From Bryocella elongata (GTDB lineage Bacteria > Acidobacteriota > Terriglobia > Terriglobales > Acidobacteriaceae), in NCBI RefSeq assembly GCF_900108185.1, contig NZ_FNVA01000008.1, positions 124,001 through 188,000 of the forward strand: a stretch of DNA of 64,000 nucleotides. The letters are read 5' to 3'. The notes beneath the pieces are model-generated. The model was not told the DNA's origin, did not search any database, and worked only from the letters and a program-made list of their open reading frames with translations. Shown here piece after piece: positions 1 through 64,000 of this stretch. Position 1 is the stretch's first letter. Each line of letters opens with the position of its first letter. Both the position numbers and the translations under genes were made by a program.

Positions 1-936
1 ATCCCGCGCGATGCTTTCGACCATTGCGGCGAGGTCAACTTCAGCAAGATGCGCACGCGGAGGCTGCAGGTCAAGCCTTGTCAGCAGCAGGATGTGGCCG
101 ATCATCTCGTTCATGCGTTCGACGTCGGCCTCCATCTGCGGAAGCACATCGGTAGCGCCGCGGCGCAGCAGTTCGAGAGAGACGGACATGCGCGTGAGCG
201 GCGAGCGGAGCTCGTGGGAGATGTCTGCCAGCAGCTCCTGGCGCTTTTCGATGAGCAACTCCATGCGCTCGGCCATCTGGTCGAAGGCACGTGCGGTGTC
301 GGCGAGCTCGTCGTTCCTCGGGGCCACAGCCGGCATCACGCGAGTGCGGAGGTCGCCGCCAGCAAGGCGCAAAGCGCCTGCCTGGATGGCACGCACGGGC
401 TCGACGATGTGCCGCGTGAGGATGACACAGAACCCAGCAGCGATGAGCACTGCGAGCAGCGTTCGTGTGAGTACCGGAAAGGCCACGGTGCCATCGATGA
501 AGCCCTGCATGGGGTGCGCCTGCATGACGAAGAGGAAGTGGTGACCGTTGTATTCCAAAGGGGTTGCCGCGCCCCAGATGCGGCCGAGGTGGAAGACCGG
601 CCCGTGCTCCCACTCGCTTGCAGCGATGAGCCAACGCAGCGTTGGTGTCAGTGGACGGTTGAGGACGTCGTGATGCTGTTCGTCGAGCAGGTGCGCGTCG
701 AGTGCGGAAGAGTCGCGCAGTGTGTCGAGGTAGCGCGCGAGCGCAGCATCGCCACCAGTCTCGTAGAAGTCCACCGCGCTGTGTGCATAGAGGCCCTGAG
801 TGAGACGCATCCAACGGCGGCCGAGCGGCTGCGCGCCGGTGAAGACGGTGAGAAGGAATACGAGCAGCCCACCGACGATCAAGGTGAGCCAGAACCAGCC
901 GAAGATCTTCGCGTAGAGCGAGCTCAACAGTCTCAT
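1..936 (-). CDS. Sensor histidine kinase, CpxA-like (3' end cut by window)
   Basis: Membrane sensor kinase of a two-component pair. The visible 312 residues start with a membrane helix (about residues 12-33), then a short periplasmic domain, a second helix (about 155-175), a HAMP segment (about 176-228) and the dimerisation/phosphoacceptor motif DISHELRSPLTRM with the phospho-histidine at residue 241. The ATP-binding domain lies beyond base 1, so the gene is incomplete only because of the window edge. The ATG overlaps the stop of the response regulator by 4 bp (ATGA), so the two are translationally coupled. Layout and the divergent Spy-like gene resemble the envelope-stress CpxRA-CpxP arrangement; the actual stimulus is unknown. 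Confidence 0.9.
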   Translation of the reverse strand, partial: MRLLSSLYAKIFGWFWLTLIVGGLLVFLLTVFTGAQPLGRRWMRLTQGLYAHSAVDFYETGGDAALARYLDTLRDSSALDAHLLDEQHHDVLNRPLTPTLRWLIAASEWEHGPVFHLGRIWGAATPLEYNGHHFLFVMQAHPMQGFIDGTVAFPVLTRTLLAVLIAAGFCVILTRHIVEPVRAIQAGALRLAGGDLRTRVMPAVAPRNDELADTARAFDQMAERMELLIEKRQELLADISHELRSPLTRMSVSLELLRRGATDVLPQMEADVERMNEMIGHILLLTRLDLQPPRAHLAEVDLAAMVESIARD

Positions 937-1670
937 GCGCTGTCCCCTGCGGTGTAGATGTAGCCCGAGCCGCGCAGGCTCTGGATACGTTCCTTATCCT
1001 GCCACGTGGCTCCAAGCTTCCTGCGCAGGTTGCTGATGTGGTTATCGACGCTTCGGTCGAAGGCCCCAATGGTGCGGCCCAGGCAAGCTTCGGCGATCTC
1101 GTCGCGCGTGACCACGCGACCGAAGGACTTGACCAGGAGAAGAAGGATTTCGAACTCGGTTCCGGTCAGTGTGATGTCTTCGCCATCGCGACGGACGAGG
1201 CGCGGCCCGGGATCGATCTCAAGGTCCCCAAGCTTAACCAGCTGCGGCGACGCCGGCGTTGCCATGCGTCGCTTGAGGACGGAGCGCATGCGCGCCAGCA
1301 GCTCACGCACGTGGAAGGGCTTAGGAAGGTAGTCGTCGGCGCCTGCTTCGAGGCCGTGGATGCGGTCCTTTTCGTCGCCACGCGCGGTGAGCATGATGAC
1401 GGGGACCTCGGAGGTGGTGCGGAGCTTCTTCAGGAGCACGCGGCCATCGCCGCCGGGCAGCATGACGTCGAGGACAAGTAGGTCATAGGGCTCGGTGATG
1501 GCGCGCTCGAGGCCATCTGGCGCCGTATGCGCGAGCGCGACCTCGTAGCCTTCGAGACGCAGCAGTCGCTCGAGCGATGAGCACAAGGCGCGGTCGTCGT
1601 CGATGATGAGTACACGCGGTAACGCCGTGACGTTTCTTTGTGGTTCCACTGGCTGCGACGTCGGGCTCAT
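933..1670 (-). CDS. OmpR-family response regulator, CpxR-like
   Basis: DNA-binding response regulator of 245 residues. The receiver domain (about 19-130) shows the acidic pocket IIDDD, the phospho-acceptor Asp68 in LLVLDVMLPG, Thr95 and Lys117 (YLPKPF). The C-terminal half is a winged-helix OmpR/PhoB domain (EFEILLLLVKSFGRVVTRDEI, ending in RNLRRKLG-like sequence and SGYIYT). GGGAG lies about 8 nt before the ATG. It is the first gene of an operon with the histidine kinase and is divergent from the Spy-like gene at 1866, which is a likely target by analogy with CpxR and CpxP. I see no clear E. coli-type GTAAA direct repeat in the intergenic region. Confidence 0.93.
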   Translation of the reverse strand: MSPTSQPVEPQRNVTALPRVLIIDDDRALCSSLERLLRLEGYEVALAHTAPDGLERAITEPYDLLVLDVMLPGGDGRVLLKKLRTTSEVPVIMLTARGDEKDRIHGLEAGADDYLPKPFHVRELLARMRSVLKRRMATPASPQLVKLGDLEIDPGPRLVRRDGEDITLTGTEFEILLLLVKSFGRVVTRDEIAEACLGRTIGAFDRSVDNHISNLRRKLGATWQDKERIQSLRGSGYIYTAGDSA

Positions 1671-1865
1671 CCCTTCAGTCTCCCATCACGGGAGCGGGCG
1701 CGCGCTCCCGATTTGTAAGGAACTGCATGCCTCGAGGGTCGCACACGGGGCGGTTCGCACGCTGACACTTCCATACATCGCGGGCTGCACAACTCGTGTT
1801 CTTCTCACCATGGACAGAGTGCCGGAGCTGAATCCGGCGTCACCATTCGGGAGGAAGGGAGAATC

Positions 1866-2312
1866 ATGAATCGTACCGCTATCACCATCGCATGCGCCGG
1901 GGCCGTTGTGGCCACGGCCGTCTTCGCCGCTGGCGCCCAGGAGCCCGGGGCTCGCGCCCAGGAGTTCGTCCTGCGCCGCATGGAACATCGCCTCGGATTG
2001 ACGGACGGGCAGAGGGAACAGATTCGCGGCATCGTCAAGACCGAACAGCCTGTCATCGTGGATCTTGCACGACGCGTGCATGCGCTGAACGAAGAGCTGC
2101 AGGGGCAGCCCGGCTTCGATGAAGCTCAGGTGCGTGCCTTTGCTAAGGCGCATGAGAGCACAGCCGAGGATGTGCTCGTCGAACGCGAGAAGATCCGCAC
2201 CGAGGTGCTGCAGGTGCTGACACCGGAGCAGCGCGAGAAGCTCCAGGAGATGCGTGCTGAACGGGTTTCGCAGCTGGTGGACCGCCTCAGCGCACTGCAG
2301 AACCAGTTCTAG
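1866..2312 (+). CDS. Spy/CpxP-like periplasmic protein
   Basis: Small exported protein (148 residues) with a signal peptide (about residues 1-24, cleaved near FAAGAQ). The mature part is almost entirely helical and carries two LTxxQ motifs (LGLTDGQREQ and VLTPEQREKL), the hallmark of the Spy/CpxP family of periplasmic chaperones and Cpx modulators. A strong GGAGG lies upstream of the ATG. It is divergent from the CpxRA-like pair, with about 195 bp of shared control region. Role as chaperone or feedback regulator is family knowledge plus context, not shown directly. Confidence 0.82.
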   Translation: MNRTAITIACAGAVVATAVFAAGAQEPGARAQEFVLRRMEHRLGLTDGQREQIRGIVKTEQPVIVDLARRVHALNEELQGQPGFDEAQVRAFAKAHESTAEDVLVEREKIRTEVLQVLTPEQREKLQEMRAERVSQLVDRLSALQNQF

Positions 2313-2375
2313 CGTGCGATGTCTACGAAGGAAGTTACAACCGCGAGAGTCTTACGAAACAAGAAAGGGATACGT

Positions 2376-2906
2376 ATGAATCGGTTTACTCTTCTCTGTG
2401 CCACGGCGTGCTTTTTGGCCACCACAGCGTTTGCTCAGCAGACAGTCACCGGCGCCCGCGGGGGCACCGCGACCGGCACCGCGAGCCGCAACAGGAACAC
2501 TGTCAGCGGCTCGGGTTCTGCCACCAGCGCGAACGGCGCGACGGTCAGCGGCAACGGCAGCGTGAGCCGGACCAGGACGGGCACCAGCGAGTCCGGCAGT
2601 GTGACCGGACCGAAGGGCGGCACGACAACGGCCAGCGGCACGACGACCAACAACGGCGGCGGCAGCCATTCGGGCCAGGGCTCTGTGACTGGCGCGAATG
2701 GCAACACGGTCTCCGGGCAGGGGACGGTGACGAGCACGTCGACGGGGACGAGCGGGTCAGGCAGTGTGACCGGCCCGAAGGGTGGCACGACCTCGGCGAG
2801 TGGCTCGAACACCAGAAACGGAAACGGCACCAGCACCGCGACGGGCACCGTGACCGGTGCTGGCGGAAGGACAAAGTCGGCGACCAAGACCTACACGCCG
2901 CATTAG
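2376..2906 (+). CDS. Secreted Gly/Ser/Thr-rich repeat protein, unknown function
   Basis: I do not recognise a named family. The ATG at 2376 is chosen because AAGAAAGGGA sits just before it and a clean signal peptide follows (MNRFTLLCATACFLATTAFAQ); an in-frame upstream ATG at 2319 lacks these. The roughly 155-residue mature part is low complexity, made of short units such as GSGSVTGPKGGTT and GQGSVTGANGNT, each about 10-16 residues and alternating with S/T-rich spacers; the unit GSVTGPKGGTT occurs twice nearly unchanged. Such composition suits an extended surface or matrix polypeptide. It lies 63 bp after the Spy-like gene and may share its envelope-stress control. Confidence 0.7.
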   Translation: MNRFTLLCATACFLATTAFAQQTVTGARGGTATGTASRNRNTVSGSGSATSANGATVSGNGSVSRTRTGTSESGSVTGPKGGTTTASGTTTNNGGGSHSGQGSVTGANGNTVSGQGTVTSTSTGTSGSGSVTGPKGGTTSASGSNTRNGNGTSTATGTVTGAGGRTKSATKTYTPH

Positions 2907-2917
2907 ATGCAAGAAGT

Positions 2918-2946
2918 GAGGCCGACGCGAAGGCGCCGGCCTCGTT
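2918..2946. terminator. Bidirectional terminator between convergent genes
   Basis: GAGGCCG (2918-2924) pairs perfectly with CGGCCTC (2937-2943), with extra GC pairs possible inside, and is followed by a T-rich stretch (GTTGTTGTT). It sits between the stops of the plus-strand repeat protein and the minus-strand chemoreceptor. Confidence 0.6.
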
Positions 2947-2964
2947 GTTGTTCCTTCGGCCGAG

Positions 2965-4392
2965 CTAGCGTGCGCCCACGAATCCGCGCAGGGATCGTGC
3001 GAGGTCGTGCATCTCGCTGGCCTGGCTGCTGAGCTCCTGGCTGGCTGCCGCGCTTTGTTCTGCTGCTGCTGCCGTGCGCAGTGTGATCTGCTCCATCACG
3101 GAGAGTTCGCTGTGGATGGAGTGCAGGTTGCTGCTCTGGAGCGTTGCGCCGGTGCTGACGCGGGCCATGAGGCCGCGCAGCTGCTCGGAGCAGCGTTGCA
3201 CCGAGCCGATGGACTTAGTCACGGCATCGACGCGCTCGCGGCCCTCCCTGGTGGTCCTGGAGGCGCCGTCGATCTGCACCGCCATCTCTGAGGAGGCCTT
3301 GGTGCAGAGCTGTGCGAGCCGGCCGACCTCGTCGGCGACGACCGCGAAGCCTGCGCCCGCATCGCCTGCGCGTGACGCTTCAACGGCAGCGTTGAGCGCG
3401 AGGAGATTGGTCTGGAAGGCAATTTTCTCGATGGCCGCGAGGATGGAGGTGATCGTCCCGGTGGAGGTCTCGATGCGAGCCATTGACGCGGTCAGATCGC
3501 CGACGCGATCGACGCTGCGTTTCACTTCGGTCAAGGTCTCATCGAGCAGCTGCATCGCGGTGGACGTGTCCTCGGAGGTGCGACGCGCGACGGTATCAGC
3601 CTCTGACGAGCTGCCGGAGGTGGACTGTACCTTCTCGGCCTGCTGCGAAGCTTCTCCCGAGAGGGTCTGCGAGGTTTGCGCAATCTGAATGGACGCGCTG
3701 GCAACCTGTGAGGCTCCGGTCTCCATGTCGCCGGAGATGCTGAGCAGGCGGCGGGCGCCGCGGCGCAGGGTCAGCCACACCCAGATCATTGCGACGAGTC
3801 CGACCACGATTGTCACCGTGGCAGCTTCGGTCATCAGCCTGGTGTTGCGGTCGGCGCTGGCCGCGGCTGCCTCGAGGTTGGCATTCGCTATGGAAGAGAG
3901 CTGGTTGGCGGGAGCCATGGCCTGGTCGAAGGGCGAGACCTTGTTCGCGGCTGAGATCGCGGCGGCTCCGGTGGCGTCGTCCGCCTCGCAGAGTGGAATC
4001 AGCCTCTCCACGTAGTCGTTGGCTGCGGCGAGCGCCGCCTTCGCGGTGGCCAGTGCATCCACCTCCTCGGCGGTGCCGCCCAGCGCGGCATAGGCTTCCT
4101 GCGCGGCGACCACGTTGGCGTGGTGCGCGCGGAAGCTGTCCCGCACCTGGATGACCTTGGCCGGCAGATGGTTGCGGCTATTGAGCTCGAGGCCGCGCTG
4201 GTCGGCGCGCATGCCGAGGATCTCACCCACCATTCGCGCGGCGAGGTAACGCTTCTCCGCATGGACCGCAATCAGCGAGTGGGAGGTGACGGTGCTGGCC
4301 AGGAACAGTCCCGTCATGATCAGGATCGACACCAGCATGAGCGAACCGCAGCGGTAAAGGCTGCCGATGAGAGTATTGGAGCGCGCGACCAT
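2965..4392 (-). CDS. Methyl-accepting chemotaxis protein
   Basis: Membrane chemoreceptor of 475 residues. An N-terminal helix (about 14-36), a helical periplasmic domain of four-helix-bundle type (about 37-190) and a second helix (about 192-210) lead almost directly into the cytoplasmic signalling coiled coil. The conserved hairpin tip [19 protein letters not shown] is intact and binds CheA/CheW in this family. There is hardly any room for a HAMP domain between the second helix and the coiled coil. No che genes are adjacent. A paralogue with the same plan is at 59983. Ligand unknown. Confidence 0.9.
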
Positions 4393-4541
4393 AGGGCGTT
4401 CTATCGGCGCACCAGCCGTGTCGCGACAGGGTGCAATCTACGGAATCTCCGAAGACAGGTAATGCCCTGGGCGTGGCATTCCGCACATGGGACGGGCGCT
4501 CGTACGCTGACATGCTTCCTCGTGCGGATTCGATGCGCTTT

Positions 4542-6821
4542 CTAACGGCTAAGTGCCGCGGAACACAAGGGCGGATGGGCGTCCGACATGCTCGGCGGGG
4601 GAGTCGCGCGGCCCCAGGCGCTGGGCGCCGGGCCCATCGTGAAGATCAACGTTCCTCCGTCTGCGATCTCCTCGTGACGCAGCCAGTTGTTTTCGACGGT
4701 TTTGCCGTTCAGCGTGACGGATTGCAAGTAGCGGTTGATGTGCTCGGGGTCGAGGTTGCGGGCCACGATGTGCAGGGTCTTGCCTGCGCCCACAGCGATG
4801 GTCACATCGGGATAACTCGGTGTGCCGATGAGATATACCGGCTGGCCGGAGTTGGGATAGAAACCGATGGAGTTGAAGAGAAACCAGCTCGACATCGCGC
4901 CGGAATCATCGTTGCCAGGGATGCCGCCGCGGCCGGCGGTGAACCACTTCTCCAGCTCCTGCGTGATGACGTCCGCAGTCTTGTCCGGACGATTGGCCCA
5001 GTTGTAGAGGACGGGCATGAGGAAGCCTGGCTCGTTGCTTACGTCGAAGTGCTGCTTGAGGAAGATGTAGTCGAGGCGTTGGGCGAAGGTCTGGTCGCCG
5101 CCAGCGAGCTCGATGACCTTGCGCTGGTCCTGCGGCGCATAGAACGAGTAGGTCCACAGGTCGCCTTCGTAGAAGAAGTCCGGCCAGGTGCCTCGCACGA
5201 CGAAGTACGGCGCCGCCCAGGATCCATCGGGATTGCGTGGACGAAGGAAGCCCTTGAAGCCCTCGCGCTCCAGGTCCTTGTCCCACAGGTTCTGCCAGTT
5301 GTTGGAGCGCTTCGCAAAGAGCTTCGCCTCGGCGTCGTGGTGCAGGCCGCAGGCCATCTCGGCGATGGCGAAGTCGTCGTAGGCGTACTCGACCGTGCGT
5401 GAACCGCTGCGCTCATCGGCGAGTGTGACGAAGCCCTTGCTGTTGTAGTCGAGGATGCCGCCGCGTCCTTCCTTCTGCTGATCTTTGGGTGGCACAGAGG
5501 CATCGTGCAGCATGGCCTGAAAGGCGGTCTCGTAGTCGATGCCTGCGAGGTTCTTGACGTAAGCGTCAGCCACCATGACGTTGGCGTTGGAACCGCCCTG
5601 GGTGCGGCCGTTGTCGTTGCCGCTGCGGGCATCGGGCATGTATCCGGTGTGTTTGTAGATATCGATGAGCGAGCGGATGAGGTCGCGCTCGCGGTCGGGA
5701 GCGATCAGCGTGAGCAGCGGCGCGGAGCTGCGGTAGGTGTCCCAGATGGCGTAGTAGTCGTCGTAGTAGGGGTGCTCGGCGTAGTCGGTGGGCCAGTAGG
5801 GGTTCTCGCCGGTGCGGTCGGCCGGCATCAGCATCGTGTGATACAGCGCGGTGTAGACCTTGGTCCGCTGCTCGGCCGTTTCACCGCGCAGCTGGATAAC
5901 CGCCAACGCCTTGTCCCATGCGGCAGTGGCCTTCGCGTGCAATGCGTCGAAGTCCCACGCCGGGGCCTCTTCGGCGATGTTGGCGCTGGCCTGGTCGGTG
6001 CTGATGAAGGAGATGCCTACCTTGGCGCGGACGACCTGCTTGGCGTGGGCAGCGAACTCAAAGCTCACCCCGAGCTTCCCGTCGTCGCCGGTCTGGGCCG
6101 TGGCGGCGTCGCTCAACGTGGCATTGCTCTTGCTGCTTCCCGTCCAGGTACGGACAGAGCTTGCTGGCGTATCGAGCACCATGTCGAAGTACACGCGATA
6201 CTCTCCACCGCGATTCCAGCCGCCGGTGTAGCGCCCGAAGCCCTTGATCTCGCGCGGCGAGACGACGGTTACCTCACCACCGAGGAAGCGCTGCGCCTCC
6301 CAGCCGGTGCCCTTGCTCAGGCAGTGTGCGATGTCCACGGTGAGATGTGCTGGCGCATCTGCAAGAAAGGTGTAGCGGTGCATCGCCACGCGCCGCGTGG
6401 TGGTCAACTCCGCGCGCACGTTGTAGCGGGTCAGCGTCGCAGCGTAGTAGCCGGGATGATCGACCTCATCCATTCTCGGAGTTGCCATCCTGTCGAGCGT
6501 GAGGTCGCCTGTCGCAGGCATCACGAGGATGTTGCCGTACTTGCCTGAAGCTCCAGAGAGATGCAGGTGTGAGAAGCCGACGATCGCGCCGCCGCTGACG
6601 TAGCCGAAGCCCGATGGGCGACCGTCGAAGGTCTGCATATCCGGTCCGGGCTTGACCATGCCGAAGGGCAGCGCCGCGCCGACGAAGGTGTTGCCGCCCC
6701 AGTCCACGCCGAGGAAGGGATAGACGTCCTTCGCATGACCCGCGGGGGGCTCGACGGCAAGGCAGGCACTGCCGAAGAAGGAGGCAAGCAAGACGAGGCA
6801 GGCGGTGCGGCAGACGTTCAC
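4542..6821 (-). CDS. GH92 family alpha-mannosidase, exported
   Basis: Glycoside hydrolase family 92 enzyme, a calcium-dependent exo-alpha-mannosidase family. Diagnostic stretches include YPFLGVDWGGNTFVGAALPFG, the GFSHLHLSG motif and the C-terminal IPGNDDSGAMSSWF block that supplies catalytic and metal-binding carboxylates in the family. A signal peptide (CLVLLASFFGSACLA) puts it in the periplasm or outside. I chose the GTG at 6821 because GGAG lies 7 nt upstream and the signal peptide follows at once; an in-frame TTG at 6845 would add eight residues. About 759 residues, normal for GH92. Monocistronic by appearance. Likely acts on mannose-containing glycans; linkage specificity cannot be read from sequence. 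Confidence 0.9.
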   Translation of the reverse strand: MNVCRTACLVLLASFFGSACLAVEPPAGHAKDVYPFLGVDWGGNTFVGAALPFGMVKPGPDMQTFDGRPSGFGYVSGGAIVGFSHLHLSGASGKYGNILVMPATGDLTLDRMATPRMDEVDHPGYYAATLTRYNVRAELTTTRRVAMHRYTFLADAPAHLTVDIAHCLSKGTGWEAQRFLGGEVTVVSPREIKGFGRYTGGWNRGGEYRVYFDMVLDTPASSVRTWTGSSKSNATLSDAATAQTGDDGKLGVSFEFAAHAKQVVRAKVGISFISTDQASANIAEEAPAWDFDALHAKATAAWDKALAVIQLRGETAEQRTKVYTALYHTMLMPADRTGENPYWPTDYAEHPYYDDYYAIWDTYRSSAPLLTLIAPDRERDLIRSLIDIYKHTGYMPDARSGNDNGRTQGGSNANVMVADAYVKNLAGIDYETAFQAMLHDASVPPKDQQKEGRGGILDYNSKGFVTLADERSGSRTVEYAYDDFAIAEMACGLHHDAEAKLFAKRSNNWQNLWDKDLEREGFKGFLRPRNPDGSWAAPYFVVRGTWPDFFYEGDLWTYSFYAPQDQRKVIELAGGDQTFAQRLDYIFLKQHFDVSNEPGFLMPVLYNWANRPDKTADVITQELEKWFTAGRGGIPGNDDSGAMSSWFLFNSIGFYPNSGQPVYLIGTPSYPDVTIAVGAGKTLHIVARNLDPEHINRYLQSVTLNGKTVENNWLRHEEIADGGTLIFTMGPAPSAWGRATPPPSMSDAHPPLCSAALSR

Positions 6822-6981
6822 GTAGAGGCTCCAGAGATCGCGCAAAGGATCATAGGGATTTCCTCGCAGAACAATCCAGTGGGGCTGCGAGATTCTCCTG
6901 GGTCATCATGCGCGCGTCGCGTGAACCGTCTGCAAACCGCGAGGGCGAGCCGGGCTGCGTCGCGATTCTCTAACTCAGGCT

Positions 6982-8232
6982 TCAGGAGGTATAGGGGCCA
7001 AAGCTGGCGGTCACCATGTCCGTCTCATCCGTGTTGGAGAGTATGTGCACAGAGAAAGTCTCCCCACCGGGCTCGACGCGTGTGACGATGTGTCCGGCCC
7101 GTGACTTGAGGTCATCGGTCTTCTTGTTGGCTATGCGATTTTCCTGCTTGATGCCGGTCGCGAAGACATCGCGCGGTCCGGGATAGATGGCCCTGGAATA
7201 CAGCGTGTTCAGGACATTGACGGTCGGGTGGGCGGAGTCCCATGTAGGGATCACAAAGACCTTCGGCTGCAGCGCGCGAACGTATCGGTCGCCGTTGGCG
7301 TTGAAGTAGCCGTGGTGATTGGAGACGGCAACGCTGACCGGGCCGCAGACTTCGGCTGCGGGCGATTCGCTATCGCGCCAGGGATCGCGGCCGTAGTTGG
7401 TATCGCTGGTGAGGTCTCCGCCGGTGTAGTAGCCGAACTTGCCATAGCGTAGGCGGATGCCGCAGGAGCAGGGATTTTCGGCGGGATAGTCGGCGGCCTT
7501 GAGTGTGGAGAGCTCGGGAAAGAGCCGCCTTGTCTGCTCGCCTTTGCCCGTCCAGACCTCTCCATTGGCGATGAGGTTGCGAATCTCAAAGCTGGGATAC
7601 GCAGCGGCGTTGCGCTGCAGCGTGAACTGGTCTTTGACGCCGGGACGAAAGCGCTCCACCGTCTTGCCGGCGCTGCTTTGTGTCTTGAGGAACGCGCGAT
7701 AGTTCTTCTGGAAGTCCGCATCGGCGGGTGAGGGATAGGTGTAGTCGGGCCATGCGCGATCGACGAAGCGTTGGATCGGAACGATGGCGGCCACGTCGGA
7801 TACGCCGGTGAGGCGGTAGGCGCCATCGGGCGAGGTGGGGCACTCCGGCGCGAGATAGCCTAAGTGATCGCCATGCAGATGCGTGAGCAGGAAGGTGTCG
7901 ATGGATGCGAGGCCGGCGGCCTGGAGCCGCCGCTTCGCGTAGCGGCCGATCCATTCACCGGGGCGATGCTGGGCCGAAGGGAGCGGATCACTGAGGTATG
8001 GCGTGGAGCCGTAGATCGCGCCGGCATCGATCATCAGGGTGGTGCCATCGGGCAGGATGAGCAGCGCGCTGTTGCCGCGATTGGTGGCGATCTGGTGGAT
8101 CTCGAGCACACCCGGAGCCCACGCGGGCAGGGACTTGGGCTCAGGCGCCTCGCCGCGGAGGATGCTTGCGGGCAGGCTCTCCGCGGCTGCGAGCGCAAGC
8201 GAGCTGAGGAGAAAACGTCGGCGCGGGAACAT
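6982..8232 (-). CDS. Exported MBL-fold metallo-hydrolase
   Basis: Metallo-beta-lactamase-fold protein of 416 residues. The metal motif THLHGDH (His118, His120, Asp122, His123) is intact. The N-terminus MFPRRRFLLSSLALAAAESLP resembles a Tat or Sec signal with an RRRF core, so the product is probably periplasmic. The ATG at 8232 is preceded by AGGAGAT. The domain resembles ComEC-type or competence-like MBL hydrolases with LEIHQIATNRGNSALLIL at the start; the substrate is unknown. It lies 109 bp downstream of the PIG-L deacetylase on the same strand and may be co-transcribed with it. Confidence 0.82.
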   Translation of the reverse strand: MFPRRRFLLSSLALAAAESLPASILRGEAPEPKSLPAWAPGVLEIHQIATNRGNSALLILPDGTTLMIDAGAIYGSTPYLSDPLPSAQHRPGEWIGRYAKRRLQAAGLASIDTFLLTHLHGDHLGYLAPECPTSPDGAYRLTGVSDVAAIVPIQRFVDRAWPDYTYPSPADADFQKNYRAFLKTQSSAGKTVERFRPGVKDQFTLQRNAAAYPSFEIRNLIANGEVWTGKGEQTRRLFPELSTLKAADYPAENPCSCGIRLRYGKFGYYTGGDLTSDTNYGRDPWRDSESPAAEVCGPVSVAVSNHHGYFNANGDRYVRALQPKVFVIPTWDSAHPTVNVLNTLYSRAIYPGPRDVFATGIKQENRIANKKTDDLKSRAGHIVTRVEPGGETFSVHILSNTDETDMVTASFGPYTS

Positions 8233-8341
8233 CGGATCTCCTGTCGGTGTGACCCATGAGAGTGCAGCCATGTGGGTTCTGAGGGTTAAGACAACCTCGC
8301 CAACAGCGGGCTTGCGCTGTTGGCGAGGTACTGAAGCGATT

Positions 8342-11182
8342 CTACTTTGCCGCTGTGAGTTGTGGGTTCTTCGAGGCGCTGATGAGATTCGCCATGATGC
8401 GGAACGAGCCCGGAACACCTTCGGGCATCTGGCGGAAGAACGCGTAGGCCATGTAGATGTAGTAACCCTTGCCATAGCGCGCGTAGACCAGGCCACCCTT
8501 TTGTGGATCCTGATCGACGTCGTGCATCTCGGTGGGTGTGATGTAGTGCGAGTCCCACGCATGAAGGAAGCCGTGACCTCGCTCCTCGACCCAGCCGTCG
8601 AAGTCCCTGGTGGTGATCTTGTTGGGCCAGTTGAGGAGCGGATCGCCGGGATCCAGCAGTTGTACCTTGCAGTCCTCTTCGACGACCTTTTCGGGGTCGG
8701 TGGTGAGCGTGAGCGGATAGGGGCCGAAGTTGTGATCGTACTCGGGCGTTTGATACTGCACGATCACCGAGCCGCCGTCCTTCACATATTCCAGAAGCCG
8801 GTTGTTGAAGGTCTTGAGCTCCGGCCGTGCCGCGTAGGCCCGAATGCCAAGGACGATGGCGTCATACTTCGAGAGATCGCCGCTGGCGATGTCCTGCGCG
8901 GAGAGGAACGTGGGATGCACGCCGAGGTTCTCGAGCGAAGTTGCTACATCGTCGCCGGTGCCCATGATGTAGGCGACCTTGAGGCTTGGCGCGGTCTGCA
9001 CATCGACGCCTGTAGCGCGGTAGCTTGCGGGCTTGTAGCTGACGTAGGGGCGGAGGCCGGAGTAGCCGATGGTCTCGAAGCCTTCCTTGTACTGCTGGCC
9101 GTTAAGCTCTGCGACCGCAGTGATGTTGTATGGCTTCTGCTCCACGTGGCCGGGCTGCACGCGGAAGGACAGGTTGCGCTCGTCACCTTCGCGTGTGGTG
9201 GCGAAGTCAGCGACTGCAGGGGTGGAGCTCCAGCCACTGGGAAGATCGAGCTTCAAGGTGCCCTTTGCGCTGCCCTTGACGCTGGAGTGGAGCTTAACCT
9301 CAAGGTCAAAGGCTTCGCCGGTGAGAGACACGATGCCGGCCTGTGGCGTCACGCTCAGCGAGATGGCAGGAGCCACGCGCAGCGGTTGCATCACGGGGCC
9401 AACGCCGTTCTGCTGCTGCACGGTCTGCACCACACCGTTCAAGCGCACCGTGACGTCGCGATACTGCACGGATGCTACTGCCAGCAGAGGGTACGGGGCA
9501 GTGGGAAGGTTGAGATAACGGGGATCGCGGATGTCGTAGTAGGACTGCTCCAGCTCAGGGCGCGAGAAGTAAGGGCGCGTGAGCTCTGCGTCGACGGGAA
9601 CCTTGACGGTGAAGCCGAGGTCACGTGCTTCGCCTGCAGGCATCGTGCCCGAGGTCGCAGCCTTCGGTGTGATCGTCCAGTCCTTGCCGGCCTGAGAGAC
9701 GATGTCGACGCTGCTCAGAGACACGGTTTCGGAACCCTGGTTCGCGACGTGTGCATCGACGTCGATGGTCTGGCCGGGCACCACGGTCTGAGGCGTCGCC
9801 AGCTGCGTGGACATGTCCCCGAAGGGGCCCGGACGCGCGGGGCCAGTGCCTTCGGTGGTGTTTGCGATCAAAGACAGGCCAAGCGATTGAGCGAGCGCGT
9901 CGTTGAACTGCACCTGCTTGACGGTGAGCTCGTGGGCCATGTTGTAGCGCGCTTCGGCGGGAAGCTTGCTCTTCTCCAGTTCAGCAAGCAGAGCGTTGGT
10001 CTGCGCGAGTCCCTTGGCCAGCAGGGGGGCAATGGACTCAGGCTTCGTTGCATCGAACTGCTTTGAGGCGGAGTCGACGGTGCCGCTGAGGTCATGCAGC
10101 CTGGCGCTCCACTGGGCGCGTTGCGCTGCGGGAGCGTACGAAGCAATGCCCTCCAAGGTCACGTCGATGCCATCGAAGAAGGTGCTCTCTGTTGGCTGCG
10201 TGGCAAAGCGGGCGGCGTAGAGATGGTATGGGCTGCTGTTGGGACGCGGCAACGGAACGGCCACACCGCCATTCTGCGACTTCTGCTCGTTCAGGCCCTC
10301 ACGCGCGACCTGCATATAGTTCTCACCGAAGAGCGGGTTATAGCTTCCTTCGGGAACCTCCACGTTGGCCTTGGGCAGACCTTCGATCCATGTTCCGTCG
10401 ATGTAGTTGCGAAAGCGCACAGGAGCGTAGTGGCCGGTAGCGTAGTCGTAGATGCCCTTCTCGTTGACCCGGGCGAAGGGTACGCGAGCATAGACCTTCA
10501 GCGGCGACCAGGGGAGAAGACCGGCCTTGATCTGGTCGGGAAAGACGTTCGGGTCGCCGGCGAGTTTGTAGACCTGCTGTGCCGTGTAGCCCGCAACCTG
10601 ATGATGTCCATGGCCGTCTGAGACGTTGCCCACGAAGACCGATGTGACGACGAGAGGACGGGTCATGCGGATCACACGAACAGCGTCATACAGCACGCGC
10701 TGTTCGCCCCATGTCTTCAGCGCTTCCTCGATGGTTTTGGAGAAGCCGAAGTCCGCGACGCGAGTCCAGTACTGATGCACGCCATAGTAGTTGCCGGCGC
10801 CGAGCAGCTCTTCCGTGCGAAGGATGCCAAGCTCATCCCAGTAGTCGGAGGTCATGTCGTTCTGGCCGCCTTCGCCGCGATTGAGGGTGAGCAACGTGGT
10901 GTCGACGCCCTGGCCGCGGCTTTCGTAGGCGAGCATGCCGCCATCTTCATCGTCCGGGTGAGCGACGACCATCGCGAGGCTGGCGCGCGTGCGGAGCTTT
11001 CGCAACGATTGCTCCAGAGCAGCAGAGCCACGGTCGATCGGCAACGGGCGCGCGGCTATCTTCTGCTGCGCGTATGGAATCGTCTGCGCGGACTGGGCCA
11101 ACGCCGGGGATGCTGCCACGCAAAACGCGAGCGCGGCGGTCGAAGTGCGGAGAGTCGCGGTACGGAGAAAAGAGGAAGGCAT
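8342..11182 (-). CDS. Large exported PIG-L/LmbE deacetylase with extra C-terminal domains
   Basis: 946-residue exported protein. Signal peptide about 1-30 (AFCVAASPALAQ). The PIG-L/LmbE domain (about 65-330) has the zinc motif AHPDDE (residues 74-79), LNRGEGGQND and a second His cluster in SDGHGHHQVAG. This family removes acetyl or other acyl groups from amino sugars and related compounds. The middle region (about 470-720) has beta-rich segments resembling NEW3/CARDB modules (PGQTIDVDAHVANQGSETVSL). The C-terminus (about 760-940) looks like a ThuA/class-I glutamine-amidotransferase-like domain (YDAIVLGIRAYAARPEL). GGAG lies 9 nt before the ATG. It is divergent from the ROK repressor, with the putative operator between them. 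Confidence 0.87.
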   Translation of the reverse strand: MPSSFLRTATLRTSTAALAFCVAASPALAQSAQTIPYAQQKIAARPLPIDRGSAALEQSLRKLRTRASLAMVVAHPDDEDGGMLAYESRGQGVDTTLLTLNRGEGGQNDMTSDYWDELGILRTEELLGAGNYYGVHQYWTRVADFGFSKTIEEALKTWGEQRVLYDAVRVIRMTRPLVVTSVFVGNVSDGHGHHQVAGYTAQQVYKLAGDPNVFPDQIKAGLLPWSPLKVYARVPFARVNEKGIYDYATGHYAPVRFRNYIDGTWIEGLPKANVEVPEGSYNPLFGENYMQVAREGLNEQKSQNGGVAVPLPRPNSSPYHLYAARFATQPTESTFFDGIDVTLEGIASYAPAAQRAQWSARLHDLSGTVDSASKQFDATKPESIAPLLAKGLAQTNALLAELEKSKLPAEARYNMAHELTVKQVQFNDALAQSLGLSLIANTTEGTGPARPGPFGDMSTQLATPQTVVPGQTIDVDAHVANQGSETVSLSSVDIVSQAGKDWTITPKAATSGTMPAGEARDLGFTVKVPVDAELTRPYFSRPELEQSYYDIRDPRYLNLPTAPYPLLAVASVQYRDVTVRLNGVVQTVQQQNGVGPVMQPLRVAPAISLSVTPQAGIVSLTGEAFDLEVKLHSSVKGSAKGTLKLDLPSGWSSTPAVADFATTREGDERNLSFRVQPGHVEQKPYNITAVAELNGQQYKEGFETIGYSGLRPYVSYKPASYRATGVDVQTAPSLKVAYIMGTGDDVATSLENLGVHPTFLSAQDIASGDLSKYDAIVLGIRAYAARPELKTFNNRLLEYVKDGGSVIVQYQTPEYDHNFGPYPLTLTTDPEKVVEEDCKVQLLDPGDPLLNWPNKITTRDFDGWVEERGHGFLHAWDSHYITPTEMHDVDQDPQKGGLVYARYGKGYYIYMAYAFFRQMPEGVPGSFRIMANLISASKNPQLTAAK

Positions 11183-11238
11183 GCGCAGTCGCTCCAGCCA
11201 GCGAAGTAGAAAAAAGTGTGGCTAAGGAATAGCATGGG

Positions 11239-11267
11239 CTTTACAACTTTGTAAAGTTTACTAAGAT
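11239..11267. promoter_or_regulatory. Putative ROK operator and overlapping promoter
   Basis: A perfect inverted repeat CTTTACAA-CT-TTGTAAAG (11239-11256) runs into TTACTAA (11258-11264). A possible -35 TTTACA (11240-11245) and -10 TAAGAT (11262-11267), 16 bp apart, overlap it, consistent with autorepression of the ROK gene starting at 11280 and control of the divergent deacetylase. Related half-sites recur at 12615 and 12667. Binding is inferred. Confidence 0.6.
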
Positions 11268-11279
11268 AGCCCTTGTATT

Positions 11280-12551
11280 ATGAGTTGCGAACCCACTCCC
11301 TCCCAAACGATGCGCGTCCCCAATCCCGTCACTCCCGCTCTCGAGCTCACCGGCAGCTCCGAACCCCAGCCGTCGCGGCCGTCGCACCTGCGCCAGGTGA
11401 ACGCTCGCGCCTTGCTGCGGCTGATACGGGAACACAACCCGTGCTCCAAGGCAGAGCTCGTTCGTCTCTCCGGTTTGAGTGCGCCAACGGTGTCGAGCGC
11501 GGTGTCTCACCTGGCAACCCTCGGCCTCATCGAGCATCTCGGAGAAGGGGAGTCGAGTGGAGGCAGGCCTCCGGAGATGTTGCGCTTCCATGCCGGGCAT
11601 GGTCACGTTGCCGGCGTGGATATTGGGGGAACGCGCCTGCGGATGGTGCTGGCCGATCTGAACGGCCGCATTGTGACGCAATGGGCGCACCAGTTCACGG
11701 AGAAGGAGCGGACGCCGCGCGCGGTGTGTGACCTGATTCTTGAAGGCCTGCGATGTTGCTGCCAGGAGATTGGCGGCTCGATGCGCAAGGTGCTTCACCT
11801 GACCGCCGGGGCGCCAGGCATCACGAATGTCGAGACCGGTGTTGTGGTCTCGGCGCCCAACCTCACCGATTGGAACGGCGTCCCGCTGCGCGCGATGCTG
11901 GAGGAGCGGCTCGACCTGCCGGTGTCGGTGGAGAATGACACCAACCTCGCCGCCGTAGGCGAGCACTGGCGGGGCTCTGCAAAGGGTGTTGCGAACTTCG
12001 TCTTCATTGCGATGGGAACGGGCGTTGGAGCTGGCATCTTCCTGCTCGATCGCCTGCATCATGGAGCGAACTGGAGCGCTGGTGAGATCGGCTACATGAG
12101 CGTCGAAGGTCAGCCGCGCGAGCCGCTGCGCATTCGCGCCGTGGGTCAGCTGGAGCGCATCATCGGCGGGCTCGCGATCGAGAAGGAGTGGCATCGCCTG
12201 CTTGCGAAGCGAGGCCGCACCACGGATGCTGCACTGCGGCGCCTGCGTGCGTCCGAGGTCTTCGACCTTGCGGCGGAAGGGGATCGGCTCGCGCGCGAAG
12301 TTGTGCAATACACGGCGCGGATCCTTGCGCACAGCATCAGCGAGCTTTCGCTGGTGCTGGACCCCGAGATGGTCATCCTGGGCGGAGGAGTAGGGTCGCA
12401 CGCGGAGTTGTGTCGAGCGACAGACAAGCTGCTGTCGGAGAACGAATTCGGCCGGCCTGCACTGCGGCAGAGCTCCCTGGGACCGCAGGCGCAGCTACAT
12501 GGAGCGATCTCCGTGAGCCTGTCTGCCAGCGAAATGAAGCTGCTGTCTTAA
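11280..12551 (+). CDS. ROK-family transcriptional regulator
   Basis: 423-residue NagC/XylR/Mlc-type regulator. A winged-helix DNA-binding domain (about 38-90, with KAELVRLSGLSAPTVSSAVSHL as recognition region) is followed by the ROK sugar-kinase fold with the phosphate motif VDIGGTRLRMVLAD (about 113-126), ENDTNLAAVGEHW and MGTGVGAGIF. The usual cysteine-rich zinc signature after GEIGY is missing, so this copy lacks the structural zinc site of many ROK proteins. No clear Shine-Dalgarno precedes the ATG; the predicted promoter would give a very short leader. Likely represses the adjacent deacetylase and receptor/lyase/permease genes until an effector sugar or conjugate binds. Confidence 0.9.
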   Translation: MSCEPTPSQTMRVPNPVTPALELTGSSEPQPSRPSHLRQVNARALLRLIREHNPCSKAELVRLSGLSAPTVSSAVSHLATLGLIEHLGEGESSGGRPPEMLRFHAGHGHVAGVDIGGTRLRMVLADLNGRIVTQWAHQFTEKERTPRAVCDLILEGLRCCCQEIGGSMRKVLHLTAGAPGITNVETGVVVSAPNLTDWNGVPLRAMLEERLDLPVSVENDTNLAAVGEHWRGSAKGVANFVFIAMGTGVGAGIFLLDRLHHGANWSAGEIGYMSVEGQPREPLRIRAVGQLERIIGGLAIEKEWHRLLAKRGRTTDAALRRLRASEVFDLAAEGDRLAREVVQYTARILAHSISELSLVLDPEMVILGGGVGSHAELCRATDKLLSENEFGRPALRQSSLGPQAQLHGAISVSLSASEMKLLS

Positions 12552-12614
12552 CCCCTCTGTGAATTCGTGTTGACGCCTCTGTCATGTTGGGCTATGCTTT
12601 GGGCCAATCACTAC

Positions 12615-12635
12615 TTTGTAAATATTTATTACTAA
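12615..12635. promoter_or_regulatory. Putative ROK operator site B
   Basis: TTTGTAA, 7 nt, TTACTAA: a near-palindrome sharing both half-sites with the region before the ROK gene. Its centre is 52 bp from that of site C, about five helical turns, so two bound dimers would lie on the same face. Confidence 0.55.
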
Positions 12636-12666
12636 CTCGATCTTTGGGAACCAGGATCAGGGCCAC

Positions 12667-12687
12667 TTCGTAAGCACGTTTTACTAA
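12667..12687. promoter_or_regulatory. Putative ROK operator site C
   Basis: TTCGTAA, 7 nt, TTACTAA, with exactly the spacing of site B. It lies 82 bp before the receptor start codon at 12769. Confidence 0.5.
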
Positions 12688-12768
12688 GTTTTGGTCAGCG
12701 CAGGGCGTCATCAGCAGTCGAATTTCAGGTCATGGCCATCTGCGGATGGCAACTTCAGGAGGCAATCC

Positions 12769-15765
12769 TTGTCGAACCTTCGTAATGTTCGCCACTCCGT
12801 ATTCGCCGTCGCGATGGCGACCGCCCTCGGCAGCATGACGAGCCCGGTGGCCTGGTCGCAGTCGCAGTCCATCAACGGCACTATTCGTGGCCTGGTCACA
12901 GACAGCACGGGCGCGTCCCTTACGGGGGCCAGTGTCACCATCAAGAACATCGATACGGGCTACACACGCACGGTCACCAGTGGCGGGGATGGCCTCTACG
13001 TTGTTCCGGACCTGCCCGTGGGGAACTATACGGTCAGCGCGAGTGCAGCGAACTTTGCACCCCTGACCAAGAGCGGCATCCGCCTGGCTGCCGGCGCCGA
13101 GATCGTGATCGACGAGCAACTGAAGGCGGGCTCGGTGGCGACACAGGTCGAGGTCGATACGGCGACGCCCATTCTGGAGCCGGGACGTCTCACGGTGGGC
13201 CGCACCATCTCGCCGGAGGAGACGCAGAACGTTCCGCTGACCTCTCGCAACCCTTACAACCTGGTGTTGTTTCAGCCTGCGGTCAGCGGCCATCCGAACC
13301 CGGAGAATGGCATTCCGCGCACCGTCAACACCAACGGCCTTGTGGACCGCATCAACTACCAGCTCGACGGCATGGTCGATACGGAAACGGATCGCTATGG
13401 CCTGCGCCTGTTTGCCATTTCTGACTCGTATGCCAACGAGGTGCAGACCATCGCGAACGGCGCGCCTGCGGAGTTTGGCAACACGGCGGGTGTGACCTTC
13501 AACGTCATCACGCCCTCTGGTACCAATCAGTACCACGGCCTGGCGCAGTACATCTGGAGACCGAAGGCCGCGAGTGCCTGCCCGATTCTGCAGAACTGCT
13601 TGGTGGGCACGACGGGTTATGTACCCAAGCCCAGCCTGCACGTGGATGACTTCGTGGGACGCGTCGGTGGACCGGTGTTGCACGACAAGCTCTTCTTCTT
13701 TGCAGCGTACGAGCACCTGAAGCGAGCGAATCCACAGGCGATCACCATCACGCCGGCAAATCAGACGCTGCTGATCGCGAACGGCGTCAGCGCCAGCGAT
13801 TTTGGCTCGGCGCCAAGCGTGCAGCGCGCGCAGTGGCTGGATGTACGCGGCGACTATGCGATCACGCCGAAGCATCAGTTCTTCGTCCGCTATAACTACT
13901 TCCGCAACAACTACCCGTTCAACACGAACATTGGCGGACTGTACGCTATCTCGTCAGCATCGGACTTTCAGGATCGCGCGCACATCATCGGCGCCCAGTT
14001 GATCAGCACGTTCTCTCCGAACCTCTTCAACGAGTTCCGCGGTTCATGGCCCTATCGCAACGAGCATCACGTGGCCGATCCTCTTACTGGTCCCGGGCCG
14101 ATGATCACCATCTCGGGCGTTGCAAACTTTGGTGGCTCCAACGGTGTGGCGGACAAGTTCCAGGAGAAGATCCCATCCTTCAACGATAACGTGACATGGA
14201 TCAAGGGCGCGCACAGCTTCAAGTTCGGCACGGGCTTGCAGAAGAACCTCGATACACAGCTTGCGGATGTTTACACGCAGTACACCTTCGGTACGATCCA
14301 GGACTGGATCGACGCCAAGGCCGGTGGCACACCCACCAATCCCTACGCCACCATCGGCTATAGCAACGTCAAGGCCAGCATCGGCCAGCCAGGCGCGGCG
14401 TATCATTCCATCTTCTTCGACTTATTCGCCCAGGATACATGGCAATTTCGCAAGAACATCCTTGTGTCTTATGGTGTTCGTTATGACCAGTACCGCGCCC
14501 CGACGCCGCCATCGGGCGAGCCGTTTGTCTACACGCAGAACTTCCGCACGCCGCTCGGCAACTTTGCTCCGCGCCTGGCGGTCTCATGGCAGGTCTTCCC
14601 CAAAACCGTGGTTCGCGTGAACAGTGGTATGTACTACGAGGCCACGCCCACCAACACCTGGTACAACCCGCTTTATAACAATGGCGCAGCAGGTTCCGGA
14701 TCGTTCATCGCCTCGGTTGCAGGCTACAACACACACCAAACTGCACCCGCTGTGCCACCGACAGCGCAGCAACTCTCGTGCCTGCCGACCTTCCCCCAGA
14801 GCCCGAATCAGGTGCCTGCCACTTGCCTTGGAACACAGAGCATCACTGCTCTGACGCCGAACTTCAAGAACGAATACACCTGGAACGCGAGCCTACAGGT
14901 CCAGCAGCAGCTCTCGAACAGCGACTCACTGACCGTGGGGTACTTGTTGACCAATGGGCGCAACATGCAGTTCCTGCGCAACATGAACCTCATCAACCCG
15001 ACGAGCACTCTGGCGGACGGCCGTCCGGTCTATTCCAGCGCAATCAATGCGAACACCCGACTCTATCCGCAATACAACAACATCACGCTGATCGACGTCG
15101 GTTCGAATTCGTCCTACAACGCCCTGACAGTCAGCTACCTGCACCGTGTTGCTTGGGGGATCGATTTCAATGCGGCCTACACGTGGTCGCACTCTATCAG
15201 CAACACGCCTGAAGCGAACAGCTACGAGTTCTCGGCATCTGTCGAAGACCCAAGCAATCCGCTTCGCGACCGCAGCCGCTCGGGAGTCGACCACCCCAAC
15301 GCGGGGGCCTTCAGCCTGATCTACAACCCCAAGTTTCACTTCGGTAACAGGCTTGCGAATGGCTTCGCCACCGGAAATAACTTCGCACTCCTCGGTAATC
15401 TGATGAGCGGTGATACCCAGAACGAAACCGTCAGCGCCTCGCTGAACGGCGACTCCACCGCCTCCAGCCGCCCGCTCTTCGTTGGCCGCAATTCGCTGCG
15501 TGCTCCGGCGGTCTATCAGTACGACGCCCGGTACACTCGTTCTTTGGGCAAGTACTGGGACCATGTCAATCCACAGATCTTCGTCGAGGCCAACAATCTC
15601 TTCAACCGCACCAATGTCACCAGCATCAATACCACTGCTACCGTCGTCACCTCCTCCGGCGGATCCTTCCCGATCGGCACAGTCACGACAGGCCCCAGCA
15701 AGGCTCCAACCAGCAGCGTACTCGAAGCCCGCATACTCCAGTTCGGCGCCAAGATCGAGTTCTAA
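12769..15765 (+). CDS. TonB-dependent receptor, Oar-like, with carboxypeptidase-regulatory-like domain
   Basis: 998-residue outer-membrane receptor. After a signal peptide (AMATALGSMTSPVAWSQ) comes an Ig-like carboxypeptidase-regulatory domain (INGTIRGLVTDSTGASLTGASV), then a plug (VPLTSRNPYNLVLFQPAV) and a long barrel ending in aromatic Phe (FGAKIEF), as expected for an outer-membrane C-terminus. The start is read as TTG at 12769 because a perfect AGGAGG lies 6 nt upstream; an in-frame TTG at 12691 lacks a ribosome site and would overlap the upstream region. It leads an apparent operon with the lyase (18 bp gap) and permease. Probably imports the substrate of this ROK-controlled pathway. Confidence 0.9.
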   Translation: MSNLRNVRHSVFAVAMATALGSMTSPVAWSQSQSINGTIRGLVTDSTGASLTGASVTIKNIDTGYTRTVTSGGDGLYVVPDLPVGNYTVSASAANFAPLTKSGIRLAAGAEIVIDEQLKAGSVATQVEVDTATPILEPGRLTVGRTISPEETQNVPLTSRNPYNLVLFQPAVSGHPNPENGIPRTVNTNGLVDRINYQLDGMVDTETDRYGLRLFAISDSYANEVQTIANGAPAEFGNTAGVTFNVITPSGTNQYHGLAQYIWRPKAASACPILQNCLVGTTGYVPKPSLHVDDFVGRVGGPVLHDKLFFFAAYEHLKRANPQAITITPANQTLLIANGVSASDFGSAPSVQRAQWLDVRGDYAITPKHQFFVRYNYFRNNYPFNTNIGGLYAISSASDFQDRAHIIGAQLISTFSPNLFNEFRGSWPYRNEHHVADPLTGPGPMITISGVANFGGSNGVADKFQEKIPSFNDNVTWIKGAHSFKFGTGLQKNLDTQLADVYTQYTFGTIQDWIDAKAGGTPTNPYATIGYSNVKASIGQPGAAYHSIFFDLFAQDTWQFRKNILVSYGVRYDQYRAPTPPSGEPFVYTQNFRTPLGNFAPRLAVSWQVFPKTVVRVNSGMYYEATPTNTWYNPLYNNGAAGSGSFIASVAGYNTHQTAPAVPPTAQQLSCLPTFPQSPNQVPATCLGTQSITALTPNFKNEYTWNASLQVQQQLSNSDSLTVGYLLTNGRNMQFLRNMNLINPTSTLADGRPVYSSAINANTRLYPQYNNITLIDVGSNSSYNALTVSYLHRVAWGIDFNAAYTWSHSISNTPEANSYEFSASVEDPSNPLRDRSRSGVDHPNAGAFSLIYNPKFHFGNRLANGFATGNNFALLGNLMSGDTQNETVSASLNGDSTASSRPLFVGRNSLRAPAVYQYDARYTRSLGKYWDHVNPQIFVEANNLFNRTNVTSINTTATVVTSSGGSFPIGTVTTGPSKAPTSSVLEARILQFGAKIEF

Positions 15766-15783
15766 CCTGAATCGAAGGGCACC

Positions 15784-17286
15784 ATGCACACCCCGAAACA
15801 AAGCGATAGACCGGCGTTTCCAGCGCCGGTCTATCGCGATACGGTTCTCTCACCCATCTTTGCGGACGCGAAGAAATACTTTCTTGAACCGCTGCTGCGC
15901 ATCGAGCGTGTTCATACGCTGATGCTCACGCGGCAGGCGATCATGAGCGTACAGGACGCTACCGCGTGTTTGCGCGCCCTGGATGCTTTGGATATTCCCT
16001 CAATCCTTGCAACACCCTACGACGGCTCCTTTGAGGACCTCTTCTTTCTGGTGGAGCGCGACCTTGCTGCGTTGGCCGGCGAAGCTGCTGAGCGCATGCA
16101 CACTGCTCGCAGCCGCAACGATATCGATCTGACGATGTACCGCATGCTGATGCGGCAGCGGCTGCTTGATTTTCTTGGCGCGCAGCTTCAGCTTCGCCGC
16201 ACGCTAGTTGCGCTGGCAGAAGAGCATCGCGCGGCGTTGATGCCGGCGTATACGCACAATCAGCCGGCACAGCCGACGACGCTCGGTCATTACCTGATGG
16301 CGATGGTCGAGATCCTGGAGCGCGATGCGCAGCGCGTGTGCTCGGCGTATGTTCGAGTGAATCGATGTCCCCTCGGGGCCTGTGCGATTACGACGACGGG
16401 CTTCCCTATAGATCGCAATTACACGGCAGATCTGCTGGGCTTTGGAGCGCTGCAGACGAACTCCTACGGAGCGATCGCGGCGGTAGACTACCTTGCGGAG
16501 TCCTGTAGCGTGCTTGCGACGGCGATGGTCAGCCTTGGCCGCTTTGCGCAGGATCTACTGCTGTGGAGCACTGCCGAGTTCGGCTATCTTCGCCTTAGTG
16601 ACGGCTTCGTTCAGATCAGCAGCATCATGCCGCAGAAGCGCAATCCTGTGCCGCTGGAGCATGTGCGCATCCTTGCCAGCCGTGCGTTGACGCGCGCGCA
16701 GTCGGTGCTGGGATGCCTGCACAACACTCCGTTTGCGGATATGAATGATGCCGAGGACCCGTTGCAGCCAGAGGCGTATCACGCGCTCGAGGACGCGGAG
16801 CATGCGATGCGGCTGCTCTCTGCGGCTTTGGGTGAGGCAACCTTCCGTCTCGATCGTATGGCGAAGGCCGCTGAGGGAAGCTTCCTGACGGTGACCGAGT
16901 TGGCCGATACGCTGGTGCGTGAATCGGGCATGAGCTTCCACGAAGCCCACGGCATCGTGAGCCGCGCGGTGCGTTCGCTTCCGGATGGTTATGATCGCGA
17001 TGCGTTAGCGAAGTTTGTCGAGACGGAGTTGGCAGCATGGCCCGAGAGAGCGGCCAAGGTTCCGCCCGAGAAGGTGCTCAATGCACTGAGTGCTGCGAAC
17101 TTTGTTGCAGTGCGTCGTGTACCTGGTGGCACTGCGGTTGAAGCGCTGCAGCCTGAGATCGATCGCGCACGCGCGCAGCTGCAGATAGATGCGGAGTGGC
17201 TTGCAACGACGGAGGCAAATCTTGCTGCCGCTGACCAGCGAGCCCTCGAAGCCAGCAACTCACTCTTCCATTCCCATGCCATCTAG
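15784..17286 (+). CDS. Argininosuccinate-lyase-like C-N lyase, probably catabolic
   Basis: 500-residue member of the fumarase/aspartase superfamily, closest by eye to argininosuccinate lyase, which releases fumarate from N-substituted aspartates. Seen: SRND (110-113), Thr157-His158 of the catalytic base region, and the flexible signature loop SSIMPQKRNP (279-288). The loop that in ordinary ArgH reads YNKDLQEDK is here ADMNDAEDPLQ (318-328), and the protein is about 40 residues longer. With no arginine genes near, but a receptor 18 bp upstream and a permease overlapping by 11 nt, I infer a catabolic lyase for another aspartate-type conjugate, comparable to ethylenediamine-disuccinate lyase. 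True ArgH activity is not excluded. Confidence 0.82.
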   Translation: MHTPKQSDRPAFPAPVYRDTVLSPIFADAKKYFLEPLLRIERVHTLMLTRQAIMSVQDATACLRALDALDIPSILATPYDGSFEDLFFLVERDLAALAGEAAERMHTARSRNDIDLTMYRMLMRQRLLDFLGAQLQLRRTLVALAEEHRAALMPAYTHNQPAQPTTLGHYLMAMVEILERDAQRVCSAYVRVNRCPLGACAITTTGFPIDRNYTADLLGFGALQTNSYGAIAAVDYLAESCSVLATAMVSLGRFAQDLLLWSTAEFGYLRLSDGFVQISSIMPQKRNPVPLEHVRILASRALTRAQSVLGCLHNTPFADMNDAEDPLQPEAYHALEDAEHAMRLLSAALGEATFRLDRMAKAAEGSFLTVTELADTLVRESGMSFHEAHGIVSRAVRSLPDGYDRDALAKFVETELAAWPERAAKVPPEKVLNALSAANFVAVRRVPGGTAVEALQPEIDRARAQLQIDAEWLATTEANLAAADQRALEASNSLFHSHAI

Positions 17287-18676
17287 CCCCTCACCGCAGC
17301 CTGAGCTTCGCCGTGGTATCTCGACGCTTTCGGCGTTGGGGATCAACGTGATTGGGATGGTGGGTGTGGGTCCGTTCGTCACGCTTCCGCTGATTGTTGT
17401 GGCGATGGGCGGACCGCAGGCGATGCTGGGCTGGCTGCTGGGCGCAGCACTTTCGCTCTGCGATGGCATGGTGTGGGCCGAGCTGGGCACGGCCTACCCC
17501 GAGGCTGGCGGATCGTACGCGTATCTCAGCCATCTCTACGGCGAGAAGAAGTGGGGGCGGCTGTTCTCGTTCCTTTACGCATGGCAGCTGCTCTTCAGCT
17601 CGCCGCTTTCGATGGCATCCGGCTGCATCGGCTTCGCGCAGTACATCTCATTTTTTGTCCCGTCTTCCTCGCACGCATTCCTCTCGACGCAGCTTCTGGG
17701 CGTGCCCATCATCCTCAGCGGCCAGACACTGATCGCGATGGCTGCGGTACTCACTGCGCTGGCAGTGCTCTATCGCAGCATCGTGCAGATCGATAAGCTC
17801 GTTCGCTGGCTGGGCATTGCTGTCGTGCTGACGCTGCTGTTCATCACCTTCGCGGGCTTCACGCACTTTCATCCGCAGCTCGCGTTCGACTTTCCCGCAG
17901 GCGCATTTCATCTCGATCAGGCATTCTTCATCGGCCTCGGCGCAGGTCTGCTCGTCGCCGTGTATGACTACGGCGGCTACTACAGTGTGTGCTTCCTCGG
18001 TGGCGAGGTGCGGGAGCCGCAGAGGACGATTCCCCGCGCCGTTATTGGGTCGATCCTCATCTGCGCCACGCTCTATGTGCTGATGAACGTCAGCGTACTT
18101 GGCGTCATTCCATGGCGCGAGATGCTCGGCGAGCGCGGCCTGCACGAGCGCATGTTCATCATGGCCGTCTTCATCGAGCGGCTCTACGGCCACACCGCCG
18201 CAAGCATCATGGTGCTGCTCATCGCGCTGGCCGCGCTGTGCTCCATCTTCGCGCTGCTGCTCAGCCAGTCGCGCATCCCGTTCGCGGCAGCGCGCGACGG
18301 CAACTTCCCGCGCTGGTTCGCTGCACTGCATCCGAAGCACCGCATCCCGCAACATGCGCTGCTTGCACTCGGCGGCATGACCCTGCTGTGCTGCATCTTC
18401 CGCCTGCAGGAGGTCATCAGCACGCTCATCGTCGTGCGCATCCTCTTCCAGTTCCTGCTCCAGGGCATCGCAGTGATGTTGCCCAAGCATCGCCAACAAC
18501 GCAGGCTCCGCGGCTTCCGCATGCCGCTCTATCCCCTACCAGCTCTGCTCGCCATCGCTGGATTCATCTTCATCCTCATCTCAAGACCCAACTTCCATCG
18601 CGAAGTCCGCGTCGCTGCACTCATCCTCGTCGCCGGCGCAAGCGTCTACCTCGTGAGGCAACGACGGCGAGCATGA
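17276..18676 (+). CDS. APC-superfamily amino acid permease
   Basis: 466-residue integral membrane protein with about 12 hydrophobic helices. The first carries the APC glycine-rich helix (LSALGINVIGMVGVGPFVTLP) and the second helix region reads LGWLLGAALSLCDGMVWAELG. The ATG at 17276 overlaps the end of the lyase by 11 nt, a coupling that supports joint function. A proton-driven importer or exchanger of an amino acid or amine is the family expectation; in context it may take up the lyase substrate from the periplasm. Confidence 0.87.
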   Translation: MPSSPSPQPELRRGISTLSALGINVIGMVGVGPFVTLPLIVVAMGGPQAMLGWLLGAALSLCDGMVWAELGTAYPEAGGSYAYLSHLYGEKKWGRLFSFLYAWQLLFSSPLSMASGCIGFAQYISFFVPSSSHAFLSTQLLGVPIILSGQTLIAMAAVLTALAVLYRSIVQIDKLVRWLGIAVVLTLLFITFAGFTHFHPQLAFDFPAGAFHLDQAFFIGLGAGLLVAVYDYGGYYSVCFLGGEVREPQRTIPRAVIGSILICATLYVLMNVSVLGVIPWREMLGERGLHERMFIMAVFIERLYGHTAASIMVLLIALAALCSIFALLLSQSRIPFAAARDGNFPRWFAALHPKHRIPQHALLALGGMTLLCCIFRLQEVISTLIVVRILFQFLLQGIAVMLPKHRQQRRLRGFRMPLYPLPALLAIAGFIFILISRPNFHREVRVAALILVAGASVYLVRQRRRA

Positions 18677-18882
18677 CCGACGCTGAGAAGTCGTGCGTCC
18701 AGGAGGCGGTCGCGATCGTGGGCCTACTTCGGCCACCTCGCAGGACACCTCCACCCGCACCTTCAGCCCGTCCCTCTGTCACGCAGTGGAATATCCACTG
18801 TAACTATGGAGAATTCAGCGTCTCCTCGCGGAGCGGCGCATGGCGTGTATTCTGGCACCAGTTTTGGTCCTGCGGAGAAAGA

Positions 18883-19110
18883 ATGGACAAATCTCTACGT
18901 CGTCAACAGTCCTTTCTATTGAGGATGCCGCCGTCTCAGAAAAAGAAGCTTATTGAAATTGCAAAGGAAGAGGGAGTCTCTGCAAATCATCTGATCTGCC
19001 TCGCCCTGGCAGAGAAGTTAACGCGGATGGAGAGGGTAACCGCGCCGACGCCTCAACCTGCCGGGTCCAATTCTGGCAACCCCGGGCCGTCGATGCTTCG
19101 GAGAGCCTGA
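18883..19110 (+). CDS. Small ribbon-helix-helix-like protein
   Basis: 75-residue protein with GGAGAAAGA just before the ATG at 18883. The core LLRMPPSQKKKLIEIAKEEGVSANHLI fits the beta-strand plus two-helix pattern of HicB/Arc-like RHH proteins, followed by a basic helix and a Pro/Ser-rich tail. No partner toxin is adjacent. DNA binding is inferred from the fold pattern only. Confidence 0.65.
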   Translation: MDKSLRRQQSFLLRMPPSQKKKLIEIAKEEGVSANHLICLALAEKLTRMERVTAPTPQPAGSNSGNPGPSMLRRA

Positions 19111-19231
19111 TAGGTACAGGGCGCTCTACTATTGGGTGCGTTCGTCTCGAGGCGCGGGAGCGCGGCAAGTCTTGGTGGCTGCGCTACAAAGTAGTGGGGT
19201 CGACACGAGCATCGAGAGTTCGACGAAGACT

Positions 19232-19633
19232 TCACTCTGTGCTCTGGGCTTCAGGAGCAGGATTGTTCGCCGCCCAGGCAAGAAGCTGCTCAGGATGAAT
19301 GGGCTTCGCGACGATGTCGAAGTGGTGTCCCTGGCTCTCTGCAAACTCAAGCAGTTCCGCGGTGGAAGTGTGGCCGGAGAATAGCGTCAGACGACACCCA
19401 GGGCACTCGGCTTTGAGCAGGATGGCGAAGTCAATCCCGTTCATCCTTGGCAATCGCACGTCGATGATCGCGAGGTCAGGGGGCCAGTCCTGGATCACCG
19501 CATGCGCTTCTTCAGCAGAGTAGACGCCTCGTGTGACATATCCCCGGGCAGAAAATATGGTCACCAGAGTGTCGGTGATGACTCGTTCGTCGTCGACGAT
19601 CAACACCCGCTGGAGTTGGTGCATCTGAAGCAT
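19232..19633 (-). CDS. Single-domain response regulator
   Basis: 133-residue stand-alone receiver domain: acidic pair in VLIVDDERV, phospho-acceptor in AIIDVRLPRMNG, switch residues LFSGHTS and Lys in VAKPIHPEQL. No output domain follows. The start at 19633 has AGAGGT upstream. It is divergent from the XRE/S24 regulator; no histidine kinase is near, so it probably serves in a phosphorelay or as a phosphate-dependent protein partner. Confidence 0.86.
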   Translation of the reverse strand: MLQMHQLQRVLIVDDERVITDTLVTIFSARGYVTRGVYSAEEAHAVIQDWPPDLAIIDVRLPRMNGIDFAILLKAECPGCRLTLFSGHTSTAELLEFAESQGHHFDIVAKPIHPEQLLAWAANNPAPEAQSTE

Positions 19634-19778
19634 TGAAGCTACCTCTCGCGAGTGCCTTCGAGGTCCCTGTCTGTCACGGCAACCCAACTGCAGGTTCCGG
19701 GAGCGAACGATCTTCGTCGGTTCCGCACGTAGCTTCTGGGACGCTGATACGATACCTGCTGTTGCTCGCATGTTGCTG

Positions 19779-19794
19779 ATTTCATTGATGAAAT
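19779..19794. promoter_or_regulatory. Perfect palindrome, candidate operator of the S24 regulator
   Basis: ATTTCAT-TG-ATGAAAT, a perfect 7-2-7 inverted repeat 34 bp before the S24 regulator ATG and in the shared region with the divergent receiver gene. LexA/CI-like regulators usually bind such palindromes in their own promoter; binding here is inferred. Confidence 0.5.
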
Positions 19795-19828
19795 TGCATG
19801 TGTGAAACAGCCATGATTCGCAGGCCCT

Positions 19829-20641
19829 ATGCTAAAGCACACAACACCCAGCACGGAGTGGATCGGCCCGATCCGGAGCCTCCTGGACGAACTCAGCCTG
19901 TCTCAAGCTGATTTGGCCAGTCGATTGGGTGTTTCGCGGGCTACCGTCACTCGATGGATCAAGGGGAGCCACGAACCTACCAGCGCATCCTACCTGGCGA
20001 TGGGAAACCTCCTCGGCCATCCCAAGGGAGGCTACTTCTGGGAACGGGCCGGGGTTGATCGTTCGAACTTCCCCGACACCAAGCTGCAATCGACGCTCTC
20101 GTCCTTGCGAGTGAATCTCAGGGACTTTACCCTTGTGTCGGGCATGAAGCTGACGCGAGGGATCGTGGAGAGCAAATCGAACGCTGTTGTCCTCCCTCTC
20201 CTGAACATTGTGGCGTACGGGGATCGCGTACCTCCCGGACCGCATGTCACCCTGGCGCAGGCTGAGGTGCTGGACGTGCTGATGGCGCCGCTTAGCTGGT
20301 GCGCTCATCCCGAAAAGATGCTTTGCATGCAGCTCGTTGGCGACTCGATGTCGCCGCTCATCCCGCCGAACTCAGTCATCGCCGTCGATACCGGTTTGAA
20401 TGACCGAGCGCAGTTGGACAAGAAGCTGGCTGTGTTTTCTCACCGAGATCTGGGCTTCAAAGTGGCCCGGCTTCAGAGGCTCCCGGCCTCCGACATTCTG
20501 ATCTCCGCCAACCATACGTATCTTCCGGTCGACGTCACCGATCAATCCAAGTGGAAGGTGGTCGGCGCAGTTGCCTGGTGGGTCTCAAAGGATGCCTTGC
20601 CTCACGCGGCCGAGAACAGCAAGCCTGCTTCCGGGACATAG
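19829..20641 (+). CDS. XRE-type HTH regulator fused to S24 peptidase domain
   Basis: 270 residues. The N-terminal helix-turn-helix (about 16-65, SQADLASRLGVSRATVTRWIKGSHEP) is joined to a C-terminal LexA/CI-type S24 domain (about 120-255) with the nucleophile in VGDSMSPLI (Ser173) and a plausible general-base lysine in GFKVARLQRL (Lys211). Such proteins are self-cleaving repressors of prophage, SOS or stress genes. The usual Ala-Gly or Cys-Gly cleavage pair is not obvious. No phage genes are nearby. Neighbouring divergent receiver-domain gene and the palindrome at 19779 suggest a small local control circuit. Confidence 0.87.
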   Translation: MLKHTTPSTEWIGPIRSLLDELSLSQADLASRLGVSRATVTRWIKGSHEPTSASYLAMGNLLGHPKGGYFWERAGVDRSNFPDTKLQSTLSSLRVNLRDFTLVSGMKLTRGIVESKSNAVVLPLLNIVAYGDRVPPGPHVTLAQAEVLDVLMAPLSWCAHPEKMLCMQLVGDSMSPLIPPNSVIAVDTGLNDRAQLDKKLAVFSHRDLGFKVARLQRLPASDILISANHTYLPVDVTDQSKWKVVGAVAWWVSKDALPHAAENSKPASGT

Positions 20642-20923
20642 CCAAAGGGACAATCTGTCACAGGCCTCTGGAAAGCTTCCGGGGCGCTCGCGTAGCGCGA
20701 TCTGGCCAGGGCCGCATCGGTGATGCATTGCAGAGGCGCCTGGCGCCATACATGGAGCCACAGACGAGATGGCGGCGGCGTGAAGAGTGATTGTGGGAGT
20801 CAATGCTGCCAACGACAGGCTTCACCGCGTCATGAGGAATCCAGCGTAGGCATGGACCAGAGACCAAAGGACTACCCCTTGATTTCTCGCAGGGTAGCCC
20901 TCTGTTGAGCAGTCTCGGTTCGC
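20642..20923. other. Intergenic region without a supported gene
   Basis: 282 bp between the S24 regulator and the convergent phosphodiesterase. Only a loose inverted repeat near 20874-20896 (CTACCC...GGGTAG) that could be part of a terminator; nothing else recognised. Confidence 0.4.
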
Positions 20924-21748
20924 TTAGTGTGTCGTCAGGTTATGCTGCTTGAGCCACTGCGCGAGTTCGGCGGGGCGGTTGGTCTGGATACCCGCGGCGC
21001 CAAGGTCGATGGCCTTCTGCCACGTCTCCGGGGTGTCCGCGTCGCCGAGACGGTCGACAAAGATCCTTGCGTTTGCCGCCTTGGCACATGCGATCACCGG
21101 ATCTTTGAAGTCGCTTGCATCGAAGGCGAGTACCTGTGGCTGCATGGCGCGCACCATGAGCCTGCATACGTCCGCGCTCATCGCTTCGGGCATCACGCGC
21201 AGCGTGGGGCGAATCTTCTTCACCTCATATAAGAAGAACGGATTGCCGTAGATCACAACGTGATCCTGCATGTCGTGCTTCACGATGGTGTCGACGAGCT
21301 GTTGTGGGTCCGCGTCCTTGGTGTCGACGTAGACGTTGATCTTGCCGTGGGCGAGATCGAAGGCCTCATCCAGCGTCGGCACCTTGGTGCTGGCAAACTC
21401 GGGCGAGAACTTCACCCCCGCATCGAGGGAGCGGATTTCGTTGAAGGTGTGCTTTTGGACTTCGCCCGAACCGTTGGTGGTGCGATCGAGCTTGCTGTCG
21501 TGAAGCAGAATGAATTTGCCGTCAGAGGTGGTGCGGACGTCGAGCTCGAAGTAGTCCGCGCCGGCGTCGATGGCGGCCTGGAATGCCGGCAGTGTGTTCT
21601 CCGGATGATGCAGGTGCTCACCGCGATGGGCGATCACGCGGATCTTCCCATCGTTGCTCAAAGGTTGCCACGCTGTTTGAGCGTGGGATGCGGCCCCGGC
21701 CGTTGCCAGCAGGGCGAGTAGATTCATCGTTGCAATGTGAATGCGCAT
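20924..21748 (-). CDS. Glycerophosphodiester phosphodiesterase, exported
   Basis: GDPD-family TIM barrel of 274 residues that hydrolyses glycerophosphodiesters to glycerol-3-phosphate and an alcohol. Seen: VIAHRGEHLHHPENT with His41-Arg42 and Glu50, ELDVRTTSDG (Glu68, Asp70) and LLHDSKLDRTT (His83). A signal peptide precedes (NLLALLATAGAASHAQ), so it acts in the periplasm. The ATG at 21748 is preferred over an upstream ATG because of the signal peptide. It follows the receptor gene by 34 bp on the same strand; the pair likely scavenges phosphodiesters or lipid head groups. Confidence 0.92.
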   Translation of the reverse strand: MRIHIATMNLLALLATAGAASHAQTAWQPLSNDGKIRVIAHRGEHLHHPENTLPAFQAAIDAGADYFELDVRTTSDGKFILLHDSKLDRTTNGSGEVQKHTFNEIRSLDAGVKFSPEFASTKVPTLDEAFDLAHGKINVYVDTKDADPQQLVDTIVKHDMQDHVVIYGNPFFLYEVKKIRPTLRVMPEAMSADVCRLMVRAMQPQVLAFDASDFKDPVIACAKAANARIFVDRLGDADTPETWQKAIDLGAAGIQTNRPAELAQWLKQHNLTTH

Positions 21749-21782
21749 GGTTCTGCTCTTTCTCTTGATGATCGTTCGGTTG

Positions 21783-24700
21783 TTAGAAGCGCAGGCGGCC
21801 GACAAGCAGCAACATGCGTGGGTCCTTCGCTCCGGTCACTGTGCCGAAGTTGGAGCTCGTGATGTTGGTTCCCAGGCCGGAGAACTGCGGATGATTGAAG
21901 GCGTTATGGGCGTCGACACGTACAGAGAAGGCCACGCGCTCCCAGATGGGGAAGTCCCGCTGAAGGCTGATGTCCCACACGTTCTGCCCAGGGCCATAGA
22001 GCGCGGCACGCGGCGCATTGCCGAGCGTGTTCGCAGGCGTAATCGCGAAGGCCGAAGTGTTGAACCAACGGGACACCGTGCGTGAGCCCCGCGACAGATC
22101 CGGATTGCCCACCTTGGTCACATACTGTCCGCCCGAGAAGATACCGAGCTGGTTAGATTGCGAGATGAAGTAGGGATACCCCATCTGAAATTGTGCGATC
22201 GCGCTCACCTTCCAGTGCCCGATGATCTGGTCGATCGCGCGCTGGTGAGTGAGGTACTTTCCGCCCGCACCGACGGGCAGCGCCTCCACCAGTGAGAGCG
22301 AGAAGCGTTGAGGGATGTTGGTCATCGCCGTGCCCCACTGGGCGTGCAGGTTGTAGTAGTTCTGCACGGGGGCCGCGTCGGCTCGCGAAGGGCCATCAGC
22401 ATCGTCAAGGGTATTGGCCCAGGTGTAGGCGCCACGCACGGAGAGACCGCTGGTCCAGCGATGGCTCACCGTGGCATACAGCGCCGCGTAGGAGGAAGCG
22501 CCACCGTTCACCATGTCCGAGACGGTGAGGAACTGCGGATAGGGCCGAAGGCTCTGCGCTGTGCTCAGGCCAAAGCAGCAGCCTGCGGAAGGAGCGATCT
22601 GGTTGCTGGGCAGCGTTACCGGCAGGTGCACGCCATGATTTCCTGCGTAGTCGACCTCGACGACCCACTCGTGTCCCAGGTTCTGCTGGACGCTAAGTTG
22701 CCACTCCTGCAGATACGGTAGCGTGGCCTTCAGCGGAAGCTGTGTGGGGCTGGAGGAGGGCTTGGTGAGGCTCGAGGGAATGAGCGGTGTTCCGTTGGGG
22801 CCGACGTTCGGGCTGTACGAGGGAACACCCTGGTCGAGCTGGAAGGGCGCGGTCACGCCCGGGTTCGAGCTTTGGAAGCTGACCGCTACCGTGGACGCCG
22901 ACGTGAGCCCGGCGGTGCCGTAACCGATGCTGGGCAGCTCATAGATGCCATAGCCGCCGCGCACCACCGTGTTGGTGAATGCGTGATAGTTGAAACCCAC
23001 GCGAGGCAGGATGCCGGTATAGACGTTCGGGATCAGGCTGTGCGGCGCTCCGTTGTAGCCTGCAAACTGGATGCCGCCCATCTTGCCCGTCGTCGCGTCC
23101 GTGATGTTTGGGTTGAAGGTGTACATGTTGTTGTGCACCTCGGAGAAGGGACCATCGAACTCATAGCGCAGACCGAGGTTAAGGGTCAGCTTCTGGGAGA
23201 GGCGATAGTCGTCCTGGATATAACCCGCGAAGTAGTTGAGGTTCTCGTGGAATATTGTGTCCGTGGTGTTGATGCTTGCACTGGCGGGCAGACCAAGCTC
23301 GAGATCGACGATGCCAAGTCCGGACTGGCCTCCGGTCGTCGAGAAGGTGCCCGAGAAGCCATAGCTGCCGGAGAGCACGCCCGGGGAGTAGTTGCTGTAG
23401 GCGTAGCGCATGAACTCTCCGCCTACCGACAAGGTGTGGCGGCCGAACTGCATCGCGATCGCATCGTTGATGATGATGTGACCGTCGCGTGTCCTTGAGT
23501 ACGAACCTGCACCGAAGCTTGCAAACTGCGTGGTCGAGATGCTGGGAAACTGTGTAAGCGGCACGCCCTGCAGGCCGATGGCTGAGGCTGGCGCCGGTTG
23601 CGGCGAGCTGAAGTTCACCTCCGACACGTAGCCGATGCGGGCCTCGTTCGAGAAGCGCGGCGAGAAGATGTGGCTCCACGAGATCTCGTAGTGGTCGTCG
23701 ACCCAGCCGCCCGTAGCGGAGGTGTTCGCAGCGTTGGGAATGTAGTTCACCGCATCGTTGGTCGGGCCATCGCGCGAGAACTTCGCCCAGATGTGGTCAT
23801 AGTCGGAGGCGTTGAAGTCCACGCGATCCGCGTTATAGAGATAGCTGCTGTGCGAGACGGGGTTGACGCAATAGTTGTTTGTTACCGAGCCCACCGTATA
23901 GCTGCAGTTGGGCTGCGGAAAGAACGCGAGGATGTTCATGCCGACGGGATCGAGCCGGGTCTTGGGGATGATGTTGCCCGCAAAGGCCGTACGGCTGATC
24001 TTGCCGTTGGTGACAACGGTGGAGTTGGGGTCGTAGATCGTAGGCGTGGTGCCGCCCAATGCCGAAGAGCCGGAGAAGTCGCCGGTGCGCTCCGCTGCCG
24101 TGGGCACGTTGGTATTCAGCGTGTTCGCGGAGTTGTTGAGCGTGTCTTCCCAGTCCGTGAAGAAGTAGAGGCGATGCTTGCGTCCGTCGAAGACGTGGGG
24201 AATCCACACTGGACCGCCGATCGAGCCTCCGAAGTAGTTGAACGACTGTGCCGGAACGACGGAGCCAGGCGCCGTGAAGTACCCCAGTGCGGTCAGGTTC
24301 TGCGAGTTGTAGGACTCGAAGAGCGAGCCGTGGAAGTGATCCGAGCCCGACTTGGTGGTCGTCAGGATGGCGCCGCCACCGCTTTGGCCATACTGCGCTG
24401 AGAACGGAGCCGTGAGCACCTGCAGCTCCTCGGTGGAGTCCGGCGTGGGGATGAGGCCATACGTTCCGTCGACGCCCATGTTGCTGGGCAGGCCATCGAT
24501 GATGATTGGGCTGGAGACGGGACGTCCTCCACCGAGAGAAAGGTTGTTGACGTTGGAGTAGTCCTGGCTGGTGCTGGAAGCTCCCGCGAAGGTCTTGGTC
24601 AGCAGGAACTCGTTGGCTCCCTTGGAGCTGGTCGTTTCGGGCAGGTCGATCAGCTCGGCCGTGCTGAGCTCACCACCGATCTGCGAGTTGGTGGTGTTCA

Positions 24701-25151
24701 GCGCATCGGCTGCGCCACTGACTGTCACGACCTCGGTTGCCGCGCCTGGCTTCAGCACCGTATCTACAACCAGTTCCTGGTTCAGGACCAGGTTCTGAGG
24801 TTGCGTCACGTACTGTGCAAAGCCATCATGTCCGAACCGCACCGTATAGCTGCCGGGCTTCAGGAACGAGACACGGTAGGTGCCGGCGTGGTTCGTCGAG
24901 GTCTTGTACTCGGTCTGTGTGCTGTTCTCGTGGACCGTCACGGTGACATCCGCGACCACAGCTCCATCCGAGTCCTTCACAATGCCGCTCACGGAGCCAT
25001 AGAAGGTCTGGGCATGGATCGCGGCGCTCCCCACGAGCACCGCAAACATCACGACAGAACCCAGGACGATCCGGCTCGCGCGTAGGACTCTGCCTGACAG
25101 ACGCCAGGAAGAGCCACGGAGAAGCCGGAAGACAGAAACAGCGCAATTCAT
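21783..25151 (-). CDS. TonB-dependent receptor, Oar-like, with carboxypeptidase-regulatory-like domain
   Basis: 1122-residue outer-membrane receptor. The start at 25151 has GGAG about 6 nt upstream and gives a basic N-region, a hydrophobic segment (IVLGSVVMFAVLVGSAAIHAQ), the regulatory-like domain (FYGSVSGIVKDSDGAVVADVTV) and the plug (INTTNSQIGGELST-type region, then GGRPVSSPIIIDGLPSN). The barrel ends LLLVGRLRF with terminal Phe. First gene of a pair with the exported glycerophosphodiesterase. Divergent from the DeoR regulator, which may control it. Confidence 0.91.
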   Translation of the reverse strand: MNCAVSVFRLLRGSSWRLSGRVLRASRIVLGSVVMFAVLVGSAAIHAQTFYGSVSGIVKDSDGAVVADVTVTVHENSTQTEYKTSTNHAGTYRVSFLKPGSYTVRFGHDGFAQYVTQPQNLVLNQELVVDTVLKPGAATEVVTVSGAADALNTTNSQIGGELSTAELIDLPETTSSKGANEFLLTKTFAGASSTSQDYSNVNNLSLGGGRPVSSPIIIDGLPSNMGVDGTYGLIPTPDSTEELQVLTAPFSAQYGQSGGGAILTTTKSGSDHFHGSLFESYNSQNLTALGYFTAPGSVVPAQSFNYFGGSIGGPVWIPHVFDGRKHRLYFFTDWEDTLNNSANTLNTNVPTAAERTGDFSGSSALGGTTPTIYDPNSTVVTNGKISRTAFAGNIIPKTRLDPVGMNILAFFPQPNCSYTVGSVTNNYCVNPVSHSSYLYNADRVDFNASDYDHIWAKFSRDGPTNDAVNYIPNAANTSATGGWVDDHYEISWSHIFSPRFSNEARIGYVSEVNFSSPQPAPASAIGLQGVPLTQFPSISTTQFASFGAGSYSRTRDGHIIINDAIAMQFGRHTLSVGGEFMRYAYSNYSPGVLSGSYGFSGTFSTTGGQSGLGIVDLELGLPASASINTTDTIFHENLNYFAGYIQDDYRLSQKLTLNLGLRYEFDGPFSEVHNNMYTFNPNITDATTGKMGGIQFAGYNGAPHSLIPNVYTGILPRVGFNYHAFTNTVVRGGYGIYELPSIGYGTAGLTSASTVAVSFQSSNPGVTAPFQLDQGVPSYSPNVGPNGTPLIPSSLTKPSSSPTQLPLKATLPYLQEWQLSVQQNLGHEWVVEVDYAGNHGVHLPVTLPSNQIAPSAGCCFGLSTAQSLRPYPQFLTVSDMVNGGASSYAALYATVSHRWTSGLSVRGAYTWANTLDDADGPSRADAAPVQNYYNLHAQWGTAMTNIPQRFSLSLVEALPVGAGGKYLTHQRAIDQIIGHWKVSAIAQFQMGYPYFISQSNQLGIFSGGQYVTKVGNPDLSRGSRTVSRWFNTSAFAITPANTLGNAPRAALYGPGQNVWDISLQRDFPIWERVAFSVRVDAHNAFNHPQFSGLGTNITSSNFGTVTGAKDPRMLLLVGRLRF

Positions 25152-25453
25152 AAGGACTCCAGATCTTGAGTTCGCAGCAGAAGAGAAACGGGTGAAGAGA
25201 GTTCCATGCCCACGTCGCACGCCAGGCATGAACCATGGGGGATTGCGAAGGGCGATCAAGATGCGATGGGTGTGACCCTACCAAGCGAATGTGAATAACG
25301 GACAAAATGGAGCTGTGTTTATGTGAATTATTTTCACAACTTCGCGATCTTCATTCTTCGGGCAATCTTCAGGCGCAACGAGCGATCGTTTGCTACTCCA
25401 GCCTTGAATGGCCTCTATAATCTCGGTATCTTCATGAGGATGGGCGCACCGCT
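25152..25453. promoter_or_regulatory. Divergent control region between receptor and DeoR genes
   Basis: 302 bp. Contains a perfect inverted repeat TGTGAA-TTATT-TTCACA at 25322-25338, and the direct element ATGTGAATAA/ATGTGAATTA at 25289 and 25321, 32 bp apart (about three turns). A consensus -10 TATAAT at 25416-25421 lies 33 bp before the DeoR start; its -35 is not clear. Candidate DeoR operator. Confidence 0.5.
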
Positions 25454-26215
25454 ATGAGTGAGAGCAACGAACGTTCCCGGCTCGATTCGATCCTGCAGAT
25501 GTTAAAAGTGAACACTTCTGCGTCGATCGCGGAGATCGCGGAAGCCTGCCACGTGTCACAGATGACCATCCGTCGCGACCTGCAGAAGCTGGTGGAGGCT
25601 GGCCAGGTGATCCGCATCCCAGGGGGCGCGCGCATCGAGCATTGGCGTGGTGCGGAGCGTAGCTTCTTCGAGCGCTTGCAGAAGATGTCGCATGCCAAGC
25701 GCAGCATCGGTGCGGCGGCCTGTGCGCTGGTCTCGGATGGCGAGTCGGTGGTGCTGGACTCTGGAACAACGACGCTCTATGTGGCGAGGGAGCTGCGGGC
25801 TCGCCGCAACATCGTGGTGTTCACCTTCTCACTTGCCGTTCTCGAAGAGCTCACGTCAGCTGAAGGGATTCGCGTGGAACTCACCGGTGGCGTCTACCGC
25901 TCCAGCAGCCACGACCTGATCGGCCACGCAGTCGGCAAGAGCCTGACCTCCATCTTTGCCGATACGGTCATCTTTGGCGCGGCGGCCATCTCCTTTGCCC
26001 GGGGTGTGATGGTGCACGATCCGGACGCGCAGCATGAATTGCTGCGGGCGGGAAAGCGCCGCATCCTTGCTGTAGACAGCAGCAAGATTGGCACCGAGGC
26101 TACCTATCGGCTGTGCGGCATCGAGGAATGCGATCTCATCCTGACCGATAGCGGAATTTCGCCCGATGATCTGTCGCGGCTTCGCCGCATGACGCAGGTC
26201 CAGGTGGCGGACTGA
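25454..26215 (+). CDS. DeoR/GlpR-family transcriptional regulator
   Basis: 253-residue regulator. N-terminal winged HTH (about 6-60, ASIAEIAEACHVSQMTIRRDLQKL) has the family signature of DeoR proteins, followed by the sugar-phosphate-binding DeoR C-terminal domain (VVLDSGTTTLYVARELRAR, with SGTTT as phosphate-binding loop). Usually a repressor released by a phosphorylated sugar. The next gene, 51 bp downstream, is a sugar kinase whose product would be a natural effector. Confidence 0.92.
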   Translation: MSESNERSRLDSILQMLKVNTSASIAEIAEACHVSQMTIRRDLQKLVEAGQVIRIPGGARIEHWRGAERSFFERLQKMSHAKRSIGAAACALVSDGESVVLDSGTTTLYVARELRARRNIVVFTFSLAVLEELTSAEGIRVELTGGVYRSSSHDLIGHAVGKSLTSIFADTVIFGAAAISFARGVMVHDPDAQHELLRAGKRRILAVDSSKIGTEATYRLCGIEECDLILTDSGISPDDLSRLRRMTQVQVAD

Positions 26216-26266
26216 CCCTCAGGATTCATCTTCCATCCACAGCGATCCTGTAACCTCAGCGGGCGA

Positions 26267-27715
26267 ATGGTATCGCGGGCGATCAGGGAACAACCCTCCG
26301 AACCTCTGGACGAAGAAGCCGTCGTCGCCGCAGTGGCGGGGCATGACTTCTTTGCGCCTGGAGTTCCCGTGCTGCTCGCGCGCGCGCCGGGACGCCTGGA
26401 TGTGATGGGCGGCAACGTGGACTATACCGGCGGCATGGTGCTGCAGGGGCTGCTCCGCGAATCGGTATGGGCAGCCTGTCAGCGGCGCGGCGATGGCTCG
26501 GTGCGGTTGTTGAATCCCGGCGCAGCAAGCTTTGGCTGGAAGAGGGACTTCGAGCTTCCACTGGCCAGCCTCGAGGATCCAGCGGCTATCGCCGCCCTTT
26601 GTTCCGGTGCGGCAGCCTTCTGGGGACGTTATGTGCTGGGCGCCGTGTGCTTCCTGCTGCGTCACGGAAGCATGGCCGGGAACGTACAGCGAGGTGGGCT
26701 CGATCTCTTCCTCTTGTCCGATCTTCCTCCGAATAAGGGCGTGAGCTCATCGGCGGCGCTGGTGGTGGCTTCACTCCGCGCCATGGCCGCGGCCTGGGAC
26801 ATCCCACTCGACGGTGTAGCGCTCGCGACGGCAGCCCAATGGGTGGAGAACGTGGTCGCCGGCGCGGCCTGCGGCATCATGGATCAGGCCGCCATCGTGC
26901 TTGGACGGGAGGATCATCTTCTGCCCATCCTCTGTCAGCCGTGCCTTCCATCGCCGCCTCTCAAGCTGCCTCCCGGGGTGTGTCTTTGGGGGTTGGACTC
27001 GATGACTCCACGCTCCACCACGGGTCACGCGTACGAACGCGCCAGGGCTGCAGCCTTCATGGGGTATCGCATCCTCTGCGCGAACGAGGGGCTGGATGTC
27101 GTGCACGAGGAAGGCTCAGCGATTCCTCGCTGGACGGATGTGCGGTGGAACGGTTATCTCTCCAACCTCGCGGTATCGGAGTTCCGCTCGCGTCATGAAC
27201 GCACGTTGCCAGAGTCGATGCGCGGCAGTGATTTCCTCGCCGGCTACCGGGAGCATGTCGACCCATTCACGCAGATCGATCCCGATGCCGAGTATCCGGT
27301 GCGCGCTGCGGTGCGCTATGCCGTCGAGGAAAATCTGCGCGTCCAACGGGTACACGCCCTATTGGGGTCATATCGCGAGAGCGACGCAGAGAGCACACTG
27401 CGTCAGCTGGGTGAGATCTTCCTTCAGTCGCACCATGCCTATGCCGAGTGTGGACTCGGCGCTGAGGCATGCGACGAGTTGGTGCGGCGCGCGCTGCAGG
27501 CTGGACTGCCGGGAGCGAAGATGACAGGCGGCGGTGCGGGCGGTGTGGTCGTACTGTTGGGCCGGCCGGAGGACCGCGAGAAAGCCCTGGGGATCGCCGA
27601 GCTCTGGAGCCGCGAACATGGGGCCGACGCATCCTTCTTCCGCGGCAGTTCGGATGGTGTCGATGCCTTTGGCACCCGCATTCTGCGGATGGAGCTGGCC
27701 GGGGCCGCATGCTAG
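26267..27715 (+). CDS. GHMP-family sugar kinase, L-arabinokinase-like
   Basis: 482-residue GHMP kinase. Motif 1 reads ARAPGRLDVMGGNVDYTGG, which matches by eye the plant L-arabinokinase form (RAPGRLDVMGGxADYSG) better than galactokinase (PGRVNLIGEHTDY). Motif 2 is LPPNKGVSSSAALVVASL and motif 3 GLPGAKMTGGGAGGVVVLLG. Expected reaction: ATP-dependent anomeric phosphorylation of L-arabinose, galactose or a similar sugar. It lies between a DeoR regulator and an EamA transporter (7 nt overlap with the latter), so a small sugar-salvage operon is inferred. Substrate not provable from sequence. Confidence 0.85.
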   Translation: MVSRAIREQPSEPLDEEAVVAAVAGHDFFAPGVPVLLARAPGRLDVMGGNVDYTGGMVLQGLLRESVWAACQRRGDGSVRLLNPGAASFGWKRDFELPLASLEDPAAIAALCSGAAAFWGRYVLGAVCFLLRHGSMAGNVQRGGLDLFLLSDLPPNKGVSSSAALVVASLRAMAAAWDIPLDGVALATAAQWVENVVAGAACGIMDQAAIVLGREDHLLPILCQPCLPSPPLKLPPGVCLWGLDSMTPRSTTGHAYERARAAAFMGYRILCANEGLDVVHEEGSAIPRWTDVRWNGYLSNLAVSEFRSRHERTLPESMRGSDFLAGYREHVDPFTQIDPDAEYPVRAAVRYAVEENLRVQRVHALLGSYRESDAESTLRQLGEIFLQSHHAYAECGLGAEACDELVRRALQAGLPGAKMTGGGAGGVVVLLGRPEDREKALGIAELWSREHGADASFFRGSSDGVDAFGTRILRMELAGAAC

Positions 27716-28638
27716 CGCTGCGTCTGGAACGCAGATGTTCCGCGCCGGCAATCCTGCTGTTGATGGCGGCGAACCTGCTATGGGCCGGGCAAGGCGTCGC
27801 CGTGAAGCTGCTCGTCGGTGGCCCCGGGCCACTGACGATCGCACTGGCGCCGCTCTACTGCATTACGGTCGTCGCCCTGATCGCGCTCTCGCTGCGAGGT
27901 GGATTCGCAGCGAGGCTTCGCGCGGCCTGCACACACTGGCGCGAGTTCGTCCTCGCGGGCATCGCGGGCCAGCTGATGGCACAGGTCGGCATGACGCTGG
28001 GCGTGACCTGGTCGACTGCCTCCAATGGCGCGATCCTTAGCCTCCTCATTCCCATCTTCGGCGCGGTGATCGCCGTGTGGCTGCTGCAGGAGCGGCTCAC
28101 ATCGTTGCGGCTTGGTGCGTTACTCCTCGGCTTCGCCGGGGTGTTCCTGCTCTCCCCGCTGCATCGCGCAACGGGCGCCGGGATGCCGGTGCATGAACTC
28201 GCGGGGAACTGCCTGATCGCGATAGGCTGCTTTGGATCAGCCTTCTACAACGTCTATTCCAAGCGATTGCTGGAGTCCTTCACAGGGATCGAAACCCTAT
28301 TCTTCAGCTACCTTGCTACCACCCTCTTCAGCCTTCCCTTGCTGTTTGCCCTGGAGCCGCACTGCCTGCAGGCTCTGGCGCACCTGACCTTGCGGCAGTG
28401 GGGAGCTTTTGGCTATCTGGCGATCTTTCTGTATGGAGTCTCCATGGTGCTGTTCCTGCGCGCGCTGGGCTCGGTCGATGTGATCGTAGCTTCGGCATCG
28501 CTCTATCTGGTCCCTCTGTTCGGCGTGGCGCTCGCATTTTGCGTGCTCGGCGAGCGACTTGCGCCGCGCGTCCTGGTGGGCTCGGTAATCGTGCTCCTGG
28601 CCACGGTGATGATCTTCCGCTACGACTACGCGGTATAG
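27709..28638 (+). CDS. EamA/DMT-family transporter
   Basis: 309-residue membrane protein with about ten hydrophobic helices in two EamA repeats (first about 15-145, LLLMAANLLWAGQGVAVKLL; second about 170-305, GSVDVIVASASLYLVPLFGVALAF). The ATG at 27709 overlaps the kinase stop by 7 nt. Family members export metabolites such as amino acids or sugars; direction and substrate here are unknown. Confidence 0.88.
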   Translation: MLALRLERRCSAPAILLLMAANLLWAGQGVAVKLLVGGPGPLTIALAPLYCITVVALIALSLRGGFAARLRAACTHWREFVLAGIAGQLMAQVGMTLGVTWSTASNGAILSLLIPIFGAVIAVWLLQERLTSLRLGALLLGFAGVFLLSPLHRATGAGMPVHELAGNCLIAIGCFGSAFYNVYSKRLLESFTGIETLFFSYLATTLFSLPLLFALEPHCLQALAHLTLRQWGAFGYLAIFLYGVSMVLFLRALGSVDVIVASASLYLVPLFGVALAFCVLGERLAPRVLVGSVIVLLATVMIFRYDYAV

Positions 28639-28793
28639 CCGGAGAGACCCGGGAGCAGGCTTCCGGAGGGCGGAAATTGTTAATATTGAACATTTCCCCT
28701 CCCGCAGGAACGGAATGGGATTATCTTCCTGTTTTGTGGGTATCGCGTTTGCCTGGCTCTGCAGCAGCGAAGTTGGCGTCGGGGAGTACTGTT

Positions 28794-29225
28794 TTGAATG
28801 TGAACTATTTTCTTCTGGAGCGTGGGGAGTTTGTGATCTCCACCAATCCTGAGCGTCTCGATCCCCAGGCTGTCTTCGGCTTCCTGGCTGAGACCAGATG
28901 GTGGGCCGACCTGACCGAAGAGAGACTGCAACGAGCCTTGCGGCACTCGTTATGCTTCTCCCTCCTGGAGGGCGACCAACAGATCGGCGTGGCACGAGTC
29001 ATCACCGATTACGTGACCTACGCTTACCTGTGCGATGTCTTCATCGTGGAACGCCGCCGGGGCCAGGGGCTGGGCGGCTGGCTGATCCGCTCGGTGCTTG
29101 AGCATCCGGATCTCGTGCCGCTAAAGCGCGTCGCGCTGATCACCCACGACGCACAGAGCTTTTACCGCGGACTGGACTTCCAAACGCTCTCGCATCCCGA
29201 CTGGTACATGGAGCGGCTGCGGTAA
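28794..29225 (+). CDS. GNAT-family N-acetyltransferase
   Basis: 143-residue GNAT enzyme. The acetyl-CoA-binding motif is IVERRRGQGLGGWLIRSVL (R/QxxGxG/A form RRGQGLG). Start taken as TTG 28794 because GGGGAG lies 7 nt upstream; no in-frame ATG fits. The protein resembles the YitI/ypeA-like small GNATs (ARVITDYVTYAYLCDVFV-type core). Acceptor unknown. Confidence 0.83.
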   Translation: MNVNYFLLERGEFVISTNPERLDPQAVFGFLAETRWWADLTEERLQRALRHSLCFSLLEGDQQIGVARVITDYVTYAYLCDVFIVERRRGQGLGGWLIRSVLEHPDLVPLKRVALITHDAQSFYRGLDFQTLSHPDWYMERLR

Positions 29226-29316
29226 AAGGTCGGCAAGATACCGCCTCCGATGCCAACTGCTTCCGTTGGTCCGCGCGACTGCGAAGGGACGAATCCGAAC
29301 TTTTCGGACTTGGAAA

Positions 29317-29393
29317 TGGTAGGCGAGGCAGGTCTCGAACCTGCAACCCCCGACTTAGAAGGTCGGTGCTCTATCCAGTTGAGCTACTCGCCC
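29317..29393 (-). tRNA. tRNA-Arg (anticodon UCU)
   Basis: Full cloverleaf on the minus strand: acceptor GGGCGAG/CTCGCCT, D stem GCTC/GAGC, anticodon stem CCGAC/GTCGG with loop CTTCTAA (anticodon TCT), T stem GCAGG/CCTGC with TTCGAGA loop, and an encoded CCA end (plus-strand TGG at 29317-29319). Confidence 0.97.
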
Positions 29394-29423
29394 GTGGTGT
29401 GCGGGCTGGGTCTGGCCGTCCGG

Positions 29424-30074
29424 TCAGTCGGTATCGGCGTGTCCCATCACCGCATCGATTGTAGCGGAGCCGCGAGCCGGTTCGAGCTCCCGGTTCCTCA
29501 GGAGCTTCACGACGTCGTCCAGCGCGGCCTCCCAGCGCCGCACGGCGGTCTCCTCGTCAGGCCCGATTGCGACGACGTAGACCGAAAAAGCAAAGCCTTC
29601 GAGCGTCGCAGAAAAGTCCAGCATCGCGGGGCGCATGACGCACTCCAGCTTGGCGTCATCGTGCTCCAGGCGGGCTCCGCGCCTGACGATGCGGTCCAGC
29701 TTTTCCTGGTGCTGGTGTGCGGAAGCGAAGATCGAGCGCTCGCGGAAGACAAGGTCGATATACGAGCCGAAGCCAAACGCGGACTCTTCCGGTGCGCGTG
29801 CCGCTTCAAGACCTAATGTTGCGAGCTCCTCTGAGTGGGTTTCCCAGGTCATCGACCAGGTATCGCACTTGGCCGTCAGAAACGGGGATCGCTGCGCGTT
29901 GAGCGAGCGAAGTGCACGGCCCAGCGCCGGCGCGTGCTCCGCTTCGCCAATCTCTGCGAGCTCGTACGGGTCAGCACGAAGGTCGACGAAGTGCGCTCCC
30001 GTGGCGGGGTCGTTCCACGGCACGACCAGCATGGGTGCGTCGGCGCCGCATTCCGCATTCCACTCTGCAAGCAT
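29424..30074 (-). CDS. Conserved-looking hypothetical protein
   Basis: About 216 residues, no family recognised. Balanced composition, no signal peptide and no membrane helix suggest a soluble cytoplasmic protein. Start taken as ATG 30074 with GGAATGAG upstream; the open frame continues to 30215 but that part looks non-coding. Its C-terminal half (ECVMRPAMLDFSATLEGFAFSVYVVAIGPDEETAVRRWEAAL) has the alternation of a small alpha/beta domain. It lies 30 bp downstream of the end of tRNA-Arg in the plus orientation. Confidence 0.6.
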   Translation of the reverse strand: MLAEWNAECGADAPMLVVPWNDPATGAHFVDLRADPYELAEIGEAEHAPALGRALRSLNAQRSPFLTAKCDTWSMTWETHSEELATLGLEAARAPEESAFGFGSYIDLVFRERSIFASAHQHQEKLDRIVRRGARLEHDDAKLECVMRPAMLDFSATLEGFAFSVYVVAIGPDEETAVRRWEAALDDVVKLLRNRELEPARGSATIDAVMGHADTD

Positions 30075-30741
30075 CTCATTCCAGCATACGGGACGGTAGC
30101 CGCTCTCGATTCGCAACTTGCTGGAAAAGCATGCGATGCGGCATGACGTCCCTCGCGAAGATGGCTCTGCCGGTGCCGCGAAGCGTTCTAAGTTGTCAGG
30201 GGCCACATAGGTCAAACTTCGTCGCGAGAGGAGGGCGTTCGTTCATCGAACAGGTTTTTCAATTGTGTCGTTTCTGTCGACACTCGAGAGCCATGTTGGC
30301 TCGGAAGCGTTTCATCCCGCGCACGATGCGTGATTCATTTCAGTGTGGGGAGCACGAGGGGCGTTGCTTGTCGTACCAAAATGGTACGCCCGTGTCTTTC
30401 CATGAGACATGAGCGGTGATCGCACAGGGAGCGGCGTGCAACGTCTGGCTATCAACGCGCAAACGCACCTGAGAGTCGTGTGTCGAGTGAACAGAGTCAT
30501 GTGACGTCCGTCACACGCGCGTCATTTGCTGTCAGTGCGAACCGCGGGTATAAGTCTTTATACTTCAATTGGTTATGCTGTTTTCCATGATGGAACGGAA
30601 GGCAAAGTTAAAATCATTCAGACGTTCACATCTGTCGCAATATTTCATCGTCGAGCATCATAAGTCGTAGGTACCGGCCCGTGTCTGTGTGGTCCCGCGT
30701 CATATATCTCGGGGCCAAAACCTCAAGCCGATTCATGCAGC
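30075..30741. promoter_or_regulatory. Long divergent intergenic region with three perfect palindromes
   Basis: 667 bp with no supported gene. CGTACCA-AAA-TGGTACG at 30372-30388, a perfect CRP-type TGTGA-N6-TCACA at 30500-30515, and GTATAA-GTCT-TTATAC at 30548-30563. Nearer the lipoprotein gene it is comparatively AT-rich. The CRP-type site is 227 bp before the lipoprotein ATG. Confidence 0.6.
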
Positions 30742-32145
30742 ATGAACGACGCTGCGTGCAATCCGACCCCTTTCTCTTTCGCTAAAACGATGCTCTTCCT
30801 TGTGTGTGCAGTTGCAGCTCTGTCGGGTTGTGGCGCTGACCGCTTCGTCTCGGCAGCGAGCGTCACGTCTTCGTCTTCCAGTGCTTCTTCTTCCGCCTCC
30901 TCATCATCGTCTTCGTCCTCGTCCTCGTCCTCGTCCTCGTCGTCGAGCTCCCCCACTACCGTCACGTCGAGTGCTCCGTCGATCGTGGCTTCGTCGACGA
31001 ATGGCTATATGATCACCGCCGGCGGCACGTATAGCGGTACGTTCAGCAGCGATGATCCCAACGTCCCAGCTGTCTCGATCCTGACGACGGCTCCAGTGAT
31101 TCTGGAGAACGCCACGCTCAGCAGCCGCGGCGACCTGATCCACATTCTGTCCGCCGGCATCCACGTCGGCAGCAATGTGACGATCCGGAACGTCACCGGA
31201 ACAGCTCTTGATCCTGGGGTTGCAGGCTTGCATCGTGGTGCGTTCGTTCGCGATGAAGAGGTCAACACGCTTTCGGTGACGAACTGCACCATGACCGGCG
31301 TGAGCTTCGGAATCTACGTCGCGCCGATCGCTTCAGCTGGTCAGATCACGCTTGATAACAACATGGCCTTCAACATGGAAGACAGGCCGAGCGACGGCAA
31401 TGGCAACCTGGTCGCTTCGCGCGAGATGAAAGGACATTTCATTCAGCTGAACGAGGTCCCGCTGACAAAGGGAGCGGACATCGGTTGGAACCAGGTGATC
31501 GATACACCGGGTGAAGCTTCCGTGGAAGACATCATCGATATCGCTCAGAGCCAGGGAACGGCAGCGAATCCCATCAACATCCACGACAACTATCTTGAAG
31601 GTGCGTTCTCCACGGGCACCAGCGGCTATGACTACACCGGCGGAGGCATCATGAATGAGGGCATCGATCCCAGCTTTGCGCTCACGAACGCCTTCGTCAC
31701 GATCACAAACAATGTTGTGGTGCATACCGCCAATTACGGGATCGGTCTGGCCTATGGGCACGACATCACCGAGACAAATAACCGCGTGGTGTCATGTGGC
31801 GTCGACAGCAATGGTGTCTGGTATGAGGGGCTCAGCGGCATCGCCTTTGGCATCGCGAACTTCACGTCGCCGTATTTCTATAACAATCACATCAGTGGCG
31901 CGACCGGGGGCCTGGTGCGGCCGGCGACCGTCGGGGGAGCACCTCTGGGTGCCGACTACTGGGCACCTTCGTTGAGCACAGCGAACAACAACACCATGAC
32001 GGGTTCAGCCTTCGATGACCCATGCTGGACGAGCCCCACGACGGTTTCGAACCAGGCGGAGATTGTTGAGCGGACGAAGTGGAATGCCAAGGTGCTCCAG
32101 GCCCAGCAGGTCCTCGGCGACACGCATACGCAACAGGTCCAGTAG
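30742..32145 (+). CDS. Lipoprotein with poly-serine linker and right-handed beta-helix domain
   Basis: 467 residues. An N-terminal signal with lipobox LSGC (AVAALSGCGAD) marks a lipoprotein. A roughly 30-residue serine-rich tract (about 43-70), encoded largely by repeated TCG/TCC codons near 30870-30950, links it to an Asn-rich parallel beta-helix region (repeats such as TIRNVTGTALD, ITLDNNMAFNM, INIHDNYLEG, ITNNVVVHTANYGIGL) of the pectate-lyase-like/NosD kind. Catalytic residues of a particular polysaccharide lyase are not evident. Probably a surface-exposed glycan-binding or -degrading protein. An internal ATG at 30790 is a possible alternative start. Confidence 0.8.
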   Translation: MNDAACNPTPFSFAKTMLFLVCAVAALSGCGADRFVSAASVTSSSSSASSSASSSSSSSSSSSSSSSSSSPTTVTSSAPSIVASSTNGYMITAGGTYSGTFSSDDPNVPAVSILTTAPVILENATLSSRGDLIHILSAGIHVGSNVTIRNVTGTALDPGVAGLHRGAFVRDEEVNTLSVTNCTMTGVSFGIYVAPIASAGQITLDNNMAFNMEDRPSDGNGNLVASREMKGHFIQLNEVPLTKGADIGWNQVIDTPGEASVEDIIDIAQSQGTAANPINIHDNYLEGAFSTGTSGYDYTGGGIMNEGIDPSFALTNAFVTITNNVVVHTANYGIGLAYGHDITETNNRVVSCGVDSNGVWYEGLSGIAFGIANFTSPYFYNNHISGATGGLVRPATVGGAPLGADYWAPSLSTANNNTMTGSAFDDPCWTSPTTVSNQAEIVERTKWNAKVLQAQQVLGDTHTQQVQ

Positions 32146-32193
32146 AAACGACGGGCTGTCCACTCACTTGCCCAAGGCGCATTCGCACCCGCG

Positions 32194-34011
32194 TCAGTGA
32201 ATCGGAACCAGGACGTACGCGTGCCGGTTGAAGTCAGGAGCGATCACGACTGCGTCGGCGGGCACGCCATCGATCCTGGCTGTCATCTCGCGGGCGGGGC
32301 CTGCCGTGGGCTGTGAGTTCTCGCGTGGGTTCAGCTGATAGGCCATGTGGAAGCCCTCACTTGTTCGTTCGATGGGATCGGGCGGAAGGCCGGGCACTTC
32401 GAAGAACTGGTGCCCTCCGCATCCCGTGATCGAGGAGTGGATCACGAGTGTGTCTGTGCCCTGGCGTGACGCGTCGATGGACAGCTGTACGGGGCTCGGG
32501 GCATCTTCGGGCATGTACCAGCAGCTCGTGGAGAGGTCGTTCACGCGAATCACCTGAACGTCCTGCCCCAGGGCACGGCGGAAGGCCTCGGAGTTGTTTT
32601 CTCCTCCAGCGACATCATCCACGACAAAGACCGGGTGGCCGTGCGCGGACTTCAGCGCAGAAAGGAAGCTCGCTTCCAGCTGCCCAAGCCGGTGATAGAC
32701 CGCGACGCCGTGGGTCGCATCGCTGAGCATCAACACCAGACCGTAGGTACCGACGCCAGCCAGATAGCCCCATGCAAAGACGCGCCGCAGCACTTGAGGG
32801 CGGGACGCGATCACCGTCGCGGCTGTAAGAATCAGCAGCGGAAAGGTGCCGGCGCCATAGCGCGGAGGTGATGCGAAGCGCAGAGGAAAGACGAGGCTCG
32901 CGATCGTCAGCGCGATAAGCGTCCACTGCACGGAGCGAGGCGAGAGAGTTGACGGCCAGAGCTTCGCGACAGACTCTCGTGCCGAGAGCTCGTGGTCGGA
33001 GGTCAACCGCCGGATCGCGTATCGCAGGATGGTGCCAGCCACGAACGCCCAGAAGATGAGATTGAAGGCGCTGCCGAACCAGCTGAAGGTCTGTACGATT
33101 CGATCGTTGTATTGGAACGAGTCCGTCATGAGGCCAAACGGCCAACGGCTTAGCCTCGCCACCACAAAGCCAAGGGGGCCCGACGTCAGCTTTGCCGCCA
33201 CCATGGCTATGATCCCGCTCTGATGGCCTGACACAATCGACGGCGTGCTGTGGATGATAGCGGCGGTCTTATCTCCCTTGACGATGCCCTGCAGCCCAAA
33301 GGCGTGCACCCGAAGCCCCAGGAGGGTGGCGAGCGGAAGAAGGTAGGCCATGCCACCGAGCAGCCGCGCCCTCCTGGAGCGATCCGCCGTCAGGAAGAAC
33401 AGCAACGCCATGCCGATGGAGAGTGGCCACGCCGTCTCCTTCGTGCCGACGGCGAGTGCGATCAGAATCCATGCCGCGACGTAACGCCGCTGCAGGAAGA
33501 ACAGCGTTGCGGCGAGCATCCAGAACGCCGCCATGGGATCCGGAGCAAAGGTGGCCTGGAAGCGCTCCTGCTCAAGGTTTGCGGGCGACAGGAAGACCAA
33601 CGCGGCACACAGGTGGCAGAGCCCGAGCGGAAGCTCGAGGATCTCAGCTGCAATGTAGAAGACGATGCCGCAGAGGCCCGCCATGCAGAGATACGTCCCG
33701 ATGAGGTACGCGGCAAAGTTCGACCCGAAGATGCGCGACCAGAAGTAGTAGTCCATCGCCACGACCGGCCGGATGAAGTCACGCGAGAGACCCGTCCATT
33801 CTGTGTACGTCGTCGCGTAACGGTTCACGGGACCAAGGAACCAGTCGGCGGGATGAGGGTGATACATCGCCGTGGTGTTGGCGATCTCCGCGTACTCTGG
33901 CTCCACGTAATATGGGCGGACACAAGTCTGCCAGAAGGCCATCAAGGCAACGAACACAATTGCAAACCACAGCAGTGCGATTCGCTTGTTGCGTCGCCCC
34001 GAAGGTCTCAT
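32194..34011 (-). CDS. Multi-pass membrane protein, GT-C glycosyltransferase-like
   Basis: 605-residue integral membrane protein with about ten helices, first at LLWFAIVFVALMAFW, then a loop with acidic residues (YYVEPEYAEIANTTAMY) in the position of the GT-C catalytic loop. The last 160 residues form a soluble domain (VFVVDDVAGGENNSEAFRRAL). GT39-like proteins transfer sugars from lipid carriers. The ATG at 34011 overlaps the hydrolase stop by 4 bp (ATGA), giving a DUF72-hydrolase-membrane protein operon. Function is inferred from topology only. Confidence 0.72.
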   Translation of the reverse strand: MRPSGRRNKRIALLWFAIVFVALMAFWQTCVRPYYVEPEYAEIANTTAMYHPHPADWFLGPVNRYATTYTEWTGLSRDFIRPVVAMDYYFWSRIFGSNFAAYLIGTYLCMAGLCGIVFYIAAEILELPLGLCHLCAALVFLSPANLEQERFQATFAPDPMAAFWMLAATLFFLQRRYVAAWILIALAVGTKETAWPLSIGMALLFFLTADRSRRARLLGGMAYLLPLATLLGLRVHAFGLQGIVKGDKTAAIIHSTPSIVSGHQSGIIAMVAAKLTSGPLGFVVARLSRWPFGLMTDSFQYNDRIVQTFSWFGSAFNLIFWAFVAGTILRYAIRRLTSDHELSARESVAKLWPSTLSPRSVQWTLIALTIASLVFPLRFASPPRYGAGTFPLLILTAATVIASRPQVLRRVFAWGYLAGVGTYGLVLMLSDATHGVAVYHRLGQLEASFLSALKSAHGHPVFVVDDVAGGENNSEAFRRALGQDVQVIRVNDLSTSCWYMPEDAPSPVQLSIDASRQGTDTLVIHSSITGCGGHQFFEVPGLPPDPIERTSEGFHMAYQLNPRENSQPTAGPAREMTARIDGVPADAVVIAPDFNRHAYVLVPIH

Positions 34012-35108
34012 CTCTGGGAACCTGCGTGCTCGAGCACGAAGCGGAGGGCCTGGTGTTCGGCCCAATAGCCGTCGTAGTCGTTGCTCGCATCCGGCTCCGC
34101 GAGGAACGCGCAGTGTCCGCCATGCTCTGTCTCGATCAGCGTGATGTTTGGGTTGTCTTCGATCTTCGCGCGCGTCTCTGCGGTAAATCGGATGAAGGGA
34201 TCGTCGGTCGCGTGCAGGATCAACGTGGGCACTGCAATGCGGTCGAGCACACGCGCGGCTGCTGCGCGGTAGTAGTAGTCGTCGGCGTTACGGAAGCCCG
34301 AGTAGAGCGCTGTGATGTACTCATCGAAGTCCCGAATGGAGTGCACGTTCAATGCAAGTCTAGGATCGAAGACGCGCGGGAAGAGCATGCTCTTGCGGCG
34401 GAAGCGCTTGAGCAGCGCTCGCAGGAACTTCTGCTCGTAGAGACGATTCGAAAGCGAATGTAACGCGTCGGCGGACTCCTTGAGATCCACCGCGGGAGAG
34501 ACGCCGACGATGGCGTGGAGCTCCTTTGGTGCGTCCGCCCCCAGATCGCCAGCCAGTTTCAACACGAGGTTGCCGCCCATCGAATAGCCGATCAGCGACA
34601 TCGAGGAAAGCTGCTCCCGCCTGAGGTAGTAGCGCATCACGTGATCGACGTCGCTCGATAGCCCGGAGTGGTAGAGCGTGGGCGTGCGGCGAGCCATCTC
34701 GTAGTCCCGGCCGCCGCAGTTGCGCATGTTCATGGCCACGATGTTGCAGCCCGCGCGCCACAGCTTATCGGCATTGCCCAGCACGTACTGCGAGCGCGAC
34801 GAGCCTTCGAGCCCATGGAGAATGATGGCCGTGGGACGGTCGCGGCGGATGCTCTCCGGCTGCCAGAAGCACTCGCACAGCACCTGGCTGGAGATCTGCG
34901 AACCGTGCGCGGGCGAGACCTCGACGAGCTCCGACGTGGCCGCAGGAAGCCCCTCATGCTGCCGCGGGAGGAAGTTGCCCACGATGGTCTGGAGGTGGCC
35001 GTTCGCGAGCCACCGTCGCGGACGGAAGCCTGCCGCTGCGTCGTCGCCCACGATAGGAGAGTCCTGATGATCCGGAAGCTGCGGCAGCTCGGAGACGTGC
35101 GCGGTCAT
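34008..35108 (-). CDS. YheT-like alpha/beta hydrolase
   Basis: 366-residue alpha/beta hydrolase. Nucleophile elbow GYSMGGN, oxyanion region ILHGLEGSSRSQYV, acid in ILHATDDPF and catalytic His in ETEHGGHCAFL; the N-terminal RRWLANGHLQTIVGNFLPR is typical of the YheT/ABHD1-3 group. Expected to be an esterase or lipase of unknown substrate. Start ATGA overlaps the DUF72 stop. Confidence 0.9.
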   Translation of the reverse strand: MTAHVSELPQLPDHQDSPIVGDDAAAGFRPRRWLANGHLQTIVGNFLPRQHEGLPAATSELVEVSPAHGSQISSQVLCECFWQPESIRRDRPTAIILHGLEGSSRSQYVLGNADKLWRAGCNIVAMNMRNCGGRDYEMARRTPTLYHSGLSSDVDHVMRYYLRREQLSSMSLIGYSMGGNLVLKLAGDLGADAPKELHAIVGVSPAVDLKESADALHSLSNRLYEQKFLRALLKRFRRKSMLFPRVFDPRLALNVHSIRDFDEYITALYSGFRNADDYYYRAAAARVLDRIAVPTLILHATDDPFIRFTAETRAKIEDNPNITLIETEHGGHCAFLAEPDASNDYDGYWAEHQALRFVLEHAGSQR

Positions 35109-35974
35109 GCGGCCCCCTTGCTCTGGAGGACAAGCATGCGTTCCAGCAGGCGGGCGGCGCTCAGAGGTCCCGTGGGAAGCTCCTCGTGGCGGAGGTAGAC
35201 GAAGGTTTCGCTCTGTGGGACGAGTGCGTTGAAGCGATGGGCGACACGATCGATCTCCGCATCGCTATAGCCGCCCGATCTCCGCAGGCGATAGGAGCGG
35301 AAGCTCGCCGTGGTCACATCGGGAGTGATCAGCTCATCGCTCTCGGAGACGCACAAGGCTGCGTCGCGAGACCGCAGCGCATCGTAGGTCGCTTCCGTGA
35401 ACCAGCTTTCATGGCGGAACTCGAAGGACACGCGAAGCCCTTTGCGCCGTAGCGCGCGCAGCTTGAGAAAGTCCGCAAGCCGGTCGACGTCAGCTTTGAA
35501 GTTGGGTGGTAGTTGAAAGAATATCAGCCCCAGCTTCTTTGCCTTGCGCGCAGGCTCGATGGCGTCGAGAAAAGCCAGGAGAGGCTCCTCGCAGTCGCGC
35601 AGCCGCTTGATATGCGTGATGCGCTGCGGGGCCTTAAAGGTAAAGCGGAAGTCGGCGGGCGTCGCTGCCAGCCAGCCCTCGATCTGCTCCGTCGTCGGCA
35701 GGGCACGGAAGGTGTAGTTCACCTCGACCGAGTTAAGCCGCGAAGCGTAGGACGCAAGGAAGTCGCGAGGGCGCACATCCTTCGGATAGAAGTCGGGTTT
35801 CCACGAAGGGTAAGCCCAGCCGGATGTCCCGGAGAAGAATGTTGGGGTCGGGGGAGTATCCTGTGACTTTGCGGGGGTTCGAGATGCTCGCTGCAAGCAC
35901 GCCTCGGGAACACACGCCGCCTGATACGGCGTCGCAGGATGCACCGCGGAGCTTTGGGCTCCTGCGGGTTGCAA
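35105..35974 (-). CDS. DUF72-domain protein (YecE-like)
   Basis: 289 residues as drawn. TIM-barrel DUF72 features: FFSGTSGWAYPSWKPDFYP, LNSVEVNYTFRALPTTEQIEGW, FTFKAPQRITHIKRL and FEFRHESWF. Function of the family is not established. The N-terminus is uncertain: the TTG at 35974 has a weak ribosome site, while a TTG at 35896 has GAGG 5 nt upstream and would remove 26 poorly conserved residues. Heads an operon with the hydrolase and the membrane protein, just downstream of tRNA-His. Confidence 0.85.
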   Translation of the reverse strand: MQPAGAQSSAVHPATPYQAACVPEACLQRASRTPAKSQDTPPTPTFFSGTSGWAYPSWKPDFYPKDVRPRDFLASYASRLNSVEVNYTFRALPTTEQIEGWLAATPADFRFTFKAPQRITHIKRLRDCEEPLLAFLDAIEPARKAKKLGLIFFQLPPNFKADVDRLADFLKLRALRRKGLRVSFEFRHESWFTEATYDALRSRDAALCVSESDELITPDVTTASFRSYRLRRSGGYSDAEIDRVAHRFNALVPQSETFVYLRHEELPTGPLSAARLLERMLVLQSKGAA

Positions 35975-36004
35975 TCACTCAACGAAGAGCTGAAGAGGAA
36001 GGAT

Positions 36005-36080
36005 TGGGGCGGCTAGTGGGGTTCGAACCCACGACATCCGCTGCCACAGAGCGGCGTTCTGCCACTGAACTATAGCCGCC
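36005..36080 (-). tRNA. tRNA-His (anticodon GUG)
   Basis: Cloverleaf with the extra G-1:C73 pair expected for tRNA-His, D stem GTTC/GAAC, anticodon stem CCGCT/AGCGG with loop CTGTGGC (anticodon GTG), T stem GTGGG/CCCAC, and an encoded CCA (plus-strand TGG at 36005-36007). Confidence 0.97.
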
Positions 36081-36134
36081 GTATCAACTGAATTGTAGCA
36101 TCCAACCGGGGAGTGAGTGAAGAGGGAGCGGTCG

Positions 36135-36695
36135 ATGAAAACGAAAGCGGTGGAACCCCAGATTTTGCTGCCTGGCGTCGGGCCTCGAACGGACGCCGTA
36201 AACCCTCGCCTTGGCGGGGCAGGCGGCGCCTTCCGCGATGAAAACCTCGATATGCTCTCGAGGCTGCTGGACACCTGGTTTCGTGTTCCCGGAACGAATA
36301 TCCGCTTCGGACTGGATGGCATCATCGGCTTCGTCCCAGGTATCGGCGATGTGCTGGCGGGACTGGCGAGCACCATCATCGTGCTGGCTGCCTTCTTCCG
36401 CGGCGCACCGATGATCACCATCCTGCGCATGGTGGTGAACATCGCGATCGAGGTTGGCGTCGGGATGGTGCCGGTCCTGGGCAATCTCTTCGACATCGGC
36501 TGGCGTGCGAATCGCCGCAACTATCATTTGCTGGAGCGCAGCCTTGCGACCGGCCCGCGGGACACCTGGCGCGACTGGATCTTCATGGGACTGCTCGGCG
36601 CAGGCCTGATGGCGCTCGCGATGGTGCCATTCTTCCTGCTGCTGTGGATGGGAGGCTCGCTGCTGCGCGCGCTCCACGCCCCGGGGTGGAACTAG
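36135..36695 (+). CDS. DUF4112 membrane protein
   Basis: 186 residues. The core DNIRFGLDGIIGFVPGIGDVLAGL-like block (here TNIRFGLDGIIGFVPGIGD) and IAIEVGVGMVPVLGNLFDIGWRANRRN are characteristic of DUF4112. Hydrophobic segments at about 70-95, 100-120 and 155-180. Start chosen at ATG 36135 with GGGAG upstream; an in-frame GTG at 36117 is possible. Function unknown. Divergent from tRNA-His. Confidence 0.85.
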   Translation: MKTKAVEPQILLPGVGPRTDAVNPRLGGAGGAFRDENLDMLSRLLDTWFRVPGTNIRFGLDGIIGFVPGIGDVLAGLASTIIVLAAFFRGAPMITILRMVVNIAIEVGVGMVPVLGNLFDIGWRANRRNYHLLERSLATGPRDTWRDWIFMGLLGAGLMALAMVPFFLLLWMGGSLLRALHAPGWN

Positions 36696-36726
36696 GCGCT
36701 CGTTACCGGTCAATGTAGGAGGCTAC

Positions 36727-36763
36727 GAACAGGCTTCAGCCGACTACCGGCTGGAGCCTGTTC
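36727..36763. terminator. Strong hairpin after DUF4112 gene
   Basis: Two 16-nt arms (36727-36742 and 36748-36763) pair along their length with one T-G wobble around a 5-nt loop ACTAC, followed by TCTTT. About 30 bp after the stop codon. Confidence 0.75.
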
Positions 36764-37082
36764 TCTTTGCATCTCGCGACCCGACCCGTCCCGAAGCTCT
36801 TCTGAACGCGCCAATGCTTGCAATCCCTTACGCCGGCGGAATGGCCTGACGCGGATTCTCGCCACTTTCGCAAATCACAGTCGTGTAAAGTACAAGACAT
36901 CTCCCCGCAACATTGGGCTTTGGGTGACTCGCGCGCGAGTCTCTCGCAGCTGAACCACATCGTGAGTTGGGTCACTCTCAGGCAAGGCACTTTTGTCGTC
37001 GTTTCCGAAGCCGCGCAGGCGCGCGAAGTGGACGCGAATCACTGTTCCATCAATTGAAAATCGTTCCGGAGGTAGGTTGCAC

Positions 37083-38723
37083 ATGGGTTTGACGCGGCGG
37101 CAGTTTTTGACCAGGGTCGGCGATGCGGGTGGCTACAGCGCGGCGTTCATCGCCATGCAGGGCCTCGGCCTGATGGAGGCACGTGCCACAGAGGTGCCCG
37201 AGCTGATGGCAGCTCCCGCCTCCGGGCACGGCACGAAGGTGGTCATCCTCGGTGGTGGCATCTCGGGCCTCGTCGCTGCGTATGAGCTGCGCAAACTCGG
37301 CTACAGCGTTACCGTGCTGGAGGCGCGCAATCGCCCCGGCGGCCGCAACTGGACCGTGCGCGGCGGCGACAAGGTGACCTTCACTGACGGCACGACGCAA
37401 ACCTGTACCTGGGGCGAGGGAAGCTACCAGAACTTTGGTCCTGCCCGCCTGCCCTCTGCCCATACCAACATCCTTGGCTACTGCCACAAGCTCGGCGTCG
37501 AGCTGCAGGTCGAGGTCAACATGACCAACTCGGCCTTCCTGCAGAACGACAACGCCAACGGCGGCAAGCCGGAGATGATGCGGCGCGTCGTAAACGATAC
37601 ACGCGGTCACGTCAGCCAGCTGCTCTCGAAGTGTGTGAAAACCGGCGCACTCGACCAGGACCTCTCGTCAGAGGATAAGGACAAGATGCTGTCGTTCCTT
37701 CGCGTGTACGGCCCGCTCGATCTTGGCGGCAAGTACAACGGCAGCGAACGCGCCGGCTACTCGGAGCTTCCGGGAGCGGGCGACAAGGCCGGCACCATCA
37801 ACCCCGCCATCGACCTGCACACGCTGCTCGACGAACGCTTCTGGCAGGGCATGATGTTCGATCAGCAGTTCGACATGCAGGCGACGATGTTTCAGCCCGT
37901 CGGCGGCATGGACCGCATCCCCTATGCGTTCGCGAAGGAGCTCGGTTCGATCATCAAGTACGAGTGCCCGGTCACGGAGATCCGCAAGACCGGAGCGGGC
38001 GTCACCATCACCTACATGGAGAAGGGCGCAAGCAAGCAGATCAGCGCGGACTACTGCCTCAACGGCCTTCCGCTGACGCAGCTCAAGAAGATCCCCAACG
38101 ATCTCAGCGCGCCGTACAAGCAGGTGATCGATGCGACGACCTACGCTTCGGCGTACAAGATCGCGTGGGAGTCGCGCCGGTTCTGGGAGCAGGATCAGAA
38201 CATCTTCGGCGGCCTCGAGTTCTGCAACGTAGGCTGCAGCCCCATCTGGTTCCCGTCGGCAAAGATGTTCTCGCCGCGTGGCGTCCTCGTCAGTGGCTAC
38301 ACGGACGAGACGAACTCGCCCTTCAGCAAGCTGACCATGCCGCAGAAGTTTGACGAGAGCCGCAAGTCGATCGAGCGTCTGCACCCTGGCTTCGGCAAAG
38401 AGCTCGAGAAGCCGATGTACGTTACCTGGGGCCGGATTCCTTACAACGAGGGCTCGTGGATTCGTGGCTACGGCCAGCCCGAGCACCCGGTCACCACGCA
38501 GCCTTCGGCAGCCGGTGGTTCGGTCAACCAGGGCTACGAGACGCTCTGCCAGCCCGATGGCCCGATCATCTTCATCGGCGATCACGTGAGCCACATCGTG
38601 GCATGGCAGGAGGGCGCAGCGCTCAGCGGTCTCCGCGGCGTACAGCTGCTCACGGAACGTGTGAAGGCGGCGCGGCTTGCATCGCCGTTCGCTACGCAGG
38701 GACGTGAGGCGGTCGCCGTCTAA
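37083..38723 (+). CDS. Tat-exported flavin amine oxidase / L-amino-acid-oxidase-like protein
   Basis: 546-residue FAD-dependent amine oxidase. Twin-arginine signal MGLTRRQFLTRVG at the N-terminus, then the FAD Rossmann motif VVILGGGISGLVAAYELR (GGGISG at 57-62) with LEARNRPGGRN, and the C-terminal FAD contact region GPIIFIGDHVSHIVAWQEGAALSG. Family members oxidise primary amines or L-amino acids to imines with release of hydrogen peroxide. GGAGGTAGG precedes the ATG at 37083. It starts a same-strand series with a TonB receptor and two more Tat-signal enzymes acting on amino-acid-type substrates. Substrate unknown. Confidence 0.9.
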   Translation: MGLTRRQFLTRVGDAGGYSAAFIAMQGLGLMEARATEVPELMAAPASGHGTKVVILGGGISGLVAAYELRKLGYSVTVLEARNRPGGRNWTVRGGDKVTFTDGTTQTCTWGEGSYQNFGPARLPSAHTNILGYCHKLGVELQVEVNMTNSAFLQNDNANGGKPEMMRRVVNDTRGHVSQLLSKCVKTGALDQDLSSEDKDKMLSFLRVYGPLDLGGKYNGSERAGYSELPGAGDKAGTINPAIDLHTLLDERFWQGMMFDQQFDMQATMFQPVGGMDRIPYAFAKELGSIIKYECPVTEIRKTGAGVTITYMEKGASKQISADYCLNGLPLTQLKKIPNDLSAPYKQVIDATTYASAYKIAWESRRFWEQDQNIFGGLEFCNVGCSPIWFPSAKMFSPRGVLVSGYTDETNSPFSKLTMPQKFDESRKSIERLHPGFGKELEKPMYVTWGRIPYNEGSWIRGYGQPEHPVTTQPSAAGGSVNQGYETLCQPDGPIIFIGDHVSHIVAWQEGAALSGLRGVQLLTERVKAARLASPFATQGREAVAV

Positions 38724-39384
38724 CTCGGTTGCCGTCACGCTGTTGCAGCATTCGTCACTCGCGCGTTAACCCGCGAGCGAGTAAGTCCCCTCGCCCAGGC
38801 GAGGGGACTTTTGTTTTGTCCTTTTACGCTTGTCGCATAACGAAAGCGGTGGAAAGTTTCAGCTTTTGGTTGACATGCAGTGAAAATCTGACTTAGGCTT
38901 GCCTTCAACTACTCCAAACGCAGATTGCACGGTTTCTGGACTCGCCTTACCTGGGGAGATCCTCTACCTACAGCCCCGATCCCCATGCTTCACGAACGAC
39001 GTGAAGATGTGGCCCTCAACCAGTCTTTGCTGTACCAGCAATGTTTTTTGGTTGTCGCGCACCAAGCGTGAGGATAGTCAGCCGGAAGCTCTCGCCGGTT
39101 GATCCCCACGTGGATTCGGCAGGTTTTATACCGCGTTTCGCCCTGATGTCTGTTCCTTCCGGCTGCTGAAACTCAGTGGCCTCAGGTGAGGTGTATCTCG
39201 CGCCTGAAGGGAACAGGATTTCTCTCCACCGCCGGTAACCTCCGGACGGACTCGGCTCTATGTCTCCGCACTTAGAAGCGGTAGGCGGCAACGAGATTTT
39301 GGCATGCACGCACCGTTGTTCCGGACAGCGGACAGGTGACGTGTATCGCAAGACCGATGAGTTACGACCACTTAGTGAGGCTTC
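38724..39384. other. Long intergenic/leader region before the TonB receptor
   Basis: 661 bp without a supported gene. It holds the terminator at 38783-38817, a possible -35 TTGACA at 38870-38875, and several self-complementary stretches: GTCAGCCGG/CCGGTTGAT near 39078-39104, TCAGG/CCTGA at 39182-39207, and CTGTTCC-TTC near 39150 facing GAAGGGAACAG near 39206-39216. If transcription begins near 38905 the receptor mRNA has a roughly 480-nt structured leader. No known riboswitch class recognised. Confidence 0.45.
38783..38817 (+). terminator. Rho-independent terminator of amine oxidase gene
   Basis: AAGTCCCCTCGCC (38783-38795) pairs with GGCGAGGGGACTT (38798-38810), followed by TTGTTTTG. Confidence 0.88.
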
Positions 39385-42300
39385 ATGATGAATCTGTTGT
39401 TTTCGAAGGCACGTACATTCGGCCTTCTACTGGTTGTTCTGGCAGCAGCCTTCTCGTCCGTCTCGGCGCAGACAAGCTACGGCGGTCTGCGCGGTGAGGT
39501 AAAGGATTCGCAGGGCGCAGTGATAAGCGGCGCCGAGATCACCCTCACCAACGAAGACACGAAGATCACACGCTCCGCTGTCACCAACAGCGCGGGCGTG
39601 TATCTGTTTGGCGGCGTCGATCCCGGCACCTACAAGGTGACGATCGCGATGCCGGGGTTCAAGACCTTCGACTCTCCGGGACACATCGTCTCGCTTGGCG
39701 TTACGGCGACCGCCGATGCTTCGCTGCAGATCGGCGCCAAGGGGGAGACCATTGAGGTCACCGCCGACTCGCTCGAGCTGCAGACCTCCACCGCGTCCGG
39801 TGGCCAGCTCTACAACGCGCAGCAGGTTGAGGATCTGCCGCTGCTCGGGCGCAATCCCTTCATGCTCGAGGCGTTCGACGCCAACGTCGTGACACTCGGC
39901 GACCCGCGTTATGTGCGCGCCGAGGACCAGACCGGCAGCTCGCAGGTCTCGCTCGCGGGTGCTCCTTCGAACTCCAACAGCTACGTGGTCGATGGCATTC
40001 CGATCTCAACGTCATCGGGTGGTGTCACCTTCATCCCCACCGTCGAAGCTGTCTCCGACGCGAAGATCCAGGCCAACACCTACGACGCTGAGGTTGGCCG
40101 CTCTGGTGGCGGCATCTTCGCGTCGGATCTGAAGTCAGGCTCCTCGCAGTACCACGGTGTGCTCTACGGTGAAACTCGCCAGACCGGCTGGTCGGGCAAT
40201 CTGTGGTTCAACCACTTCGCCTTCGGCGGAGCTGGAGCACCGACTCCGAGTGACGAGACCTATATCTACGAGGGTGCGTTCGGAGGTCCGCTCGTTCCCC
40301 CGTTGCTCAGGGACAAGGCACCCCACTGGCTCGACCAGACCTTCTACTGGCTCGATGAAGCGGGCTATCGCCAGGGACAGCCGCTGACGGGCGTCACCAC
40401 CAGCTTCTACACGCCCACAACCGCCGAACGCTCCGGCGACTTCTCCGCCTACGCACCGAACACGGGTAGCTCGACCTCCTGCACGGGGGCCCAGTCGAAC
40501 TGCTACATCCTCTACGATCCGACGACCTTCCCGCGTGTGTCTTTCCTTCAGGAAACCGGAGCGAATAAGATCCCGGCGTCCTACATCAACCCGCTCGGCC
40601 AGTACACGGTCAACCAGTTTCCCTCGCCGACCGCCAGCTACATCTACGGAACCACCGGCCAGTCGTATAACTTCTCCAACCCGAGCAGCGCGTTCAAGAG
40701 CCGCGACGACACGTACTCCGGCAAGCTGGAGCACACGTTCTTCCCCTGGTACACGGCGAGCGCGTCGTATGTGCACTCGGCCATCCAGGAACCCAGCGGT
40801 AACGCGCTGATTGTGCCTTTCGCAAGCAGCACCAAGCTGCTGCGCTACACGGACGCAACAGCGATCAACAATACCTTCACCATCAACCCCACGACGCTTC
40901 TCACGGTCGCCTACGGATACAACCGTTACTACAGCGCCTCGTTCCAGTACTCGACTGGCTTCAATGCGGCGACAGGCTTCGGCGGAACCGGTTTCCCGGC
41001 AGCTTTCGCCAGCCAGCTACAGTCGGCAACGTTCCCGGCCATCAGTCTCTCGAGCGTGAGCGGCGCAGCCGGCATCGGTGCATCGAACGGCGGGCCTACG
41101 GTCTACGCTTCGCACAACGTGGTAGCGGTTGCGTCCAAGACCCTCGGGCGGCACACCATCAAGGCCGGGTACGAGTATCGCGGCTTTGACGTCTACACGA
41201 ATCCGACCTCAGGTGGTGCGGGCTCGTTCACCTTCGACGGACAATACACCAACTCCACAGGTCTCTCCGACAGCGGTTCGCCACGCTCGATTGCCGACCT
41301 GCTCGTCGGGCAGCCGTCGTCAGCGACGGTGACGTTGAACTCCGGCGTCTTCATCAACAAGATCAACTACAACTCGCTCTTTGCGCAGGATGACTTCCGC
41401 TTCAGCAGCAAGCTCACCGTCAATGCGGGCTTGCGCTACGAGTACGAGCCTGGACAGACCGAGCAGCGCAACCGCTATAACGTCGGCTTCGATCCAAAGG
41501 CGACGGGAAGCTATGTCAACGCTGCCGGCAACACGGTGAACTTCACCGGGGCTCTGGCCTTCGCCGGCCAGAACGGTGAGCCGACCCACTGCTGCAACAA
41601 CAGCCATACGAAGTTCTCGCCACGCATCGGCATCTCCTACTCGCCCGATAGCAAGACCGTGGTCCACGCGGGCTATGGCATCTTCTTCGCTCCTGTGGGC
41701 ATCGCCGCTGCCACTACCGGCTATTCGCAGACCAGCACCTACAGCATCACCTCGGCGACGGCCGGCGTTGCGGTTGGCAACGCTGCGTACCTCTCGAATC
41801 CGTTTCCGTCGGGCCTGCTGCAGCCCACGGGCAACACTCTCGGGCCGCTGACTGGCCTGGGCAGCTCTCTCACCGGTTCTTCAACCTACGCCTTCACCAC
41901 CGGCCTGCAGGACTTCCAGAAGCGCTTCCCGTTCGTCGAGCAGTATTCGCTGGACGTAGAGCGTGCGATCCCGTGGGGCATCATGGCCAAGGTCGGATAC
42001 TACGGTGCGCATGCTCGCAACTATGCGAACTACACCAACATCAATCAGCTGTCGGACACGGTCATGGCCAGCTACGCTCAGGGCGGTTCGAACTATGGCC
42101 AGAGCCTTGCGACCAAGGTGACGAACCCCTTCTACGCGAAGACCATCGGCGGCCTTCCGGCGACGGGCACTGTCTCCACAACGACCATCGCACAAGGCCA
42201 GCTGCTGCTGCCGTTCCCGCAGTTCGGTGCGGTCTACGTGCTGAGGTCTTCGGGCTACTCCAACTACAACTCGCTGGTCTTCAAGGCGGAGAAGCACACC

Positions 42301-43095
42301 CGCAACGGCCTGACCATGCTGGCGACATACACCTGGTCTGCGAACTGGGACAACATCTGGAGCACAGGCTCGCAGATCTACAGCTCCTACGGTCCGCAGG
42401 ACGCCTACAACCCGCGAGGTGAGTACGCTCGCTCGCTCAATAGCATTCCTAACCGCGCGACCGCCGCTGTAACCTACGAGCTTCCGTTCGGCCGCGGCAA
42501 GAAGTACCTCTCCGGCGCGAACCGGCTGGTCGATTCCGTCGTCGGTGGATGGTCGATCTCGGACGAATGGATCGATCAAAACGGTGTACCGCTCAGCATT
42601 CAGCAGACCGATCTGAGCTCGGGAACGTATGGCACGACGGGTATCGGCGGCACGTATCAGCGCCCGAACCTGGCGGGCGATGCCCATGCCGTCTGCGGTT
42701 CGGGTAAGCCCCAGACCCGCCTCGGGAACTTCAGTAGCGCTGCAACCGCTGAAGCTCCTTACGTCAAGTCGTCGGCACTTACTCCCGCCGCGCCGTACAC
42801 CTACGGCAACGCGCCACGCATGCTGCCGTGCCGCGCACCTGGCTACGATGCCCAGAACATCTCGGTGTTCAAGGACATCAAAATCTCTGAGCGGTTCACC
42901 TTCCAGTTCCGTGCGGAAGCACTGAATGCTATGAACACGCCGGAGTTCGCTCCTCCCTCGCTGTCCTACACGGTTAGCACTCCCGCTTCGGTGACGGCCA
43001 CACCGGCAGCCTCGTCGTCGCAGACATTCGGTAACATCACGACAACGGTGGGCTTCGCCAGAATCATTCAGCTGGGAGGGCGACTCAGCTTCTGA
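39385..43095 (+). CDS. TonB-dependent receptor, Oar-like, with carboxypeptidase-regulatory-like domain
   Basis: 1236-residue outer-membrane receptor, the largest gene in the window. Signal peptide (GLLLVVLAAAFSSVSAQ), regulatory-like domain (YGGLRGEVKDSQGAVISGAEI), plug (VEDLPLLGRNPFMLEAF, NSYVVDGIPIST) and a long barrel ending IIQLGGRLSF with terminal Phe. GAGG lies 4 nt before the ATG; a second ATG follows at once. It sits among Tat-exported amine/amino-acid enzymes and probably brings their substrate (peptide or amino conjugate) into the periplasm. Confidence 0.91.
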   Translation: MMNLLFSKARTFGLLLVVLAAAFSSVSAQTSYGGLRGEVKDSQGAVISGAEITLTNEDTKITRSAVTNSAGVYLFGGVDPGTYKVTIAMPGFKTFDSPGHIVSLGVTATADASLQIGAKGETIEVTADSLELQTSTASGGQLYNAQQVEDLPLLGRNPFMLEAFDANVVTLGDPRYVRAEDQTGSSQVSLAGAPSNSNSYVVDGIPISTSSGGVTFIPTVEAVSDAKIQANTYDAEVGRSGGGIFASDLKSGSSQYHGVLYGETRQTGWSGNLWFNHFAFGGAGAPTPSDETYIYEGAFGGPLVPPLLRDKAPHWLDQTFYWLDEAGYRQGQPLTGVTTSFYTPTTAERSGDFSAYAPNTGSSTSCTGAQSNCYILYDPTTFPRVSFLQETGANKIPASYINPLGQYTVNQFPSPTASYIYGTTGQSYNFSNPSSAFKSRDDTYSGKLEHTFFPWYTASASYVHSAIQEPSGNALIVPFASSTKLLRYTDATAINNTFTINPTTLLTVAYGYNRYYSASFQYSTGFNAATGFGGTGFPAAFASQLQSATFPAISLSSVSGAAGIGASNGGPTVYASHNVVAVASKTLGRHTIKAGYEYRGFDVYTNPTSGGAGSFTFDGQYTNSTGLSDSGSPRSIADLLVGQPSSATVTLNSGVFINKINYNSLFAQDDFRFSSKLTVNAGLRYEYEPGQTEQRNRYNVGFDPKATGSYVNAAGNTVNFTGALAFAGQNGEPTHCCNNSHTKFSPRIGISYSPDSKTVVHAGYGIFFAPVGIAAATTGYSQTSTYSITSATAGVAVGNAAYLSNPFPSGLLQPTGNTLGPLTGLGSSLTGSSTYAFTTGLQDFQKRFPFVEQYSLDVERAIPWGIMAKVGYYGAHARNYANYTNINQLSDTVMASYAQGGSNYGQSLATKVTNPFYAKTIGGLPATGTVSTTTIAQGQLLLPFPQFGAVYVLRSSGYSNYNSLVFKAEKHTRNGLTMLATYTWSANWDNIWSTGSQIYSSYGPQDAYNPRGEYARSLNSIPNRATAAVTYELPFGRGKKYLSGANRLVDSVVGGWSISDEWIDQNGVPLSIQQTDLSSGTYGTTGIGGTYQRPNLAGDAHAVCGSGKPQTRLGNFSSAATAEAPYVKSSALTPAAPYTYGNAPRMLPCRAPGYDAQNISVFKDIKISERFTFQFRAEALNAMNTPEFAPPSLSYTVSTPASVTATPAASSSQTFGNITTTVGFARIIQLGGRLSF

Positions 43096-43113
43096 TGCAA
43101 GCGTGATGGTTCG

Positions 43114-43144
43114 CCGCATCGGGCCTTGAACAGGACCGATGCGG
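43114..43144 (+). terminator. Hairpin after the receptor gene
   Basis: CCGCATCGG (43114-43122) and CCGATGCGG (43136-43144) pair perfectly over a 13-nt loop. No run of T follows, so it may only partly terminate and allow read-through into the oxidase at 43206. Confidence 0.45.
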
Positions 43145-43205
43145 CGTTCCTGCGTGGGGTCATAGGATGTGCAAGAAATGCCCAACCGGGAACTGAGAGG
43201 TCGTT

Positions 43206-44456
43206 GTGGGGGAAGTACCGAAGTTTGGCGGGGAAGTGAGTCGCCGCCAGTTTCTCTATGGTTCGGCAGCACTGGCTGGTTCCAGTGTGCTTGGACTCAG
43301 TGGTTGCGGAAAGACCGCGAAGTCCCCAGCGGTGGGCCTGGCGCCAGCGTTGCCGTTTTATGACGCGTATCAGCCGCTCGTGCCGATCCGCGTTCACACA
43401 GATCGAATCTTCCGCATCACTGTCTGCCTGCGTCCATTTCGAGCGCAGGGGCCGCGCATGGAAGCCGAGAAGATCGGCGACAAGACGGTGGTCTACAACT
43501 ACGGCCACGGGGGTAGCGGCTGGTCGCTCTCCTGGGGATGCGCGGATGTCGTCACGAAGATGGCGATGGAGGCCGCGCAGGGAGCACGCGAGATTGCTGT
43601 GATCGGCGCGGGAGCCCTGGGGCTTACCGCAGCTACGATTCTGCAGCGTGCCGGAGCGAAGGTGACCGTCTATGCGAAGGAGCGTGCGCCGTACACCCGC
43701 AGCTCGCGCGCTACGGGCAGCTGGACGCCTTCGTCGCGCATCGCGCTGAGCTCCGCCATGGGCCCGGACTTCGCCACAAAGTGGGAGTCGATGGCGCGCA
43801 CCTCGTTCGCCTACTACCAGAGCTTCCTCGGCACGCCCGGTGCGCCTATCGAGTGGACCGATCGCTACAGCCTTTGGGACGAAGAGCGTAAGCCCGGAGA
43901 GCGTCGCGCCTCCTCTGTGCCGCAGATTCATGACTTCGCGCATCTCGACGATCGCATCGCCGACCTTGTGCCGAAGCAGGAGGTGATGCCGCCGGGATCG
44001 ACGCCGTTCCCGACGAAGTATGTGGCCCGCACCTCCTCGATGAGCTTCAACGTGGCGGGTTACTCGCGGCAGCTCACCAGCGACATTCTCCTTGCCGGCG
44101 GCACGTTTGTAGATCGCGAGTTTCATTCGCCGCAGGACTTCGCTTCACTGCCGGAGAAGGTGATCGTCGTGTGCACGGGGTATGGCTCGCGTGCGTTGTT
44201 CAACGACGACAGCATCGTTCCCGTGCGTGGTCAGATCGCCTGGCTCATCCCGCAGGAGGGCGCGCAGTATGGGCTCAATTACAACGGTCTGAACATGCTC
44301 GCGCGCCGCGATGGCATCGTGATGCAGTACAGCAAAGGCGGCGAGGACGAAGGCTGGAACGACACCAACGAGGCTCCTGATCGCGCGTATGCGGAGCAGG
44401 GAATCAACGTTCTGGCCGAGCTCTACAGCCGCATGCAAGCGAAGATGAAGCCTTGA
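43206..44456 (+). CDS. Tat-exported, circularly permuted D-amino-acid-oxidase-like flavoprotein
   Basis: 416 residues. Twin-arginine signal with lipobox: SRRQFLYG (12-19) and LSGC (31-34), so probably a Tat-translocated lipoprotein. The order of DAAO motifs is unusual. The segment that ends ordinary DAAO, CLRPFRAQGPRMEAE (74-88) and NYGHGGSGWSLSWGCA (98-113), comes first; the FAD Rossmann motif VIGAGALGLTAA (132-143) follows; VVCTGYGSRAL and VRGQIAWL (321-347) come last and the protein ends where the C-terminal segment should begin. All main motifs are present once, so this looks like a circular permutation rather than a fragment. Expected chemistry: oxidative deamination of a D-amino acid or glycine-type substrate. 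Confidence 0.85.
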   Translation: MGEVPKFGGEVSRRQFLYGSAALAGSSVLGLSGCGKTAKSPAVGLAPALPFYDAYQPLVPIRVHTDRIFRITVCLRPFRAQGPRMEAEKIGDKTVVYNYGHGGSGWSLSWGCADVVTKMAMEAAQGAREIAVIGAGALGLTAATILQRAGAKVTVYAKERAPYTRSSRATGSWTPSSRIALSSAMGPDFATKWESMARTSFAYYQSFLGTPGAPIEWTDRYSLWDEERKPGERRASSVPQIHDFAHLDDRIADLVPKQEVMPPGSTPFPTKYVARTSSMSFNVAGYSRQLTSDILLAGGTFVDREFHSPQDFASLPEKVIVVCTGYGSRALFNDDSIVPVRGQIAWLIPQEGAQYGLNYNGLNMLARRDGIVMQYSKGGEDEGWNDTNEAPDRAYAEQGINVLAELYSRMQAKMKP

Positions 44457-44829
44457 GCCTGAGCCTTCTGCGGGTCAATCGTGGGTGGCCAAAACGGCTT
44501 GCAGCGATATCGCAAGTGCTTCGCCCGACGCAGATTGCGTCGGGCGCGAAGTGCCGCGAAGCAGCGTGAATACTGGGCCCTCGCTCCGCAATCGGGCTAA
44601 ATCCCGCATCACAGGCGGGTTTCCACCGTGTTTCAGCTTTGCAAATGTTGAGGAATGCGGTAGTGTGAGAGTCGGAATAACCCTTCCAACTTTTAGAAAC
44701 GCAGCCGTCGTTTCACCAACAGACCGTTCCCGCCTCTGTCAGGACGCTGGCCCCCGTGTATCCGGGCGTCAAGCTCCTGGAGTCCGCATCGTCGCACCTT
44801 CACCCGGTTCCACCTCAGGAGAATGGCAA
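44457..44829. other. Intergenic region before the aminotransferase gene
   Basis: 373 bp. Contains a strong hairpin CGCCCGACGCA-GAT-TGCGTCGGGCG (44522-44546) without a T run, and a possible promoter TTGCAA (44639-44644), 16 bp, TAGTGT (44661-44666), which would give a leader of about 160 nt. No gene supported. Confidence 0.45.
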
Positions 44830-46089
44830 ATGGAAGTGACAAAGTGTAGCTCGGAAGTCTCGCGACGTAACTTTATGCGCTGGATCAGCGCGGGTGCCGC
44901 GGCTGCCGCGGTGGTTCCCGGTCTCGCACCGAACGCGTTTGCCCAGCAGATGGCCGCCGACACCACGCCGCGTCGCCGCAGCGGCATGCCGGACTTCAGC
45001 CACCTTCCTCCCGACGCCGTCATCATCAGCTCCAACGAAAATCCCCTCGGACCCGCTGCTTCGGCTCTGGCGGCCGTCGGCCAGGTGGGCGTGTCGGGCG
45101 GCCGTTATGACCGCTTCGGCGTCGCTGCTGCGACCGTCAAGACCATCAGCGAGCAGTTCGGCCTCAAGCCGGGCTACGTCGAACTCTTCCCGGGTTCGGG
45201 TGGTCCGCTCGATATGGCGCTGATGTCCAACATCAGCCCGTCCAAGGGTCTGGTCTGCGCCGATCCCAGCTATGAGCAGGGTCCCCGCGCCGCAGCGACT
45301 TGTAAGGCCCCACTGAAGATGGTGCCGCTGACCAAGACCTACGCGCACGACGTGAAGGCGATGCTCGCAGCCGATCCGAACGCCGGCGCGTTCTACATCG
45401 TGAACCCCAACAACCCGACGGGCACCATGACGCCGAAGGAAGACATCCTCTGGCTCATTAAGAACAAGCCCAAGGGCTCCGTGGTCATCGTCGACGAAGC
45501 GTACTTCCACTTCTCGAACGATGAGTCCGTGATCGACCAGGTCGTTGCCGACCAGGACGTGATCGTGATGCGCACGTTCTCGAAGATCTACGGCATGGCT
45601 GGCGTCCGCGCGGGCTTTGCCTTTGGGCGCCCCGACCTGCTGGCCAAGTTCCAGACCATCTCTCCGGAGATCTCGCTGCGCAATGTTGCTTCGGTGTCGC
45701 TCTTCGCCGCGGCTGCGGCGCACGCCAGCCTGCTTGATCCGAAGCTGGTTCCGGAGCGCAAGAAGATCAACACCGACATCCGCGAGTCCACGCTTGAGTT
45801 CCTCGACAAGCGCGGCTACAAGATCGTCCCCGGCTCCCAGGCCAACATGTTCATGGTCGACGTCAACCGCCCCGGTCGCGAGTTCATGGGCAACATGATC
45901 AAGGAAGGCGTTGTCATCGGCCGCTCCTGGTCGGCGATGCCCAACTATGTTCGCGTCACCGTCGGCACCAAGCCGGAGATGGAGAAGTTCCAGACCGCCT
46001 TCGTCAAGTGCATGGACATGCCGCCGGCCACCGTCAGTGCTTCGCTCCACGCCGAGCTCGACATGCCGTCCGAGCTCTGGCGCGCTTGA
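44830..46089 (+). CDS. Tat-exported HisC-like PLP-dependent aminotransferase
   Basis: 419-residue fold-type I aminotransferase resembling histidinol-phosphate aminotransferase. PLP site: NPNNPTG (192-198), Asp222 and Tyr225 in VIVDEAYFHF, and Lys252 in RTFSKIYGMAGVRAGF as Schiff-base lysine. Ahead of the catalytic domain (which starts about residue 62, VIISSNENPLGP) is a twin-arginine signal, SRRNFMRWISAGAAAAAVVPG, with cleavage near NAFAQQ. AGGAGA precedes the ATG. Export of a PLP enzyme is uncommon and demands folded Tat transport with bound cofactor. In context it probably transaminates or racemises an amino acid in the periplasm; no histidine genes are near. Confidence 0.88.
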   Translation: MEVTKCSSEVSRRNFMRWISAGAAAAAVVPGLAPNAFAQQMAADTTPRRRSGMPDFSHLPPDAVIISSNENPLGPAASALAAVGQVGVSGGRYDRFGVAAATVKTISEQFGLKPGYVELFPGSGGPLDMALMSNISPSKGLVCADPSYEQGPRAAATCKAPLKMVPLTKTYAHDVKAMLAADPNAGAFYIVNPNNPTGTMTPKEDILWLIKNKPKGSVVIVDEAYFHFSNDESVIDQVVADQDVIVMRTFSKIYGMAGVRAGFAFGRPDLLAKFQTISPEISLRNVASVSLFAAAAAHASLLDPKLVPERKKINTDIRESTLEFLDKRGYKIVPGSQANMFMVDVNRPGREFMGNMIKEGVVIGRSWSAMPNYVRVTVGTKPEMEKFQTAFVKCMDMPPATVSASLHAELDMPSELWRA

Positions 46090-46112
46090 GCTTTGCGCAC
46101 CTCGTCAACAGC

Positions 46113-46146
46113 AAGGCCTCGGAGAGATCCGGGGCCTTCGTTTTTG
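46113..46146 (+). terminator. Rho-independent terminator of aminotransferase gene
   Basis: AAGGCCTCGGA (from 46113) pairs with TCCGGGGCCTT (ending 46138) and is followed by CGTTTTTG. Confidence 0.82.
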
Positions 46147-46198
46147 TGCGGGGAGTGGTGAGTGACAAGTGGGAAGTGAAAAGTGGAGAAGCTTCGTG

Positions 46199-46852
46199 CT
46201 ACAGGCTGGCCGTCCTCGTTGCGACGTGCTGGCTGGCAAGTGACTGGCGCATGGCGTCAACGGAGCTGAGCGATCCGGCCACGGGCACGTTCACCGCGCG
46301 GGTAAGCTCTTCGATCACGACGCACTCGAAGCCCATCTTGGCGCCATCGACTGCGGAGGATCCTACGCAGAAGTCATACGCCAGCCCAACGAAGAACAGC
46401 CGATGCAGCTGGCGTTCGCGCAGGTAGCCTGCGAGCCCCGTAGGCGTCATGTGGTCGTTCTCGAGGAACGCCGAGTAGCTGTCGATGGTTTGGCGAAAGC
46501 CCTTGCGCAGGATCAGCTCGGCGTGCGGAATGTCGACCGCGATCTCCGCTCCACTGGTGTTCTGGACACAATGATCCGGCCAAAGCATCTGCGGTCCGTA
46601 GGCTGCCTCGATGCTCTCGAAGGGCGGCCTCTCATGCGTGCTCGCGAAGGAGATGTGTCCTTGAGGATGCCAGTCCGCGGTGAGGACGACGTGCTCGAAG
46701 CGAGCTGCCAGCGCTTCGATGGGCGCGAGGATCTCCTCGCCCCGCGGCACGCCGAGCGCGCCTTCGAAGCCAGCCTCACGCGGCAGGAAGTCGCGCTGCA
46801 TGTCGATGACGATGAGGCAATCCGTGGAGCAGGGGGTGAGGTGCGGCGTCAT
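46199..46852 (-). CDS. pncA: Nicotinamidase-like cysteine hydrolase
   Basis: 217-residue isochorismatase-fold hydrolase with the full nicotinamidase triad: Asp17 (IVIDMQRDF), Lys117 (LILRKGF) and Cys162 (GLAYDFCVGSSA), plus metal ligands in TADWHPQGH (Asp60, His62, His66). Converts nicotinamide to nicotinate in NAD salvage; possible pyrazinamidase activity. The WPDHCVQNTSGAE stretch is also typical of PncA. Cytoplasmic, monocistronic. Confidence 0.92.
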   Translation of the reverse strand: MTPHLTPCSTDCLIVIDMQRDFLPREAGFEGALGVPRGEEILAPIEALAARFEHVVLTADWHPQGHISFASTHERPPFESIEAAYGPQMLWPDHCVQNTSGAEIAVDIPHAELILRKGFRQTIDSYSAFLENDHMTPTGLAGYLRERQLHRLFFVGLAYDFCVGSSAVDGAKMGFECVVIEELTRAVNVPVAGSLSSVDAMRQSLASQHVATRTASL

Positions 46853-46896
46853 GCTGTCAGTCTACTGCTGACTTGCGCTTGGCTGAGAATCGATCA

Positions 46897-47328
46897 CTAG
46901 ACGCGCTCGATCATGACCTCGGTGGCTTTCACCAGGGCGGCCGCGGTCTGTCCGCGGCGCAGCTGCATCTCGCGTGCGGCGTCGGCGGTGATGATGGCTG
47001 TGACGCGCTGGTCGCCGATGTCGAGCACGACCTTGGCGAGCAGGCCGCTGATCTTCACTTCGGCGATGCGGCCCACGAGCTGGTTGCGCCCGCTGATGCT
47101 GCGATAGCGCTCGCGCGAGGTGCGCGCCGGCTCTTCGCTGCGGCTCTGCGTCAACGGCTTCAGCGCGCTCTCCGGGATGCGGTGATGCCCGCCGGGAGTC
47201 TTCACGGTATGCAGCTTGCCGGAGAGGATCCACTGCTTCAACGTGGGGTAGCTGACGCCGAGCGCCGTTGCGGCCTCGCGAGGCTTCAGCATCAGTTCGG
47301 CTTGGTCGTGTGGTTGCCGGGTCGCCAT
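46897..47328 (-). CDS. HTH-TOBE (Mop-like) DNA-binding protein
   Basis: 143 residues. An excisionase/MerR-like helix-turn-helix (LKPREAATALGVSYPTLKQWILSGKLHTVKTPGGHHRIPE, residues about 14-53) is followed by a molybdate-binding TOBE/Mop domain (SGRNQLVGRIAEVKISGLLAKVVLDIGDQRVTAIIT, about 78-140). Such proteins are small molybdate-responsive regulators or binding proteins. ATG 47328 preferred; an in-frame GTG at 47349 would add 7 residues. No mod or moa genes are adjacent. Confidence 0.85.
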   Translation of the reverse strand: MATRQPHDQAELMLKPREAATALGVSYPTLKQWILSGKLHTVKTPGGHHRIPESALKPLTQSRSEEPARTSRERYRSISGRNQLVGRIAEVKISGLLAKVVLDIGDQRVTAIITADAAREMQLRRGQTAAALVKATEVMIERV

Positions 47329-47380
47329 GGGTGCCCAGTATACGGCCACTCGCTGCGGCGCCGCAGATGTGAGGGCAGGC

Positions 47381-47722
47381 CTATTCGGAAGGATCCCGCA
47401 GCAGCGCCGAGAGATCGCGTGCTCCGTGCACGACGCTGAGGATGTCTACCTGCGGGATGTTGCCGTCGTAAACGTAAAACACCAGGTGTTTGGGGAAACC
47501 TTCAAGGTGCAACATGCGCAGGCCCGCGAGTTCGGGCAGGGAGGCTTTGGCGGGAGCTCCTCGTTCGGGAAGGATCCGCAGCGACTGGATCGCTCGATTC
47601 ACCGAAGTTCGCCAACGATTACTAAGCTCTTCGCCAGCTTTTTCGCGATAGTACGCAGATTGTTCCGCGATCTCGATCCGAGCAATCCGCGCGACTCGAA
47701 TCTTGATCTTCTGTGCGGTCAT
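47381..47722 (-). CDS. ParE/RelE-family toxin
   Basis: 113 residues with the ParE/RelE fold pattern: two N-terminal helices (ARIEIAEQSAYYREKAGEELSNRWRTSVNRAIQSL) and C-terminal strands (GLRMLHLEGFPKHLVFYVYDGNIPQVDILSVVHGARDL). ParE members poison gyrase, RelE members cleave mRNA; which applies is unclear. Its ATG overlaps the antitoxin stop by 4 bp. Confidence 0.88.
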   Translation of the reverse strand: MTAQKIKIRVARIARIEIAEQSAYYREKAGEELSNRWRTSVNRAIQSLRILPERGAPAKASLPELAGLRMLHLEGFPKHLVFYVYDGNIPQVDILSVVHGARDLSALLRDPSE

Positions 47723-47982
47723 TTGGGCTGATGCAGACTCGATTCAAGGAAAGGGGTAACATCGCCGGATTCGAGCACATCCTCCGGGATCTCGATAAAT
47801 CCTTCGTCGTCGTGCAGCGCGCTCAGCAAGTGATCCTCAAGCTTCCGAACTCTCCGCTCGCGGTCTTCCTGGATGAGTTCGCGGATGTATTGGCCTGGCG
47901 TGCCAAACGCTCCCGCCTCTACCTGGGCTTCAACGAACTTGCTCAGTGATTCCGGGAGCGTGATGTTGATCGTAGATGCCAT
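47719..47982 (-). CDS. ParD-family antitoxin
   Basis: 87 residues. N-terminal ribbon-helix-helix (TINITLPESLSKFVEAQVEAGAFGTPGQYIRELIQED) as in ParD/CopG antitoxins, with an acidic C-terminal tail that would wrap the toxin. The gene precedes and overlaps the toxin gene, the usual order. Confidence 0.88.
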   Translation of the reverse strand: MASTINITLPESLSKFVEAQVEAGAFGTPGQYIRELIQEDRERRVRKLEDHLLSALHDDEGFIEIPEDVLESGDVTPFLESSLHQPK

Positions 47983-48048
47983 ACCTGCATAGGATGACAG
48001 TTCCCGGGATGGTGTCAAGGGAGGTGTGGCGTGATCTCGTGATCGACG

Positions 48049-48384
48049 GTGATCTGGTCCATTGCCTGGCTGCTCCTCACGGGAGGCCTCTATCTCGATG
48101 CGCAGCTTCAGAGGGGCCCGTGCGAGTTTTCCGGTCTGCGTGTGTCGCCAGTTCAAGCCGCCTCGCGGCAGGACGACGCCGCGCCAGAGGTGGGATTCAA
48201 CCCGTGCTTCATGTGGCGGGAGACCTACTGGTGGGAAAAGCTGCTTGCCCTTTCCTGGCTCTTCGCAGGAGTCGGTTTGCTTCTCAGCGTCATCAGAGAT
48301 ATGGTGCGTTGGGGAAAGCGGCGCAGGGATTTGCGAGTGCGCGGCGTTCAGGAGCGCAGGGAAGCAGGAGTGCACGTTGAGTGA
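48049..48384 (+). CDS. Small membrane protein, unknown
   Basis: 111 residues, GTG start. Two hydrophobic segments (MIWSIAWLLLTGGLYLDAQ and LLALSWLFAGVGLLLSVI) flank a loop with two cysteines (PCEFSG and NPCFMW), followed by a basic tail. The end overlaps the start of the next gene by 8 nt. No family recognised and the start is weak. Confidence 0.55.
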   Translation: MIWSIAWLLLTGGLYLDAQLQRGPCEFSGLRVSPVQAASRQDDAAPEVGFNPCFMWRETYWWEKLLALSWLFAGVGLLLSVIRDMVRWGKRRRDLRVRGVQERREAGVHVE

Positions 48385-49246
48385 ATTGGTAAAGATCATC
48401 GAATGTCCGCGGGACGCCTGGCAGAATCTGCCGAAGATCATCAGTCCCGAGGCGAAGGCAGATTACCTGCGGCAGCTGGTGCAGGCAGGATTTCAGTACA
48501 TTGACGCGGCGAGCTTTGTGTCGCGGCGCGCCATGCCGCAGATGGCGGACTCCGAATACGTCCTCGAGTACCTGGACGCACCCGAAGAGGTCGAGATCAT
48601 CGGCGTGGCGGTGAATGCGCGTGGGGCCGAGCGGGCATCCGAGAGCGGTCGCGTTACGACGCTGGCCTTTCCGTACTCCATCTCGCCCACCTATCTCGAG
48701 CGGAACCAGAACCAGACCCCGGAGGATGCGGTCGAGCAGCTGGAGCAGATTGGCGAGATCGCTTACAAGGCCGGCATGGACACCGTAGGGTACCTCTCCA
48801 TGGCCTTCGGCAACCCCTATGGCGACGCGTGGGACATCGACGAGGTCGTCAGTGCGGTGGACATCCTGGTCGATTCGGGTGTGCTCGCGGTCTCCCTCGC
48901 CGACACCGCAGGGACGGCGAGCGCGGACACGATCCGCAACGTTCTTTCCTGCGTCATGGGAGTGCACGATGGCCTCGAGGTCGGGGTGCACCTGCACTCG
49001 AAGGTGGAAGAGGCTCCGTTGAAGATCAAGGCCGCCTATGACGCAGGCTGCCGGCGCTTCGATGGAACGATTGGCGGCACGGGAACGGTGCCGTTCGCGC
49101 AGGACGCGCTGGTGGGCAATGTCTCGACCGAGCTGCTGATCGCGACCCTGAAGCACCTCGGGGCGGAGCTTCCCGATCTCGAACCTCTGGATCGGTTGAT
49201 CGCATCGAGCAAGGACATCGCGAAGAAGTACGGCATGGTGCAGTAG
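48377..49246 (+). CDS. HMG-CoA-lyase-like protein lacking the catalytic cysteine
   Basis: 289-residue HMGL/pyruvate-carboxyltransferase TIM barrel. Seen: ECPRDAWQ (Arg12-Asp13; usually RDGxQ), IDAASFVSRRAMPQMAD and metal ligands HLHSK (His205, His207). The lid loop that in HMG-CoA lyase contains the essential cysteine (GGCP) reads IGGTGTVPFAQD (232-243), with no cysteine. The start is TTG 48377 with GGAG 6 nt upstream. Sequence is closest by eye to the Bacteroidetes-type HMG-CoA-lyase-like group (ECPRDAMQ, GFGGCPMAKD). It may catalyse a different aldol cleavage or be inactive for HMG-CoA. The thioesterase and reductase downstream fit acyl-CoA metabolism. Confidence 0.82.
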   Translation: MSELVKIIECPRDAWQNLPKIISPEAKADYLRQLVQAGFQYIDAASFVSRRAMPQMADSEYVLEYLDAPEEVEIIGVAVNARGAERASESGRVTTLAFPYSISPTYLERNQNQTPEDAVEQLEQIGEIAYKAGMDTVGYLSMAFGNPYGDAWDIDEVVSAVDILVDSGVLAVSLADTAGTASADTIRNVLSCVMGVHDGLEVGVHLHSKVEEAPLKIKAAYDAGCRRFDGTIGGTGTVPFAQDALVGNVSTELLIATLKHLGAELPDLEPLDRLIASSKDIAKKYGMVQ

Positions 49247-49350
49247 AGTGCCGGGCGCGACGGCCGGGGGATCGGGACGAGGCACCTAGCCGGAGTCCCC
49301 CTCCCGTCGTAGGGACGCGTCTTGCACAGCGCGAACGCTAGACTTTACGG

Positions 49351-49914
49351 ATGGCAACTGAACCACAAGAGGCGCCCGAGACGGCTGTCGACCGGGAACT
49401 CGACGACGCGATCGCCGCGCGCGGGTACGTGGAATCGCGCGTACGCGTGCGCTATGCCGAGACCGACAAGATGGGCGTCGTGTACCACGCCAACTACCTG
49501 GTGTGGTTTGAAGTAGGGCGTGTGGAGTTTCTGCGTGCGATGGGGCTGGACTACAGCACCATGGAGCGCGAGACCAATGTGATGCTCGCCGTGCTGGAAG
49601 CGACCGCTCGCTATAAAGCTCCGGCAAAATATGACGATGAATTAGCGGTGCGCGCCACGATGACGGGCATTCGAGGCCCGATCGTGCGTTTTCGTTACTC
49701 CATCGTCCGCATCGTCGATAGGCTCGTCCTGTGCGAGGGAGAAACCGTGCACATGGCGTTGGGGCCAGACTTCAAGAGAGCAGAGCTGCCTTCCGAGTAT
49801 GCCGAGCGCTTCCGGAGACTGGTGCACGAGATCCACGGAAACGCCGCCGGATCAGGGATCGCCAAGCTGGCTGGCTCTTCCGAGCCCGGAGCCAATGGAG
49901 GAGAACTCGCATGA
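49351..49914 (+). CDS. Acyl-CoA thioesterase, YbgC/4HBT family
   Basis: 187-residue hot-dog-fold thioesterase. The active-site signature YAETDKMGVVYHANYLVWFEVGR (Asp in ETDKMG, Tyr/His pair) is intact, on a domain of about residues 30-155 with a disordered C-terminal tail. Hydrolyses acyl-CoA or acyl-ACP thioesters. Overlaps the SDR gene by 4 bp. Confidence 0.9.
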   Translation: MATEPQEAPETAVDRELDDAIAARGYVESRVRVRYAETDKMGVVYHANYLVWFEVGRVEFLRAMGLDYSTMERETNVMLAVLEATARYKAPAKYDDELAVRATMTGIRGPIVRFRYSIVRIVDRLVLCEGETVHMALGPDFKRAELPSEYAERFRRLVHEIHGNAAGSGIAKLAGSSEPGANGGELA

Positions 49915-50678
49915 GCACGCCACAGGATGCGATTGCAGGAACCGAGGGCCGGAAGGTCGCCCTGGTCAGCGGAGCTAACAAGGGACTGGGCTTTGAGACA
50001 GCGCGTCAGCTGGGCCGAATGGGCTATATCGTCTACGTCGGTTCGCGCGATGCGATGAAGGGTGAGATCGCCGCGCGCCGCATGCGCGCTGAAGGTATTG
50101 ACGCCCGCGTGCTCAAGCTCGACGTGACGAAGCAGAGCGACATCGACGCCGCGGCAAAGAAGATCGGTGCGGAATGCGGTGTGCTGGATGCGCTGGTCAA
50201 CAACGCTGGCGTCATGCATGAGAAGAGCTGGACGGTGAACTCCACCAGCGCGACGGATATGACCAGCCTCCGAGCGACCTACGAAGCGAATGTCTTTGCG
50301 GTGGTCGCGGTCACGCAGGCGATGCTTCCTCTGCTGCGCAAGTCAGCAGCAGGGCGCATCGTGAACGTGTCGAGCATTCTCGGCTCGGTCAGCCTGCAGG
50401 CCACGCCCGGCTCACCCACCTATGCGACCAAGCTCTTCGCGTACAACAGCTCGAAGGCCGCGCTGAACATGTTCACTATCTCGCTTGCACACGAGCTCCG
50501 CAACACGAAGATCAAGGTGAACTCCGCACACCCCGGCTGGGTGAAGACCGACCTCGGCGGCGACGCTGCGCCGCTGAACGCCGAGGCCGGAGCGAAGACC
50601 GAGGTGGAGCTCGCCACGCTGCCCGAGGATGGCCCTACCGGCGGTTTCTTCCACGACGGCAAACCCATCGCCTGGTAG
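49911..50678 (+). CDS. Short-chain dehydrogenase/reductase
   Basis: 255-residue Rossmann oxidoreductase. Cofactor motif SGANKGLGFETARQLG, NNAGVMHE, and catalytic Ser in VNVSSILGS with YNSSKAALN (Tyr-x-x-x-Lys). The GSRDAM region after the second strand with Arg suggests NADP(H). Start ATG overlaps the thioesterase stop (ATGA), so co-expression is likely. Substrate unknown; carbonyl reductase-like. Confidence 0.92.
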   Translation: MSTPQDAIAGTEGRKVALVSGANKGLGFETARQLGRMGYIVYVGSRDAMKGEIAARRMRAEGIDARVLKLDVTKQSDIDAAAKKIGAECGVLDALVNNAGVMHEKSWTVNSTSATDMTSLRATYEANVFAVVAVTQAMLPLLRKSAAGRIVNVSSILGSVSLQATPGSPTYATKLFAYNSSKAALNMFTISLAHELRNTKIKVNSAHPGWVKTDLGGDAAPLNAEAGAKTEVELATLPEDGPTGGFFHDGKPIAW

Positions 50679-50713
50679 ATGTTTCTCGGCGCACTGCTTG
50701 CGGCACACATGCT

Positions 50714-51532
50714 CTAGATCACAATCTGTCGCGTCCGTGCGCCTTCGCGCTCGCGTGTCCGGGCCAGCTCCCAGGCCTTGGCGTACTTCCAGCTGGAGTA
50801 CACCGAGTGGTACAGGTGCAGCATCAGGCCCTCGCGTCCATCCAGGAAGCCAAACCGGATGATGTAGTTCCAGAAAAAGGTCCACACCGGCGCCAGCAGG
50901 ATGCGGAAGACGAAGGCCATCCACGACCGGCAGACCTTGCCGCGTTCGATCAGCAGGTCCGCTCCGAGTGAGCTGTAGCGGTCCATGTGTTCGATATAGG
51001 TCGAGAGCGTCGGATACGCGTGGTGGATGAGGTCGAAGTCCATCGTCCCCGCCTCTCCATCGAACGAGACGATCTCATGCACAGGGCGATTCTCAAACTT
51101 CGGCGTCAGCGTGAAGTTCGCCGCGTTGCGGCGGAACAGCCGCAGTTTGGGATCCGGGTAGAAGCCGCCATGCTTGATCCAACGCCCGAGGAACAGGTTC
51201 CGGCGCTGCAGGAAGAAGGCATCGTAGGGGGGGCTGCTGGCCAGAAGGGTACGCATCTGGTCGCGCAGCTCGGGCGACAGCTCCTCATCCGCATCGAGCG
51301 TCAGAATCCAGGTGCCGGTGCACTCCGAGATGGCGAAGTTCTTCTGTTCCGCGAAGCCCGGCCACGGCCGCTGGATGACGCGCGCGCCGTAGCTCTCTGC
51401 GATCGCGACGGTGCGATCGGTGGACCCGGAGTCGACCACGACGATCTCTTCCGCCCAAACGACGCTGGCGAGGGTGCGGGCCAGATTGGCCTCTTCATTC
51501 AGGGTGATGATCGCAACAGAGAGCAGCGGCAT
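50714..51532 (-). CDS. GT2-family glycosyltransferase, lipopolysaccharide-core type
   Basis: 272-residue GT-A enzyme. N-terminal LLSVAIITLNEEANLARTLASV, VDSGSTDRT and metal-binding ILTLDADEEL are typical of the WaaE/KdtX-like group that transfers sugars to the lipopolysaccharide inner core. A hydrophobic segment near the C-terminus (LLAPVWTFFWNYIIRFGF) suggests membrane attachment. Donor and acceptor not readable. Confidence 0.9.
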   Translation of the reverse strand: MPLLSVAIITLNEEANLARTLASVVWAEEIVVVDSGSTDRTVAIAESYGARVIQRPWPGFAEQKNFAISECTGTWILTLDADEELSPELRDQMRTLLASSPPYDAFFLQRRNLFLGRWIKHGGFYPDPKLRLFRRNAANFTLTPKFENRPVHEIVSFDGEAGTMDFDLIHHAYPTLSTYIEHMDRYSSLGADLLIERGKVCRSWMAFVFRILLAPVWTFFWNYIIRFGFLDGREGLMLHLYHSVYSSWKYAKAWELARTREREGARTRQIVI

Positions 51533-51547
51533 AGGCGTCGTCGGAGC

Positions 51548-51883
51548 TCAGGCAAGAGTGATGGAGTCGTCCTGGAGCTGTTCCTGCAGCAGGCGTTGGG
51601 TCAGCTTCATCAGGTTTTCGCCGGTCTTCGGAAGCACGAAAGCAGACTCGCCTTCGTTCCACTCCAGCTTGAAGCTGGAGGTGAGCGCCGAGATCCAGAT
51701 CTGGCGTACGGGCGTGTTGGGCGTGAAGACGAACTTGGTGCCGCCATCCTCAAACAGGACGTTGAGCACGCCGTTCTTCTCTTCGGCTTCAAAACCGCCT
51801 TCTTCTTCAGCACGAAACAGGGACTGCTTGAGCGCTTCGAGGGCGCTGTCGGACTCACGTCGGAAGGTAGCTTCGTCGATCAT
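51548..51883 (-). CDS. cyaY: Frataxin-like iron donor CyaY
   Basis: 111 residues of frataxin fold: helix 1 with acidic patch (FRRESDSALEALKQSLFRAEEEGG), GVLNVLFEDGGTKFVFTPNTPVRQIWISALTSSFKLEW and the final helix. This matches CyaY, an iron-binding regulator of Fe-S cluster assembly. ATG 51883 preferred over GTG 51889. No isc genes are adjacent. Confidence 0.87.
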   Translation of the reverse strand: MIDEATFRRESDSALEALKQSLFRAEEEGGFEAEEKNGVLNVLFEDGGTKFVFTPNTPVRQIWISALTSSFKLEWNEGESAFVLPKTGENLMKLTQRLLQEQLQDDSITLA

Positions 51884-51947
51884 TTTCACTCGTAGTGTAC
51901 CGGCAACCGGGCGAAGCGCAACCCGGCCTTGTGCGATCGAGGGGCGT

Positions 51948-53510
51948 TCACTGTGCTTTCACGGGATGCACGATGTAGACGAGGCCAAGGTAATCATCGG
52001 TAAGGAGGAAGGTATCCGGACCCAGGATCAACAATCCGCAGGGTCTTCCGTCGACCTTGGCGGAGGTGATGCCGCCGCCAAGAAAACCGGTGATGAGTGG
52101 CTTCGGTGTGCGGTCCTGGGCGGTGAAGCGCACCAGCCGGTAGCCCGTTCCAATATGAGGGTGGCTTGCGCCGTGTTGCGCCACGACGAAGCTTCCGCCC
52201 GTCCCCCCGAGGATCGGCGACTTCGCGTCGAAGTACGCCATGCCGAGCGGCGAGCTATGCGCCGCGAAGGTGGTGTACGCGGCGGGCACCTGCGAGCAGT
52301 CCGACAAGGGCGCTGGGGGCTTGCCCAGCGCGGCATTGGGATCGACACCGTCCGCGTGGCCTCCGCCGGCGGCAAGGTTCGTCCCTGCTGCGGCCACACC
52401 CTGCTGATAGCCATACACCGAGTCCGCATTGGCCTTGCGGTGGGCCTTCACCTGCGGCGTCTGCGCGGAGGTCACCTTGGGGTCGTTCTCGGTGCTGGTC
52501 GTTGGCAGAGGGGTCGAATCGTGGACTGCCTTCCCATGCGCGAAGTAGCAGGTGGGCCAGCCGTAGTTGGGAGCCGTGGCAGCCGCGATGGGCCCAGCAT
52601 GGCTATTGGAGTCCAGCTCGAAGAAGGTGTCCTCCGGCAGCTGGTCGCCCAGGTGGTCGTCGCCCATGTTGGTCGCGAACAGAGCTCCGCCATCAACCTC
52701 CGGCACCCAGCGAAGATCCACGGCATTGCGCATCCCGTGGGCGACCACCTTCTGGTCGCTGCCGTCAGGATTCATGCTGAGGATGGCCGCGCGTGCCACC
52801 TCGCGCTCCTGACAGTAGTTGCAGCTTGATCCTGTGGCGACGTAGACGCGCGTGTGGCCGTGCAAATTCGCGACGGCGACGGTCCGGGTCAGGTGCCAGC
52901 CGCCGTATTTGTAGCTCAGGCCGTAGTCAGGCCAGCGGATCAGCACCTCGGGCTCGGAGCTGGGGGCCTCATCGCCGGGGTTGTAGCGATAGCGGACCAG
53001 CTTGTCGGTCAACGGAACGTAGAGCCACATCGCGCCGGGGTTGCCGCCACTTGCCGGCTCCGTATAAAACGCCAGGTTGTTCGGATTGCGCAGGTGGTCG
53101 AGGTAATGCGTGACGTGCGTATAGCGCTGCGTGGCGGCGTCCCAGCCCTCGAGGATGTAGACCGAGCCATTCGTATTGTCCGCCAGGTTGAACATCCCGG
53201 TCGCGAAGACGCGATTGTCCGGAGACATCGTCAGGAAACGTACACGCTTCAGCCCCGTGGCCGCCACATCGACGGTGAGCCCCCTGGGCATTGCCAGCGT
53301 GATGCTCTTTCCGGGAGCGTAGGTGATGGTGTGGGGGATCAGCGGAGCCTGGGCGACCAACCTCGCGCCCGACAACGCAGGTGCAGCGACAACAACAGCA
53401 GTGACAACAAGAGCAGCAAGTCTACGAACGACAGCGTTGCGAAGAGCGGATGCAGTGGAACGGCGAAGCAGGACCGTGTCCGCGGTCGAAGGAAACATCA
53501 AAGAAAACAT
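51948..53510 (-). CDS. Exported sorbosone-dehydrogenase-like beta-propeller protein
   Basis: 520 residues. A long basic N-region and hydrophobic segment (RLAALVVTAVVVAAPALSGARL) precede a six-bladed propeller of the PQQ-dependent glucose/sorbosone dehydrogenase type (FLTMSPDNRVFATGMF, GMRNAVDLRWVPEVDGGALFATNMGDDHLGDQLPEDTFFEL). Extra cysteines (SCNYCQE, TCYF, DCSQ) may form disulfides or bind heme-like partners. Likely a periplasmic aldose dehydrogenase feeding the respiratory chain; cofactor use is inferred. Confidence 0.82.
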   Translation of the reverse strand: MFSLMFPSTADTVLLRRSTASALRNAVVRRLAALVVTAVVVAAPALSGARLVAQAPLIPHTITYAPGKSITLAMPRGLTVDVAATGLKRVRFLTMSPDNRVFATGMFNLADNTNGSVYILEGWDAATQRYTHVTHYLDHLRNPNNLAFYTEPASGGNPGAMWLYVPLTDKLVRYRYNPGDEAPSSEPEVLIRWPDYGLSYKYGGWHLTRTVAVANLHGHTRVYVATGSSCNYCQEREVARAAILSMNPDGSDQKVVAHGMRNAVDLRWVPEVDGGALFATNMGDDHLGDQLPEDTFFELDSNSHAGPIAAATAPNYGWPTCYFAHGKAVHDSTPLPTTSTENDPKVTSAQTPQVKAHRKANADSVYGYQQGVAAAGTNLAAGGGHADGVDPNAALGKPPAPLSDCSQVPAAYTTFAAHSSPLGMAYFDAKSPILGGTGGSFVVAQHGASHPHIGTGYRLVRFTAQDRTPKPLITGFLGGGITSAKVDGRPCGLLILGPDTFLLTDDYLGLVYIVHPVKAQ

Positions 53511-53567
53511 GCCCTCCGTTTAGACGCGACTCGAAGGGAAGGAGACGCCCACGGCCACTCCGGCGAC

Positions 53568-54506
53568 TCAGCGGCCGCGAGAGTCATCCCGAGGCAGATT
53601 GCAGGACGCAGGTTGGGCAGACGGCTCATAGTGCTGCGATGCGTCGTTGAAAACAAAGGGCTGGCACACAAAGCTGCGCAGACGGGTGAGTTCGAACTCC
53701 CGTGCGTGGGAGAGCGGGCTCGCTGCCTCCTGAGGCGATAGCTTGCCCAGTCCGCTGACCAGCATCGTGTGTTGCCCTACTGGCTCGGAGAGGTCGGGCT
53801 GCACCCAGCGCAGCGTTAGGTCACATCCGCCGTGGCCCTTGCCGTGCCCCGTGTCGCAGGTGCGCAGCTCGGAGACGAAGCTCATCACCACAACCGCCTT
53901 GTTGTTGATCACCCGCATGAAGCCCTGATTCTCTGCGCCGTCCCCTGATGGTGTCGACGTGGCCGCGGTGAAGATCGCGCGATAACGCCCCTTCTGCAGC
54001 ACGGAACGTGCGACGCGCAGGAAGGTGGAGGGCAGCATCGTGGCGTCGGCGGATGCTGTGGGGAAGATCACCGTGCCTACGCGCCGCCACAGGCCGTCTG
54101 CGGGGACAAGGATCGCGCTGACGATGTGCTGGTCGAGCTCGGCGGTGAGGATCGCATCCTGATCGTCGTTCTGGCCCATCGGCGCGAACTCGAGCTGCAG
54201 AGCGCGCGGCGTGGGGATGTGCCCGCGCTGAAGGTACTGCGCAGGGGCTCCGATGGCCGAGAGGGCTGCTGCGCGGGTGCGGTCGTCATCGGCCTGCAGC
54301 TGCCGCGTAAGCGCCTGCGGAGCGGGAACCCCGTAGTCGACCTGCTGGAACTGCAGGGGGCCAAGCCCGGTGCTGATGGGGAGGATCGGCTGGGAACGCG
54401 GCGGGGCTGTCGGGGGCGACATTCCATCGCTATGCCGCTGCGCCGACGCACCTCCCACAGAGAGAAGGGCCAGCAAGAGAGCGACTGAGGTTCTGCGGCG
54501 AATCAT
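53568..54506 (-). CDS. Secreted hypothetical protein
   Basis: 312 residues with a clear signal peptide (RRRTSVALLLALLSVGGASAQ), no family recognised. The mature part has a proline-rich linker, then a mixed domain including QADDDRTRAAALSAIGAPAQYLQRGHI, similar in feel to HEAT-like or TPR-adjacent sequences, and paired cysteines (RTCDTGHGKGHGGCD). No Shine-Dalgarno precedes the ATG at 54506. Confidence 0.6.
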   Translation of the reverse strand: MIRRRTSVALLLALLSVGGASAQRHSDGMSPPTAPPRSQPILPISTGLGPLQFQQVDYGVPAPQALTRQLQADDDRTRAAALSAIGAPAQYLQRGHIPTPRALQLEFAPMGQNDDQDAILTAELDQHIVSAILVPADGLWRRVGTVIFPTASADATMLPSTFLRVARSVLQKGRYRAIFTAATSTPSGDGAENQGFMRVINNKAVVVMSFVSELRTCDTGHGKGHGGCDLTLRWVQPDLSEPVGQHTMLVSGLGKLSPQEAASPLSHAREFELTRLRSFVCQPFVFNDASQHYEPSAQPASCNLPRDDSRGR

Positions 54507-54581
54507 CGGAGGTTGGCAGTCCAGGTGAAGCGCCAAGGGTTGCGCGGCTCCCGTGCGAGAGGCGTCGCGCAACCCTCTGGG

Positions 54582-55061
54582 CTAGAAGGGGATATCGTCG
54601 TCGGTGATACCCACGTCGCCGTAGTCCGGCGAGGAGGCTGCCGGGGCTGCAGCGCGCGAGCCGGAGTAGCCGCCGGAGCTGGAGCTGCGCTCGTATCCGC
54701 CACCGCCGGAGCCGCCGGATTCGCCGCGGCCCCCCAGAAGCGAAAGCTCGTTGACGAGGATCTCGGTGCGGTACTTCTTCTCGCCGCTGGTCTTGTCATC
54801 CCAGCTGCGGGTCTGGATCTTGCCTTCGACGAAGATCTGGGTGCCCTTCTTCACGTAGTCGCGAACGATCTCCGCGGTGCGCTGGAAGCAGACGAGGTTG
54901 TGCCACTCGGTCTTGTCGGCCCAGTTGCCGGTCGAGTCCTTCTGCCGGTCCGCGGTGGCCAGCGAGAAGCTTGCGACGGTCATGCCGCCTGCGGTCGTAC
55001 GGATCTCGGGGTCCTTGCCTACATTGCCGAGAAGGAAGACTTTGTTAACGCCCTTTGCCAT
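54582..55061 (-). CDS. ssb: Single-stranded DNA-binding protein
   Basis: 159 residues. OB-fold (VNKVFLLGNVGKDPEIRTT, WHNLVCFQRTAEIVRDYVKKGTQIFVEGKI), Gly/Ser-rich linker and the conserved acidic tip DDDIPF that recruits repair and replication partners. GGAGAG precedes the ATG at 55061. Essential housekeeping gene; monocistronic here. Confidence 0.96.
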   Translation of the reverse strand: MAKGVNKVFLLGNVGKDPEIRTTAGGMTVASFSLATADRQKDSTGNWADKTEWHNLVCFQRTAEIVRDYVKKGTQIFVEGKIQTRSWDDKTSGEKKYRTEILVNELSLLGGRGESGGSGGGGYERSSSSGGYSGSRAAAPAASSPDYGDVGITDDDIPF

Positions 55062-55122
55062 TGGAAAACTCTCCGTTTCGCAGGTTGAGGATAGCAGAGG
55101 AAGGTGGCGGGAAAACGCGGAG

Positions 55123-55329
55123 TTAGCGTCGACGATGGCGTGTGAGTCGGACGCCGTGTGCGACAACAAGCCCCGCGCCTGCCATGATGGCGAGCAACCC
55201 TGCAGCGGCGGGACCTGCGAGTGGGCCGACAGGACCGCAGATCCCGAGGATGATCGTGTTCCTCGAGCAAGCAGCCACGTCGATCGCACCGGTGATCGCC
55301 AGGATCAAACCCATCCGAAGTAGTGTCAT
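55123..55329 (-). CDS. Small membrane protein, unknown
   Basis: 68 residues with two hydrophobic helices (MGLILAITGAIDVAAC and AAAGLLAIMAGAGLVVA) and a basic C-terminus. Sits just downstream of another small membrane gene and the DUF420 gene on the same strand. No family recognised. Confidence 0.5.
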   Translation of the reverse strand: MTLLRMGLILAITGAIDVAACSRNTIILGICGPVGPLAGPAAAGLLAIMAGAGLVVAHGVRLTRHRRR

Positions 55330-55378
55330 CGGTCGCCCCAGCACTCCCAATTTGGACTCTTACCCTTGGCTGAAGAGC

Positions 55379-55627
55379 CTACTCTCGCCCACGCAGATCG
55401 CCGATGAGCTTGGCGAGTCCCAAGACGAGTGTGAGCACCGCGGTGGGCCCGGCCCCCATCACCAGCATGAGCGCCAGCCAGCCCGCATTGTTGTGGGGGC
55501 CCTGCTTGGTCACGCCGCCCAGCACGGTATAGAGCAGCAGAGCCGCGATCGCGGCGACCAGCAAGATCACTCCGCCGGTCATCAGCAGCTTACGTGTGTC
55601 GGGCCGGATTGCTGTCTGGGCTGCCAT
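55379..55627 (-). CDS. Small two-helix membrane protein
   Basis: 82 residues: helices LLMTGGVILLVAAIAALLLYTVLGG and ALMLVMGAGPTAVLTLVLGLAK. Its ATG directly abuts the stop of the DUF420 gene, so it is co-translated with it. Possibly an accessory protein of the neighbouring heme/oxidase genes; inference from position only. Confidence 0.65.
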   Translation of the reverse strand: MAAQTAIRPDTRKLLMTGGVILLVAAIAALLLYTVLGGVTKQGPHNNAGWLALMLVMGAGPTAVLTLVLGLAKLIGDLRGRE

Positions 55628-56203
55628 CTACTTGTGCACGACCGCTTGCAGCAGATACACAAAGACACCGCTGACGGAGACATAAAGCCAGATCGGATAG
55701 GTCCAGCGCGCGATCTTCCGGTGCGCCGGGAAGCGCCCGGTGAGTGACAGGAAGAACGTAATCAGGATCATCGGGAGGCACACGATAGCCAGCGGAATAT
55801 GCGTCGCGAAGAGCACGATCGCGTAGGTGTACCAGAGCCAGCCCGTGTGCGCGATGGGCAGCCGCGTCTCGCCATGCAGGAAGTAGGTGCCGAGGTAGCT
55901 GACCAGGAAGGCGCTGGAGACGATGAACGCCGCGAACATGGCGTTGCGGTGGCCGGTGATGTCGCGGCTCCTGATCTTGCTGAGGCCGACCAACAGTGCG
56001 ATGGCACAAAGCGCATTGAGCACGGCGTTGAGGCCGGGCAGGAAGCGGAAGCTGGTCGCGGCGGCGTCCACGGGAGGATGCACGTAGACGAGCCAGAAGA
56101 TGAACAGGCTGGCGACTACGCTGACGGCGATGATGCCCCAAACCACCGAGGCGGGTGTGCGTGCGCTCGTCGCGCCGGGAAGCGTGCTGGACTGCGGTGT
56201 CAT
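55628..56203 (-). CDS. DUF420 membrane protein
   Basis: 191 residues with five membrane helices. RFLPGLNAVLNALCAIALLVG, HRNAMFAAFIVSSAFLVSYLGTYF and THIPLAIVCLPM match DUF420/YozB, commonly found with cytochrome oxidase and heme A genes. Conserved His residues (HRNAM, THIPL) could bind metal or heme. Start ATG 56203. Located in a group with heme O synthase. Confidence 0.86.
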   Translation of the reverse strand: MTPQSSTLPGATSARTPASVVWGIIAVSVVASLFIFWLVYVHPPVDAAATSFRFLPGLNAVLNALCAIALLVGLSKIRSRDITGHRNAMFAAFIVSSAFLVSYLGTYFLHGETRLPIAHTGWLWYTYAIVLFATHIPLAIVCLPMILITFFLSLTGRFPAHRKIARWTYPIWLYVSVSGVFVYLLQAVVHK

Positions 56204-56238
56204 GGCTTCTTCAGTGTACCGGCAGGAGGGCCGTGCAG

Positions 56239-56904
56239 CTAACGGTAGATCAGACAGCCGCGCGCCTCCAGTGCGTCGAACCACGACGGCGGCTCGAGAC
56301 CGTTTACCCAACGCAGGTCAAGCTTTTCGAGCTTTGGCAGTGCGGCCACCGCATCCGGGAGGGATTCGATCGGGTTACCGCGCAGGTCCAGTTGGCGAAG
56401 TTCCGTCAGGTCCGCGATGGCATCCGGAAGTGTTCGCAGGGCATTGTTTCGAAGATGAAGTTCGCGCAGCTTCACCAGGCCTGCGATGGAGCTGGGCAAT
56501 TCGGAGATGTGGTTATCCGTCACCCGAAGCTCGACGAGGCTCGAGAGCGAACCGACGCACTTTGGCAGATGCGCAAACCGGTTCTGACTGATGTTCAGAT
56601 AGCGGAGCTGCTGCAGTCCTGCAAGAGACGGAGGCAGTGCGGTGATCTGATTGTCATGTAGATAAAGGAAGTCGCTGAGACCATGAAGTTCACCGATCTC
56701 GCCGGGTAGTTCGGTAAGCAAATTATGTCCCAGATCCAACGTTCGAAGCTTGGAGAGGCGGCCGATCTGGGGCGAGATCTCTGTAAGGTCGTTGTCGGCG
56801 AGGATGAGCACGCGGATGCAGGTTTGCTGCCACACTTGCTCGGGGACGGCGCCAAGACGTTTCTTCCAGAGATTCAGGGTCTCTATGCTAGTCATGCCCG
56901 TCAT
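56239..56904 (-). CDS. Leucine-rich-repeat protein
   Basis: 221 residues, with about seven LRRs of about 23 residues (consensus LxxLxxLxLxxNxLxxLPxxI; e.g. LRTLDLGHNLLTELPGEIGE, LRELHLRNNALRTLPDAIAD). No signal peptide, no membrane helix and no attached effector domain. Follows heme O synthase by 18 bp on the same strand. Presumably a cytoplasmic protein-interaction scaffold; partner unknown. Confidence 0.88.
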   Translation of the reverse strand: MTGMTSIETLNLWKKRLGAVPEQVWQQTCIRVLILADNDLTEISPQIGRLSKLRTLDLGHNLLTELPGEIGELHGLSDFLYLHDNQITALPPSLAGLQQLRYLNISQNRFAHLPKCVGSLSSLVELRVTDNHISELPSSIAGLVKLRELHLRNNALRTLPDAIADLTELRQLDLRGNPIESLPDAVAALPKLEKLDLRWVNGLEPPSWFDALEARGCLIYR

Positions 56905-56922
56905 CGGTCTGCGTTGCCAGAG

Positions 56923-57882
56923 TTAGAAGAACAGGCGGCCGCGGGCATCCAGCATCATGGCAGCGAGCAGCAGCGGCAGGTAGATCACGCTGACCTTGAG
57001 CAGGTGCCGGGCGAGCTTGCGGGCGTCGGGATTCTCCGGGTCGCCGGCGATCTTTGCGAACTGGATCGAAGCGGTCAGGTACCAGAGGCCCAGCGCGAGC
57101 GCTGCCACGCCGTACAACTTGCCGTCGACTCCGAGCGGCACGAGCCACAGGCTGGCGGGAATCATGATCACCGCATAGAAGATGGCCTGGATCGCGGTGG
57201 ACTTGGCGGCCCAGCCCAGGGGCTTCTGGCTGGCGGTCACGCGGATACCCGCTCCTGCATACTCCTCGCGGTACATCCAGCCGATGGCCATAAAGTGTGG
57301 GAACTGCCAGATGAAGAGCACCGCGAAGAGTGCGACGGCGGGCCACTCGATGATGCCGCGCGCGGCGGTCCAGCCAATGAGTGGCGGCAGCGCGCCCGGG
57401 AAGGCCCCGATGAAGGTGTTCAGCGTGGTGATGCGCTTGAGCGGCGTGTAGACCCCGACGTAGCTCGCGGCGGTGAGCAGCGTCAGCGTGCCCGTAATCA
57501 TGTTCGTGGCCCACGAGAGGTACAGCGAACCACCGCAGATGAGCAGGAAGCCGATCAGCAGGCCATGCACCAGGCCGACGCGATGCTGCGCCATGGGGCG
57601 CTGCGCGGTGCGGATCATCAGGCGGTCGGTACGACGCTCGAGCGCCTGGTTGAGCGCGCTGGAACCTGCTGTGACCAGCGCAATGCCGAAGAGCGCCTCA
57701 ACCATCGAGCGGCTGAAGGGGCTGATGCCTGAACGCAGGCAGCCGAGGTAGAACCCCGCACCCGCGGTGATGATGACCATCAGCGAGACGCGCGGCTTCG
57801 TCAGCAGAGCGTAGTCCGACAGCAGCGTGGAGAAACCACTGCGCGAGCGGATGGCCGGAGATGTGGTGATGGCGGCTGGCAT
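56923..57882 (-). CDS. ctaB: Protoheme IX farnesyltransferase (heme O synthase)
   Basis: 319-residue UbiA-superfamily prenyltransferase with about nine membrane helices. The polyprenyl-diphosphate/Mg motif is SALNQALERRTDRLMIRTAQRP (a variant of NxxxDxxxD, with Glu in one Asp position) and the second acidic region is in TAASYVGVYTPLKR and GAFPGALPPLIGW. Converts heme B to heme O for cytochrome oxidase. ATG 57882 taken as start; an in-frame TTG at 57903 would add seven residues. Confidence 0.92.
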   Translation of the reverse strand: MPAAITTSPAIRSRSGFSTLLSDYALLTKPRVSLMVIITAGAGFYLGCLRSGISPFSRSMVEALFGIALVTAGSSALNQALERRTDRLMIRTAQRPMAQHRVGLVHGLLIGFLLICGGSLYLSWATNMITGTLTLLTAASYVGVYTPLKRITTLNTFIGAFPGALPPLIGWTAARGIIEWPAVALFAVLFIWQFPHFMAIGWMYREEYAGAGIRVTASQKPLGWAAKSTAIQAIFYAVIMIPASLWLVPLGVDGKLYGVAALALGLWYLTASIQFAKIAGDPENPDARKLARHLLKVSVIYLPLLLAAMMLDARGRLFF

Positions 57883-57951
57883 CAGGAATCTGTCAACACT
57901 CAAGGATACCGCGTGAGGGCGATCTGGTGCTGGAAGCAGCTTGCCTGGCGC

Positions 57952-59112
57952 TCAGCTATCGCCCAATACCAGCTTGGCGATGGTCGCCAGCTGCATGAAG
58001 CTGGTGCCCTCATAGATCTTGCCGATCTTGGCGTCGCGGTAGAGCTTCTCCACGGGGTAGTCCTTCACAAAGCCGGCGCCGCCGAAGACCTCCACGGCGA
58101 GCGAGGCGGTGCGTTCGGCGACCTCGCTGGCGAAGAGTTTGGCCATGGCGGCCTCTTTGAGATAGGGCTGGCCTGCGTCCTTGAGGCGTGCGGCGTTGTA
58201 GACCAGCAGCTGTGCAGCTTCGACCTCCATGGCCATGCGGGCGAGTTGGAACTGCATGGCCTGGAACTCGGCCAAACGCTTGCCGAACTGCTTGCGCTCG
58301 CGGGCGTACTTCAGGGCGTGATCGAGCGCTCCCTGCGCGAGGCCGACTAACTGAGCGCCGATGCCGATGCGGCCTTCGTTGAGGGTTTCGATGGCGATCT
58401 TATAGCCTTTGCCGACGAACTCCGGGCCGCCGAGGACATTCGCGGCTGGGATGCGGCACTCCGCGAAGACTAACTCGCAGGTGGAGCTGGCGCGGATTCC
58501 TAACTTGTCTTCCTTACGTCCGATGGAGAATCCGGGCATGCCTTTTTCGACCAGGAAGCAGGTGATGCCCTTGTATCCCGCTGCAGGATCGATGGTGGCG
58601 AAGACGAGGAAGAGACCGGCTTCCCTGGCGTTGGTGATCCAGAGCTTGGAGCCGTTGAGGACGTAACTGCCATCGGCCGCTCTGGTGGCCCGGCACTTGA
58701 GAGCGAAGGCGTCGGAGCCGGAGCTGGCTTCCGAGAGGGCGTAGGCGCCGGTGAGGGACTCGGCGAGGCGGGGGAGCCAGTGGGTCTTCTGGTCTTCCGT
58801 CGCCCAGCGCATGAGGGCGCTGATGACGAGGGTGTTCTGGACGTCGACCAGGACGCCGACGGCGGGGTCGACGGCGGAGATCTCCTCGACGGCGAGGACT
58901 GCCTGGAAGAGCGTTCCCGCCGGGCCGTTGTACTGCTCGGGGATCTGGATGCCCATGAGCCCGAGGGCGTGGAGTTGGGTGAGGAGTGCGGGGTCGAAGG
59001 CCTGCTGCTCATCCATGTGGCGGACGAGGGGGGCGATTTCAGCGCGGGCAAATTCGCGGACGGTGTCGCGGAAGAGAGTTTCGTCGTCGGAGAGCTGGGT
59101 GAGCGGCTGCAT
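57952..59112 (-). CDS. Acyl-CoA dehydrogenase
   Basis: 386-residue flavoprotein of normal length. Three ACAD domains are visible: helical N-terminal, the FAD-contact sheet (YALSEASSGSDAFALKCRA, WITNAREAGLFLVFA) and the C-terminal helical domain with ARERKQFGKRLAEFQAMQFQLA and the catalytic-base region AKIGKIYEGTS. Oxidises acyl-CoA in beta-oxidation or branched-chain degradation. No ETF or other beta-oxidation genes adjoin. Confidence 0.95.
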   Translation of the reverse strand: MQPLTQLSDDETLFRDTVREFARAEIAPLVRHMDEQQAFDPALLTQLHALGLMGIQIPEQYNGPAGTLFQAVLAVEEISAVDPAVGVLVDVQNTLVISALMRWATEDQKTHWLPRLAESLTGAYALSEASSGSDAFALKCRATRAADGSYVLNGSKLWITNAREAGLFLVFATIDPAAGYKGITCFLVEKGMPGFSIGRKEDKLGIRASSTCELVFAECRIPAANVLGGPEFVGKGYKIAIETLNEGRIGIGAQLVGLAQGALDHALKYARERKQFGKRLAEFQAMQFQLARMAMEVEAAQLLVYNAARLKDAGQPYLKEAAMAKLFASEVAERTASLAVEVFGGAGFVKDYPVEKLYRDAKIGKIYEGTSFMQLATIAKLVLGDS

Positions 59113-59313
59113 GGCGGTATGAGGGTAGCGGGGCGGCGATGCGTGTGTCGAGGCAGCGGTGTTGCGGGATGGTGATTTGTGGACAGTTTCTTTCGGGCGT
59201 GGCCGAGTATCGGCGCGATCGGAGTCTCTCGCTGGTGTTGCAGTGAATTGCTGGGGTGCGGCCGCCGATAGAGCGATGTGCCGGCTCTCGCGATTGCCGG
59301 TCGGAGGAAGATC

Positions 59314-59862
59314 ATGCTGGTCTCGAGCGTGTCCGGCGTCGGCAGCCTCGCCTCGGAGCTGCAAGGGGCGATCAGCGCAGCGAAGAGCCCGGCGACGCCT
59401 GCTGTAGCAAGCCCGGCTGCTGCAACATCCCCGCAGGCATCGCTTCCGGTCGATACGTATACTCCGTCGGCTGCCACGAAGAGTGCCGCCACGGCACCAG
59501 CTTCAGGAGCCTCGGAGACCTACTCCGCGACTTCGACGGCGTCCGGTTCAGCAGGCGCGGGCTCGTCCAAATCGTCGGGTTCCGGCTCGGCTAAGCCGTC
59601 TGGAGCGTCAGGATCAGGCGGCTCGGGGGGCGGTGCCGGATCGGGCGCAGCGAATGCGGCGGCGGTTTCGTCGGCCGACGAGGTGGCGGCAGCGTTCTCA
59701 GTGACCGTGGGCGGAAAGAGCTATGGCGCGAGCGTGCAGAGCTCTGGCGGAACCTACACGGCTTCGGTGGGGAACCTGCCCGGGGCGAGCGCGAGCGGTT
59801 CGTGTGCAGTCGGCCGAAAGCAACCTCATGGCCAAGGTCAGCGCGCTGGCTTAGCGGGATGA
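59314..59862 (+). CDS. Low-complexity Ala/Ser/Gly protein, probably frameshifted near its end
   Basis: 182 residues as read, starting at ATG 59314 with a perfect GGAGGAAG. N-terminal VSSVSGVGSLASELQGAI, then a long A/S/G/P-rich tract, then a small domain (AFSVTVGGKSYGASVQSSGGTYTASVGNLPGASASG). Past about 59800 the reading frame loses sense, while the next frame reads VQSAESNLMAKVSALA and stops at 59854, a far more natural C-terminus. A one-base change near 59795-59805 (real or a sequencing error) would explain it. Function unknown. Confidence 0.55.
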   Translation: MLVSSVSGVGSLASELQGAISAAKSPATPAVASPAAATSPQASLPVDTYTPSAATKSAATAPASGASETYSATSTASGSAGAGSSKSSGSGSAKPSGASGSGGSGGGAGSGAANAAAVSSADEVAAAFSVTVGGKSYGASVQSSGGTYTASVGNLPGASASGSCAVGRKQPHGQGQRAGLAG

Positions 59863-59982
59863 CGTGGGCCGGTGTCTGCGAGCCGGTGAACGATGTCCGT
59901 TATTGGACGATAGAGCTATCACTGGCCCGCTTGTGGAGCGGTTTCTAACGGTTCCAGAATCTGGGCGCAATTGGAGTAGTAC

Positions 59983-61431
59983 ATGACGATCGGAAAGAAG
60001 CTGTTCACGAGCTTCGGGGCAATGCTGGGTTTGACGCTGTTTATCGGCGGCGTTGCCATATGGAATGTGGGTGACCTGGGGGCGAGTGTCGATCGGCTGG
60101 GGCACCACTACTCGAGGAATATCTACCTGACCGGGGCCATGAATACGATTGGCGCGGACGGTTTGGCGACCACCAACGGTCTGCTGCTGAGCGCGCACAG
60201 GAACGACCTGGAGGCGGCTCGCCGGGCCGATGAGCACTACGCGGAAGATGTCGCAGAGATGACGAAGTACGTCGATGAGTTCATCAGCGAGACGTCCAGG
60301 CCGGAGTTGAGGGCCCTCGCGCAGCAGGAGATTCTCGACAAGCTGAAGTTTGTGGGCGAAGGCACGCACACGATGTTCGAAATGGTGCAGCGCGGGAGGC
60401 TTGCGGAGGCGGACGCTCTCTACGACGAGAAGCTGATGCCGGTGGTCGCGGCGATCCGGGAATCGGGAGAGAAGCTTGCAGAGAACGAGAACCAGGGAGC
60501 TTCGAAGTATGCCGACAATGCGTCGGCTGCGGTGGGCCCGGAGCGCACGCTGAGCGTGGTGCTGATGCTGCTGTCGGTGGTGATCGGGGCGTTCCTTATC
60601 TACAGCATTCGGGGCATCAATGCTTCCCTGAGTGCGACGGTGGTGAGCCTGGCGGAAGGTTGCGACCAGATTCTGGGGGCAGCGACGCAGGTGGCGGAGT
60701 CGAGCCAGTCGCTGGCGCGGGACACATCGGAACAGGCGGCGATGATTGAGGAGACGTCGGCCTCGTCGGAGCAGGTGAATGCGATGGCGCGCCGGAACAC
60801 GGAGAGCGCGCGGAATGCGACGGCGCTGGTGAACGAAGCGGTGGCGAGCACGGAGCAATCGAAGCGCGCGGTAGCGGACTGCGTGGTGGCGATGGATGCG
60901 ATCGGAGAGTCGAGCACGCAGATTGCGAAGATTCTGCAGGTGATCGACAAGATTGCGTTCCAGACGAACATCCTGGCGCTGAATGCGGCGGTGGAGGCGG
61001 CGCGGGCGGGTGAGGCGGGCGCGGGGTTTGCGGTGGTGGCTGAAGAGGTCCGCAACCTGGCACAGCGGTGCGCGGGAGCTTCGGAAGAGATTACGGTGCT
61101 GATCGATAAGTCGGTGGGGAATTCGCATGCGGGCCGGGCGACGATGGGCACGGTGGTGGAGTCGGGCGAGAAGGTGAACCAGGTGTTTGTGTCGATGAAG
61201 CTGCTGGTGGAAGAGATTGGTCTGAGCAGCGAAGAGCAGGGGCAGGGCATCGACCAGATTGGGCGCTCGATCCGACGGATGGAGCAAGGGACGCAGAAGA
61301 GCGCGGCCAATGCGGAACAGAGCGCAGCGGCGGCAGAGCAGCTGAATGCGCAGTCGGACTGCCTGCGGGATGTGGCGGCTGGGCTGAGCGCGATGGTGGG
61401 CGCCGAGGCCGTGGCGGTGAGACGGCGGTAG
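59983..61431 (+). CDS. Methyl-accepting chemotaxis protein
   Basis: 482-residue chemoreceptor: helix about 8-28, a four-helix-bundle sensor (about 30-185), second helix (about 190-207, [19 protein letters not shown]), then the signalling coiled coil with tip [45 protein letters not shown] domain is not evident. Same plan as the receptor at 2965. Confidence 0.93.
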
Positions 61432-61545
61432 GTGGGCTGTGCTGCTAAAGATCTGTGAGGCGTATGTCACGATGCTGTGGCGGCACACTGGTAATTAGTG
61501 CGTGATGATGCTGGTTGCGAGCCGAGTGCTTCCTGCGGGGTCGTG

Positions 61546-61965
61546 ATGATGGATGGAGATTGGGTGGGCGGGGTGTTGCCACGACGTTCTGTCGCGCTGT
61601 CCGTGGCGCTGATGGCGGCGACGATTGCAGGCGGGCTGGCGGTGCGGTTCTCGCGGTTGGGGCTGCCGGGGTTTGTGGTTAAGTACGGCGGGTCGTGCCT
61701 GTGGGCGCTGACGATCTATTGGGTCGTCTCGACGCTGCTGCCGCGGTTGCATTTGTATTCGGCCGCGCTGGTAGCTGGGGCGATCTCTACCGGTGTGGAG
61801 TTTCTGAAGCTCTATCGGTCGCCGGGGCTGGATGCGTTTCGGTACACGCTGGCGGGGATCCTGCTGCTGGGGCGGATCTTTTCGTGGTGGGATATCTTGG
61901 CGTACCTGATGGCGATAGGGGCGGGGGCTTGGTTGGACTCGTGGCTGCGGGCGACTCGCGGCTAA
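61546..61965 (+). CDS. DUF2809 membrane protein
   Basis: 139 residues with four hydrophobic helices (VALSVALMAATIAGGLAVRF, GSCLWALTIYWVVSTLLPRL, YSAALVAGAISTGVEFLKLY, ILAYLMAIGAGAWLDSWL). YRSPGLDAFRYTLAGILLLGRIFSWWD matches DUF2809. Function unknown. Start at ATG 61546 (a second ATG follows). Confidence 0.85.
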   Translation: MMDGDWVGGVLPRRSVALSVALMAATIAGGLAVRFSRLGLPGFVVKYGGSCLWALTIYWVVSTLLPRLHLYSAALVAGAISTGVEFLKLYRSPGLDAFRYTLAGILLLGRIFSWWDILAYLMAIGAGAWLDSWLRATRG

Positions 61966-62327
61966 TCGATGCCGAGGTCGCGGACGATCTCGGCGTCGGG
62001 GAGGACTTGGACGGGATCGAGGCCCTGCTGGTCGACGAAGATCGCGATGAGATAGGACCAGACGAGGTCCGGGGTCCATGTGTCGGGAGCGGGTGGCGGC
62101 AGGTTCTCGCGCTTGTGGAAGAAGAGGAGCGTTCTGCCGGTGATGGTGGAGATGGCGGGCAGGTGATCGGGTGTGACGAGGTTCGGCGTGGGAATGAGCT
62201 TGAGTTTGGCGCAGAGGAGCGCGTAGAGCTCGCGGACGGTGTGAATGTCACGGACTTCGTCGTCGGCGAGGGTGATGGCGAAGACTTCTTCGCAGCGGAG
62301 GACGAGTTCTACGGCGTCGAGGCCCAT
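61962..62327 (-). CDS. Acyl-carrier-protein-like protein lacking the pantetheine serine
   Basis: 121 residues. MGLDAVELVLRCEEVFAITLADDEVRDIHTVRELYALL aligns by eye with ACP helix II-III (DSLDTVELVMALEEEF...), but the DSL serine that carries 4'-phosphopantetheine is replaced (MGL). A C-terminal extension of about 80 residues follows. As drawn the protein also begins at helix II, so helix I is missing. An in-frame TTG at 62339 is an alternative start. Convergent with DUF2809, overlapping by 4 bp. May be a protein-interaction relic of a carrier protein. Confidence 0.65.
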   Translation of the reverse strand: MGLDAVELVLRCEEVFAITLADDEVRDIHTVRELYALLCAKLKLIPTPNLVTPDHLPAISTITGRTLLFFHKRENLPPPAPDTWTPDLVWSYLIAIFVDQQGLDPVQVLPDAEIVRDLGID

Positions 62328-62348
62328 GGGGGAAGGCAACTCCGATTG

Positions 62349-62573
62349 TCAGGGATTCTTCGTGGGGAGCGGTGGGTTAAAGATGGCGTGAACTTCTGAC
62401 TCGAGTTGCGCCGCCGCCTTGTCCCCGCGCGCAAAGGCCTCTGCTGACTCGACGAGCCGCTCAAGGTTCAATAGGCCCCCGACGCGCGTTTCGAGCTTCG
62501 AGCGGAGTTTTTGATCGTGGCCGGGCCTGAAGCCGGTTTTTGACTCTTCCTGGCAAGCACAGCGGCAGAGCAT
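62349..62573 (-). CDS. Small conserved-looking hypothetical protein
   Basis: 74 residues beginning MLCRCACQEESKTGFRPGHDQKLRSKLETRVGGL. The CxCxC N-terminus followed by RFRPGHDQKLR-type sequence recurs, from memory, in small hypothetical proteins of plasmids and actinobacteria; no function known. Soluble. Downstream of it on the other strand lies a transposase remnant. Confidence 0.5.
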   Translation of the reverse strand: MLCRCACQEESKTGFRPGHDQKLRSKLETRVGGLLNLERLVESAEAFARGDKAAAQLESEVHAIFNPPLPTKNP

Positions 62574-62679
62574 GACCGCAATCGTAGCGGGAGAGCCGAG
62601 TTGAGGAAAGGCAATTCCGTCGTTGCGGCTCCGCCTGCACTCCAGCCTTCGGCAGAGCGGAAGCGCCTGCGGCGGGGGC

Positions 62680-62879
62680 TCTTTGGCCCGGTTAAAACCG
62701 GGCCCTTCCGGGTGGTCGCGGGGCCGGAGGAGTGGGCGTGGTCGAGCTTCCGGCAGTGGTGGGGCGGTGAGGTTGGGGTGGTGGAGGTGGAGTATCCGGC
62801 GCTGGCGCGGAGGCGCGGCGGGTTGGGAGAGAAGCTCGGGCCGGATGGACGGGTGAGGAAGATACCTGAGTCCGAGTAA
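62680..62879 (+). pseudogene. Remnant of REP-associated tyrosine transposase
   Basis: The frame reading RVVAGPEEWAWSSFRQWWGGEVGVVEVE matches the usual C-terminus of RAYT/IS200-like transposases (RPEDWPWSSFRHY...GxVGVVEIE). The N-terminal catalytic HUH and Tyr domains are absent, so only about 60 C-terminal residues survive. REP-like palindromes follow at once. Confidence 0.75.
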
Positions 62880-62888
62880 GTGGGCGCC

Positions 62889-62912
62889 CCACGTCTCGCG
62901 TTTGAGACGTGG
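62889..62912. repeat. REP-like palindrome 1
   Basis: CCACGTCTC-GCGTTT-GAGACGTGG, a perfect 9-bp inverted repeat with a 6-nt loop. Confidence 0.75.
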
Positions 62913-62982
62913 TGGTGGTGCGGGTGTTTGGGGGAGACTTGTGGTGGTTCGGGATGGGTGGTCTTGCGGGGCATCCTGCGAA

Positions 62983-63008
62983 CCCATGTCTCAGAATCGA
63001 GACATGGG
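62983..63008. repeat. REP-like palindrome 2
   Basis: CCCATGTCTC-AGAATC-GAGACATGGG, a perfect 10-bp inverted repeat with the same loop length as the copy at 62889 and shared GTCTC/GAGAC core. A third half-copy (GAGACATGGGCCACCC) is at 63033-63048. Confidence 0.8.
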
Positions 63009-63055
63009 CACCCGATTTGTGGTGGTCCTTCGGGAGACATGGGCCACCCGCCTAA

Positions 63056-63373
63056 CTATTTCTTTTTCGGATTCTTTTTCGGACGGCCGGGGGTCTTGTA
63101 GTTGGTAGTCTTCTCGATTTTGGAGATTTCCTTGTCGATTTCGTTCTGGAGGCTCGTCATTTTCTCCATCACTTCGGCGCGTCCGAGCCTCTTGCCCTGT
63201 TCCTGCGCAGCCTCAAGTAAATTGATTAAATGTGCGCCCGCGAAAAGGTCAAGCTTTTCGCTGACGATGTCCCATGAGTGGTGGATCTTAGGACCCACGT
63301 ATAGAGTTATCGATTTGTTCCCGCCTATAACGTCGAGCTTCTTGTACTTCCCCGCATTCTTCGTGCTGGCCAA
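63056..63373 (-). CDS. Hypothetical protein with basic AT-hook-like tail
   Basis: 105 residues, TTG start at 63373 with AGGAGG 4-5 nt upstream. A mixed N-terminal part (KLDVIGGNKSITLYVGPKIHHSWDIVSEKLDLF), a helical coiled segment and a C-terminal GRPKKNPKKK that resembles an AT-hook. Base composition is visibly less GC-rich than the neighbours, suggesting transfer. No family recognised. Confidence 0.65.
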   Translation of the reverse strand: MASTKNAGKYKKLDVIGGNKSITLYVGPKIHHSWDIVSEKLDLFAGAHLINLLEAAQEQGKRLGRAEVMEKMTSLQNEIDKEISKIEKTTNYKTPGRPKKNPKKK

Positions 63374-63523
63374 GACGCCTCCTCAGTTTCGCACAAAGGT
63401 TACCGCAGAAATTCGCGCTTGCCAAGCAAATGCCGTATCCCACTTCAGGTGCGTGCCATTCCTCTTATACTGTGGTACCGTCAGTGGCTATCATGATGGC
63501 GATGATTCAAGAAAGGTCGGCTT

Positions 63524-64000
63524 ATGGCAGAGGTATCGAATCCGGCAGTTGTGGCTCCTACGGAGGCCGCAGGTAAGGCTAGCTCGAAGAAGCTCGGCAC
63601 CCAGTTGCCCTATCTTGCATCTCCAGGTTCGATCAAGACCGCCCTCGATCGCATTAGGGAGGCGGCGGCGCCTGAACGCGTTCATCTCGATTTTGTAAAT
63701 ACCATCCTGAAGATGAAGGGCGGGACAGGAGCCGCTGTCATCCCGTTCTTGAAGAAGATTGGCTTTGTGGCATCTGACGGCAGTCCCACTGAGCTGTATA
63801 AGCGATTTCGCAATAAGACCTCGGGAGGGGCCGCAATGGCGGCGGCCATTAGATATGGATACAAGCCCCTAGGGGACTCCCGAGAGTATTTTTACAAGTT
63901 GGATGACAAAGACTTACTTAATCTGATTGTCGAAGTCACCGGGGCTGAACTCAATAGTTCTGCGGCGAAGCAGATTCTCTACACCCTGAACGCGCTGAGG
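63524..64000 (+). CDS. DUF5343-like protein (3' end cut by window)
   Basis: 159 residues visible. GSIKTALDRIREAAAPERVH, LDFVNTILKMKGGTGAAVIPFLKKIGF and DGSPTELYKRFRNKTSGG match the DUF5343 pattern. GAAAGG precedes the ATG at 63524. Function unknown; members often sit in genomic islands. Lower GC content than the rest of the window and the REP/RAYT remnants before it point to an accessory region. Confidence 0.78.
   Translation, partial: MAEVSNPAVVAPTEAAGKASSKKLGTQLPYLASPGSIKTALDRIREAAAPERVHLDFVNTILKMKGGTGAAVIPFLKKIGFVASDGSPTELYKRFRNKTSGGAAMAAAIRYGYKPLGDSREYFYKLDDKDLLNLIVEVTGAELNSSAAKQILYTLNALR

What the first reader, a model, noticed from the sequence alone, without database searches (positions are those of the whole stretch)
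43206..44456. D-amino-acid-oxidase-like flavoprotein in circularly permuted order
Ordinary DAAO begins with the GxGxxG Rossmann motif and ends with RPxRPxxRLE...NYGHGGxG...WGCA. Here those C-terminal motifs lie at residues 74-113, before the Rossmann motif at 134-139, and the protein ends right after the VRGQ and IVMQYSKGGE region, where the C-terminal block would normally start. All blocks are present once, so a fused fragment is unlikely. I know of no described natural permutant of this family, though I cannot search.
Basis: partly seen in the sequence, partly recalled or inferred. Interest (0 to 1): 0.88.

Follow-up and report, generated by a model that had tools for sequence, protein, structure and literature searches.

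The report
Naturally reshuffled D-amino-acid-oxidase family enzyme
A soil bacterium carries a probably exported flavin enzyme of the D-amino-acid oxidase type whose chain has been cut and rejoined so that the usual tail end comes first, and related bacteria carry the same rearranged version.

Summary
The ORF at 43206-44456 (416 aa) holds each DAAO block once, in rotated order: the RPxR/NYGHGG/WGCA block (residues ~62-124), then the Rossmann half (129-416). An HMM made only from 11 canonical DAAO-type proteins hits it as model 262-318 followed by 4-204. All 55 permuted proteins tested show the swapped two-piece pattern; 0 of 220 shuffles hit. Undoing the rotation in silico gives one domain in 49 of 55, the window protein included (150 bits, model 5-318 of 322). 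Relatives lie in other Acidobacteriota, Alphaproteobacteria and an actinomycete and form one clade against the 11 canonical proteins (99.1/99). So it is an old, fixed circular permutant, not a fusion or assembly error. Window protein and most relatives carry a twin-arginine start with a lipobox-like Cys: probably exported and lipid-anchored. Arg283 of DAAO is kept (R76; 55 of 55); Tyr228 is Asn363 here. Neighbours (Tat amine oxidase, Oar-like barrel, Tat aminotransferase; elsewhere RidA, M19 dipeptidase, DadA-like enzyme, cytochrome c) suggest periplasmic deamination of amino acids or short peptides. Substrate and electron acceptor are inferred; the structural model is weak (pLDDT 59). My paper searches found no description.

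The parts
43206..44456 (+). Permuted DAAO-like flavoprotein, 416 aa from GTG 43206 (406 aa if GTG 43236 is the start)
43236..43307 (+). Twin-arginine signal SRRQFL... with lipobox-like LSGC (Cys34): probable export as a lipoprotein
   Evidence: Sequence; R13, R14, G33, C34 invariant in the 9 sequences of alignment A2, the window's included; Pfam TAT_signal is below its cut-off, 15.8 vs 22.7 bits
43389..43577 (+). Permuted block, residues ~62-124: strand, LRPFR (R76 = DAAO Arg283), NYGHGGSG, WGCA helix; C-terminal in canonical DAAO
   Evidence: HMM model 262-318; PF01266 290-352; motif positions
43590..44399 (+). Rossmann FAD-binding half and middle part, residues ~129-398; N-terminal and middle in canonical DAAO
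   Evidence: PF01266 2-291 at residues 130-398; Foldseek matches to DAAO
44400..44453 (+). End of the chain, within a C-terminal helix: cut end of the permutation
37083..38723 (+). Tat-type flavin amine oxidase (L-amino-acid-oxidase-like by name of the Pfam family only); ORF opens at 36993, likely start ATG 37083
   Evidence: PF01593 120 bits; MGLTRRQFL start; homologues near the permuted gene in L009 and L110
39385..43095 (+). Oar-like outer-membrane beta-barrel with carboxypeptidase-regulatory domain ('Oar-like' recalled)
   Evidence: PF25183 566 bits, PF13620; homologues beside the gene in L009, L010, L011
44830..46089 (+). Tat-type PLP aminotransferase, HisC/PtaA-like; ORF opens at 44485, likely start ATG 44830
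   Evidence: NF006580 453.7 bits, over its cut-off of 444; PtaA model 350 against 500; start; homologues in L010, L011

Best explanation
The gene encodes a naturally circularly permuted member of the DAAO superfamily. The chain was opened in the substrate domain, between the helix that follows the GGT/GxW segment and the strand before RPxR, and the old C-terminal helix (after WGCA) was joined to beta-1 of the Rossmann fold. This probably happened once, by duplication, fusion and trimming (mechanism inferred). In the window's branch the protein is probably exported folded with FAD by the Tat system and anchored by an N-terminal lipid (inferred from motifs). It most likely oxidatively deaminates an amino acid, or the free amino-acid end of a small peptide, in the periplasm: Arg76 binds the carboxylate as Arg283 does in DAAO, hydride goes to FAD, and the imine hydrolyses to a 2-oxo acid. 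Reduced FAD is re-oxidised by O2 or, in some species, by a periplasmic cytochrome c. Shown: permutation, family, conservation of R283, Tat/lipobox motifs, gene neighbours. Inferred: fold placement, substrate, electron acceptor, anchoring. My odds: permutation 0.97; exported by Tat 0.9; acts on amino acids or their peptides 0.6, of which D-enantiomers 0.45.
For: Two-piece inverted matches to PF01266 and to a canonical-only HMM (55 of 55; 0 of 220 shuffles; controls as expected; rotation gives one domain in 49 of 55). A search of 297 Acidobacteriota genomes with a profile of 3 canonical proteins, blind to order, matched 38: 8 with one strong continuous match, 23 with two pieces in swapped order, 3 (the window's own genome among them) with only the NYGHGG piece of a gene known to be permuted, 4 with weaker single matches (my count from the table). 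Tree of 66 proteins: permutants split from 11 canonical ones with 99.1/99. The Arg283 position is R in 55 of 55 permutants. RR and lipobox Cys invariant in 9 of 9 aligned sequences; of 40 further relatives 40 show RR near the start and 37 a Cys within residues 13-50. The best 21 PDB fold matches are DAAO or D-aspartate oxidase. Neighbours: Tat amine oxidase, barrel, Tat aminotransferase; RidA-family protein and M19 dipeptidase in L009; DadA-like enzyme, beta-lactamase-family hydrolase, S9 peptidase, and a cytochrome c gene 5 bases downstream, in Kozakia L062.
Against: The model is weak (pLDDT 59.3; TM to DAAO 0.30-0.38), so the fold rests on sequence, not on superposition. Tyr228, which with Arg283 holds the substrate carboxylate in human DAAO, is Asn363 here and Tyr in only 20 of 55 permutants, so the substrate may not be an ordinary D-amino acid. 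6 of 55 stayed in two pieces after rotation. Neighbourhood support is thin: among 44 loci with the gene called (of 50), window included, the amine oxidase is near in 3, the barrel in 5 (one an edge fragment), the aminotransferase in 3. None of the 8 neighbours called in the window has a CxxCH motif, and the RidA-family matches of this genome lie outside the window. Pfam's TAT model is below cut-off. No activity data.
Confidence: 0.7

Rival explanations
1. Permuted flavoenzyme of the periplasm that tailors a peptide, siderophore or other secondary metabolite rather than degrading amino acids; with the Tat aminotransferase and the outer-membrane barrel it would act as PvdN/PtaA-type enzymes do in pyoverdine maturation.
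For: The neighbouring aminotransferase scores 350 bits with the PtaA model (cut-off 500); PtaA is a Tat-exported periplasmic transaminase (passages of PMC6206403); the substrate pocket has changed (N363); the genome does hold three peptide-synthetase condensation domains.
Against: Those condensation domains lie on contigs C7 and C10, not on the window's contig C16. Neighbours in L009 and Kozakia look degradative (M19 dipeptidase, RidA family, DadA-like, peptidase).
Confidence: 0.25
2. The N-terminal block fills the canonical C-terminal place of a partner subunit (domain swap) instead of its own chain.
For: Cannot be excluded without a reliable structure.
Against: The distance from YGH to the Rossmann start is 31-35 residues in 52 of 55 proteins and 41-45 in 3; in the model's secondary structure the block's last helix leads straight into beta-1: E93-99, H109-124, E129-133, the usual beta-alpha-beta step.
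Confidence: 0.06
3. Fusion of two broken DAAO genes, pseudogene or assembly artefact.
For: Broken copies do exist: the Mesorhizobium copy L074 is frameshifted.
Against: Each block is present once; the same order is found in 55 of 55 proteins of the family from many genomes, the window frame is open, and the family is monophyletic in the tree.
Confidence: 0.01

Closest known systems
Classical D-amino-acid oxidase / D-aspartate oxidase (PF01266; pig and human DAAO, Rasamsonia DAAO 7ct4, human DASPO 6rkf)
   Same: GxGxxG Rossmann motif, LRPxR with Arg283, NYGHGGxG, WGxA helix, CTG and RGQ segments; best PDB sequence and fold matches
   Different: C-terminal block comes first; Tat-like lipoprotein signal; Tyr228 is Asn363; GGT replaced by a QYSKGGEDEGW segment
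DadA-type D-amino-acid dehydrogenase and glycine oxidase ThiO (also PF01266)
   Same: Same superfamily; a DadA-like gene lies in the Kozakia locus (NF001933 361 bits, cut-off 383)
   Different: Canonical order (P0011 matches PF01266 1-352 in one stretch); for P0001 the DadA and ThiO models score 25-36 bits against cut-offs of 250-494, best stretch the Rossmann segment
[quoted passage not shown]
   Same: A published proposal of natural circular permutation in a flavin-binding domain (seen only as a passage and reference in PMC13327496)
   Different: Unrelated fold, a beta-barrel; not the Rossmann-type DAAO family
NicA2-type flavin amine oxidases with cytochrome c acceptor CycN
   Same: Flavoenzyme that gives electrons to a cytochrome c (passages of PMC10611581); parallel for the Kozakia gene pair
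   Different: Flavin-dependent amine oxidase family, and no permutation is mentioned in the passages seen
PtaA periplasmic transaminase (Pseudomonas)
   Same: Relative of the neighbouring Tat aminotransferase (passages of PMC6206403)
   Different: The neighbour scores below PtaA's cut-off; another pathway likely

Membership tests
D-amino-acid oxidase (DAAO/DASPO) | Homology over the whole DAO domain | tested here: met
   PF01266 89.2 bits vs 27.9; pieces 2-293 and 290-352 of 353 together cover the profile
D-amino-acid oxidase (DAAO/DASPO) | Rossmann first, RPxR/NYGHGG/WGCA block last | tested here: not met
   Inverted order
D-amino-acid oxidase (DAAO/DASPO) | DAAO signature around H-N-Y-G-H-G-G (pattern recalled) | tested here: inconclusive
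   YNYGHGGSGWSLSWGCA at residues 97-113; the first position is Tyr in the window, His in 7 of the 9 sequences of A2; the pattern was not run as such
D-amino-acid oxidase (DAAO/DASPO) | Arg283, substrate carboxylate | tested here: met
   R76 by alignment with pig DAAO and R in 55 of 55 permutants; role from passages of PMC6279847
D-amino-acid oxidase (DAAO/DASPO) | Tyr228 | tested here: not met
   N363; Y in 20 of 55 permutants, 2 of 16 in the window's clade, 8 of 11 canonical. The column is that of the canonical YVIPR tyrosine; its identity with pig Tyr228 is recalled
D-amino-acid oxidase (DAAO/DASPO) | DAAO fold in three dimensions | tested here: inconclusive
   Model pLDDT 59.3; 21 top fold matches are DAAO/DASPO but query-normalised TM is 0.30-0.38
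D-amino-acid oxidase (DAAO/DASPO) | Oxidation of D-amino acids with O2 | not testable with these tools
   Needs purified protein
Tat-exported lipoprotein | SRRxFL motif and lipobox Cys | tested here: met
   SRRQFL and LSGC34; RR, G and C invariant in 9 of 9. Against: Pfam TAT_signal is below its cut-off. No signal-peptide predictor was run

The most novel reading that the evidence does not exclude
An undescribed, ancient and widespread family of circularly permuted DAAO-type enzymes, most of them periplasmic lipoproteins that act as dehydrogenases and feed electrons from amino acids or peptidoglycan-derived D-peptides into the respiratory chain through cytochrome c, with a substrate pocket remade after loss of Tyr228. 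The permutation itself is strongly supported; the respiratory role is the speculative part.
Probability: 0.25. Interest if true: 0.78.

Novelty: new variant of a known kind. Interest (0 to 1): 0.62.

Why it matters
DAAO is a very well studied flavoenzyme, and I found no report of a natural permutant of it. The family gives ready-made comparisons (permuted and canonical proteins, both found in Acidobacteriota) for testing how FAD domains fold when the last beta-alpha unit precedes beta-1, whether permutation changes oxygen reactivity, and how such an oxidase can be exported folded. It also shows that annotation by domain name ('FAD-dependent oxidoreductase') hides chain order, and it points to exported amino-acid oxidation in soil Acidobacteriota.

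Tried and rejected
Fusion, pseudogene or assembly artefact: rejected, since every block occurs once and the order is the same in 55 of 55 proteins.

First structure prediction, from 6 close homologues: useless (pLDDT 42.8). Second, from 8 sequences of the mature part: usable only for secondary structure and fold class. No superposition was made; the second aligner was not installed.

Link between permutation and export: I considered that permutation evolved to put a lipid anchor on another face. Weakened, because the short clade (Bradyrhizobium, Rhizobium, Nonomuraea, one viral protein) is permuted and shows no Tat motif by eye.

Strict operon logic: only a minority of loci share neighbours. 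Gene calling there was crude (the permuted gene itself was called in 44 of 50 loci) and saw at most 4 genes on each side.

Viral-contig scans to deepen the alignment gave only two distinct extra permutants. Apart from these, the HNYGHGG pattern matches that I could read (12 of 14 loci gave an ORF with the motif; 9 of them not permutants) looked like unrelated proteins or other frames, none a canonical DAAO.

Rows dropped: P0005 left out of tree and HMM test because L098 is the same gene; of 44 matches, 40 were fetched as regions (not G000 itself, G281, G253, G360; G360 is a fragment, G253 appears swapped). Canonical locus L140 gave no ORF that passed my motif filter and was left out. Some of the 55 and of the 11 are near-identical pairs (for example L103/L104, L142/L144). 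The 55 were found with permuted queries, so 55 of 55 is conservation within the family, not a frequency; one search is the order-blind search.

Papers: six searches on permutation and one on Tat export of DAAO listed no paper on a permuted DAAO; open-licence PMC only, and searches showed only 20 of 21 and 20 of 140. Passages were read in PMC6279847, PMC13359353, PMC7503967, PMC6206403, PMC10611581, PMC1683948, PMC13327496 and PMC2739507; the rest as listings.

Full report
Observation. The ORF at 43206-44456 encodes 416 residues. The DAAO landmarks appear once each but rotated: LRPFR at 75-79, NYGHGGSG at 98-105, WGCA at 110-113, then the Rossmann motif IAVIGAGALG at 130-139, VRGQ at 340-343 and GIVMQYSKGGE at 370-380. 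PF01266 matches as profile 290-352 and then 2-293, 89.2 bits in all against a cut-off of 27.9. phmmer against the PDB prints the same two-piece inverted match to Rasamsonia and pig DAAO. In the window's own genome a permuted-family profile finds this gene (557 bits) and otherwise nothing above 26 bits.

Test of permutation. I built an HMM from 11 canonical proteins only: Streptomyces, Mycobacterium, Halostagnicola, Vibrio and 7 Acidobacteriota. All 55 permuted proteins gave at least two domains in swapped order; 11 of 11 canonical proteins gave one; 11 of 11 canonical proteins swapped in silico gave the inverted pattern; 0 of 220 shuffles hit. Rotating the permuted proteins gave one domain in 49 of 55, and in 49 of 55 a domain spanning at least 85% of the model (6 stayed split, Kozakia among them). 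For the window protein, 59.5 + 88.2 bits in two pieces became 150.3 bits over model 5-318 of 322. The 55 were collected with permuted queries, so this measures conservation, not frequency. The order-blind check is: a profile of 3 canonical proteins matched 38 of 297 Acidobacteriota genomes at E <= 1e-10. By my count from its table, 8 have one strong continuous match, 23 have two pieces in swapped order, 3 (G000, G236, G281) only the NYGHGG piece of a permuted gene, and 4 (G132, G033, G157, G275) weaker single matches.

Where it is cut. The block alignment puts the break between the helix after the GGT/GxW segment and the strand before RPxR, in the substrate domain. The old C-terminal helix after WGCA runs into beta-1; YGH to Rossmann start is 31-35 residues in 52 of 55 and 41-45 in three. 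The model's secondary structure there is strand 93-99, helix 109-124, strand 129-133, helix 137-148, strand 152-157 (numbering shifted by 44), a plausible beta-alpha-beta-alpha-beta run. That this is a topologically easy join is inference.

Family. The search for related loci gave 5 loci. 37 of 396 phylum genomes match at E <= 1e-30, 17 of 210 genera; one of these matches (G360) is a fragment. tblastn of the plasmid collection found 6 records. Five of them (Niveispirillum, Kozakia, Bradyrhizobium, Rhizobium, Nonomuraea) were read and are permuted; the sixth, Mesorhizobium, has the same order but is frameshifted. Two distinct genes of viral contigs are permuted too. In a tree of 66 proteins from separately aligned blocks, 55 permutants and 11 canonical proteins separate with SH-aLRT 99.1 and UFBoot 99, so one origin is most likely; the rooting was chosen by me, and some inner nodes are weak. 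Two groups appear: a short one without a signal by eye (Bradyrhizobium, Rhizobium, Nonomuraea, one viral protein) and a large one with Tat-like N-termini: of the 40 proteins L098-L137, 40 have RR near the start (36 by the stricter pattern RR followed by neither D nor E) and 37 a Cys within residues 13-50 (not L124, L130, L137). Of 48 PDB sequences matched by the permuted profile, none shows a best stretch across both blocks, so no solved permutant was found.

Structure. The second, 8 sequences, mature part, has pLDDT 59.3 and pTM 0.59. Foldseek ranks 1-21 are DAAO or D-aspartate oxidase (in four rows, 4qfd and 4qfc, the printed title is cut before the enzyme's name; I take them as human DAAO), rank 22 an L-amino-acid deaminase; query-normalised TM of ranks 1-21 is 0.30-0.38, which an order-dependent aligner may give for a permutant but which does not prove superposition.

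Export. SRRQFL and the lipobox-like LSGC are in the sequence; RR, Gly33 and Cys34 are invariant in the 9 sequences of A2. Pfam's TAT model is below its cut-off. GTG 43236 fits the start used by relatives.

Active site. Human DAAO binds the substrate carboxylate with Arg283 and Tyr228 (passages of PMC6279847). The Arg283 position is R in 55 of 55 permutants (R76 here) and 10 of 11 canonical proteins. The column of the canonical YVIPR tyrosine, which I recall as Tyr228, is Y in 8 of 11 canonical proteins and in 20 of 55 permutants: 4 of 4 in the short clade, 2 of 16 in the window's clade (10 Asn; N363 here) and 14 of 35 others (16 His). Carboxylate binding is thus probably kept while substrate choice has drifted.

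Neighbours. In the window, all on the + strand: a Tat-type flavin amine oxidase (37083-38723, PF01593), an outer-membrane barrel (39385-43095, PF25183), the permuted gene, and a Tat-type aminotransferase (44830-46089; NF006580 over cut-off). Granulicella paludicola L009 has the amine oxidase, a RidA-family protein with a signal peptide by eye, an M19 dipeptidase and the barrel; L010 and L011 have the aminotransferase and the barrel. Kozakia L062 has a DadA-like enzyme, a beta-lactamase-family hydrolase and a second annotated serine hydrolase, an S9 peptidase, and a cytochrome c gene starting 5 bases after the permuted gene. Support is limited: among 44 loci with the gene called of 50, window included, amine oxidase 3, barrel 5, aminotransferase 3. 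NicA2 with CycN is a published flavin enzyme that gives electrons to a cytochrome c (passages), and PtaA a Tat-exported periplasmic transaminase (passages). The genome also holds three peptide-synthetase condensation domains, on other contigs, so a tailoring role is not excluded.

Mechanism. Most likely a periplasmic, lipid-anchored flavoenzyme that oxidises the amine of an amino acid or small peptide, Arg76 fixing the carboxylate, with imine hydrolysis afterwards and re-oxidation by O2 or cytochrome c. Permutation is shown; export is strongly suggested; substrate and acceptor are inferred.

Novelty. Six searches on permutation and one on Tat-exported DAAO listed no description of a permuted DAAO, within open-licence PMC papers and the rows shown. 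The nearest precedent I met is a proposed permutation in an unrelated flavin-binding barrel (Murzin 1998, seen as a passage and reference in PMC13327496). I call this a new variant of a known kind: homologous to DAAO but failing its order criterion and, in this branch, the Tyr228 criterion.

Noticed in passing
L060 4923-5975, L061 4920-6017, L064 4890-5951: The short permuted clade without a Tat motif sits beside a thiamine-pyrophosphate enzyme (annotated in L060 and L064, by eye in L061) and, in both rhizobia, an FAD-binding oxidoreductase: a possible unstudied gene cluster.
   Followed up: partly
L074 3926-4989: The Mesorhizobium onobrychidis copy is frameshifted next to GxGxxG and annotated as two FAD-dependent oxidoreductases.
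   Followed up: partly
L011: A MAG contig labelled Rhodanobacteraceae carries a Granulicella-like permuted gene and neighbourhood; probably a mis-binned acidobacterial contig.
   Followed up: no
L077 1414-2454; L067 2926-4014: IMG/VR contigs carry permuted oxidase genes near ORFs that look like terminases by eye; the copy in L065/L077 lacks the C-terminal part.
   Followed up: no
G100, G309, G332: Three to four permuted paralogues per genome in one Acidobacteriota family.
   Followed up: no
table: No genome of the 297 showed both a strong continuous canonical match and permuted pieces at E <= 1e-10; too few cases to tell from chance.
   Followed up: no
window 44830-46089: Relatives of the neighbouring Tat aminotransferase are common: 85 of 250 genomes of the class at E <= 1e-60. 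In G297 and G336 two copies each lie about 10-35 kb from the permuted gene on the same contig.
   Followed up: partly
window 30742-32145: 467-aa ORF with a lipobox-like start and a long run of serines before a repeat-like region, by eye.
   Followed up: no
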